Positions 1-35,189 of a DNA stretch of 35,189 nt are shown in pieces. A program made the position numbers and the translations under genes. Origin of the DNA: Nitrososphaerota archaeon (GTDB lineage Archaea; Thermoproteota; Nitrososphaeria; Nitrososphaerales; Nitrosopumilaceae); NCBI GenBank assembly GCA_016872015.1, contig VHBK01000013.1, positions 1 through 35,189 of the forward strand, in the 5' to 3' direction. Under the pieces are notes generated by a model. The model made no database searches, was not told the DNA's origin, and worked only from the letters and a program-made list of their open reading frames with translations. Position 1 is the first letter of the stretch. Each line of letters starts with the position of its first letter.

Positions 1-10
1 CACGCCTGAG

Positions 11-48
11 GATCAAATGATCAAAGCTATTTGTAAACACATTTGATC
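11..48. repeat. Inverted repeat upstream of gins23
   Basis: GATCAAATG at 11-19 is repeated in inverted orientation as CATTTGATC at 40-48, with a 20-nt spacer. It lies upstream of a TATA-like element (ATTAAATC, about 59-66) that sits about 26 nt before the TTG start of the GINS gene. The position suits a regulator-binding site or the terminator hairpin of an upstream gene. Nothing in the sequence decides between these. Confidence 0.45.
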
Positions 49-88
49 GATCGTATCCATTAAATCCTTGAATCAAGTTTGATAACCA

Positions 89-601
89 TTGAAAATAAAC
101 GAGCTTTTGCAAGTCTACACTATAGGATATCAAATCGAAGACGTAAAGACAGTGATTAATCACGATTTTAAGATCGACGTCTCTGGCGTTACAATCTCCG
201 GCAAGCAAGGCGAAGTCATCAATATGCCTCGCTGGATTGCACAGACTCTGGAATCTGAATCCCACGCAGAAATCCAAGAATCTGATATGGGAATTGAGCT
301 AACCCAGTCAATATCCAAGGAAAACTTTCAGGGTGAAGAACTATCTCACCTAGAGCCAGACTTTTACATCAAAGTTAGAGGTTACATGGCAAGGCAATCA
401 GAAAAAGAGCACGACAAGCTAGAGTCCCTACTAAACACGCTAATCAGAAAAAGACTAGGCAAGCTAATTCCGCGAGCAAATTCCATGGAACTCACAGCTG
501 ATTTGGCAAAAAAGCTCTCAATTGAAGAGCGCTCTTTATACAATACCATTCACAACAACAGCGCCGACTTTATGAAACAAATTTTTGGTGAAAAACAATG
601 A
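89..601 (+). CDS. gins23: GINS complex subunit, Gins23 type
   Basis: This is probably the archaeal GINS subunit that joins MCM and GAN/Cdc45-like protein in the replicative CMG-like helicase. The 170-aa product has a short beta-rich N-terminal part (about residues 8-60), followed by a charged helical region (about 90-168, including LIRKRLGKLIPRANS). A small B domain before a helical A domain is the Gins23/Sld5-Psf2-3 order rather than Gins51. The gene overlaps mcm by ATGA, and a gins23-mcm pair is known from Sulfolobus. The start is TTG at 89, with a TATA-like ATTAAATC about 26 nt upstream, which suggests leaderless translation. GINS proteins are weakly conserved, so the call rests on size, domain order and context. 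Gins51 is the main alternative. Confidence 0.75.
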   Translation: MKINELLQVYTIGYQIEDVKTVINHDFKIDVSGVTISGKQGEVINMPRWIAQTLESESHAEIQESDMGIELTQSISKENFQGEELSHLEPDFYIKVRGYMARQSEKEHDKLESLLNTLIRKRLGKLIPRANSMELTADLAKKLSIEERSLYNTIHNNSADFMKQIFGEKQ

Positions 602-2673
602 CACTTGAAACCCAATCCCGAAGCGCAACAATAGACCAAGTGCAGCACTTTCTTTCCTCTTTTAAGGACAAGTCAGGACAATTCCATTATGTAGAAGAAA
701 TCGACCAAATGATGGCAAAGCAGGCCAAGTTTATCGTAGTTGATTATAATGACATAGTATCGTACAAAGAAATTGAGGTAAAATTCAATCTTGAACCAGA
801 CGAGATTCTCTATGCGTTTTCTCGAGCAATCAAAAACATTCTAGAAGAAAGATTTCCCGATTACGCAGCAAAAATCTCCGACGATATTCGCGTAAGAATT
901 GCAAACTATCCAATTCAGAGAAGCCTCAGACAAATCAACGCCGAAGTAATTGGCAAAATGACGAGCGTCTCAGGCATGGTCGTTCGTTCATCAGAAGTAA
1001 AACCGCTTGCGCGAAATGTAGTCTACAAGTGCCCAGAAGGACATATCACAGAGGTTCAACTGGAGCGAGGCCTCAACATTTACACTCCAAGCAAATGTTC
1101 TTCTGAAAAATGTGCACACCGAGATATTCGAATTGATCCAGAAAACAGCAAGTTCATCGACTTTCAAATTGTCAGATTACAAGAGCTTCCAGAAGATCTT
1201 CCTCCAGGACAATTACCGCATTACATTGATGTTACCATAAAACAAGACCTAGTGGATAATGCACGTCCAGGAGACAGAATTATCCTTACTGGAATTGTTA
1301 GAATTGAACAAGAGCAAATCGCAGGAACTCGAGTAAACAGCGGACTGCACCGACTACGAATAGAAGGAAACAATATAGAATTTCTGGGAGGCAGAGGAGG
1401 CAAAAACTCTAGACGTTCAGAGCGAGAAGAGATCTCACCAGAAGAAGAGAAAATTATCAGATCCTTGGCACAAAATGCAGACATTTACGAGCGCCTAGTC
1501 AACTCGTTTGCTCCACACATTCAGGGCCATGCAATAATCAAAGAATCAATTTTGCTTTTGATGGTAGGCTCTACCCAAAGAATAATGGGTGATGGCACAA
1601 AGATAAGAGGAGACATTAACGTATTTTTGGTCGGAGATCCAGGTACTGCAAAATCAGAAATGCTCAAGTTTTGTGCAAGACTTGCACCAAGGGGACTCTA
1701 CACATCAGGCAGAGGTTCAACAGCTGCAGGACTCACAGCAGCCGTGGTTCGTGATAAAACTGGAATCATGATGCTAGAGGCAGGAGCTGTTGTACTGGGA
1801 GATCAAGGTCTAGTGTGCATTGACGAATTTGATAAAATGAAGCCAGAAGACCGAAGCGCACTGCACGAAGTTATGGAACAACAATCCGCAAGCATTGCAA
1901 AGGGAGGAATTGTGGCTACGCTCAATGCACGAACATCAATTTTGGCTGCAGCAAACCCAATGTATGGAAAATATGATCCATTCAAAAATATCACAGAAAA
2001 CGTTGCATTGCCGATTCCATTATTGACTAGATTTGATTTGATCTTTGTTGTGCGAGACATTCCTTCAAAGGAAAAAGACAGAAACATTGCACAGCACATC
2101 ATAGGATTGCACAAAAAATCTGCAACCGACACTAGATCACTAATTGATGCCGACATTTTCACAAAATATCTTGCATATTGCAAAAGATCAGATCCAACAC
2201 TAACACCAGAAGCAGAGGAAAAAATCCTGGATTACTATCTAAAGATGAGGAATGTAGAATCTGAGGAAATGATCACAGTAACCCCAAGACAGCTAGGAGG
2301 ACTAATCAGACTTGCAACTGCAAGGGCAAGACTACTCATGAAGGATCAAGTAGAGGCAGAAGACGCAGAGCGTGCAATATTTCTGATTCAAAGCATGCTA
2401 GAAGATGCTGGCGTTGATGTAAACACTGGCAAAGTAGACCTTGGAGTATTGCAAGGAAGACCGCATAGCGAGGTATCAAAACTGCAATTGTTCATGGATG
2501 TGTTAAAATCATTAGAAGGTGACAGCAAGACTCCAGTTGAGGAAAAGCTCTTTGTAAAGGAGCTAACCAAAACAGGCAAGTTCACAGAAGAAGAGGCAAG
2601 GAATTTTATTCGAAGAATGCTGCGAGAAGCATCAATTTATGAATCCAAGCCTGGCCACTATAATCGTGTATGA
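598..2673 (+). CDS. mcm: Replicative DNA helicase MCM
   Basis: This is the hexameric 3'-5' DNA helicase of archaeal replication forks. The 691-aa protein has the full family layout: an N-terminal domain with a zinc site (C145, H149, C167, C172) and an AAA+ core. The core carries Walker A GDPGTAKS (346-353), Walker B LVCIDEFDKM (405-414, D409 E410), a sensor-1 region AAANPMYG near 450 and the arginine finger in LLTRFD (R478). A C-terminal winged-helix-like tail ends the protein. The start codon overlaps the gins23 stop as ATGA, and its own stop overlaps the hel308 start in the same way, so the three genes are translationally coupled. No truncation or missing catalytic residue is seen. Confidence 0.98.
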   Translation: MTLETQSRSATIDQVQHFLSSFKDKSGQFHYVEEIDQMMAKQAKFIVVDYNDIVSYKEIEVKFNLEPDEILYAFSRAIKNILEERFPDYAAKISDDIRVRIANYPIQRSLRQINAEVIGKMTSVSGMVVRSSEVKPLARNVVYKCPEGHITEVQLERGLNIYTPSKCSSEKCAHRDIRIDPENSKFIDFQIVRLQELPEDLPPGQLPHYIDVTIKQDLVDNARPGDRIILTGIVRIEQEQIAGTRVNSGLHRLRIEGNNIEFLGGRGGKNSRRSEREEISPEEEKIIRSLAQNADIYERLVNSFAPHIQGHAIIKESILLLMVGSTQRIMGDGTKIRGDINVFLVGDPGTAKSEMLKFCARLAPRGLYTSGRGSTAAGLTAAVVRDKTGIMMLEAGAVVLGDQGLVCIDEFDKMKPEDRSALHEVMEQQSASIAKGGIVATLNARTSILAAANPMYGKYDPFKNITENVALPIPLLTRFDLIFVVRDIPSKEKDRNIAQHIIGLHKKSATDTRSLIDADIFTKYLAYCKRSDPTLTPEAEEKILDYYLKMRNVESEEMITVTPRQLGGLIRLATARARLLMKDQVEAEDAERAIFLIQSMLEDAGVDVNTGKVDLGVLQGRPHSEVSKLQLFMDVLKSLEGDSKTPVEEKLFVKELTKTGKFTEEEARNFIRRMLREASIYESKPGHYNRV

Positions 2674-4796
2674 GAATAGACGCACTTGGACTAAACCCTT
2701 CCGCACAAGAATTTCTAGCTGAGCAAAAAATAACAAAACTATATCCTCCACAGGCAGATGCACTAAAAGCAGGCCTGCTCGAAGGCCAAAACATACTAGT
2801 TGCAGCCCCTACTGCTAGTGGAAAAACCCTGATTGCGATGCTTGCAATGATGACATTTTTGAGCACAAAACAAGGCAAAATCGTCTACCTGACTCCGCTC
2901 AGAGCCTTAGCATCAGAAAAATTCTCTGAATTTAAGAAAATGGAGAAGCTCGATTTTGGGCGCAAGATAAAAGCAACCATTTCCACTGGCGATTTTGATT
3001 CTGTAGACAAGGAATCTGAAAACGCCGACATTATTGTGCTGACAAATGAAAAAATGGACTCGCTAATTCGTCATGGGACAGAATGGGTTGACAAAATTGG
3101 CCTAGTTATTGCAGACGAAGTCCATCTAATTGGTGACAAGGACAGGGGTCCAACACTCGAAGTTGTATTGACAAAACTAAAGGAGCTACCGACAACCCCA
3201 CAACTAGTGGGCCTTTCTGCCACCATAACAAACTCTGATGAGCTAGCAGAATGGCTTGGCTGCAAGCTGGTGTCTAGTGACTGGCGTCCAGTTCCGCTAA
3301 CTGAAGGAGTATTCGATGGCGGAACCATACAATGGAACAATGGCGATTCTGATGAAATAGAGTCCAGCATTAGGGGCCCACCAATAGATCTGTGTCTTGA
3401 CACAATAAAAAAAGGTGGACAGTCTTTGGTATTTGCAGAAACTAGAACTCGTTCTGCATCGCTTGCCACAAAAGGCTCTGATGCAGTATTCAAATTTCTA
3501 TCAGATTCAGAGAAAAAATCTCTCGAAGAAATCTCGCAAAAAGTTCTAGATAACAACGAGCACACTGATCTAATCAAAACACTTTCTTCTCTACTAAAGA
3601 AAGGAGTTGGATTCCATCATGCAGGCCTCAACCAAAATTGTAGAGAAATAGTTGAAACAGAATTCAGAAATGGCAAAATCAAGCTTTTGGCATCGACTCC
3701 CACGCTTGCTGCAGGCGTAAATCTTCCTGCAAGGCGAGTTGTCATATCTAGTATAGTAAGATATGATGTCAAGGCGGGCGCAAACAAGCCAATCAGCATT
3801 TTAGAATACAAACAGTTGTGCGGAAGGGCAGGCAGGCCACAATACGACAAGTTCGGCGAGGCAATAATTGTAGGTAATGCAAACTCGTCTGATCTTACTG
3901 AATATTACATCAACGGTACACCAGAGCCAATAGAATCACAGCTAGCAGACGATAAGGCCCTTCGAATCCATATTCTGAGTCATATTGTGTCAAATCCAGG
4001 GATCAAAGGAGAAGAAATACTTGGATTTTTCCAAAAAACCCTTGCAGGACTGCAGACAAGAAAAAACACACTGTCATTTTCAATAGAAATTGCAAAAAAA
4101 TTCCTAATTCGAGAAAATCTCATAATACAAAAGGCAGAACGATTTGCCGCAACAGAATTTGGCAAAAAAGTATCAATGTTATACATTGACCCAGTTACTG
4201 CAATTTACTTTAGACGAGGACTCGAAGCCGTATCGGAAAACAATATCCACACACTTGGATTTCTGCATCTAATATCTAGCTGCGAAGAGTTCTTTCCCAA
4301 GTTTTCTCTGCGAAACAAGGATTATGAAGCACTAAGCACACTAATTGAGAACAAGTCGTCTGAGCTCATAGAATCCATATCGGAATATGACTGCAACCGA
4401 AGCCTTTTGGCATTATACTCATGGATATCAGAATCATCAGAGATTCATCTGTCTGATAACCTTGGAATTGAATCTGGCGATATGCACAGAATGGTGGAGA
4501 CTGCTGACTGGCTAGTGTATTGCCTGTATGAGCTTGCCAAGCTAGTAGAACGCGCAGATCTGCTAGAGGGCCTCTCTGTTCTACGAAAGAGAATCTCTTA
4601 TGGGATAAAGCAAGAACTAGTGGATCTAGTCCAAATACGAGGAATTGGACGCGTGCGTGCAAGAAAACTGTACGACCACGGAATAAAGACGATATCTGAT
4701 CTACAACAAATCCCAGTCAACAAGCTGGCAGAGATTGATAAAATCGGCCCAACCATTGCAGATAATATTAAATCTCAACTCAAAAAAGTGAGATAA
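2670..4796 (+). CDS. hel308: Ski2-type DNA helicase Hel308
   Basis: This superfamily 2 helicase acts on stalled replication forks and is related to human HELQ. The 708-aa product shows a Q-motif-like LYPPQ (24-28), Walker A APTASGKT (46-53), the DEVH box (149-152), motif III SAT (183-185) and motif VI QLCGRAGRP (382-390). The C-terminal helix-hairpin-helix segment (VQIRGIGRVRARKLYDHGI, about 652-670, with a second HhH to 705) is the Hel308 hallmark that separates it from RNA Ski2 helicases. ATGA overlap with mcm places fork repair and replicative helicase in one transcription unit. The length is normal for the family. Confidence 0.95.
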   Translation: MRIDALGLNPSAQEFLAEQKITKLYPPQADALKAGLLEGQNILVAAPTASGKTLIAMLAMMTFLSTKQGKIVYLTPLRALASEKFSEFKKMEKLDFGRKIKATISTGDFDSVDKESENADIIVLTNEKMDSLIRHGTEWVDKIGLVIADEVHLIGDKDRGPTLEVVLTKLKELPTTPQLVGLSATITNSDELAEWLGCKLVSSDWRPVPLTEGVFDGGTIQWNNGDSDEIESSIRGPPIDLCLDTIKKGGQSLVFAETRTRSASLATKGSDAVFKFLSDSEKKSLEEISQKVLDNNEHTDLIKTLSSLLKKGVGFHHAGLNQNCREIVETEFRNGKIKLLASTPTLAAGVNLPARRVVISSIVRYDVKAGANKPISILEYKQLCGRAGRPQYDKFGEAIIVGNANSSDLTEYYINGTPEPIESQLADDKALRIHILSHIVSNPGIKGEEILGFFQKTLAGLQTRKNTLSFSIEIAKKFLIRENLIIQKAERFAATEFGKKVSMLYIDPVTAIYFRRGLEAVSENNIHTLGFLHLISSCEEFFPKFSLRNKDYEALSTLIENKSSELIESISEYDCNRSLLALYSWISESSEIHLSDNLGIESGDMHRMVETADWLVYCLYELAKLVERADLLEGLSVLRKRISYGIKQELVDLVQIRGIGRVRARKLYDHGIKTISDLQQIPVNKLAEIDKIGPTIADNIKSQLKKVR

Positions 4797-5813
4797 TTGC
4801 AAGAGTTTATCATTGCAGCAGTGGCCGCGTCGGCAATTGCGTTCTTTGTTGTTCTGGGTTTAGTTCCACCGCTTATCAAAACCCTGACTAGAAAAAACTG
4901 GGCAGTAAAAGACGTAAACAGAATTGGCGGTGCAATGGTGCCTAGGCCAGGAGGTCCCGCAATACTTGCAGGAATCATTACAGCTGAAATATCACTGTAT
5001 TTTCTATTGCCTCAAGAAAAAATCATCACAAAAGGAATAACCGCTTTAATAATTACAACCTCTGCGGCATTTGTAATTGGTTTTATTGATGACAGAAAAG
5101 TAATGAGTGGATGGTTCAAACCGCTTGCATTGGCAGGTGCTGCCATTCCAATTATCGCACTTGGCGCATACGAGCCAAATCTGGCATTTCCTCTCTTTGG
5201 CGAGGTAAAAATCCCAGTACTATATCTTGGATTGATAATATTCATGATCCCAATTATGGGAAACACAATAAACTCTATTGATGTAATGAATGGAATTGCA
5301 AGCGGATTTGTGATGATTGCGTCATTTTCACTTGCAATTGTCTTGTTTGTCATGCAAAACTATTCAGTTGCAATAATGACTCTGCCAATTGCGTTTGCAT
5401 CCCTTGCTTTCTTTAGATATCACAGATTTCCTGCCAAAATATTTCCAGGTGATTCAGGAGCACTAGTACTTGGCGCCGCCTATGGAGTGATTGCTATTGT
5501 GGGACGCGTTGAGGTAATTGCGGCAATTGCTATTTTGCCTGCCATAATCAACTCATTCTTGTTCTTATCCAGCGTAAAGAGAATTGTAGAGCACAGGCAG
5601 ATCAAAGGGCCAACAATGCACACAGAAGACCACAAAATAACTGCAACAAAGGAACCGGATGCACCAATCACACTAGTAAGACTGATTGTCGCAGCAAAAC
5701 CATTGACAGAAAAGGAAATTGGCTTTGCAATATTTAGACTGGCAATATTTTCGGGAATCTTGGCAATAATTACCGCATTTGCATCAGGAGTTGTAGTTTG
5801 GCCCAGCTCTTAA
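4797..5813 (+). CDS. Polyprenyl-phosphate GlcNAc-1-phosphate transferase-like protein (MraY/GPT family)
   Basis: This multi-pass membrane enzyme probably transfers a HexNAc-1-phosphate from a UDP-sugar to dolichyl phosphate, the first step of lipid-linked glycan assembly for N-glycosylation. The 338-aa protein has about ten hydrophobic segments and the family motifs: PRPGGPA (49-55), the DD pair in GFIDDRK (D98 D99), NSIDVMNG (159-166) and FPGDSGA (216-222). A histidine-bearing loop lies near 265-280. The start is TTG directly after the hel308 TAA (no gap), so it may be co-transcribed with the replication genes. The exact sugar cannot be read from sequence. The wlbA/wlbB-like genes encoded just beyond on the other strand suggest a local link with surface glycans. 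Confidence 0.85.
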   Translation: MQEFIIAAVAASAIAFFVVLGLVPPLIKTLTRKNWAVKDVNRIGGAMVPRPGGPAILAGIITAEISLYFLLPQEKIITKGITALIITTSAAFVIGFIDDRKVMSGWFKPLALAGAAIPIIALGAYEPNLAFPLFGEVKIPVLYLGLIIFMIPIMGNTINSIDVMNGIASGFVMIASFSLAIVLFVMQNYSVAIMTLPIAFASLAFFRYHRFPAKIFPGDSGALVLGAAYGVIAIVGRVEVIAAIAILPAIINSFLFLSSVKRIVEHRQIKGPTMHTEDHKITATKEPDAPITLVRLIVAAKPLTEKEIGFAIFRLAIFSGILAIITAFASGVVVWPSS

Positions 5814-6034
5814 TTTTTACATTCATTGGAATAATGTGGATTTTGATTTTGGCAGGAGGAGGAGTTCTGGTGACACTAGTCTCAAAAATCTCAGTTTCTG
5901 GTTATGGGGAGCCCATGGACTTTTTTATTGCATCTATAATCAAGGCGGCAATTGCACTGGTATTGGTGGTGTTCTGGGTTGTTGTGCTATCAAAGCTGAA
6001 AAACAAAATATTTCAAAAACAGATCAAGGCCTAG
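5798..6034 (+). CDS. Small two-helix membrane protein, unknown function
   Basis: The 78-aa product is dominated by two hydrophobic stretches (about residues 3-28 and 42-66) with a short polar loop between them (SGYGEPMD) and a basic tail (SKLKNKIFQKQIKA). It starts at TTG 5798, inside the end of the preceding transferase gene (16-nt overlap in another frame), which suggests coupled expression. Its stop overlaps the stop of the convergent acetyltransferase gene through CTAG at 6031-6034. I do not recognise the family. An ORF in another frame over the same DNA (5836-6069) lacks this membrane-protein character. Confidence 0.7.
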   Translation: MAQLLIFTFIGIMWILILAGGGVLVTLVSKISVSGYGEPMDFFIASIIKAAIALVLVVFWVVVLSKLKNKIFQKQIKA

Positions 6035-6504
6035 GCCTTCCATTGGGCCTGCTTTTTGTCGTATTCTGATCTGCTGTACTTTATCTTGGCTGGCACACCT
6101 GCTACTACGGTATCGTCTGGCACGTCTTTTGTTACTACTGCACCCATTGCAACTACGCTGTTTTTTCCGATTGTGACTCCTGCCTTTATGACTGCGCGAG
6201 AACCAATCACTGCACCATCCTTTATGGTGACTCCAATCATTTTCTGGCTTGGGGGATACGGATCGTTAGTCAGGGCAGCTGCAGGACCAATGAAGACGTT
6301 TTTGCCAATTCTTGATAGTGGTGGAATGTAGACTTGGCCCTCAATCATGGTGTTATCGCCAATTACAACATCATAGTCAACATGAGCAAGTGAGCCAATT
6401 TTGACATTATCGCCTAGTATGGCGTTGTCGCCAACATATGCAAAATGCCAAATCTTGACGTTTTTTCCTATCTTTGCCTTATCTGACACAAAATTGGTTA
6501 CCAA
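6031..6504 (-). CDS. Left-handed beta-helix N-acetyltransferase, WlbB/WbpD-like
   Basis: This is probably a nucleotide-sugar N-acetyltransferase. The 157-aa protein is mostly hexapeptide repeats (for example IGKNVKI, LGDNVKI, IGDNTMI, IGKNVFI, VTIGKNSVV). It has the substrate/CoA-loop signature GPAAALTNDPYPP around residues 73-85 and ends in VAGVPAKI, as in acetyltransferases that act on UDP-2,3-diamino uronates or bacillosamine precursors. TTG start with TAG-T-TTG spacing after the upstream Trm112-like gene. Together with the WlbA-like dehydrogenase two genes upstream it resembles part of a 2,3-diacetamido-sugar pathway, but no matching sugar aminotransferase is seen in the window. Specificity is inferred. 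Confidence 0.85.
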   Translation of the reverse strand: MVTNFVSDKAKIGKNVKIWHFAYVGDNAILGDNVKIGSLAHVDYDVVIGDNTMIEGQVYIPPLSRIGKNVFIGPAAALTNDPYPPSQKMIGVTIKDGAVIGSRAVIKAGVTIGKNSVVAMGAVVTKDVPDDTVVAGVPAKIKYSRSEYDKKQAQWKA

Positions 6505-6505
6505 A

Positions 6506-6775
6506 CTACAGGTGCCATGGATTTGCGTCTTTAATTATTTTTTGAGGTAGATTCTGCTTGTTTTTTTCCAAAAAATCAATATCCTGCTTTTTGTCTCGGA
6601 GCTCATCCGGCAGCATTATTGGTATTTCTTCTATTATAGGATAGAATCTGGTGCACTTTGAGCAAAACAGCACTCCTTCTATTATGACTTCTTGCTTTGA
6701 TTTTGTCTCGTGTAATTCCAGGGGAAATTGCTTATCTATCGGACACACCAACATGTCCATCATTTTTTTGTTCAT
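6506..6775 (-). CDS. Trm112-like small zinc-binding protein
   Basis: This 89-aa protein resembles the Trm112 family, small activators of class I methyltransferases. The start MMDMLVCPIDKQFPLEL carries the first cysteine, and FCSKCTRFYPIIEEIPIMLPDEL is the typical second half (CxxC, then the I-P-x-M-L-P pattern). The first cysteine is single (VCPID), so a full Zn site would need other ligands. It overlaps the upstream WlbA-like gene by ATGA and leaves 1 nt before the acetyltransferase gene. Its place inside a sugar-enzyme cluster is unexpected for a translation/methylation cofactor. YcaR-like proteins in glycan clusters share this fold and are an alternative name. Confidence 0.8.
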   Translation of the reverse strand: MNKKMMDMLVCPIDKQFPLELHETKSKQEVIIEGVLFCSKCTRFYPIIEEIPIMLPDELRDKKQDIDFLEKNKQNLPQKIIKDANPWHL

Positions 6776-7707
6776 CTCAGATCGATATACACTGGAACTC
6801 CTTTCTGACTAGATAATAATGCTGCCTCTGCTATTTTGGTTACATTTACTGCTTCTTCCGCTCTGACTCGTGGCGCGGTTTTTGATTCTAATGCATCCAA
6901 GAAACTCTTTATCTCTAATGTAAGTGGTTCCTGTTTTTCCTTTCTTGGTGTCTCAGAGCCTTGGTCTTTTTCTATTTTGACTTCTTGTGTGATAAAATCG
7001 CCAGAGATAATTCCGTCAGTGCACACTGCATTAAAGTGCCTCACACGCGACGGCGTTATCCAGTTTGATGATATTACAGCTACCTTGTTGTCTTTGAAGC
7101 CAAGCATTATTGTTGCAAAATCCTCATGTTCATGTCGTATCTTGCCGGACCTTGCAAATACAACTTGGGGCACGTCATCAAAGAGATACATTGCAGTGTC
7201 AATGTCGTGCACAGATGTGTCGTATATGATGCCAACATCCTTGATATGTAGTGGCATCCTGCTTTCTCTGTGAAACTCTAACATGATGAGCTCGCCGTAT
7301 TTTTTTGATTTTACAAATTCCTTTACTGTCTCTACTGCAGGATTGAATCGCTCAATGTATCCGCAGGTAAGTATGACTCCATTTTTTTTGGCAAGCTCTG
7401 CCAGCTTGATGCCTTCTTCGGATTTGTACGTCATTGGCTTTTCCACAAAGACTGATTTTTTCTTTTGAATCAGTTTTGAGGCAATATCAAAATGCGTAAC
7501 TGTTGGCGTGCAGACAAAGACTACATCAATTTGTTCTGATTCCAGCATTGTATCTAGTGAGGTATAGTGATTTACATTGTATTTTTGGCCGGTTTCTTTT
7601 GCCCTTACTTCGTCTGCATCACACACTGCAACTAAGGCTCCAAGCTGGGATAAAACGCGGGCATGGTTTTTGCCCCATCCTCCAACTCCTATTTGTGCTA
7701 CTTTCAA
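6772..7707 (-). CDS. Gfo/Idh/MocA-family oxidoreductase, WlbA-like
   Basis: This NAD(P)-dependent dehydrogenase probably oxidises a (nucleotide-)sugar. The 311-aa protein has the Rossmann loop IGVGGWGKNH (6-15), the family EKP motif (VFVEKPMTY, E89 K90 P91), GYIERFNPAV after the second sheet and DTSVHDIDTAMYLF in the C-terminal domain, matching UDP-GlcNAcA 3-dehydrogenases (WlbA/WbpB) and related enzymes. The start is TTG 1 nt after the ilvE TAG. The downstream Trm112-like and WlbB-like genes make a tightly packed trio. Family membership is certain. The exact substrate is inferred only from motif style and neighbours. Confidence 0.88.
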   Translation of the reverse strand: MKVAQIGVGGWGKNHARVLSQLGALVAVCDADEVRAKETGQKYNVNHYTSLDTMLESEQIDVVFVCTPTVTHFDIASKLIQKKKSVFVEKPMTYKSEEGIKLAELAKKNGVILTCGYIERFNPAVETVKEFVKSKKYGELIMLEFHRESRMPLHIKDVGIIYDTSVHDIDTAMYLFDDVPQVVFARSGKIRHEHEDFATIMLGFKDNKVAVISSNWITPSRVRHFNAVCTDGIISGDFITQEVKIEKDQGSETPRKEKQEPLTLEIKSFLDALESKTAPRVRAEEAVNVTKIAEAALLSSQKGVPVYIDLR

Positions 7708-7708
7708 G

Positions 7709-8626
7709 CTAATACACTGGGCTTAGCCAGTTGGAATATTTGTCGTTTTTTGCAGAAACAATGTCCAAATAAGTACCAACAATTTCTTTTGTGATGTTTC
7801 CTGGCTTGCCAGTACCGATTTTCTTGTCGTCGATACTGATAACAGGAGTTATCTCTGCAGCAGTTCCTGTGAGAAACATTTCATCTGCCACATATGCTTC
7901 CCCGCGTGTGACTGTCTTTTCTTTTGTGGAATAGCCAAGGTCTTCTGCAATTTTTAGTACCGAATCCCGTGTTATTCCTTCTAGAGCAGATGATTCCAGC
8001 GGTGGTGTGATGAGTGTGTTATTTTTTACAATGAAAACATTTTCGCCAGGCGCCTCACTCAGATTTGCATTCAAGTCAAGCAAGATTGCCTCATCATATC
8101 CGTTTCTTTTACATTCATGTGTTGCCAAAATAGAGTTAAGATAGTTCCCACCCATTTTTGCCAAGGGTGGAGTTGACTGGTCGCTGAACTTGCGCCACGA
8201 AGAAATCCCTGCTTTGATTCCGTTTTTGTCAAAAAGATCCCCAAAAGGAAACATGAATGCAGCAACGTGGGTTGGGGCGTCCTCATTTACATGCAGGTTT
8301 ATTCCGTATTGGCCGACAAAATAAAACGGTCTGATATAGCAAGATCTTTTCATGTTGTTTTTCTTGCATAATTGTATTAGAGCATCCATTATTTGCTCAT
8401 TTGAGAATTTCAAAGCTATAGAATAGAATTGTCCAGACTGCCTAAATCGCTTGATGTGGTCTTCTAATCTGAAAATGTACAAATTCTTTGAATTCCAATA
8501 TGCGCGAATTCCTTCAAAGATTGATGTACCATAGTGTATGGCATGTGTTGTGATTGGAACGTTTGCCTTGCTTAGCGGAATGAATTTGCCATCAAACCAG
8601 ACAAATTTGGAAATGTCAAATTTCAT
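7709..8626 (-). CDS. ilvE: Branched-chain amino acid aminotransferase
   Basis: This PLP-dependent fold-type IV aminotransferase performs the last step of Val, Leu and Ile synthesis, with 2-oxoglutarate/glutamate as the partner. The 305-aa length is typical. Visible motifs are the N-terminal HYGTSIFEGIRAY (31-43), RPFYFVG (99-105), the catalytic lysine region LAKMGGNYLNS (K157) and the phosphate-cup segment LSEAPGENVFIV (about 207-218). ATG start. It lies 27 nt downstream of the nucleotidyltransferase-like gene and is followed after 1 nt by the sugar dehydrogenase. D-amino acid transaminases share the fold, but the archaeal BCAT motifs make ilvE by far the best call. Confidence 0.95.
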   Translation of the reverse strand: MKFDISKFVWFDGKFIPLSKANVPITTHAIHYGTSIFEGIRAYWNSKNLYIFRLEDHIKRFRQSGQFYSIALKFSNEQIMDALIQLCKKNNMKRSCYIRPFYFVGQYGINLHVNEDAPTHVAAFMFPFGDLFDKNGIKAGISSWRKFSDQSTPPLAKMGGNYLNSILATHECKRNGYDEAILLDLNANLSEAPGENVFIVKNNTLITPPLESSALEGITRDSVLKIAEDLGYSTKEKTVTRGEAYVADEMFLTGTAAEITPVISIDDKKIGTGKPGNITKEIVGTYLDIVSAKNDKYSNWLSPVY

Positions 8627-8652
8627 AGTGTGATTTTTGTAATGGCATTAAT

Positions 8653-9255
8653 CTATCTTGTCTTGATGCCGGCCTTTGGGAATTTCATTCCAGCAACCCT
8701 AGTAGTCATGTCTTCGGAATTTGCATATTTTTCCACAACGTCCCAGTTTTCCTCAATTATCTTTGCCACTGGTTCTGGAACATCACCTTTCCAATCTATT
8801 TTTTTACCATTCGCGGCTTCGTACAACTTGTCCTTAACGGAGGATGCAGATAGCGCCTTTCGTGTGCCCACTCGAGGATTCAGCCTGTATGCTTTGAGCA
8901 TTAGGCCTTCGGTTTTATCACCAGTGTATGTGTAATAGTCGTCTCCAATTCCGTCTAGGATCTGCGCGCGCAGCTTCCAAGAATACGGAGACAAGATTGG
9001 TGGAAAATATCGATAAAATGGGGCATGAAACGTATAGTTTGAAGATACTTCAATCGAGTCGCCAAACACCAAAGTCAGCATTTTCTTTCTTATTTCGTAG
9101 CTGAATGGAAAGCTCTTACTGTTGATCTCAACACCGTCGTCCAAAAAGACAACTGGCATTACGATCACTTTGTCTTCTTTTTTTAGGTCGTTTATGATTT
9201 CCACATGGGCATTAGTTAACGGATTTAGGTGTGCAAGGTAAATTGCAACAGTCAA
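8653..9255 (-). CDS. Nucleotidyltransferase-superfamily protein with degenerate HIGH motif
   Basis: The 200-aa protein starts TVAIYLAHLNPLTNAHVEIIN. This has the beta-strand, N-P-x-T-N-x-H and helix layout of the nucleotidylyltransferase/NMNAT superfamily, with TNAH (14-17) in place of HxGH. LSASSVKDKL near 138-147 resembles the ISxTxVR phosphate-binding motif of the same fold. It is therefore probably a nucleotide or coenzyme transferase or a descendant of one. The substrate cannot be named. TTG start. It is the first gene of the ilvE-wlbA-trm112-wlbB run. The acidic loop FLDDGVEINSKSFPFSYEIRK lies where NMNATs bind substrate. Confidence 0.65.
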   Translation of the reverse strand: MTVAIYLAHLNPLTNAHVEIINDLKKEDKVIVMPVVFLDDGVEINSKSFPFSYEIRKKMLTLVFGDSIEVSSNYTFHAPFYRYFPPILSPYSWKLRAQILDGIGDDYYTYTGDKTEGLMLKAYRLNPRVGTRKALSASSVKDKLYEAANGKKIDWKGDVPEPVAKIIEENWDVVEKYANSEDMTTRVAGMKFPKAGIKTR

Positions 9256-9292
9256 GTGAGTTTGGTATTTTTTGCTACTATTTCAATTAATG

Positions 9293-9366
9293 TGGGGACG
9301 ATGGGACTTGAACCCATGATCTCCAGCGCCCGAGGCTGGCAGTATACCAAGCTAACCTACGTCCCC
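9293..9366 (-). tRNA. tRNA-Pro (CGG)
   Basis: Reading the minus strand gives a 7-bp acceptor (GGGGACG with CGTCCCC) and discriminator A. The anticodon stem is CCAGC/GCTGG with loop CTCGGGC (anticodon CGG). The T-arm ATGGG-TTCAAGT-CCCAT has a closed 5-bp stem. There is no intron and CCA is not encoded. An AT-rich element (TTTAATTTT to TAATATTG, 9379-9395) lies 15-30 nt upstream and can serve as the promoter. Confidence 0.96.
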
Positions 9367-9403
9367 GAATTCTGGGACAAAATTAAACAATATTACCTTT
9401 GAG

Positions 9404-10246
9404 TTATCCGTAAGATTCGTACTTTACATCAAAGCTTCCATCTGGACGCTTGTTTCTCTCTGTGACAAATCCTTTTGCCTCTAGATAGTCCATGCAACCA
9501 TCGATTGTTCCCTGCCATCCACAAATGTAGAACATTGTGTTCTGTGGGGTTACTCGCTCGCCAATCATTTGCTCTAGTGGTGATGGTGAGCCATCCTTGG
9601 TTCTCAGAAAAGTCTCCACTCTTCCTGTTTGGCCGCTCCAAGAACGATTAAACCATTCCTGTGGTCGGCTAATTGCTGCACGATATCTAAAGTTCCACTT
9701 GTCACGTCCCTTCTCAATGCTTTCCATTTCTAGATCTGTAAAGAGTTCTTTGTAGCTTAGCTCATCAATGTAACTTGCGCCGTGCAAAGCGACGACTTCC
9801 CGTTTGTCTCCTACCGCATGTAGGTGTTGTGCAAAGCTAACAAATGGTGCAATTCCGGTTCCACCACCAAGGCAAACAATTCTTCTCTCGTCTTTTTGTC
9901 CATCAGGTAGAGTGTCATTGATTTGCAATGCAGCACCTGTTGGCTTTATCCAGGTTATTTCGTCGCCTTCCCTTGCGTTGAATAATTGAGTGGTTAGTCT
10001 TCCAGGAAGTGGTTTTCTTACCCAGCGTATTACCAGCTCAATGTACTCTTTGTTTTCTGGATGCGATGCAATAGAATATGCTCGTCGAATTACTTTGCCT
10101 TCACTTGGAACATTCATTCCAATTGTCAAGAATTGACCAGCCTTGTAGTCTGGTATGACTCCATCATTTGGAACGAGACGGAAAATCGCCAAGTCCTCTT
10201 TTAGTAATTGAATATAAGTAATGGTTGCTTTGTTTTCTACGACCAC
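9404..10246 (-). CDS. Ferredoxin/flavodoxin-NADP reductase-like flavoprotein
   Basis: This FAD-dependent oxidoreductase of the ferredoxin-NADP+ reductase superfamily probably moves electrons between NAD(P)H and a ferredoxin-like carrier. The 280-aa protein carries the FAD motif RRAYSIAS (54-61), PGRLTTQLF (81-89) and the NAD(P)-ribose/pyrophosphate motif LGGGTGIAP (126-134). FYICGWQGTI near the C-terminus is the usual CG-x-x-G nicotinamide-side element. No 2Fe-2S domain is fused. GTG start, supported by a TATA-like TAAATATTT (about 10270-10278) about 26 nt upstream. It is a single gene between two tRNAs, so its redox partner is not shown by context. Confidence 0.88.
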   Translation of the reverse strand: MVVENKATITYIQLLKEDLAIFRLVPNDGVIPDYKAGQFLTIGMNVPSEGKVIRRAYSIASHPENKEYIELVIRWVRKPLPGRLTTQLFNAREGDEITWIKPTGAALQINDTLPDGQKDERRIVCLGGGTGIAPFVSFAQHLHAVGDKREVVALHGASYIDELSYKELFTDLEMESIEKGRDKWNFRYRAAISRPQEWFNRSWSGQTGRVETFLRTKDGSPSPLEQMIGERVTPQNTMFYICGWQGTIDGCMDYLEAKGFVTERNKRPDGSFDVKYESYG

Positions 10247-10365
10247 ATCAAGATCCGTCTTCTGACGGTTAAATATTTTATGTTAAATGATAATCAAATT
10301 TCTTTTTTCCAGCTAAACGTTAATAATCGATCTGAAAACTTGAAAGGCGACCAGTTTGGTTTTGT

Positions 10366-10439
10366 GGGCCGGTCGTCTAGACTGGTAGGATACGCCCTTG
10401 GCATGGGTGAGATCGAGGGTTCAAATCCCTCCCGGTCCA
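10366..10439 (+). tRNA. tRNA-Ala (GGC)
   Basis: The acceptor GGGCCGG pairs with CCGGTCC. The third pair is G-U, the G3:U70 identity element read by alanyl-tRNA synthetase. The anticodon loop is TTGGCAT (anticodon GGC) on a CGCCC/GGGTG stem, and the T-arm is GAGGG-TTCAAAT-CCCTC. Discriminator A, no intron, no encoded CCA. The 3' end is 1 nt from the stop codon of the convergent HEAT-repeat gene. Confidence 0.96.
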
Positions 10440-10440
10440 C

Positions 10441-11034
10441 TTACAGATTATTTCTGGCAAGGAAAATTAGCTTGCTAATTTCTGGATCGTTTTCTTGAGA
10501 TAGTTCGTCTAATTTTGTCAGTAATGTCCTGTCTTTGATGTCTATTGCCGACTTGATTGCACTCTTTTTGACCTCAGTATTGGTGTCTTTTAGGCATCTT
10601 TGTATTACATCTAGCGCTTCTGTTGCCCTAAGAAAGCCTAATGCCCCTATCGCACAAGAGCGCACCATAGCACTTTCATCCTCGGTTAGCTGAATTATTT
10701 TCGGTATGGATTTTTTCTCTCCTCTATTTGCCAAAACTAACGCACAATATCCACGGATGTTTTTGCTTTGGTTTTTTAGATTTGCAAGCAAAACATCTGA
10801 AATGTCTCTCTCATTTAGAAGTAAAGTGCTAAATGCTTCACCCCTTAACTCGATATCTGCATCATCGAACATGGAAATGATTGCCTCCAAAATCTTGGGT
10901 TCGGCAACGTTTGTAGACGATTCCAGTGCAGTCATTTTCTGTTCTTTTGAACCAGATTGTAGAGTCTTGATTTGCTCAAAAGTCATTTCTGGTATATCTT
11001 GCATGCCAATTAATAAGAAATTTTTGAATTGCAA
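10441..11034 (-). CDS. HEAT-repeat protein
   Basis: The 197-aa all-helical protein has about five HEAT-like repeats, for example DDADIELRGEAFSTLL, KNIRGYCALVLANRG, ESAMVRSCAIGALGFLRA and TEVKKSAIKSAIDI. Such proteins are protein-binding scaffolds (PBS-lyase/HEAT type). No catalytic site is seen. Two starts are possible: TTG at 11034 or ATG at 11004. The TTG lies 25 nt from a TATA box (11055-11063) that is equally far from the divergent alba start, so I keep it. ATG 11004 gives 187 aa and loses no repeat. The promoter may be shared with alba. The function is otherwise unknown. Confidence 0.82.
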   Translation of the reverse strand: MQFKNFLLIGMQDIPEMTFEQIKTLQSGSKEQKMTALESSTNVAEPKILEAIISMFDDADIELRGEAFSTLLLNERDISDVLLANLKNQSKNIRGYCALVLANRGEKKSIPKIIQLTEDESAMVRSCAIGALGFLRATEALDVIQRCLKDTNTEVKKSAIKSAIDIKDRTLLTKLDELSQENDPEISKLIFLARNNL

Positions 11035-11054
11035 GCAAGACTTTTGTTTTTAGC

Positions 11055-11063
11055 TTTAAATTA
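11055..11063. promoter_or_regulatory. Shared TATA box between HEAT gene and alba
   Basis: TTTAAATTA is nearly palindromic. Its centre (11059) is 25 nt from the TTG of the HEAT gene (11034) on the left and 25 nt from the ATG of alba (11084) on the right. No other good TATA candidate lies at the right distance for alba. Confidence 0.6.
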
Positions 11064-11083
11064 TCGATTCCTGTGATTAGTGC

Positions 11084-11368
11084 ATGTCCGAAAACAGAGA
11101 CGTAATTTTCATTGGCAAGAAGCCATTGATGGCGTATGTAACATCTACGCTGATTCAGTTGGCTAATCTTCCATCAGTGCATATCAAGGCCAGAGGACTA
11201 AGCATTGGACGCGCAGTAGATGTCGCACAAATCATCTCACGCAAAACAGAAAATACTGGATATTCCATTGGTCAAATCAAGATAGGCTCTGAACAACTAG
11301 AATCCAAAGACGGAAAGTCACGAAACGTATCCACAATAGAAATCGAAGTAAAGAGAAACACATCTTAA
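11084..11368 (+). CDS. albA: DNA/RNA-binding chromatin protein Alba
   Basis: Alba is a small dimeric nucleic-acid-binding protein that coats archaeal DNA and also binds RNA. The 94-aa length is standard. Family features are the N-terminal IFIGKKPLMAYVTS (the K12-K13 pair corresponds to the acetylatable lysines of crenarchaeal Alba), the ARGLSIGRAVDVAQII helix and a C-terminal strand STIEIEVKR. The ATG is 25 nt from a TATA box at 11055-11063, consistent with a leaderless transcript. The divergent neighbour is the HEAT-repeat gene. Confidence 0.96.
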   Translation: MSENRDVIFIGKKPLMAYVTSTLIQLANLPSVHIKARGLSIGRAVDVAQIISRKTENTGYSIGQIKIGSEQLESKDGKSRNVSTIEIEVKRNTS

Positions 11369-11394
11369 TCGTTTCTTTACTTGGACTTTTTTAT

Positions 11395-12258
11395 TTATCC
11401 ACTCTTGTAGCGATTTTCCATGTTTCGAAACTTGGACAATTCAACAATGTCATTGAATTGATCAAAGGTAACTACATTTTTTGCTAGTCTTTTTGTCGTG
11501 CCTGATTTCTTTAATTCCTTGAGAATGGCAAGTGAGGCAAAAGTATTGGCATAAAGAACTGATAGTGGATACAGGATTATCTTAAAGCCCATTTTATGTA
11601 GTTCTTTGGCAGAAAGCACTGGTGTTGCACCGCCCTCTATCATGTTTGCTACAAGCGGTGCATTGATCACTTTGCCAATTTTTTTCATCTCGTCAATGGA
11701 TCTTGGAGCCTCTACAAAGACTGCGTCTGCACCGATTTTTTTATAGTATTTTGCGCGCTCTATTGCATCCTCTAGGCCCCTAGTTGCCCTGGCATCTGTT
11801 CTTGCAACTATGATGAAGTCCTTGCTTTTTTTGGCATCAACTGCGGCTTGGAGCTTTTCTGCATATTCTTCTTTTTCAATTACCTCTTTTCCTGCCATGT
11901 GTCCACATCGCTTGGGCCATCTTTGGTCTTCTAGAAATATTCCTGCAGCGCCTGCAGACTGTAACTCGTTTACCAGCTTCCATACAGACAAAGCATTTCC
12001 ATAGCCTGTATCGGAATCAACTATTACGGGAACAGAGACTGCTCTGCAAATTCTTCTTGCATTCTCTGTAGTCTCTGCAGCTCCAATGAATCCATAGTCC
12101 GGCATTCCAAACAATGTGGCAGACGTGCCATATCCTGTTTGAAACATTGCCTCAAAGCCCACTTTCTGCGCAATTTTTGCACCAATTGCATCGTAGACGC
12201 CAGGAATTACAAGTGGCTTTGATGGATCATTGATAAGCTGCTTTAGGGTTTTCAACAA
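11395..12258 (-). CDS. Isocitrate lyase / PEP mutase superfamily enzyme, methylisocitrate-lyase-like
   Basis: This (beta/alpha)8-barrel enzyme makes or breaks C-C bonds next to carboxylates. The 287-aa length fits 2-methylisocitrate lyase, oxaloacetate decarboxylase and related members. D81 and D83 in VDSDTGYGN bind Mg2+. EDQRWPKRCGHMAGKEVI (110-127) holds the KRCGH loop with C118, the catalytic cysteine of the lyase branch. ARTDAR (about 148-153) and EAPRS follow as usual. KRCGH favours a lyase over PEP mutase, but the substrate is not determined. The start is TTG 12258 with a TATA-like ATAAATAAC about 23 nt upstream. Monocistronic by context. Confidence 0.87.
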   Translation of the reverse strand: MLKTLKQLINDPSKPLVIPGVYDAIGAKIAQKVGFEAMFQTGYGTSATLFGMPDYGFIGAAETTENARRICRAVSVPVIVDSDTGYGNALSVWKLVNELQSAGAAGIFLEDQRWPKRCGHMAGKEVIEKEEYAEKLQAAVDAKKSKDFIIVARTDARATRGLEDAIERAKYYKKIGADAVFVEAPRSIDEMKKIGKVINAPLVANMIEGGATPVLSAKELHKMGFKIILYPLSVLYANTFASLAILKELKKSGTTKRLAKNVVTFDQFNDIVELSKFRNMENRYKSG

Positions 12259-12338
12259 AAAACATGGTTGACTTTGTTATTTATGAATAGCTACATTTGA
12301 TCCATAATTTGCAAAAACACTTACTTGTCCTACATAGG

Positions 12339-12354
12339 ATTTAATTATCGCTAG
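12339..12354 (+). promoter_or_regulatory. Promoter of the secreted-protein gene with PadR-like half-site
   Basis: TATA-like ATTTAATTA (12339-12347) is centred about 28 nt before ATG 12371. Directly after it, ATCGCTAG (12347-12354) equals the first 8 of 12 bases of the palindrome found twice at the padR start. Confidence 0.5.
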
Positions 12355-12370
12355 GCTCGACCCAAAATCA

Positions 12371-13189
12371 ATGACCAAGCTATTACAAGTATTGATTGCA
12401 GCAGGAATTCTTTCAATCTCACTGTTTACAGCTAACGTTTATGCATCAGAAAATGCAAACTGTAGCCGGGACTGTGAAGCGCCGACACTTGGTGTGTTAT
12501 ACACTGGACAAAAAGTAATCGAAAAGGGATTTACAATTAACGACAAGGCATTTGATGTTGCAGAACGAACACAAACAGTGCCAACAACCGCACTTAGAAC
12601 TGGACAGCCAGTAAATGTCAAGGTTATAACATATGAAAATTCTGGCGCAACCTATCTTAGAGACGTCTCGCTATCAATTGGTAATTTTGAGGATGACCGG
12701 CACAAAAACATGCTTGCCACAATATCGTTCCAACAACCGTTCACTGGGCTGCTGAACAGGCCTCTTGCCTCGGGCTCTGACGTATCTCAAACCACCACAG
12801 TCGACGATCCAACCGGACTGCTCAAGGATGTCACAATTACCGCGTCTGAGGTTGACTCGTATAGGACCAAAGTTGAAATGTCATTTAAGATACTGCGACC
12901 ACTTGATAATTCTGATATCATAATCCAAACAATGGATGCAAAAAGGCACACTGGCTATAATGTGCTATATGACGCAATCAAAGTGGGCGGCAAAGACATT
13001 ACTGAAAAGCCAACGCCGCCGGCAAAAACACCTCCACCCCCACCACTAAAGCAATTGCAAAAGAAGGTCCCACTGCAAAACGTGGAATGCCGTGATGGCT
13101 ATGAAAAGGTCACTCGAAATAATGGCGCTGTAGCATGCGTGTCTACATACACTGCAGACATGCTAAGAAACATGGGTCTGGCTTCCTAG
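12371..13189 (+). CDS. Secreted protein of unknown function
   Basis: The 272-aa product begins with a clear signal peptide (hydrophobic residues about 5-23, likely cut after ANVYA at 25-26). The mature part is mostly beta-strand-like with few hydrophobic runs, a CSRDC pair near the new N-terminus, then a proline-rich linker (about 214-228). A short C-terminal module has two cysteines (ECRDGYEKVTRNNGAVACV) followed by a T-A-x-x-L-x-x-x-G end. I recall similar cysteine-containing C-terminal endings in other Nitrosopumilus-type exported proteins, which is memory and not a search. Its TATA box is about 28 nt upstream, and a PadR-like half-site follows that box. Convergent with padR, sharing CTAG at the stops. 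Confidence 0.8.
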   Translation: MTKLLQVLIAAGILSISLFTANVYASENANCSRDCEAPTLGVLYTGQKVIEKGFTINDKAFDVAERTQTVPTTALRTGQPVNVKVITYENSGATYLRDVSLSIGNFEDDRHKNMLATISFQQPFTGLLNRPLASGSDVSQTTTVDDPTGLLKDVTITASEVDSYRTKVEMSFKILRPLDNSDIIIQTMDAKRHTGYNVLYDAIKVGGKDITEKPTPPAKTPPPPPLKQLQKKVPLQNVECRDGYEKVTRNNGAVACVSTYTADMLRNMGLAS

Positions 13190-13692
13190 TCGATTTTAAT
13201 CTCTTTTCCCTGCTTTGATTCCTGGGCGTCTAGCTTTTGCAGCTCGCTTTGGAGGAACTTTCTGTACTTTGACATTTCGTCTTTGGTCATCTTGGATACA
13301 TTAGATGATAGCAGCGTGCCCATCATGTTCATTCTCTCAATTAGGTCCATTGCTACAAATCTTCCAACATTCTTGACTCGCATTAGGACATCCAGCTGAT
13401 TTTTTATCACTTGGTTTATCTTTTCTAGGTCTTCGGATGTTGCCTTGCCCTTCTTTGTTATCTGGTATTTTCCGTCCTTTGTCTCCTCAACTAGTCCTTC
13501 GTCTAGCAGTCTTCCCAAAAGAGGATAGATTAATCCAGGTGATGGCTTCCACATTCCCTCGCTTTGCGCTTCTGCCGAATCGATGATCTCTTTGCCTGTA
13601 TGCGGTTTTGTGGACAATAGTTCCAAAATGTAATGCCTAGAGAATCCCCGAGGAACTGAGCTTCCTACTCGCTGAAACCATTCTGATACCAT
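13186..13692 (-). CDS. PadR-family transcriptional regulator
   Basis: This winged-helix repressor-type protein has 168 aa. The PadR core is plain: SRHYILELLSTKPHTGKEIID (helices 1-2), MWKPSPGLIYPLLGRLLDEGLVEE (recognition helix and wing) and YQITKKGKATSEDL. A long helical C-terminal region (about 90-160, methionine-rich IERMNMMGTLLSSNVSKM) probably dimerises and may sense a ligand. The ATG overlaps a double palindrome (13691-13714), and a TATA-like TTATATTTA follows at 13713-13723, placing the operator between TATA and start. Self-repression is therefore likely. Nearby candidates for control are the secreted protein and, more weakly, sdhA. Confidence 0.93.
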   Translation of the reverse strand: MVSEWFQRVGSSVPRGFSRHYILELLSTKPHTGKEIIDSAEAQSEGMWKPSPGLIYPLLGRLLDEGLVEETKDGKYQITKKGKATSEDLEKINQVIKNQLDVLMRVKNVGRFVAMDLIERMNMMGTLLSSNVSKMTKDEMSKYRKFLQSELQKLDAQESKQGKEIKID

Positions 13693-13714
13693 CGCTAGCG
13701 ATATCGCTAGCGAT
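13691..13714. promoter_or_regulatory. Double palindromic operator at the padR start
   Basis: Two abutting copies of the self-complementary 12-mer ATCGCTAGCGAT occupy exactly 24 bp, so the whole block is also a perfect palindrome. It overlaps the padR start codon and touches the TATA-like element of padR (13713-13723 on the minus strand). PadR dimers bind such inverted repeats and usually repress their own gene. Confidence 0.8.
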
Positions 13715-13760
13715 AAATATAAGGATTGTGAACAAATTTTGGCGTTTTTCTTTTGAATAC

Positions 13761-13784
13761 ATATTTATCCGATTTTTGGAGGTC
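13761..13784 (+). promoter_or_regulatory. sdhA promoter and Shine-Dalgarno-like site
   Basis: A TATA-like ATATTTAT (13761-13768) is centred about 29 nt before the sdhA ATG, and GGAGGT (13778-13783) lies 10 nt before it. If transcription starts about 26 nt after the TATA centre the GGAGGT would not be in the mRNA, so only one of the two signals may be used. Confidence 0.5.
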
Positions 13785-13793
13785 CAATAGCAG

Positions 13794-15506
13794 ATGGTTG
13801 ATTCTATCGAATATGATCTGATTATTGTTGGATCGGGTCTTGCAGGTCTTCGCGCGGCAATAGAAGCAGCGAAGACAAGCTCGAATCTAAAGATAGGAGT
13901 CATATCCAAAGTTCAGGTAATGCGTTCTCACTCGGTTTCTGCCGAGGGTGGAACAGCTGCAGCACTGTTTGAAGAAGAAGGAGACAGTATCGAGTCTCAC
14001 ATTTATGATACTGTAAAGGGAAGCGATTTTTTGGCAGACCAAGATGTTGCAGAGCGACTCTGCAGGGAAATGCCAAGAGAGGTCTACCAGCTGGAGCACT
14101 GGGGGATGCCATGGTCTAGAAGAAAGGACGGACGAATTGCGCAAAGGCACTTTGGTGGTTACAGCTTCCCACGCGCTACGTTTGCCTCAGACAAGGTTGG
14201 CTTTTTTGAAATGCAGACCCTCTATGATACTTGTCTGAAATTTGACAACATTTCATTTCTCAACGAATGGTTTGTTACCGCAATAATTCATGATGGTCAG
14301 CAATTCATGGGAGTTACTGCAATAGAGTTGTCAAGTGGTACATTTTACACAATTCGGGCAAAGGCAATGATAATTGCAACAGGAGGAGCGGGAAGAATTT
14401 ACTCATTTTCTACATATGCGTTGTCTTCAACACCTGATGGTCTGGATATGGCGTACAGGGCAGGCCTTGCATTAAAGGACATGGAATTTGTCCAGTTTCA
14501 TCCAACTGGAATCCTGCCATCTGGAATTTTAATCACCGAAGCAGCTAGAGGAGAAGGCGGTTACCTGCTTAACAAGGATGGTGAGCGATTCATGACGCGA
14601 TACGCTCCAAGCAAGATGGAGCTTGCACCTCGTGATATAGTTTCAAGATCAATTATGAGTGAAATCCGTGAGGGACGCGGATTCAAGCACGAAACAGGGG
14701 TTGACTGCATGAAGCTAGACCTGCGACATATTGGTGACGAAGCAATCAAGGAAAAACTGGGTGCTATACGAGAAATATCAATCAAGTTCTCTGGAATAGA
14801 TCCGGCGCAGGAGCCACTTGACATCAGACCAGTGTGTCACTACATGATGGGTGGAATCCACACAAATATCGATGGCGCAACAGAACTCAAGGGAGTGTGG
14901 GCCGCAGGCGAAGCTGCATGCAATTCCGTCCATGGAGCAAACAGACTTGGAGCAAACTCTACGTCTGAATGTATTGTTTGGGGCAAGATCACGGGAAAAA
15001 ATGCAGCAGAATATGCACTAAACGCAAAGACCTCATCGCAATTCCCACATCAACTAGTTACACTGGAAGAAAAAAGAATCTATGACGGAATATTTCGCGG
15101 ACAAGGAGAATACAACCCATACGAAATACGACAAGAGCTTACTGATACAATGAATGATAAGGCATACGTATACAGAACAGAATCAGATCTGGTCGAAGGA
15201 CTCAAAAAACTGCGCGAACTAAAGGCAAGGACCTGGAAACATGTGGACGACAAGGCAAAGGAATACAACACAAACTTTTCCAATGTAATGGAGCTTGACT
15301 CGATGTTCCGAGTGGCCGAAGTAGTGCTAATTGGCGCAATCAATAGACGCGAATCTCGTGGAGCCCATGCAAGACTGGACTATCCAAGCAGAGATGATGC
15401 AAACTTTTTACATCACACACTTGCTTACTATGATCCAAAAGAGCCAATAATGAAAAAGCACCCAGTAACCATAACTAGATACCAACCAGTGGAGAGAAAA
15501 TACTAA
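13794..15506 (+). CDS. sdhA: Succinate dehydrogenase flavoprotein subunit
   Basis: This is the catalytic subunit of complex II, oxidising succinate to fumarate on covalently bound FAD. The 570-aa protein has the dinucleotide loop GSGLAG (13-18), the FAD-attachment histidine in RSHSVSAEGG (H46), FVQFHPTGI, TEAARGEGGYLLN and GANRLGANS near the C-terminal part of the FAD domain. The helical C-terminal domain (about 430-570) contains the ESRGAHARLDYP segment with an active-site-type arginine. It is the first gene of sdhA-C-D-B, and its stop overlaps the sdhC start (TAATG). Fumarate reductase has the same fold. An aerobic archaeon favours SDH. Confidence 0.97.
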   Translation: MVDSIEYDLIIVGSGLAGLRAAIEAAKTSSNLKIGVISKVQVMRSHSVSAEGGTAAALFEEEGDSIESHIYDTVKGSDFLADQDVAERLCREMPREVYQLEHWGMPWSRRKDGRIAQRHFGGYSFPRATFASDKVGFFEMQTLYDTCLKFDNISFLNEWFVTAIIHDGQQFMGVTAIELSSGTFYTIRAKAMIIATGGAGRIYSFSTYALSSTPDGLDMAYRAGLALKDMEFVQFHPTGILPSGILITEAARGEGGYLLNKDGERFMTRYAPSKMELAPRDIVSRSIMSEIREGRGFKHETGVDCMKLDLRHIGDEAIKEKLGAIREISIKFSGIDPAQEPLDIRPVCHYMMGGIHTNIDGATELKGVWAAGEAACNSVHGANRLGANSTSECIVWGKITGKNAAEYALNAKTSSQFPHQLVTLEEKRIYDGIFRGQGEYNPYEIRQELTDTMNDKAYVYRTESDLVEGLKKLRELKARTWKHVDDKAKEYNTNFSNVMELDSMFRVAEVVLIGAINRRESRGAHARLDYPSRDDANFLHHTLAYYDPKEPIMKKHPVTITRYQPVERKY

Positions 15507-15937
15507 TGAAACGAAACGAAAACCGCGAGGGAATCAAAGGCATGGCAAACCCAGGCCGATACGGAATAGAGCGCTTTGCCTATTGGCTGATGAGAATCAC
15601 AGGCCTAGGCCTCTTGGCATATTTTATTGGGCACATCTATGAAACAAGCAACATCGTCAATGGCAAGACCGCTTGGGAAAACATGTTGTCTATGACACAA
15701 ACCACGGAAGGACACGTGTTACTGACACTGGTAATTGGCATGTGCGTGTTCCACACTGCAAACGGAATTCGAGTAATGCTAGGCCACGGCGGATACGGAG
15801 TTGGCAAGCCGGCACGACCTGACTATCCGTATACTCCGGCATCCCAAAACAACATGCACAAGCTTTGCATTTATGCATCGATTGGATTGGCAGCACTTGC
15901 AATGATGTATGGAATGTCGGTATTGTTTGGTGAATAA
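15506..15937 (+). CDS. sdhC: Succinate dehydrogenase membrane anchor SdhC
   Basis: This 143-aa membrane protein between sdhA and sdhD has three hydrophobic helices (about 27-47, 71-93 and 118-140). Histidines in GHIYETSN (H43) and FHTANGIRVMLGHGG (about 83-97) are candidates for heme b and quinone contacts. The HxxNGxR pattern is typical of SdhC/cytochrome b556. Starts at ATG 15506, overlapping the sdhA stop by 1 nt. Confidence 0.88.
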   Translation: MKRNENREGIKGMANPGRYGIERFAYWLMRITGLGLLAYFIGHIYETSNIVNGKTAWENMLSMTQTTEGHVLLTLVIGMCVFHTANGIRVMLGHGGYGVGKPARPDYPYTPASQNNMHKLCIYASIGLAALAMMYGMSVLFGE

Positions 15938-15938
15938 A

Positions 15939-16286
15939 ATGCGCGAAAGCACGATAATGAAAATCCACTATGGGACAGCCCTTGCTGCCGTAGTGCTAGT
16001 TGCAGTACATGTTTTGTTTCGAGTCACTATGATGAACTATGAAGATTCACTTGCATACGAGAATGTCCTTGCAAACTACAAGTATCTTCCATATGCAATA
16101 ATGCTGGAATTGATTCTGGTGTTATTGTCGGTGCACGGATTCAATGGATTGCGTGTCATATTACTAGAGCTAAAGCAGGGCCGATCATATGAAAAAGCAG
16201 TGACATACGGATGCATTGCGGGAATGGCAGGCCTAATAGCATATGGTTCAAGGACTATATTGATGGCAAGCATGGGGATTACGTAA
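15939..16286 (+). CDS. sdhD: Succinate dehydrogenase membrane anchor SdhD
   Basis: This second small anchor subunit has 115 aa from ATG 15939, which lies 1 nt after the sdhC stop. A longer reading from 15909 would overlap sdhC by 29 nt and adds a poor N-terminus, so I chose the later start. Three hydrophobic helices are visible (about 8-25, 48-68 and 90-111). VHVLFRV (H19 region) and SVHGFNGLRVILLE (HxxNGxR again) supply heme/quinone-type residues. Immediately followed by sdhB. Confidence 0.88.
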   Translation: MRESTIMKIHYGTALAAVVLVAVHVLFRVTMMNYEDSLAYENVLANYKYLPYAIMLELILVLLSVHGFNGLRVILLELKQGRSYEKAVTYGCIAGMAGLIAYGSRTILMASMGIT

Positions 16287-17051
16287 ATGAGCGAAACGGC
16301 ATTAGCAGAAGAACAATCATCAACTGAAGTTTCTTCATCCAAGATAGTAACATTACGTATCGCTAAATTCAATCCAGAACATGATTCTGGCCAGCAATAT
16401 GTTGATTTCAAAGTTCCATATGAGAGATGGACCACAGTGCTGGATGCCGTACTGGATGTCAAAAAGCACTTGGACCATTCGGTTGCAGTGCGATATTCCT
16501 GTAGACAGGCATCATGTGGCTCTTGTGGAATGAAGATTAATGGCAGGCCAAGACTGGCATGTTTTACAAAAATCTCAGAGCTAAACTCTGATGTTGTGAC
16601 TGTGGAGCCAATGAATAACTATCCAATTGTTAGGGACTTGGTGGTAAAACTAGACAAAATGTTTGCAAACCACAAAAAGATGCAACCATATGTGATCCGC
16701 GAAGACTCGGAGATCACTGCACCAACCAAGGAATTCAACCAGACTCCAGAACAGCTAGAAGAATACATCCAGTTTGCAAACTGCATCAAGTGCGGACTGT
16801 GCAATTCCGCATGCCCCACAATGGCAACAGACTCGTCATTTTTGGGTCCGCAGGCGCTGGGCCAGGCATACCGATATGTTGCTGACAATCGCGACAAAGG
16901 AAAGTATTCAAGACTCAAAATCATTGATGAATCTCATGGGATCTGGAGATGCCATTTTGCTGGCTCTTGCAGCCAGGTCTGCCCAAAGGGAGTAGACCCT
17001 GCAATGGGAATTCAACTGTTGCGTGGATATTTGTTAGGATTTAGAAAATAA
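16287..17051 (+). CDS. sdhB: Succinate dehydrogenase iron-sulfur subunit
   Basis: This 254-aa electron-transfer subunit has three cluster sites in canonical order. The 2Fe-2S site is C72, C77, C80 and C92. CIKCGLCNSACP provides C166, C169, C172 and C176, and CHFAGSCSQVCPKG provides C222, C228 and C232, giving the 4Fe-4S and 3Fe-4S clusters in the pattern of bacterial SdhB. This is unlike the SdhE/F-type complexes of Sulfolobus. The start follows the sdhD stop without a gap. The N-terminus has about 15 extra polar residues before the ferredoxin fold. Confidence 0.97.
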   Translation: MSETALAEEQSSTEVSSSKIVTLRIAKFNPEHDSGQQYVDFKVPYERWTTVLDAVLDVKKHLDHSVAVRYSCRQASCGSCGMKINGRPRLACFTKISELNSDVVTVEPMNNYPIVRDLVVKLDKMFANHKKMQPYVIREDSEITAPTKEFNQTPEQLEEYIQFANCIKCGLCNSACPTMATDSSFLGPQALGQAYRYVADNRDKGKYSRLKIIDESHGIWRCHFAGSCSQVCPKGVDPAMGIQLLRGYLLGFRK

Positions 17052-17052
17052 T

Positions 17053-17376
17053 CTAGGCTGCCTTTTTTGGATTTGGGCTATTGTTTACCTGATTGTTGAT
17101 TGCCTCTGCCATGAAATGATTTGAGACATTTACCTTGACATCATTTACTCCGTCTAGCTTTAGTAAATGATCGTGTATATCTTGGCAAATCTTGAATCCA
17201 AAGACTGCTGGACAAAACGGGCTGGTAAGGTGCAAGTCCACTTTGACTGCGGAATCTGAAATGTCTACATTGTCTACAAGCTCTAGATCAGTAATTGATG
17301 TGTTGATTTCTGGATCAACTATTCCAGATAACTCGTCAAAGATTTTTCTTCTGAGCTCTTGTAGGTCTTGTGACAT
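17053..17376 (-). CDS. MIP18/DUF59-family Fe-S assembly protein
   Basis: This 107-aa protein resembles the MIP18/SufT/PaaD group, which helps target or mature Fe-S proteins. The core reads LSGIVDPEINTSITDLELVDNVDIS followed by LTSPFCPAVF with the conserved cysteine (C55), and a KLDGVNDVKVNVS strand. A longer frame from ATG 17409 exists, but its first codons would overlap the TATATATA box (17397-17404). ATG 17376 lies about 25 nt from that box, so it is preferred. Convergent with sdhB, 1 nt between stops, and divergent from argH. A role in maturing SdhB is only a neighbourhood inference. Confidence 0.88.
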   Translation of the reverse strand: MSQDLQELRRKIFDELSGIVDPEINTSITDLELVDNVDISDSAVKVDLHLTSPFCPAVFGFKICQDIHDHLLKLDGVNDVKVNVSNHFMAEAINNQVNNSPNPKKAA

Positions 17377-17396
17377 AAACGGCAAATCATCTATGC

Positions 17397-17404
17397 TATA
17401 TATA
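17397..17404. promoter_or_regulatory. Shared palindromic TATA box between DUF59 gene and argH
   Basis: TATATATA is a perfect palindrome, 24.5 nt from the ATG at 17376 (minus strand) and 28.5 nt from the ATG at 17429 (plus strand). The start codons are 53 nt apart. A second weaker TATA-like ATTATAAA (17408-17415) lies too close to argH for a normal start. Confidence 0.6.
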
Positions 17405-17428
17405 ACCATTATAAACCTCTAGTTGGGA

Positions 17429-18889
17429 ATGTACAGGTCTCGTCTAGACAAGAATTTGGACAAGCACACCCTAGATTATGTGTCATCAATTTCTGATGAT
17501 TCAGAGATTGCAATTTATGATATCATTGGCAGCCAAGCTCACTCTATAATGCTGTTTGAAAATAAAATTCTCAGTAAATCCGAAGTAAAAAAAATTCTAG
17601 TCGCACTTGAAAAGCTAAAAAAAGAAAATCTATCTGGTAAATCCTCTGCCGAGGACATTCATGAATTGATTGAAACTCTGGTCATACAAAGGATTGGCCT
17701 TGCTGCAGGGGGTAAAATGCATACTGCGCGGTCCCGAAATGATCAGGTTGCATTGGATTTACGCATGAAAATACGAGACGACATCAACACCATTTGTAAT
17801 TGTATTTTGGATATGGTGGAAACACTAGTTCTATTGGCAGAAAAGCACACTACTACTGCAATGCCACTATACACTCACTTGCAGCAAGCGCAAATTGGCA
17901 CATTTTCACACTTTTTGATATCTTATGCTGATGCATTGTTGCGTGATTTTGAGAGATTTTATGACACATTTGGGCGAGTCAATCATTCCCCGCTAGGTGC
18001 AGGACCAGTAGGTGGAACTTCTTTGCCAATTAACCGAAACAGCACTGCAAAAATGCTTGGCTTTTCTGGTGTGGTGGAAAATTCGATTGATGCCACATCA
18101 AACAGAGATGTGGTAGCTGAATACGTAGGACATGTTGCCATATTGATGACAAATCTATCCCGAATGGCAGAAGATCTAGTCATTTGGTCTACGTCGGAAT
18201 TTTCGTTCGTGGAGATATCTGACCAGTTCTCATCACCGTCTAGTGTGATGCCGCAAAAGAAAAACCCAGACATTTTGGAGCTTACACGTGGCAAGACGGC
18301 ACGAGTAATTGGAAATTTGGTCGCCATACTGTCAAATCTCAAGGGTTTAGCTTCTGGGTATGGGCGCGATCTGCAAGAGATCAAACCATCTGTCTTTTTG
18401 AGCTCGCGTACTGCAATATCTGCACTTGTTGTTCTAAATTCAATGTTTGCAACACTAAAGGTAAACAAGCAAAAAATGAACCAAATAGCAGACTCGGGAT
18501 ATTTGGCCGCACTAGACATTGCAGAGGCCTTGGTAAAGGAAGGCCTGCCATTTAGGACTGCTCATAAAATTGTAGGAAATCTAGTCCAAATCGCACACGA
18601 GTCCAAGATTTCACTATCAGAACTTACTGCATCTGAAGTGGCAAAGTCTGTGTCTGAGGGGGAATTTGATGCCAAAAAGCTAGGCAAAATCATCTCCTCA
18701 ATTAATGCCCAATCCTCACTTCAGAGCAGGTCTTCTCTTGGCTCTGCTGGCATAGCAGAACAAAAGCGACTAATTACAAAACGCAAATCCACAATACAGC
18801 AATACCAAAAAAATGTGGCAAAACGCAGTACTCTGATAACATCTGCAATTGAAAAACTGTCTGCCAAAATTAGAATGTTAAGTAGATAG
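17429..18889 (+). CDS. argH: Argininosuccinate lyase
   Basis: This enzyme makes the last step of arginine synthesis, splitting argininosuccinate into arginine and fumarate. It belongs to the fumarase/aspartase fold. The 486-aa protein starts MYRSRLDKNLDKHTLDYVSSI, has KMHTARSRNDQVALDLR (about 98-114), the TTAMPLYTHLQQAQ catalytic-histidine segment (about 145-158) and the superfamily signature SSVMPQKKNPD (271-281). I prefer ATG 17429 over TTG 17423 because it gives the usual MYRSRL start and suits the TATA box. The fumarate made links to the neighbouring SDH, although the genes are divergent. The stop abuts the 3' end of tRNA-Lys. Confidence 0.96.
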   Translation: MYRSRLDKNLDKHTLDYVSSISDDSEIAIYDIIGSQAHSIMLFENKILSKSEVKKILVALEKLKKENLSGKSSAEDIHELIETLVIQRIGLAAGGKMHTARSRNDQVALDLRMKIRDDINTICNCILDMVETLVLLAEKHTTTAMPLYTHLQQAQIGTFSHFLISYADALLRDFERFYDTFGRVNHSPLGAGPVGGTSLPINRNSTAKMLGFSGVVENSIDATSNRDVVAEYVGHVAILMTNLSRMAEDLVIWSTSEFSFVEISDQFSSPSSVMPQKKNPDILELTRGKTARVIGNLVAILSNLKGLASGYGRDLQEIKPSVFLSSRTAISALVVLNSMFATLKVNKQKMNQIADSGYLAALDIAEALVKEGLPFRTAHKIVGNLVQIAHESKISLSELTASEVAKSVSEGEFDAKKLGKIISSINAQSSLQSRSSLGSAGIAEQKRLITKRKSTIQQYQKNVAKRSTLITSAIEKLSAKIRMLSR

Positions 18890-18963
18890 CGGGTTCGCGG
18901 GGATTCGGACCCCGGACAGCCGGATTAAAAGTCCGGTACTCTACCTGGCTGAGCTACGAACCC
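18890..18963 (-). tRNA. tRNA-Lys (TTT)
   Basis: The minus strand folds with acceptor GGGTTCG/CGAACCC, anticodon stem CCGGA/TCCGG and loop CTTTTAA (anticodon TTT). The T-arm is CGGGG-TCCGAAT-CCCCG, with discriminator G. No intron. The TATA-like TAAATTATA (18985-18993) lies about 26 nt upstream. The tRNA 3' end directly abuts the argH stop codon with no spacer. Confidence 0.96.
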
Positions 18964-19061
18964 TTCGCAAATTCTCAAAACCGTGTATAATTTAGTCTTT
19001 GGATGAAGGATTTCTCTTAGATGATAACTTTAAAAAAGGAAATTCTTTGATCAAAATTCAA

Positions 19062-19136
19062 GCCCTTGTAGTATAGCCCGGTCTAGAATTCGGCCCTGTC
19101 ACGGCTGAGACGCGTGTTCAAATCCCGCCAAGGGCG
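19062..19136 (+). tRNA. tRNA-Asp (GTC), with two stem mismatches
   Basis: The acceptor GCCCTTG/CAAGGGC is complete, the anticodon loop is CTGTCAC (GTC) on a CGGCC/GGCTG stem, and the discriminator is G. A 4-nt variable loop AGAC follows, as in other archaeal tRNA-Asp genes I recall. The D-stem has an A12-A23 mismatch and the T-stem a U52-C62 mismatch. TTTAAAAA (19029-19036) is a TATA box about 29 nt upstream, and a T-rich tail follows at 19139-19149. It is probably functional. Confidence 0.9.
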
Positions 19137-19183
19137 CTATCTTTTCTTTAATCCTAATATCTGATTGAAAAATTATACTGATA

Positions 19184-19804
19184 GTGAAGCTGATCAAAAA
19201 AGGAGCCGAAGGAGACATTTATCTTACAAAATTTGATAATGTGCCTGCAATTCTCAAGACACGAAAAACAAAGCCATATCGACATCCGACACTTGACAAC
19301 AAAATAAGAAAACAACGAACCATACGAGAAGCATCCATTCTCTCTGAGGCAAAATCCATTGGTATTAGAACACCCCTGGTCTATCAAGTAAACACCAGCG
19401 ACTGTACCATTCTTATGCAGCAAATTGATGGAGTTATAGTCAGAGACCTAAAAGATGCCAAGCTAAAGTCGGCGTGCGCAGAAATTGGCAAAATCACCGC
19501 AACACTGCACAAAAATGGCATAGTACATGGTGATCTTACCACATCAAACTTCATATCGAAAAACAACAAAATCTATGCAATTGATTTTGGCCTTGCGCAA
19601 AAATCAATTCGAGTGGAAGACCATGCGGTGGACTTGCGACTATACAAAGAGATTCTTGGCAGCGCCCATGTAAAAATAATGCAAGAGTTGTGGAATGCGT
19701 TTCTAAAAGGATACAAGTCAGTTATCGGTACAGATCGATTCAACAAGATACTGGCCCAATTATCCATAATAGAAGGAAGGGGAAGATATGCAAGAATGGA
19801 ATGA
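19184..19804 (+). CDS. bud32: KEOPS complex kinase/ATPase Bud32
   Basis: Bud32 (PRPK) is the small atypical kinase of KEOPS, which with Kae1 makes the t6A37 modification on ANN-decoding tRNAs. The 206-aa product has a minimal kinase fold: KKGAEGDIYL (5-14), the ATP lysine in AILKTRKTKPYRHP (22-35), the catalytic loop HGDLTTSN (115-122) and the metal motif IDFGLA (133-138). RYRHP-like and C-terminal basic GRGRYARME endings are typical of archaeal Bud32. GTG start. The last 17 nt overlap rdgB. Kae1 is not in this window, although the two are fused in some archaea. Confidence 0.95.
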   Translation: MKLIKKGAEGDIYLTKFDNVPAILKTRKTKPYRHPTLDNKIRKQRTIREASILSEAKSIGIRTPLVYQVNTSDCTILMQQIDGVIVRDLKDAKLKSACAEIGKITATLHKNGIVHGDLTTSNFISKNNKIYAIDFGLAQKSIRVEDHAVDLRLYKEILGSAHVKIMQELWNAFLKGYKSVIGTDRFNKILAQLSIIEGRGRYARME

Positions 19805-20345
19805 TGTGTATTTTGTATCCTCAAATAGGCACAAGTATCTAGAAGCCAAAGAAATTTTATCTTCATTTGGAATAAAGCTGGGATTCTTCCAAGTGAGTCT
19901 GCTGGAAATCCAGTCCGATTCTCTATTGGAGATTGCCAAGGCAAAGGCACTAGATGCATTTGCAAAATGCAAAAAACCAATCATAATAGAAGATGATGCA
20001 CTGGTTATTCCGTCGCTTGGCGGCTTTCCAGGACCATACTCATCATATGTTTTTGATACCATTGGCAACAAGGGAGTAGTTGATCTAGTAAAAGAAAACA
20101 GGGCAGCAAAATTCTATGCCACAATATCGTATTGTGACAAAACAACAAAGTCAGTTCTTTTTGAGGGAATCACTCTTGGCAAAATTGCAAAAAAGATCTC
20201 AGGCAAAGGCTGGGGATACGACCCAATATTCATCCCAAGGGGGAAAACCAAGACATATGCACAAATTCCTGACAAAAACACTGTATCTCATCGATATCGC
20301 GCATTGGCAAAATTTGCTAGTTGGTTTGTGCGTACGCAGAAATAA
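19788..20345 (+). CDS. rdgB: XTP/dITP (non-canonical purine NTP) pyrophosphatase
   Basis: This HAM1/RdgB-family enzyme hydrolyses XTP, ITP and dITP to monophosphates, keeping deaminated purines out of DNA and RNA. The 185-aa protein has SSNRHKYLEAKEIL (11-24, substrate site), the acidic metal site IIIEDDALVIPSLGGFPGPYSSYV (65-88, D69 D70), FEGITLGKI and GWGYDPIFIP. The C-terminal SHRYRALAKF contains the base-contacting His-Arg of the family. It overlaps bud32 by 17 nt in another frame and taw1 (convergent) by 29 nt. Confidence 0.94.
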   Translation: MQEWNDVYFVSSNRHKYLEAKEILSSFGIKLGFFQVSLLEIQSDSLLEIAKAKALDAFAKCKKPIIIEDDALVIPSLGGFPGPYSSYVFDTIGNKGVVDLVKENRAAKFYATISYCDKTTKSVLFEGITLGKIAKKISGKGWGYDPIFIPRGKTKTYAQIPDKNTVSHRYRALAKFASWFVRTQK

Positions 20346-21339
20346 ACGGGCTGATCTTTCTTTGCTGGTTTTGCAACAAGACTATTCTTGATGCAGTGCT
20401 TTCATCAATTACTGAATAAATCTGGCTTTTCTTTGCTAATTGGTTTGCAAAATGGCTGACTTCTTCAAATTCTAGCATATCAGAGCGGGCAAGCCTGTTT
20501 GTGGAGCGGCCAATGTGCATGTATGATTTCATCTCAATAAAATGCACATTTGCACGCCTTACCATGTCTGCAAAAGCTGGAATCATTTCCTCGTAATCGT
20601 TATGGTTTCTAATCATGGTCATTCTAAGCACTGTTCGCGTGTCCATATTTTGTAGTGATTCCAGGGACTGGTTCCATCTCTCCCATGAATCTGAATATCT
20701 TGGCTTGTTTATTCTCATAAAGGAATCATAGTCTGCAGCATTTGTGGACAAGTAGATCTGAGTCGGCAATGCATCCTCGTCTTGGAGTCGCCTGAGCATT
20801 TGTGGCTCTTGGCCGTTTGTCACAAGAAATATTGACTTTGTTGCAGGCAAGGCCTTAAGATATTTTATCAGTTCTGGAAGCTTGGGGTACATTGTTGGTT
20901 CGCCAGAAAGCGATATTGCATAATGAGCCGGCAGTAGTGATTCATCCAGCTTTTTGTGGATTGATTTTGGATCACCATAATGGCCCATGATCAGCTTTTC
21001 TCGCTCTGCCATTAGCTTAGTTATGATGTCTTTTGGCTCTGCCACATTTTGTGGATTCATTTCTAGTGAATCATAAAATTCCATTGGGCGCCAGCAATAG
21101 ACGCACCTGTTTTCACAATACATCCCAGCAGGGGAAAACTCCATGCATTGGTGTGTTGATATGCCATAGAACTTGTGCTTGTAGCAGCTTTCTTCTCCCT
21201 TGAAGGATTTTTTTGTCCAGTGGCATAATTCTACTGTCGAATGATCCGATACTCCATACTTGGCCTTTTTGAGCTGTTGTTGAATGGATGACTTGATTTG
21301 GATGATATCGTTTTCTACAAATTCTCCTGAGCAACTCAT
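20317..21339 (-). CDS. taw1: tRNA 4-demethylwyosine synthase Taw1 (TYW1)
   Basis: This radical-SAM enzyme makes the tricyclic imG-14 base from m1G37 of tRNA-Phe. The 340-aa protein carries the radical-SAM motif CENRCVYC (C75, C79, C82) and three further upstream cysteines (C39, C52, C65) that hold the second 4Fe-4S cluster of Taw1. SLSGEPTMYPKL, LVTNGQ and YLSTNAADYDSF follow the TYW1 pattern, and MTMIRNHND lies near the substrate side. ATG start. The 3' end overlaps rdgB on the other strand by 29 nt. With bud32 this makes two position-37 tRNA modification genes in 2.2 kb. Confidence 0.96.
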   Translation of the reverse strand: MSCSGEFVENDIIQIKSSIQQQLKKAKYGVSDHSTVELCHWTKKSFKGEESCYKHKFYGISTHQCMEFSPAGMYCENRCVYCWRPMEFYDSLEMNPQNVAEPKDIITKLMAEREKLIMGHYGDPKSIHKKLDESLLPAHYAISLSGEPTMYPKLPELIKYLKALPATKSIFLVTNGQEPQMLRRLQDEDALPTQIYLSTNAADYDSFMRINKPRYSDSWERWNQSLESLQNMDTRTVLRMTMIRNHNDYEEMIPAFADMVRRANVHFIEMKSYMHIGRSTNRLARSDMLEFEEVSHFANQLAKKSQIYSVIDESTASRIVLLQNQQRKISPFISAYAQTN

Positions 21340-21515
21340 AGTATTTTTTTCAGCTTGGTTTTACTTAATTTTTCATTTTATAGGGCCGAGTCTGATTTTA
21401 ATGCAAAAAATTATTTCATTATATTCAGATCTTTATTGTAAAAATTCATACAAAATGTTAAATACAAAAAATTCCTATAATGATTAATGCGGAAGGATGT
21501 AAAATCCAACAAATA
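21340..21515. other. AT-rich intergenic stretch (promoters of taw1 and the ncRNA candidate)
   Basis: No ORF with coding character was found. Candidate promoters are a minus-strand TATA-like TTAAGTAAAA (around 21362-21371) about 28 nt before taw1, and plus-strand GTTAAATAC (21458-21466) and CTATAATG (21475-21482) ahead of the structured RNA. A small hairpin GGAT-ATCC (21495-21507) precedes the RNA. Confidence 0.5.
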
Positions 21516-21621
21516 GTCCGCGCGTGGCTCAGTAGAACGAAATTGTGAACCATGAACGCCTTGGGCGTTATGGAATAGAGAGGTATTCTCTCAAGTTCTA
21601 CGCTTGGGGCCACGCCCGCAC
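21516..21621 (+). ncRNA. Unidentified structured RNA, three-way junction, upstream of corA
   Basis: A GC-rich closing stem pairs 21516-21530 with 21607-21621 (13 pairs, two C-C mismatches, one G-U). After an asymmetric internal loop, GTAGAAC (21532-21538) pairs with GTTCTAC (21595-21601). Inside are two hairpins: CCAT-g-AACGCC / GGCGTT-ATGG (21550-21573, 10 bp, loop TTG) and GAGAG / CTCTC (21578-21592). The flanks are AT-rich and there is no ORF. The G-U pair favours the plus strand. It lacks 5S rRNA, SRP or tRNA hallmarks. An ACA trinucleotide sits at 21620-21622, about 14 nt from the internal loop, so an unusual H/ACA guide is possible. A corA leader is the other option. Confidence 0.7.
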
Positions 21622-21712
21622 ATTATCTCACAAAAATTATGCAGTTTGTGCAAAGTTTGTTTGCGATATCATAATGAAAACTTAAATTGAATTTTAGAGA
21701 GGTTTAGCTGAA
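21622..21712 (+). promoter_or_regulatory. corA upstream region
   Basis: The 91 nt between the structured RNA and corA hold a TATA-like CTTAAATT (21681-21688), about 28 nt before the TTG start, and GAGAGGT (21697-21703), which could act as a Shine-Dalgarno site. TAGAGAGGT here is a 9-nt repeat of a segment (21576-21584) in the RNA hairpin. Either corA has its own leaderless promoter or it is read from the RNA upstream. Confidence 0.4.
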
Positions 21713-22735
21713 TTGAAAAAAGAACTATTCATCTCCAGATTACCGCATTTGCGAAGACATCCCCAGCCTACTGAGATAATCCAAAGTAAGCTGGAGACCA
21801 TCCAGGGAAATGGCTTTACCTGGACTGACATTCAAAACCCGGATCGAACAGAAATTGAAAAGCTGGGACAAATGTACAATTTTAACTCCCTGAACTTGGA
21901 TGACGCCATCTCAAAGATCCAGCTAGCAAAAATAGACAATTATGACGATCATTCCTTTATCATTTTGCACTTTCCTCCGCTTGCACTAAAGCGCGGCATG
22001 TCGAGATTTAACCAGCTTGCAGTATTCATTGGTAAGGATCATCTAGTCACAATACACTATGGCGAGCTCAAACCTCTAGTGGAAATGGTAAATCACTGCA
22101 AAGATGACTCTCAATACAGAAATGAACTCCTTGGCAAGTCGTCTGGATTTTTGCTATACAAAATAGTTGACGCGCTGGTAGATGATCTACTGCATACATT
22201 GCGCAGAATTGTAGAGAATCTGGATGAAATAGAAGATGATGTCTTTGACGAAAACAAGTCCACCCCAAAAAAGATCTCGCTACTGAGACGCGAAATCACA
22301 ATACTTCGAAGAATAGTTCACCCATTGAGAAAAACTGTGCTGGAAACATCAAAGAATACGCAACGCTTCTCAAATCCTGATGATGACTTGGTAATTCATT
22401 TTGATGACGTAATTGATCATATTGACAAGGTGGCAGAAACACTAGACGAAGCAAAGGAAACAATGGAAATCTACAAGGATACTGACTTTATGTTATCAAC
22501 TGAGAAATCAAACAAAATACTTGCAACACTTACCATAATATTCACACTAACAATTCCGCCAACCGTGGTAGGTGCCATATATGGCATGAACATAAATCTG
22601 CCAGGCGGAATCCAGACAGGAAGCTGGACTTTTCTTGGGGAATATACGGCATTAATCATAATGCTGATTATATCGATGCTGCCGTCTGCTCTGATGTTCT
22701 CGTATTTCTACAAGAAAAAGTGGCTTGCTGACTAG
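21713..22735 (+). CDS. corA: CorA-family divalent cation (Mg2+/Co2+) transporter
   Basis: This pentameric inner-membrane channel has 340 aa. The large cytoplasmic N-terminal alpha/beta domain spans about 1-275. A long stalk helix with many acidic residues (LDEIEDDVFDENK, DDVIDHIDKVAETLDEAKETMEIYKD) is typical of CorA gating. TM1 (about 267-288) ends in the hallmark YGMN (290-293), then the periplasmic loop INLPGG and TM2 (about 312-334), and a basic tail KKKWLAD. TTG start. A structured RNA candidate lies upstream. The stop codon overlaps that of a convergent 42-aa ORF via CTAG. Confidence 0.95.
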   Translation: MKKELFISRLPHLRRHPQPTEIIQSKLETIQGNGFTWTDIQNPDRTEIEKLGQMYNFNSLNLDDAISKIQLAKIDNYDDHSFIILHFPPLALKRGMSRFNQLAVFIGKDHLVTIHYGELKPLVEMVNHCKDDSQYRNELLGKSSGFLLYKIVDALVDDLLHTLRRIVENLDEIEDDVFDENKSTPKKISLLRREITILRRIVHPLRKTVLETSKNTQRFSNPDDDLVIHFDDVIDHIDKVAETLDEAKETMEIYKDTDFMLSTEKSNKILATLTIIFTLTIPPTVVGAIYGMNINLPGGIQTGSWTFLGEYTALIIMLIISMLPSALMFSYFYKKKWLAD

Positions 22736-22860
22736 CGAACCCACGGAAATAGGTAGTTTACGCCCCACCATACTACGGCTATAGTTATTGCCATTCCAAT
22801 GAACCAGCCTTTGCCTTGCATAACCGGTCTTTTTTTATAGTCGATAATAAATTTGTCCAT
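22732..22860 (-). CDS. 42-aa single-pass membrane microprotein
   Basis: This short ATG-to-TAG ORF encodes MDKFIIDYKKRPVM, then QGKGWFIGMAITIAVVWW and GVNYLFPWVR. A basic N-terminal segment is followed by one clear transmembrane helix (about 20-38), so it is probably inserted in the membrane with the N-terminus in the cytoplasm. Support for it being real: its stop overlaps the corA stop through CTAG, as at other convergent pairs here. The intergenic space to tRNA-His is 52 nt with a TATA-like TTAATAG / CTATTAA (22881-22887) about 24 nt from its ATG. I do not recognise a family. Confidence 0.62.
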   Translation of the reverse strand: MDKFIIDYKKRPVMQGKGWFIGMAITIAVVWWGVNYLFPWVR

Positions 22861-22880
22861 GATTTTTAGCTGTAGTTAGG

Positions 22881-22887
22881 TTAATAG
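22881..22887. promoter_or_regulatory. Shared TATA-like element between the 42-aa gene and tRNA-His
   Basis: TTAATAG (CTATTAA on the minus strand) is centred 24 nt from the ATG at 22860 and 29 nt from the G-1 of tRNA-His at 22913. It is the only TATA-like element in the 52-nt gap. Confidence 0.5.
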
Positions 22888-22912
22888 TGGATCTGTCGGC
22901 TTTGGTTTTTGC

Positions 22913-22985
22913 GGCCTTCGTAGTACAGTGGCTAGTATAGGGGACTGTGGATCCCCGGACAGGGGTTCGATTCCCCTCGAGGGCC
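22913..22985 (+). tRNA. tRNA-His (GTG) with encoded G-1
   Basis: The acceptor GCCTTCG/CGAGGGC is preceded by G at 22913 (G-1) opposite discriminator C73 at 22985, the identity pair of tRNA-His. The anticodon stem GGGGA/TCCCC holds loop CTGTGGA (anticodon GTG). The T-arm is AGGGG-TTCGATT-CCCCT. No intron and no encoded CCA. Confidence 0.96.
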
Positions 22986-23037
22986 TACACCTTTTAGTTC
23001 TATTTCCACACAATACAGATTATGAGCATCTCTAGGT

Positions 23038-23394
23038 TCAAGAACTGTTTAACAGTGTAAATACGCTATCTAGTATTTGGTCATGGCTAGTCTTTGGCTC
23101 AACGCTTACTAGCAATAGGTTATTGCCGTCGACTGGAACTGAGATCAGCTTTACCTTTTCAAACTCTACTATGGCAAACTTTTCTTTGCCTACTCGGTGA
23201 GAGAGATTTTTTCTGCTCTCCAATGCCTTTGAGGCATAGTGAAATGACATTTTTGACTCGTTTGATTGTAGATGTGAGGCCAAGCCGTCCTTATATCTCC
23301 CTGATACCAGCTGACCGTTTTTATCCAAAATCCCCGCGAATCTTACATCTTCATTAATTTTCAACACGTTTTGGCATAACTCGTCTAAATTCAT
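23038..23394 (-). CDS. Conserved small protein, roadblock/profilin-like fold suspected
   Basis: The 118-aa product runs helix (LDELCQNVLKIN), strand pair (VRFAGILDKNGQLVSGRYKDG), helix (KMSFHYASKALESRKNL), two strands (KFAIVEFEKVKLISVPV, LLLVSVEP) and a final helix. This order resembles roadblock/LC7 or longin-like sensor domains. I recall similar short proteins as paralog families in ammonia-oxidising archaea, without a known function. ATG 23394 lies 25 nt from a TATA-like TTAATATAA (about 23415-23423), supporting this start. No catalytic residues or membrane segments are seen. Confidence 0.72.
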   Translation of the reverse strand: MNLDELCQNVLKINEDVRFAGILDKNGQLVSGRYKDGLASHLQSNESKMSFHYASKALESRKNLSHRVGKEKFAIVEFEKVKLISVPVDGNNLLLVSVEPKTSHDQILDSVFTLLNSS

Positions 23395-23512
23395 ACAAGG
23401 CGTCAGAACTAGTTATATTAAAATTTACAAATGATTTTTTATTGTGATAATCAAAAGAATATCAAATCTGCAAAACTAAATCACAAATAACAGTCCGTAC
23501 CAAAAACAATTC
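23395..23512. promoter_or_regulatory. Divergent promoters of the 118-aa gene and the alcohol dehydrogenase
   Basis: Here the two genes have separate TATA-like elements: TTAATATAA on the minus strand near 23415-23423, and CAAATAAC at 23483-23490 on the plus strand, about 26 nt before the GTG at 23513. No palindromic operator is seen. Confidence 0.45.
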
Positions 23513-24463
23513 GTGAAAGCTGCTTATTTTGATGGCTCTAAAATATCAATGCGTTCAGACTATCCAGATCCAAAACCTGGTGAATCCCTAGTCAAAGTTA
23601 GATTGGCTGGAATCTGTGGTACAGACCTTGAGATGATTCAGGGTTATGCCTCATACACTGGTGTTTTAGGCCATGAGTTTGTCGGCGAGATAGTGTCTTC
23701 TGAAAATAAGGATCTAATTGGAAAACGTGTTGTGGGTGAAATCAACGCAGGTTGTGGAAAATGCTCAATGTGTGCAACTGGGCTAGAACGACATTGTCCA
23801 GAGAGAACTGTGCTTGGAATATACAAGCGAGATGGAGCATTTGCGCAATATCTGTCACTTCCTGAAAAAAACCTACATGTTATTCCTGACTCTATTTCTG
23901 ATGAGCAGGCTGTCTTTGTAGAGCCATTAGCAGCTGCATTTGAAATTGAAGAGCAGCTGAAAATCGACAAGGGCTCTGCAATCGCAATACTTGGAGATGG
24001 AAGACTGGCTCAGCTGATAACTCGAGTGCTTGGAATAAACCGCAAAAATATTACCTGTTTTGGAAGACACCAAAACAAGCTGCAATTGCTGGCCAAGCTT
24101 GGAGTAAAGACAAAAACTGGCATTTCATCAGAGGATGAGCATTCATTTGATGTTGTAGTGGAGGCAACAGGAAGCGAATCAGGATTCTTAGATACAATAA
24201 GGCTTGCAAAGCCAAGAGGAGTCGTAGTTCTCAAATCCACAATTGCATCAAAGAACAAGATGGACTTGACTGCTGCCATAGTAAACGAAATAACATTTGT
24301 CGGCTCTAGATGTGGCCCATTTAGGCCTGCAATTCAAGCGCTGGCGACGGGCGCAGTGTACGTTGATGATCTGATTGATTCTGTTTATACACTGGACAAA
24401 CTTGATGAAGCCCTAGGTGCAGCAAAAAGTCCCGGCCGACTCAAAATCCTTCTTAGGCCCTAA
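23513..24463 (+). CDS. Zinc-binding medium-chain alcohol/polyol dehydrogenase
   Basis: This is an NAD(P)-dependent MDR-family dehydrogenase. The 316-aa protein has the catalytic zinc ligands C35 (GICGTD) and H54-E55 (LGHEFVGE), and the structural zinc site C81, C84, C87 and C95 (CGKCSMCATGLERHC). The Rossmann loop is AILGDGRLAQLI (about 153-164), a slightly divergent GxGxxG. It is shorter than the usual 340-360 aa. Threonine, sorbitol or glucose dehydrogenase branches are possible and the substrate is not set by sequence. GTG start. Convergent with the 113-aa gene, with stops overlapping at CTAA. Confidence 0.88.
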   Translation: MKAAYFDGSKISMRSDYPDPKPGESLVKVRLAGICGTDLEMIQGYASYTGVLGHEFVGEIVSSENKDLIGKRVVGEINAGCGKCSMCATGLERHCPERTVLGIYKRDGAFAQYLSLPEKNLHVIPDSISDEQAVFVEPLAAAFEIEEQLKIDKGSAIAILGDGRLAQLITRVLGINRKNITCFGRHQNKLQLLAKLGVKTKTGISSEDEHSFDVVVEATGSESGFLDTIRLAKPRGVVVLKSTIASKNKMDLTAAIVNEITFVGSRCGPFRPAIQALATGAVYVDDLIDSVYTLDKLDEALGAAKSPGRLKILLRP

Positions 24464-24801
24464 AAGATTCCGTACTTGCTTGATTCCATCTCTTCTTTGA
24501 TGGCAAACTTTACGCGAAGACTAGTCTTTTCCATCTTCTGTGTCATCCATGAGAGAAATTTCTTTTCATTTCCCTTACCCTTCAGCTTGGAAAAATCAGA
24601 ACCCATCTGGTCTGCTAGTTTTTGCACTAAATCCGACCTTACTGAAACCACATAGAAATGCCAACCAAACGCAAATTCCGAATCCGTGACGGTAAAGCCG
24701 TCCTTTTCGTGAACCATTTCCTCCAAGCCTGATAGTACCTTGACTATCTCCTTACTGGATTTGTCATAGTCTGTAGCGGAAACGTTGATGTTAACTCTCA
24801 T
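24460..24801 (-). CDS. Conserved hypothetical protein, 113 aa
   Basis: I do not recognise this family. The soluble protein reads as strand (RVNINVSATD), helix (SSKEIVKVLSGLEEMV), strands (GFTVTDSEFAFGWHFYVVSVR), a helical lysine-rich middle (LVQKLADQMGSDFSKLKGKGNEKKFLSWMTQKMEKT) and a final strand/helix (SLRVKFAIKEEMESSKY). No cysteines, signal peptide or membrane segments. ATG 24801 is about 25 nt from a TATA-like TTTTATTTT (24822-24830). Its stop overlaps the dehydrogenase stop. Confidence 0.7.
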   Translation of the reverse strand: MRVNINVSATDYDKSSKEIVKVLSGLEEMVHEKDGFTVTDSEFAFGWHFYVVSVRSDLVQKLADQMGSDFSKLKGKGNEKKFLSWMTQKMEKTSLRVKFAIKEEMESSKYGIF

Positions 24802-24835
24802 GCCTTGCTTATGTTGTTGAAAAATAAAAGGCTCA

Positions 24836-25576
24836 CTATTTTATGAGATGCCTTACCTCTATGTTGAAAAAATTATCCAGTATTTCGATGTATGCTTTGA
24901 CAGGTGCTGGAATTTCCTGAGTGCAGGATAGTCCTAGATTTTTCGCATTTATCCAAATCATTATTGTCTGCAGTATGGTCAAAAATCTGTCATTTCCAGA
25001 ATCTGGCGAGCCTACTGCCTTGGTATATCGTTCAGCATGCTCCCACGCTGTGGTAAAGTCGATGCATTCTGTCTCAAAGACTGTCATTAACTGGTCCTTG
25101 AGACTTTTTGCTGGGGTAAATGGAGTTTGGTGCAATAGATATGGAAAACTAACCTTGTTTGGAATTACACCAGGCAATGGATCAAAAATGGTGACAATCT
25201 TACATCCTGATTTTAGACTGGAGAATTTTTCAAGCATTTTTCCAATTATAGTTTCATCGGAGAACCAAAACAGGATTATTGTTGCATCTGACAGATCGGC
25301 ATCAATAATGTCTTGATGTAGAATAGTTATCCTTGGTTCTTTTTCTATTTGCGATATTTTTTCCAAGTCATTATCAATTCCGACTGCTCTAGCTCCAAAT
25401 TCTTTGGCAGCTATTTGCAGGCTGTTTCCAGTTCCGCATCCTAGGTGATAGAAAATATCGTTTGCACCAAGGCCTGCAAGCTTGAAAATCTCTCGCAACG
25501 AATCATCCAATAACTGAACTTCTTGGCCTGAAATTATCGAATCTGGTAATGACGAAATGTATTCTTCTATTTTCAC
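24836..25576 (-). CDS. Class I SAM-dependent methyltransferase, aKMT-like
   Basis: The 246-aa protein has motif I YHLGCGTGNSLQIAAKEFGARAVGID (43-68) followed by ITILHQDIIDADLSDATIILFWFSDETI and KLKSGCKIVTI-type strands. Aspects of this (I-D-A-D-L-S-D-A-T then the loss of an NPPY motif) resemble the archaeal protein-lysine methyltransferase aKMT and Dot1-like enzymes. It has a longer C-terminal helical extension (about 160-246). A small-molecule or lipid methyltransferase cannot be excluded. GTG start at 25576, 26 nt from a TATA-like ATTAAATTT that overlaps the end of the UPF0147 gene. Family membership is solid, substrate is not. Confidence 0.8.
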   Translation of the reverse strand: MKIEEYISSLPDSIISGQEVQLLDDSLREIFKLAGLGANDIFYHLGCGTGNSLQIAAKEFGARAVGIDNDLEKISQIEKEPRITILHQDIIDADLSDATIILFWFSDETIIGKMLEKFSSLKSGCKIVTIFDPLPGVIPNKVSFPYLLHQTPFTPAKSLKDQLMTVFETECIDFTTAWEHAERYTKAVGSPDSGNDRFLTILQTIMIWINAKNLGLSCTQEIPAPVKAYIEILDNFFNIEVRHLIK

Positions 25577-25600
25577 ACTGGAAATATGATTTAGAGAAAT

Positions 25601-25873
25601 TTAATCCCTGATGCTCTCAAGCGTTGATACTGCTTGCCACAGCGTAACTCGCACATATGATGGCAGGTTCGGGTCTTGTGTCACATCGTCAATTTGTGAG
25701 ATTGCGTTTGCGGCTCTAATTGAAACTGGGTCTTGGCCTGACTTTAGATTGGAAATCAAATCAGTCAGATTCTTTTTGATGTTCTTAGGCGTAGTGGGGC
25801 TTGCGGCAACCTGTGTTAGTGTCTGGATTGCCATTTCAAGTGATTTTTGGTTTTGAGCCTTTTTGTCTACCAT
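25601..25873 (-). CDS. UPF0147 family protein
   Basis: This 90-aa archaeal conserved protein has unknown function. The sequence is almost fully helical: LEMAIQTLTQVAASPTTPKNIKKNLTDLI, then LKSGQDPVSIRAANAISQIDDVTQDPNLPSYVRVTLWQAVSTLESI. The P-x-N-I-R/K and DPN-x-P-x-x-x-R-x-x-L-W motifs are the family marks. The usual length is 85-95 aa, so it is complete. ATG start. The methyltransferase promoter overlaps its last codons. Confidence 0.9.
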   Translation of the reverse strand: MVDKKAQNQKSLEMAIQTLTQVAASPTTPKNIKKNLTDLISNLKSGQDPVSIRAANAISQIDDVTQDPNLPSYVRVTLWQAVSTLESIRD

Positions 25874-25920
25874 GCCTAATTCATTTTTGTAATATTTGCA
25901 CTAGTTTTAAAGTCTACACC

Positions 25921-26229
25921 CTAGAACTCCACAAAAACGTTGTCTGATTCTATTATTGTTCGATATGACTTGAGGTTCCTGATTTTAGCTGGGAACTTTT
26001 CCAGCTTGCCGCTCATGCAGTTGAATTTGGCACCATGCCATCCACATGTAACAATTCCGCCCTCCAAGACTCCTCCCGAAAGACTTGCTCCTGCATGTGT
26101 GCAAGTGTCATCACAGGCACAATAATTTCCATCAATGTTTGCAACCAGAATTTCTCGTCCGTCGGCGGTTATCTTTGTCATTTTTCCTGGCGGAATATCC
26201 GATGTCTTGCCTACAATGATTTTGCCCAT
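25921..26229 (-). CDS. Rieske-type 2Fe-2S ferredoxin
   Basis: This 102-aa soluble electron carrier has a full Rieske site: CTHAG (C43, H45) and CGWHGAKFN (C62, H65). The fold continues through GGVLEGGIVTC and ends with strands ...LKSYRTIIESDNVFVEF. It has no signal peptide or oxygenase domain, so it is a stand-alone ferredoxin of the NirD/biphenyl-dioxygenase ferredoxin type. ATG start with a TATA-like TTTTTAAG (about 26249-26257) some 24 nt upstream. A partner enzyme is not evident nearby. Confidence 0.92.
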   Translation of the reverse strand: MGKIIVGKTSDIPPGKMTKITADGREILVANIDGNYCACDDTCTHAGASLSGGVLEGGIVTCGWHGAKFNCMSGKLEKFPAKIRNLKSYRTIIESDNVFVEF

Positions 26230-26261
26230 TGTCCTATGAAATTTTGGTATTTCTTAAAAAT

Positions 26262-27125
26262 CTAGTGCACGAATCGGACGGTGTTTTCCAGCTTGCCTAT
26301 TTTTTCTATTTCCATCTCTATTTTGTCTCCATCCTTTAGGAAAATCGCATCTGGCTTGTTTAACATCACGCCTGCAGGAGTTCCAGTAGATATGATGTCA
26401 CCTCGTTCTAGCGTCATTACTCTGCTCAACTTTTCCACAATTGATGGGATTTTTATGAACATGTTTGTGGTGTTTGAATTTTGGCGCAACACGCCGTTTA
26501 CTTTTGTGGTCATTTTGAGATTTTGGGTATCTGAGATTTCATCTGCTGTTGTAATCCATGGTCCACACGGAGCAAATGTGTCGAATCCCTTTGCGCGTCC
26601 AAACTGCTTGTCTTGTGCCTGAATGTCCCTCGCCGACACATCATTGAAGACCATATATCCAAAAATTGAATCCATTGCGTCTTTTTCTTGCACGTTTTTG
26701 CAGTCTTTGGCTATGATGATTGCAAGCTCTACCTCATAGTCTAGCTGTTTTACAAAACTGGGGCAGACAATCTCGGAATTTGTACCATTCAGTGTGGTTC
26801 TGGGAATTATGACTATGGCAGGATCTGTTGGTGGTGATAGGTTCTGTTCTTTTGCATGATCTACATAGTTGAATGCAAGACAGATCACTTTGGGTGGGTT
26901 TGGAATTGGGGCCAAGATCTTTGCATCAGATAACTTTACGGAATAATCCAGCCTGGGGTTTTGCGATATGACTTCTTTGTACCAGCCATCAAACAAAAAC
27001 TCCTTAATCGATAATGGAATTGGGATTCCCGTCTTTGATATGATTTCTTCTTTTGTTGCGATTTGTCCGTCCTTGACAAATCCATAAGTCTCCTTACCAC
27101 CAATCAAAAATCTGCCAATCTTCAT
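26262..27125 (-). CDS. Fumarylacetoacetate hydrolase family protein
   Basis: The 287-aa protein has the FAH C-terminal domain: PPKVICLAFNYVDHAKEQN (about 77-95), the Glu metal ligand in LDYEVELAIII, GYMVFNDVSARDIQ, GFDTFAPCGPW and GDIISTGTPAGV. These enzymes hydrolyse, decarboxylate or hydrate 2-oxo-acids with Mg2+. Bacterial homologues include acylpyruvases and 2-hydroxyhepta-diene-dioate isomerases, and the activity here is not predictable. It lies 7 nt after gltX, so it is probably co-transcribed with the large translation/isoprenoid run. ATG start. Confidence 0.9.
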   Translation of the reverse strand: MKIGRFLIGGKETYGFVKDGQIATKEEIISKTGIPIPLSIKEFLFDGWYKEVISQNPRLDYSVKLSDAKILAPIPNPPKVICLAFNYVDHAKEQNLSPPTDPAIVIIPRTTLNGTNSEIVCPSFVKQLDYEVELAIIIAKDCKNVQEKDAMDSIFGYMVFNDVSARDIQAQDKQFGRAKGFDTFAPCGPWITTADEISDTQNLKMTTKVNGVLRQNSNTTNMFIKIPSIVEKLSRVMTLERGDIISTGTPAGVMLNKPDAIFLKDGDKIEMEIEKIGKLENTVRFVH

Positions 27126-27132
27126 TATTTTC

Positions 27133-28839
27133 TCACTTGTGTGTGTAAATTGCCTGCAGCATAGAATCCTTTCTACAGTATCCGAATCTTACGAATTGTA
27201 TTTCCTTTCCCTCTTTTAGCTCGTTATAGTGGGGTTCTGTAAAAACGTTGATCTCTTGCAGACTTGCTGCATTGAATTCTTCGCCGATAAAGAGCTGACT
27301 TGGAATCAAAACCTTGATTTTCTGTGCATTTTTTTGTGCAACCCAGTGCACTTTCGGAATATTAGTTCCTAATTCATCTCCGACGTATTGTCCTTCTGCG
27401 GGTGACTGGCTTGTTATCTTGACATTGCCTAGGCCCATAAAGCGAATCGCATCTCCTGGCTTTAGCTTTTCAATGTCTTCTGATTCTAGGTAAAATTCCT
27501 CTCCTAACTCTATTGTGCGCTTGCCCATGTCTTTTGTTGGGTGGTTGGGCATAGTGATTGTACCTGATGGCAAATCTCTGATCTTAATTGAGGCTGGGTT
27601 TTTCACCATGTGCAATCGGATGCTTTCTGGGTCGACTATTTTGCGGTTAAACGACTCTAGGGTTTCAAACGGCGCTAGTGTGTCTGCCTTTGTAAATCCT
27701 AATGACAGCACAAACTTTCTGATTGCGTCTTGTCGTATTCCGCGTCTCTTTAGCGCCTCTAATGTTGGCAATCTTGGATCATCATATCCTGAGACCTTGC
27801 CCTCTTCAATTAACGGCCGCAATACTCTCTTGGATACAGGCATTCCCTCAAAGCCAAGTCTTGAGAACTCGATGACCTTTGGCTTTCTCATCTTTAGCAG
27901 ATCCAAAATGATATAGTACAACTCGTTTCTCAACTCATATTCCTTGGTTCTAAACGCATGAGTCACACCATCAATACTGTCCTCAATTGCCACTGCAAAG
28001 TCGTAGCTTGGCCAGACCCTGTACTTGTCGCCAAGTAATGGGTGCTTTGTTTCTATGATTCTAAACATTACCGGGTCGCGCATCACGGTATTTTCTGAGC
28101 TCATATTTCCTCGGAATCGAACTATTGCGTCCCCCTGGCCGAATTTGGAGAACATTTTGTCCCATCTGTCCTTGTTCTGTTCAAGCTCGCCCATACTGCA
28201 TTTGCATGGTTTCATCTCTCGCCTGTTTGCAGAGATTGTCTCTTGCTTGCATGTGCAAACATATGCATAGTTGCCATCTAGCATTTCTTGGCATTTTTTG
28301 TAGAGTAATTCTATGTCGTCTGATGTGTTCTTTACTCGATCGTATTTTACCTCGAGCCAGTCAAGGCCTACCTTGATTGCTGCATAATATTCCAGTCGTT
28401 CTGCCTCTGGATTTGTATCGTCAAATCGCAAAATTAGCTTGCCGCCGTACATTTTGGCATACTCTTCATCGATTATGGCTGCCTTTGCGTGTCCGATGTG
28501 CGGATATCCGTTTGGCTCTGGAGGGAATCTTGTGACTACTTTGCCATGTTCTGCGCCTTCAAGTGGAGGCAAGCCTTCTCGCTCTTCTTGCTTTTTTGGC
28601 TTTTCTGCAAGCAAGTCTGGAAATTTATCTTGGATCTGCCTTTTGATTTGATCCTGCGACATTTGGTTTACGGAATTTACTATCTCGATTATGGTTGGCA
28701 TTATTTCCTTTACTTGGGTTCGAAGCGATGGTTCTGTTCCTAAAATTTTTCCTAGGACTATTTTGTCCTGGGTTTTGCCGTGGTCTAGTGCATTTTGCAG
28801 TGCTGCCTTTAGTATCTTGTCTCTTGTTTCTTCACTCAA
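27133..28839 (-). CDS. gltX: Glutamyl-tRNA synthetase (archaeal type)
   Basis: This class I synthetase charges tRNA-Glu and, in most archaea, also mischarges tRNA-Gln for amidation. The 568-aa protein has an archaeal N-terminal helical extension (about 1-95), then TRFPPEPNGYPHIGHAKA with HIGH at 114-117, RFDDTNPE and a four-cysteine zinc segment (YVCTCKQ... KPCKCS, about 195-216). The KMSKS-like loop is MPVSKR. The C-terminal beta-barrel domains are those of the eukaryote/archaeal GluRS-GlnRS group. TTG start 1 nt after the GGPP synthase TAG. Whether it is discriminating cannot be read from sequence. Confidence 0.97.
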   Translation of the reverse strand: MSEETRDKILKAALQNALDHGKTQDKIVLGKILGTEPSLRTQVKEIMPTIIEIVNSVNQMSQDQIKRQIQDKFPDLLAEKPKKQEEREGLPPLEGAEHGKVVTRFPPEPNGYPHIGHAKAAIIDEEYAKMYGGKLILRFDDTNPEAERLEYYAAIKVGLDWLEVKYDRVKNTSDDIELLYKKCQEMLDGNYAYVCTCKQETISANRREMKPCKCSMGELEQNKDRWDKMFSKFGQGDAIVRFRGNMSSENTVMRDPVMFRIIETKHPLLGDKYRVWPSYDFAVAIEDSIDGVTHAFRTKEYELRNELYYIILDLLKMRKPKVIEFSRLGFEGMPVSKRVLRPLIEEGKVSGYDDPRLPTLEALKRRGIRQDAIRKFVLSLGFTKADTLAPFETLESFNRKIVDPESIRLHMVKNPASIKIRDLPSGTITMPNHPTKDMGKRTIELGEEFYLESEDIEKLKPGDAIRFMGLGNVKITSQSPAEGQYVGDELGTNIPKVHWVAQKNAQKIKVLIPSQLFIGEEFNAASLQEINVFTEPHYNELKEGKEIQFVRFGYCRKDSMLQAIYTHK

Positions 28840-28840
28840 T

Positions 28841-29815
28841 CTACAGGCTCCTAGTTACAACAAAATCCAAAAGCCCAATCATTTCTGATTTTGCAGGGCC
28901 TGAATATTTTGCCAAAGAACGCTTTGCCTTTTGCGCGTAATCGAGTGCTGCTTTCCTTACCTCTTGCTCTATGTGCAGATCTCGCATGACCTCTATTGCC
29001 TTTGCAATGTCTGATTTTGTGGCTCTTGGATTTCCAAATACCTTGAGGATTATTCTCCTGGATCTTGGGTCTGCCTTTTGTATTGCAAGCAGTATTGGCA
29101 GGGATTTCTTTCCCTCGCGCAGGTCGTTTCCTACTGGCTTTTTTGTGACCTTGGGGTCGCCCAAGACTCCAATATAGTCATCTGTTATCTGAAATGAAAC
29201 CCCAAGATTTTTTCCAAATGATGCCAAGTTTGCCACGTCTTGCGGCTTTTTGGCACAAATTGCACCCATTGCACATGATACCTCAAAGAGAGCAGATGTC
29301 TTTTTTTCTATCATGGTAATGTATTCTGACTTGGTTGGGATCTTTTTTCCCTCGGCCATCTTGATATCAAGGACTTGGCCTTCGCATACGTCTACACACG
29401 CCTTGGAAAGCCTTGCAACAAGCCCTGATGATACCTGCGGATTTCTGACCTTGTCTGTGGAAACCATCTCAAATGCCTTTGAAAACAAAACGTCTCCTGC
29501 AAGTATTGCAAGCGGCATGCCGAATCTGGTGTGCACAGTTGGAACGCCGTGTCGCATCTCATCATTATCCATGATATCATCGTGGACCAGAGTAAAGTTG
29601 TGAACCATTTCTATTGCAGCAGCTGCTGGGAGTGCATCTTTTGTCAAGCCGCCAAGCATTTGGCAGCTTTTCAGTACCAAGTATGGCCTGAGTCGCTTGC
29701 CTCCATTGACAATTAGGTGAGCACCTGCCTTGTACAAAACATCTGGTCTGCCGTCCAGATTTGACTTTAGATAGGAATTGATCTTTTTTGCAGTGCTTGG
29801 AAGTGTCTTTACCAT
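28841..29815 (-). CDS. Geranylgeranyl diphosphate synthase (polyprenyl synthetase)
   Basis: This trans-prenyltransferase makes the C15-C20 precursor of archaeal ether lipids. The 324-aa protein has the first Asp-rich motif in HDDIMDND (DDxxD at 79-83) and the second as DDYIGVLGD (212-220), where the third Asp is Gly, a variant I recall from other prokaryotic enzymes. Phe74, five residues before the first motif, is the bulky residue that limits type I archaeal enzymes to GGPP. Farnesyl or longer-chain activity is less likely. ATG start overlaps the idi stop (TAATG). Downstream, gltX begins after 1 nt. Confidence 0.93.
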   Translation of the reverse strand: MVKTLPSTAKKINSYLKSNLDGRPDVLYKAGAHLIVNGGKRLRPYLVLKSCQMLGGLTKDALPAAAAIEMVHNFTLVHDDIMDNDEMRHGVPTVHTRFGMPLAILAGDVLFSKAFEMVSTDKVRNPQVSSGLVARLSKACVDVCEGQVLDIKMAEGKKIPTKSEYITMIEKKTSALFEVSCAMGAICAKKPQDVANLASFGKNLGVSFQITDDYIGVLGDPKVTKKPVGNDLREGKKSLPILLAIQKADPRSRRIILKVFGNPRATKSDIAKAIEVMRDLHIEQEVRKAALDYAQKAKRSLAKYSGPAKSEMIGLLDFVVTRSL

Positions 29816-30456
29816 TAGTTTAGCAGCCTCCAGTTATTTGTTGGAAAGTGGTATTTGAGTGATTTTTCCAGTATCGGCTTGTATTCTGGTTTCATCCACT
29901 TGTCAAAGACTGGCTTGTGTTTTTGAATCATTGCCTCATCTGATGCATACAGAAAATACAGGGCAACTAACATCCATGGACAATAAATCTGAGGATTCTT
30001 CTCAATGTCTGAGAACAGTTCTTTTTCGCCTGCCCATTTTATTTCACTGATTTCATCTTTGACTAGTTTCATTTGAAAATCATCTGAGACTAGGCCGATC
30101 AATGTACCACAGATCTCATTTTCCGATCCTACATCCCTGTATGGAACGTGATACTCGAATTTGAAGAGATAATCCAGCTTGCATTGGGCACCAATTTCCT
30201 CTGGTAGTCTTCGCTCTGCAGATGATACATAGGTCTCTGTCTTTCTTGGATGGCTTGCGACCGTTCCATCCCAGTCTCCGGGCCAAAGCATCTTGCTTTC
30301 ACTCCTTCTTGTAAGTAAGAGTTTGTGGTCTTTGTCAAAGAGCAATATCGTAAATGCACGGTGGAGCTTGCCGTTTGGAAGGTGGCACTTTACCTTTTCT
30401 TCCGTGCCTATTGGGTTGTCGTTGCTATCTACTAGGATTAGAAATTCTTCTGCCAT
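29815..30456 (-). CDS. idi: Isopentenyl-diphosphate delta-isomerase, type 1 (Nudix)
   Basis: This enzyme interconverts IPP and DMAPP ahead of prenyl chain growth. The 213-aa Nudix protein shows LHRAFTILLFD (31-41), LLLTRRSESKMLWPGDWDGTVASHP (46-70) and the Nudix-type EERRLPEE-like helix (AERRLPEEIGAQ, about 79-90). SENEIC (about 113-118) is the acidic element. At the place of the catalytic cysteine of type 1 Idi (Cys67 in E. coli, xCxHP) this protein has Ala67 in VASHP. I recall haloarchaeal Idi proteins with the same WDGTVASHP. Located between ipk and ggps, so the pathway role is well supported by context. Confidence 0.9.
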   Translation of the reverse strand: MAEEFLILVDSNDNPIGTEEKVKCHLPNGKLHRAFTILLFDKDHKLLLTRRSESKMLWPGDWDGTVASHPRKTETYVSSAERRLPEEIGAQCKLDYLFKFEYHVPYRDVGSENEICGTLIGLVSDDFQMKLVKDEISEIKWAGEKELFSDIEKNPQIYCPWMLVALYFLYASDEAMIQKHKPVFDKWMKPEYKPILEKSLKYHFPTNNWRLLN

Positions 30457-30458
30457 AT

Positions 30459-31196
30459 CTATCGAAATACTGTCCCCTCAAACTTGTTTTTTTGTATTGC
30501 ATCAACTATTCTCTGCGGCTTGTTTCCGTTTACAAAAAAGACCTTTAGGCCCATCTTGGAAATCTTGGTTGCCTCTTCGACTTTGCGCTTCATGCCGCCT
30601 GTGACATCCATTGGTGTGTCCTGTATTGATGCTTGTTGGTCCCTCATGTCGTGGATCAGTAGTTTTGTCTTAAAATCGGAATACAGTCCATCTACATTTA
30701 GGACAAATATTGAGAGTCTTGGACGTAATGTCTTTGCCAGAATGCTCATTATTTTGTCTCCTGATAAGATATAGGATTTTTTCTGGCCGTACCACATTGC
30801 ATCGCCAAATGTTACTGGAATCAAATTGGATTCTGCAATTTTTTTGACCTCTTTTACCTTTGACGTGATTGATTTGTTTCCTGCCATAAAGTCAGTTGGC
30901 GGAAGGCAGTATGGATTTAGCTTGTTTTTTGCAAAAGAATCCAGAATTATCTTGTTTAGCTGAATCATCGAGTTTTTGACTATTGCAACACCATGATAGT
31001 CGTATTTTGCAGGCTTTGTGTGCATGTCATATTTGACAGACCAATAATGGCCAAATGAACCCCCACCATGTACTATGATGAAAGGCTCTGAGATCTTTTT
31101 GAGTTGTTTTGCAATGTTGTTTATGGTCTTTGTTCTTGGAGAAAGAGGTCTTTCCTTGTTGGTTATGATGGAGCCTCCAAGCTTGATGAGAATCAT
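30459..31196 (-). CDS. ipk: Isopentenyl phosphate kinase
   Basis: This amino-acid-kinase-fold enzyme phosphorylates isopentenyl phosphate to IPP, the last step of the archaeal alternative mevalonate pathway. The 245-aa length fits. LIKLGGSIIT (3-12) is the nucleotide/phosphate loop, and VHGGGSFGH (42-50) ends in the His50 that marks IPK (the equivalent of His60 in Methanocaldococcus). GDAMWYGQKKSYILSGDKI and DVTGGMKRKVEEA (ATP site) are also present. A TATA-like TTTTTAACT (31216-31224) about 25 nt before the ATG could give it a secondary promoter after the 44-nt gap from mvk. Confidence 0.95.
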   Translation of the reverse strand: MILIKLGGSIITNKERPLSPRTKTINNIAKQLKKISEPFIIVHGGGSFGHYWSVKYDMHTKPAKYDYHGVAIVKNSMIQLNKIILDSFAKNKLNPYCLPPTDFMAGNKSITSKVKEVKKIAESNLIPVTFGDAMWYGQKKSYILSGDKIMSILAKTLRPRLSIFVLNVDGLYSDFKTKLLIHDMRDQQASIQDTPMDVTGGMKRKVEEATKISKMGLKVFFVNGNKPQRIVDAIQKNKFEGTVFR

Positions 31197-31240
31197 AATT
31201 GACCTCAGAAATGGACTCAGTTAAAAAGTATCGAGTGGTT

Positions 31241-32182
31241 CTATACTTTTTGCTCAACACCTACGGTGTCTATTTTTGTTGCAAAGCATTCGTATTCTGA
31301 TAGTGCATCAAGTGTGTTTTTCAGATTGGATTCATCAACTAGTACTACAATGCATCCGCCATCTCCTGCGCCGGTCAGCTTTGCACCATAGGCTGTGTTT
31401 TTGACTAATTGCACCATCGAATCCAGAGTTTGGTTTGATACATCTATTTTTTGTAGGTGTGCTTGGTTTACGTTCATTTTTTCTCCTATTTTTTTAAGAT
31501 CATTTGCCTTTAGAGCCTCCAAGGATTCTTCAATCAATGCGGATTCATTCTGGCAAAGAAGGGAAAACTCGTCAGGATGTTTCTCCTTGAATTGCTTTAC
31601 ACGTGATACTACTTTGCTGGTTGAATGAATAATCTTGGAGTTGGCAATGACTAGCTGAAACTTGGGTGCAAGGTTCAGGTTTTTTGTTCCTTGTTTTGTG
31701 TATTCCATTATTCCACCAAAGGTACAGCTTGCAGTGTCTGCACCAGACGCATTCTCAAAGACCGTCTTTTCTGCTTCCAGTGCTAGCTTTAGGGTTTCTT
31801 CTTTGGAAGGTTTTGCAAAAAGACCGGAAATTGAACTTGCTGCGGCAACGCAACAAGCAGATGATGATCCAAGGCCGACGCCAGATGGGATCTCTGATCG
31901 TATTGCTATTTTGAGTCCAGATTCGGAATTGAATCGCTTTAGGATTTTTTGAGCAACAAATACTACCGGCCTAAACTTTGCATCGACATTTTTGATTGGT
32001 TCATCTTTTGGTATGGAAATGGTTCCAAGTGTAGAATTTACCTGAATTATACCGGAATTGACAAGCTCGGACTCTACTGTTATCCTCTTGTCTATTGCAC
32101 ATAAGATTGCCTTTCCGCCATACACGATAAAGTGCTCGCCAAACAAGATTACCTTTGCAGGCGCAGACGCTATTGATTTCAA
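31241..32182 (-). CDS. mvk: Mevalonate kinase
   Basis: This GHMP kinase phosphorylates mevalonate. The 313-aa protein has SAPAKVILFGEHFIVYGG (6-23) as the N-terminal catalytic segment and IPSGVGLGSSSACCVAAA (98-115) as the ATP-binding GHMP motif. The C-terminal KLTGAGDGGCIVVLV (about 278-292) is motif 3. TTG start overlaps the memo stop (TAGTTG). No phosphomevalonate kinase or mevalonate diphosphate decarboxylase is encoded here, while ipk is next, as in other archaea. Confidence 0.95.
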   Translation of the reverse strand: MKSIASAPAKVILFGEHFIVYGGKAILCAIDKRITVESELVNSGIIQVNSTLGTISIPKDEPIKNVDAKFRPVVFVAQKILKRFNSESGLKIAIRSEIPSGVGLGSSSACCVAAASSISGLFAKPSKEETLKLALEAEKTVFENASGADTASCTFGGIMEYTKQGTKNLNLAPKFQLVIANSKIIHSTSKVVSRVKQFKEKHPDEFSLLCQNESALIEESLEALKANDLKKIGEKMNVNQAHLQKIDVSNQTLDSMVQLVKNTAYGAKLTGAGDGGCIVVLVDESNLKNTLDALSEYECFATKIDTVGVEQKV

Positions 32183-33009
32183 CTAAACACGATTGATGCG
32201 TATCCTACAACGGAGCTCTTGTCTCCGGCAACGTCTCCGCTTGTTGCATACTTGAGCAGTCTTCCTTGTGTCGCTCCAAGTTCCTTGCATGCAATCATAG
32301 TTGAGGCAATTGCTCCGTATCCACACGCACTTACCCTCCTTTCATTCAATACTTTATAGAATTTTTCCACATCTAATTTCAGTATCGGTTCGATGAGTGC
32401 CTTGTCCTGCTTGTACGCAAACTCGTTTGTCTCATAATGCGTAAAGTCAGATGAGCCAATTATGATGGTTTTTCTTACTTTTGCAAGCTTGGCAACGGCA
32501 CTACCAACTTCTTGCATGTATTCATAATCTTGATCATTTAGAATGATGGGTAGAATCTTGAATGGTTTTTTGTAGAATTGCATGAGCATTGGTACTTGCA
32601 CCTCGATGCTATGCTCTCTTGTGTGGGAAAAATAATCGATTTCAATTATTTTTGATATTTCGTTGATTTGTTTTGCAGCATCCGAATCGACTTCTACTGG
32701 ACCTAGCGGTGTGTCCCAAGAACAATCCTTCATTGTTGCAATGTTGCACCCAATTCCCCAATGATTTGGGCCCAAAATCACGGCGGTATCAAAGTCTTGG
32801 CCTGCAATGCACTCAAAGGAATGAGTAGCCACAGGACCTGAATACATGTAGCCTGCATGGGGGCAGATTGCTCCGTAGATTTTTTCTTTTTTTTGATGAA
32901 TCTGACCTATCCCAAATTCGCTTGATATGGAATGAATAATTGATTGCTCGAGTTTTGATTTTTCTTTTGGGTAGAACATGCCAGCAACTGCTGGTGTTCT
33001 AATTCGCAT
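32179..33009 (-). CDS. MEMO1-family protein (AmmeMemoRadiSam protein B)
   Basis: The 276-aa protein shows the MEMO pattern: RTPAVAGMFYP at the start, AICPHAGYMYSGPVA (about 47-61), ILGPNHWG and DYFSHTREHSIEVQVPML, GSSDFTHY and VSACGYGAIASTM. These hold the His and Cys residues of the class III dioxygenase-like fold. Human MEMO1 binds metal and acts in redox and migration signalling. The archaeal role is unknown. It sits between rps2 (0 nt gap) and mvk, a known archaeal gene order. ATG start. Confidence 0.93.
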   Translation of the reverse strand: MRIRTPAVAGMFYPKEKSKLEQSIIHSISSEFGIGQIHQKKEKIYGAICPHAGYMYSGPVATHSFECIAGQDFDTAVILGPNHWGIGCNIATMKDCSWDTPLGPVEVDSDAAKQINEISKIIEIDYFSHTREHSIEVQVPMLMQFYKKPFKILPIILNDQDYEYMQEVGSAVAKLAKVRKTIIIGSSDFTHYETNEFAYKQDKALIEPILKLDVEKFYKVLNERRVSACGYGAIASTMIACKELGATQGRLLKYATSGDVAGDKSSVVGYASIVFS

Positions 33010-33633
33010 CTATTCTAGTTCCTCTTCAGAAATCTTTGTCTCAAAATCGTCGATTTCGTATTTCATTGGGTCATTTTCGCCCAGCTTTCCCTTTTGGATC
33101 AGTATTTCTCTTGCCAGCAACCAAAATACTGTGGCAAGTGACTTTCTTCCTCTATTGTTTGCTGGAATGACTACATCAATTTTTGATGTGACATTGTCAG
33201 TATTTGATACACCAATGACTGGAATTCCGGCATTTGTTGCCTCTATGATTGCCTGCGAGTCAACTTGAGGATCAGAAATGATTACTAGTTTTGGTTCAGT
33301 GTAATATGGCAATGATGGGTTGGTCAGTGTTCCTGGCATGAATCTGCTTAGCATTTTGCGAGCACCAGTGATTTCGCAGAATTTCTCAATTGGTGTGCTT
33401 GCATATTCTCGTCCAGAGCAAACCAAGATTTGTGATGGCTCGATTCTGTTGATGAATTTAGCTGCAGTCTTGACTCTTGCCAATGTTTGGTCCAGATCAA
33501 TCATGTAGAGTCCTTCAGGACTTGCCTTTGTGATAAATGGCTGCATGAAGGTTGTCTTGACAGTAGTTCCTACTCTTATACCGGTAGAGAGGATCTTTTT
33601 CTTGATGTCTTGTGGTTCTGTCTGCTGACTCAT
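33010..33633 (-). CDS. rps2: Small ribosomal subunit protein uS2
   Basis: This is a structural protein of the 30S subunit, at the head-platform junction. The 207-aa protein is an archaeal-length uS2: TTFMQPFITKASPEGLYMIDLDQTLARVKTAAKFI, LVCSGREYASTPIEKF, RFMPGTLTNP, PKLVIISDPQVDSQAIIEATNAGIPVIGVSNTDN, and a C-terminal LATVFWLLAREILIQKG. ATG start. The upstream neighbours eno and rpoN match the standard archaeal order. The stop is followed directly by memo. Confidence 0.97.
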   Translation of the reverse strand: MSQQTEPQDIKKKILSTGIRVGTTVKTTFMQPFITKASPEGLYMIDLDQTLARVKTAAKFINRIEPSQILVCSGREYASTPIEKFCEITGARKMLSRFMPGTLTNPSLPYYTEPKLVIISDPQVDSQAIIEATNAGIPVIGVSNTDNVTSKIDVVIPANNRGRKSLATVFWLLAREILIQKGKLGENDPMKYEIDDFETKISEEELE

Positions 33634-33642
33634 TTTACGATT

Positions 33643-34881
33643 TTAAACCTCTGCCATACCCGATATTAAACCATGCTCTGAGAGACGAATCAATTCGTTT
33701 AGTTTTGCTATTCTCTCGCCGCCCACTACGCCCACCTTTAGCATTTTAGAACCTGTGGCAACTCCGATATGAGATATCTGGTAATCTGTGGATTCGCCTG
33801 ATCTGTGTGATGTTATGATTCCTATTTTGTTCTTGGTTGCAATCTGTGCAAATTCTAGCGCGTCATAGAGGCTTCCTGCCTGGTTTACCTTGAGAATGAC
33901 ACCGGTGCATGATTTTTTCTTTACTGCTTTTTGCAGAATTTTTGGATTTGTGACTGTTAGGTCATCGCCTGTGACAAACATCTTTGGGAATTTCTTTGTC
34001 AGTACAGCCATGTCATCAAATGCTTCCTCATGTACTGCGTCTTCTGCATAGATTAGCTTGTATTTTTTGATGATATCTGCGGCAAAGTCGATTTGCTCTT
34101 CTGGAGTGTTCTCAAAGCCAGCCCTGTCGTAAACGTACTTTTTCTTTTTCTCATCCCACTGCGTTGATGATGCAAAGTCAACGCCTAATGCTACTTCTTT
34201 TCCTAATGTGTAGCCTAGACTTTCTATTGCTTGGGCGGAGATCTCTAGTGCCTTTTCATTGTCCATCTCTGGCGCCCATCCTCCCTCATCACCTCTGCCA
34301 TTGGTAAATCGTGGATTCTCTTTTTGGAGTGTTTTGCCAAGCTCCTTGTGTACTGCCAAGTTCATTTCTATTGACTCTCTTGGTGTCTTTGCTCCAACTG
34401 AGCAGATCAAAATCTCTTGAATGTCTGGTGTTCCAGGGCCTGCATGGGCGCCTCCTCCAAGAATATTTCCTAGCGGGAATGGAAATCTCCATTTTTTGGT
34501 CTGAGATATAACCTTAAAGAATGGCTCGTCTCTTGCTCTTGCCGCAGAATCAATCGATGCTATTGTTAATGCATATGCAACTGCTCCGCCAATCTTGGAG
34601 TAGTTATTGGTAGAATCTATTTTTCTTATCTCTTGTTGAATTGACTTTAGGTCGTCAGAGGCTAGGCCGACAAATTTTTTGAGATTTTTGTTTAGGATTT
34701 GCAGGCTTTTTTCTGGCTTGTTGTCTGCAAAGCTTTGTGCCTCGTATTTTCCGACACTTGCACCAGAGGGGGCACAGGCTCGGCCGAGGTGTTTTTTGTC
34801 TGAAATGACATCTATTTCGATTGTCTTGCTACCGCGACTGTTGTAAAGTAGTCTGCCTCTTACCGATGTGATCTTTGGCAA
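33643..34881 (-). CDS. eno: Enolase
   Basis: Enolase interconverts 2-phosphoglycerate and phosphoenolpyruvate. The 412-aa protein has RLLYNSRGSKTIEIDV at the start, CAPSGASVGKYEA (about 36-48), LPFG-like FPLGNILGGGAHAG (about 134-148), and EDAVHEEAF followed by VTGDDLTVTNP (Mg-binding acids). KVNQAGSLYDALE and ITSHRSGESTD bear the catalytic Lys/His-loop residues. Nothing is missing. The start is TTG 34881, 1 nt after the rpoN TAG (TAG-C-TTG). Its place among ribosomal/RNAP genes is standard for archaea. Confidence 0.96.
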   Translation of the reverse strand: MPKITSVRGRLLYNSRGSKTIEIDVISDKKHLGRACAPSGASVGKYEAQSFADNKPEKSLQILNKNLKKFVGLASDDLKSIQQEIRKIDSTNNYSKIGGAVAYALTIASIDSAARARDEPFFKVISQTKKWRFPFPLGNILGGGAHAGPGTPDIQEILICSVGAKTPRESIEMNLAVHKELGKTLQKENPRFTNGRGDEGGWAPEMDNEKALEISAQAIESLGYTLGKEVALGVDFASSTQWDEKKKKYVYDRAGFENTPEEQIDFAADIIKKYKLIYAEDAVHEEAFDDMAVLTKKFPKMFVTGDDLTVTNPKILQKAVKKKSCTGVILKVNQAGSLYDALEFAQIATKNKIGIITSHRSGESTDYQISHIGVATGSKMLKVGVVGGERIAKLNELIRLSEHGLISGMAEV

Positions 34882-34882
34882 G

Positions 34883-35119
34883 CTACTCTAACTCAGATTG
34901 AACTTCCAAGTAACGTCTTTGGATTGCTTCGTAGAATGGAATGACTTGTTGCATCGTCTCTACAGTTGTCAACATCATTCTTCTGCAGCAATATCTTTTC
35001 AAACCAAGTGAATCTAAAACTTTGACTTGCTCTTCTCCAGCTTTGATTCTGTTTTGATAATCATCGTATTTATCAGCAATTAGATTTCCACAAGTGAAAC
35101 ATCTGACTGGGATTAACAC
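34883..35119 (-). CDS. rpoN: RNA polymerase subunit Rpo10 (RpoN)
   Basis: This small zinc-binding subunit of archaeal RNA polymerase is homologous to Rpb10. The expected start MLIPVRCFTCGNLIADKYDDY fits GTG at 35119 (78 aa). A frame from TTG 35134 adds five hydrophobic residues and moves away from the TATA spacing, so it is rejected. Zinc ligands are CFTCG and the CC pair in RYCCRRM. A TATA box TTATAAAA (35141-35148) is 25.5 nt from the GTG and is probably shared with the divergent tRNA at 35169. It is the first gene of the large minus-strand run. Confidence 0.96.
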   Translation of the reverse strand: MLIPVRCFTCGNLIADKYDDYQNRIKAGEEQVKVLDSLGLKRYCCRRMMLTTVETMQQVIPFYEAIQRRYLEVQSELE

Positions 35120-35140
35120 AACGACAAAAATCAAGTAAGG

Positions 35141-35148
35141 TTATAAAA
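35141..35148. promoter_or_regulatory. Shared TATA box between rpoN and the tRNA at the right edge
   Basis: TTATAAAA is centred (35144.5) 25.5 nt from the rpoN GTG on the left and 24.5 nt from the tRNA 5' end on the right. The starts are 50 nt apart and no second TATA box is present between them. Confidence 0.65.
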
Positions 35149-35168
35149 ACCATCCATGGAATTTTGCT

Positions 35169-35189
35169 GCGGGAGTCGCCAAGCCTGGC
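35169..35189 (+). tRNA. tRNA 5' part, probably tRNA-Leu (cut by window edge)
   Basis: GCGGGAG-TC-GCCAAGCCTGGC gives an acceptor 5' strand, the two linker bases and a D-arm of class II type. Archaeal tRNA-Leu genes commonly begin GCGGG and have GCC-AAGCCTGG in the D-arm. Ser is the alternative. The anticodon lies outside the window, so the identity is not proven. Confidence 0.7.

Follow-up and report, generated by a model that had tools for sequence, protein, structure and literature searches.

The gap between positions 21340 and 21712 (21340-21712) of the window, i.e., the whole analyzed stretch of 35,189 nucleotides, is flanked by taw1, a radical-SAM wyosine gene on the minus strand (Pfam domains PF08608 and PF04055), and by corA on the plus strand (PF01544). 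A 106-nt stretch within this gap (21516-21621) can be folded into a three-way junction, which raises the question whether an RNA gene is located here, on which strand, and whether it acts on its own or serves the neighboring corA. On the plus strand, folding of this stretch gave a minimum free energy of -43.1 kcal/mol (z -3.7), and none of 200 shuffled sequences was equally low. The minus strand folds as well as or better than the plus strand (z -4.95), and single-sequence folding therefore decides neither the strand nor the reality of the structure.

Distribution of the RNA family

BLAST searches of 101 relatives revealed clear copies of the element within the window's genus: 15 of its 16 other genomes have at least one, and nine of these gave two clear matches. 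Two covariance models were used: R1, built from 24 Nitrosotenuis sequences, and R2, built from 48 family sequences with a hand-written structure and including the positions of an AUG and a UAA triplet. At E ≤ 1, R1 matched 216 of 250 Nitrosopumilaceae genomes (the family as defined in GTDB), among them all 17 genomes of the window's genus, taken here as Nitrosotenuis; for good assemblies, the ratio was 121 of 131. One of the 216 genomes (G026) showed an R1 match with an E-value of 0.5 only and no R2 match at E ≤ 10. When R2 was applied to 400 genomes of the order, 210 were matched at E ≤ 0.1, every one of them from Nitrosopumilaceae, and in 40 genomes of the other families of the order, searched with looser filters, R2 found nothing below E 2.6. 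Each matching genome contains 1–6 matches. The conservation of the stems in related genomes, named in the first-pass annotation as a test of its proposal, thus extends across Nitrosopumilaceae, as judged by the covariance searches.

Within the window, the sole R2 match at E ≤ 10 is the element at 21486-21623 on the plus strand (104.4 bits, E 7e-22); the conserved unit begins 30 nt further upstream than the start at 21516 initially assigned to it. The same genome carries a second copy of the RNA, away from the corA site (C33:9223-9362; locus L082, G000:C33:7223-11362, RNA 2001-2140), and the relative G060 has copies at C1:22397-22534 and 690170-690304.

A pattern scan of named genomes gave, among the matches listed, mostly Nitrosopumilus, Nitrosarchaeum, Nitrosotenuis, and unranked Thaumarchaeota. 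Of the 80 loci taken from at least 118 matching stretches, 76 were confirmed by R2 at 73.8 bits or more, and three bacterial matches among the loci listed (Bifidobacterium, Chlorobiaceae, and Desulfuromonadales) gave no R2 match at E ≤ 1. Two of the records among the matches listed are titled Nitrososphaeraceae; in one of these, L157, the coordinates of the match are those found for G121, a Nitrosopumilaceae genome. The locus L148 (5143-5295), with a weak R2 match (E 0.02), has an intact P4 hairpin and a nine-codon frame and no TATA box at the usual place, and is perhaps a decayed copy. Viral carriage was rejected, as one P4-P2 pattern gave 0 matches in viral contigs.

The RNA is not essential to all members of the family, since six genomes of two Nitrosopumilaceae genera, g5 (G020, G041, and G056) and g11 (G026, G044, and G059), gave no R2 match at E ≤ 10. 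Five of these six carry amoA, and a search of 44 genomes detected the AmoA domain PF12942 in 38, including genomes from g5 and from two other families where R2 detected no RNA; a link to ammonia oxidation was rejected, because the presence of the RNA does not follow that of amoA. The assembly to which the window belongs (93% complete) gave no match to PF12942 (Archaeal_AmoA), which its relatives have, perhaps due to an assembly gap.

The sequence set for the analyses below combined 79 earlier hits with 62 of the 76 strong pattern-scan hits, the 14 left out being Nitrosotenuis copies already included or cut hits. After removal of L160, in which the upstream part is missing, 140 sequences (120 distinct) were obtained. 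Synteny was analyzed for 106 loci, which are part of the 140; some genomes are present twice in both sets, as they come from different collections.

Fold, strand and known RNA classes

In the window copy, the junction is closed by P1 (5' strand 21522-21530, 3' strand GGGCCACGC at 21607-21615) and continued by P2, in which GUAGAAC (21532-21538) pairs with GUUCUAC (21595-21601). These stems enclose the P3 hairpin (21550-21573), variable in sequence and length, and the P4 hairpin GAGAGGUAUUCUCUC (21578-21592), which has 5-6 bp here and a nearly invariant core. The initial model of a closing stem, a 7-bp inner stem, and two mutually compatible hairpins is confirmed, with support from covariation across the family. 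Its outer boundary needs correction: pairing from 21522 inwards is kept family-wide, and of the 24 aligned sequences just L001-L004 share the outermost pairs first proposed (21516-21520 with 21617-21621); for L005 and L006, an alternative outer pairing AACC/GGUU looks possible by eye.

In the 48 divergent sequences, the compensatory changes that had been anticipated at paired positions were found, both sides having changed in 20 of the 31 junction pairs. Standard pairs occupied 92.4% of the cells, compared with 38-47% when the partners were slid, and on none of five covariation measures did any of 500 shuffles score as high. It should be stressed that the structure was written by hand from the same sequences, so the paired percentage is biased towards it, and the shuffles and slides serve as the controls. 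P1 is paired in 95.0% of cells over its 10 modelled pairs (both-side changes in 6), P2 in 97.9% (both-side changes in 5 of 7 pairs), and P3 in 73-85%, depending on the sub-helix, with free variation accompanied by covariation and both-side changes in all 8 modelled pairs. P1 and P2 covary above a nearly invariant P1 foot, GCGU/ACGC (GCG/CGC). P4 (GAGAGGNNNUCUCUC) is almost frozen: its core GAGGNNNUCUC is present in all 120 distinct RNAs, and four of its six pairs are invariant in alignment A4. Such a frozen hairpin within a covarying fold suggests that P4 may have a bound partner. Taken together, we consider the RNA family and its fold near certain.

The strand follows from the wobble cells of the junction pairs, where G-U outnumbers A-C by 131 to 27 (83 to 27 after subtraction of the invariant P4 G-U). 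This excess, together with a promoter on the plus side (described below), indicates the plus strand, as originally favored; here too, folding alone would not have sufficed.

Could this be a known RNA in disguise, i.e., an H/ACA or C/D guide, or a divergent 5S, SRP, or RNase P RNA? The three-way junction and the ACA at 21619-21621 of the window copy speak for such a reading. In the family, an ACA lies within 12 nt of P1 in only three of the 120 distinct RNAs, and the H/ACA candidate, including the odd H/ACA-type guide suggested from the window alone, was dropped for this reason. The stated lack of 5S, SRP, tRNA, and RNase P signatures agrees with the scan against Rfam 15, which at gathering thresholds found only five tRNAs in the window and no match at 13 homologous loci; at relaxed thresholds, the scans gave either nothing over the RNA or hits no better than chance (E 1.6 or worse). 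With these results, membership in any of those classes is barely credible. A tmRNA was likewise rejected, as ARAGORN reported in the window five tRNA genes only (9292 Pro, 10366 Ala, 18889 Lys, 19062 Asp, and 22913 His).

Promoter and neighboring genes

The copies share, at an about fixed distance from the RNA, what is by its sequence an archaeal promoter, the column frequencies of which were calculated from 96 distinct upstream regions. In the window, the TATA box TTAAATA occupies 21458-21464 (-28 to -22); TWAAATA was found in 86 of the 96 regions, in 73 of them at exactly -28. It is followed by a TATA-rich element near -10 at 21476-21479 (-10 T 0.91, -9 A 0.88), and the transcription start is predicted, from promoter geometry alone, at 21486, a purine after T (-1 T 0.90, +1 A/G 0.94). 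Outside the core promoter, a T..TAA element at about -49 to -44 (approximately 21437-21442 in the window; -49 T 0.91, -46 A 0.91, -45 A 0.94) is shared by the paralogs and is possibly a regulator site.

In the main locus type (67 of 106 loci), an SDR gene is located upstream of the RNA and transcribed away from it, and a gene named p143 lies downstream in convergent orientation. The p143 product is a 143-aa protein with no Pfam match, encoded near the RNA in 59 loci (e.g., L027 and L083 of the main type), and a TFIIB gene is found near the RNA in 23 loci of this type. At 18 other loci, the RNA is adjoined by the gene for PurP, a DUF1246/DUF1297 protein. The remaining 21 loci are found elsewhere and include the corA/taw1 site in Nitrosotenuis.

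This arrangement bears on the proposal that the RNA is a cis-acting leader or riboswitch of the downstream gene, which in the window would be corA. The Nitrosotenuis copy does lie some 100 nt upstream of corA and in its orientation, and a same-strand ORF follows the RNA at a few other loci (e.g., L178 and L092). Against this, the identified downstream gene is convergent in 77 of the 106 loci, p143 (59) and PurP (18) being on the opposite strand wherever seen, and the main locus is not near corA; the RNA is thus not to be read as a corA leader, and the co-directional conserved position expected of a cis-regulatory leader or riboswitch does not occur at the two main locus types. In addition, 78 of 94 distinct tails carry a T4 tract close to where the RNA ends, compared with 42% expected by shuffling; the window copy lacks such a tract downstream of P1. 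Finally, corA is preceded by a separate TATA-like box, TTAAATT (21682-21688), which lies 31 nt upstream of the predicted TTG start and, on visual inspection, is conserved in the alignment of the genus; this box argues for a corA promoter distinct from that of the RNA. We therefore regard a leader function as highly improbable, and a leader-peptide attenuator was also rejected, as neither of the two main locus types has an operon running in the direction of the RNA. Given the convergent p143 and PurP at the main sites, the corA locus looks, from synteny, like a lineage-specific paralog site. The option of a free small RNA, raised from the window alone, gains support from the RNA's own putative promoter and from the convergent downstream genes.

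A leaderless reading frame at the foot of the junction

The gap had been described as ORF-free; overlooked at the 5' end of the RNA was a leaderless mini-ORF of nine codons, ATG CGG AAG GAT GTA AAA TCC AAC AAA TAG (MRKDVKSNK, stop), at 21487-21516 of the plus strand, which makes the label "non-coding" doubtful. Family-wide, the conserved 5' part consists of R-AUG followed by nine codons and a stop. Among the 120 distinct RNAs, the ORF has nine codons in 113 (stops: TAA in 83, TAG in 23, and TGA in 7) and eight codons in four, and the codon-10 stop is lost in three, with ORFs of ten (two RNAs) or twelve codons (one). No frameshifts between the AUG and the stop were found in these 120 sequences. 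The spacer between the stop and P1 (21517-21521, 5 nt in the window copy) varies by single bases, being 3, 4, and 5 nt long in 26, 59, and 25 RNAs, respectively (3-5 nt in 110/120).

Is the frame a coding one, or are its AUG and stop by-products of RNA motifs and of P0, a hairpin overlapping the ORF? The latter would make the element a non-coding RNA with a purely structural or regulatory role, such as an sRNA or an RNP scaffold, and this is consistent with the strong structural selection on the junction, with the scarcely conserved peptide, and with a possible URR motif. An out-of-frame UAA occurs at nt 15-17 in 78 of the 120 RNAs, and conserved UAA triplets thus need not be stops. However, the stop at codon 10 appears in three kinds, and four further RNAs stop just one codon earlier. 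Frame 0 is open through codon 8 in all 120 RNAs (no in-frame stop at codons 2-8), whereas frame +1 is closed in 100 (frame +2 has a stop in 36). Moreover, each of codons 2-9 is found in 9-14 forms, and codon 11 in 31. The codon table and the parsimony counts cover only the 113 RNAs chosen for nine codons, so that the presence of nothing but stops at codon 10 holds there by choice, the free figure being 113 of 120. On a tree built from the junction alone, with the ORF excluded, parsimony gives 19 switches of stop type; within this stop-selected set, the first base of the stop is constant, and the 5 and 14 changes at the remaining two bases are all between A and G. UGG is absent at the stop, which says little by itself, as only about 1.4 would be expected from base frequencies.

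The frame is also kept at seven divergent loci outside the model (L250-L256; six genera, E ≤ 2e-5), all of which have an ORF of 8-9 codons encoding unrelated peptides, e.g., MSKAIKYIA and MNKSANFNP; these seven are not an entirely unselected sample, since two of them (L251 and L252) are nearly the same and the positions of the AUG and the UAA are part of the R2 model. Eight-codon forms occur in separate lineages (L086/L087, L255 outside the model, and L136/L195), with a three-base gap in the ORF visible in the alignments of L086/L087 and L255, and in the ORF of L253, one inserted base is offset by one deleted base.

P0 itself might account for some of the conservation at the 5' end. It is paired in 71.2% of cells, and its paired cells and covariation score exceed those of all shuffles; its doubly changed pairs are matched by 249 of 500 shuffles, a one-column slide covaries more (0.227 vs 0.171), and two registers seem to be mixed in its alignment. 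In Nitrosotenuis, a candidate helix between the first bases of the ORF and the spacer (GCGG/CCGC) has one covarying pair and is 75% paired, compared with 81% after a +2 slide. The stop triplet could be an RNA motif URR, and nine codons are few. Weighing both sides, we find the purely non-coding reading unlikely, and consider the mini-ORF strongly supported by the alignments, its transcription and translation being presumed. With its conserved start, frame, and stop, it places a short ORF within the predicted transcript, as is typical of dual-function small RNAs.

A different question is whether the peptide matters. The RNA could be a small mRNA encoding a functional peptide of nine residues (MPKDIIPID/MRKDINPID class) and stabilized by a structured 3' UTR. 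Recurrent forms, e.g., MPKDIIPID in 21 of the 120 distinct RNAs, fit this reading, as does a mild synonymous excess in close pairs (548 vs 351.5 expected, over 986 non-independent pairs), which makes some peptide selection possible. Over codons 2-9, however, parsimony in the 113 sequences counts 88, 119, and 96 changes at the first, second, and third positions, respectively, and 15-31 amino-acid changes per codon, and unrelated peptides (MSLVIKSGD and MNKSANFNP) occur in other copies and genera. As third positions show no excess, the target of selection is read to be the start, the length, and the stop of the ORF and not its peptide, and a peptide-encoding mRNA appears quite improbable. By these counts, it is the length of the ORF that is conserved, and hardly the peptide.

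The reading that we prefer, with a probability of about one half, is that of a stand-alone regulatory RNA, translation-gated or dual-function, in which translating nine codons would matter more than the peptide produced. The parts of it supported by sequence comparison are the gene family, the covarying fold, the shared promoter, the start, frame, and stop, and the low level of peptide selection. From its own archaeal promoter, a transcript of about 130-140 nt would be produced, with the AUG almost at its 5' end. Ribosomes would load on this AUG, read nine codons, and arrive at a stop that precedes by 3-5 nt the foot of the three-way junction (P1, P2, the variable P3, and the near-invariant P4). 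A terminating ribosome covers bases 3' of the stop; with this geometry and such a short spacer, it would overlap the P1 foot and cover the first P1 base pairs, the nearly invariant GCGU/ACGC. Translation may in this way toggle the junction between being folded and being held by a ribosome; when folded, the junction would act in trans via the invariant P4, binding a protein or an RNA. Whether this amounts to a new RNA device, in which a "measuring" ORF of fixed length and unconstrained peptide sequence would serve solely to park the terminating ribosome at the junction foot, so that the RNA would report or control the translation state in trans in Nitrosopumilaceae, is a tentative idea, to which we give the lesser chance of being right.

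Among bacterial systems, Spot 42 with its SpfP ORF is reportedly also a regulatory RNA whose ORF is very short (15 aa), but the ORF is said to be leadered and the RNA to act by base-pairing; the likeness and the difference hold for Spot 42 as it is commonly described. One of the nearest archaeal parallels is sRNA154 of Methanosarcina mazei, which, according to the available part of PMC11456600, has a 5'-terminal short ORF that is leaderless (nt 4-66), was proposed to be dual-function, and encodes a 20-aa small protein called highly conserved in Methanosarcina. Both are archaeal small RNAs with a leaderless 5' short ORF; by that description, the RNA analyzed here is set apart by its nine codons, variable peptide, covarying three-way junction, and occurrence in another phylum. 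In Haloferax volcanii, sRNAs were reported to associate with ribosomes, many of them without evidence of a product, and the available part of PMC12482152 describes no family combining a conserved structure with a mini-ORF. Tan1 of marine group II (229 nt) and Yfr103 of marine cyanobacteria (290-328 nt, multi-copy) are likewise structured orphan RNAs of abundant marine microbes, but they differ in lineage and length, and the accessible text of PMC5069720 mentions no mini-ORF for them. In that of PMC2864571, the terms Nitrosopumilus, Cenarchaeum, and crenarchae- are absent.

Nitrosopumilus, Nitrosarchaeum, Nitrosotenuis, and their relatives, the hosts of this RNA, are among Earth's most abundant archaea, and in the literature searched, mainly non-subscription, little was found on their small RNAs. 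The titles and abstract beginnings covered did not describe the RNA family; it may have been noticed earlier, e.g., in marine small-RNA metatranscriptomics. It is thus apparently an undescribed RNA gene family, widespread in ammonia-oxidizing archaea. Structure-only RNA screens and ORF callers with a length cut-off can each overlook half of such a gene. A family unmatched in Rfam, with a leaderless ORF conserved in length and not in peptide, would offer a concrete route into translation-coupled RNA regulation in archaea.
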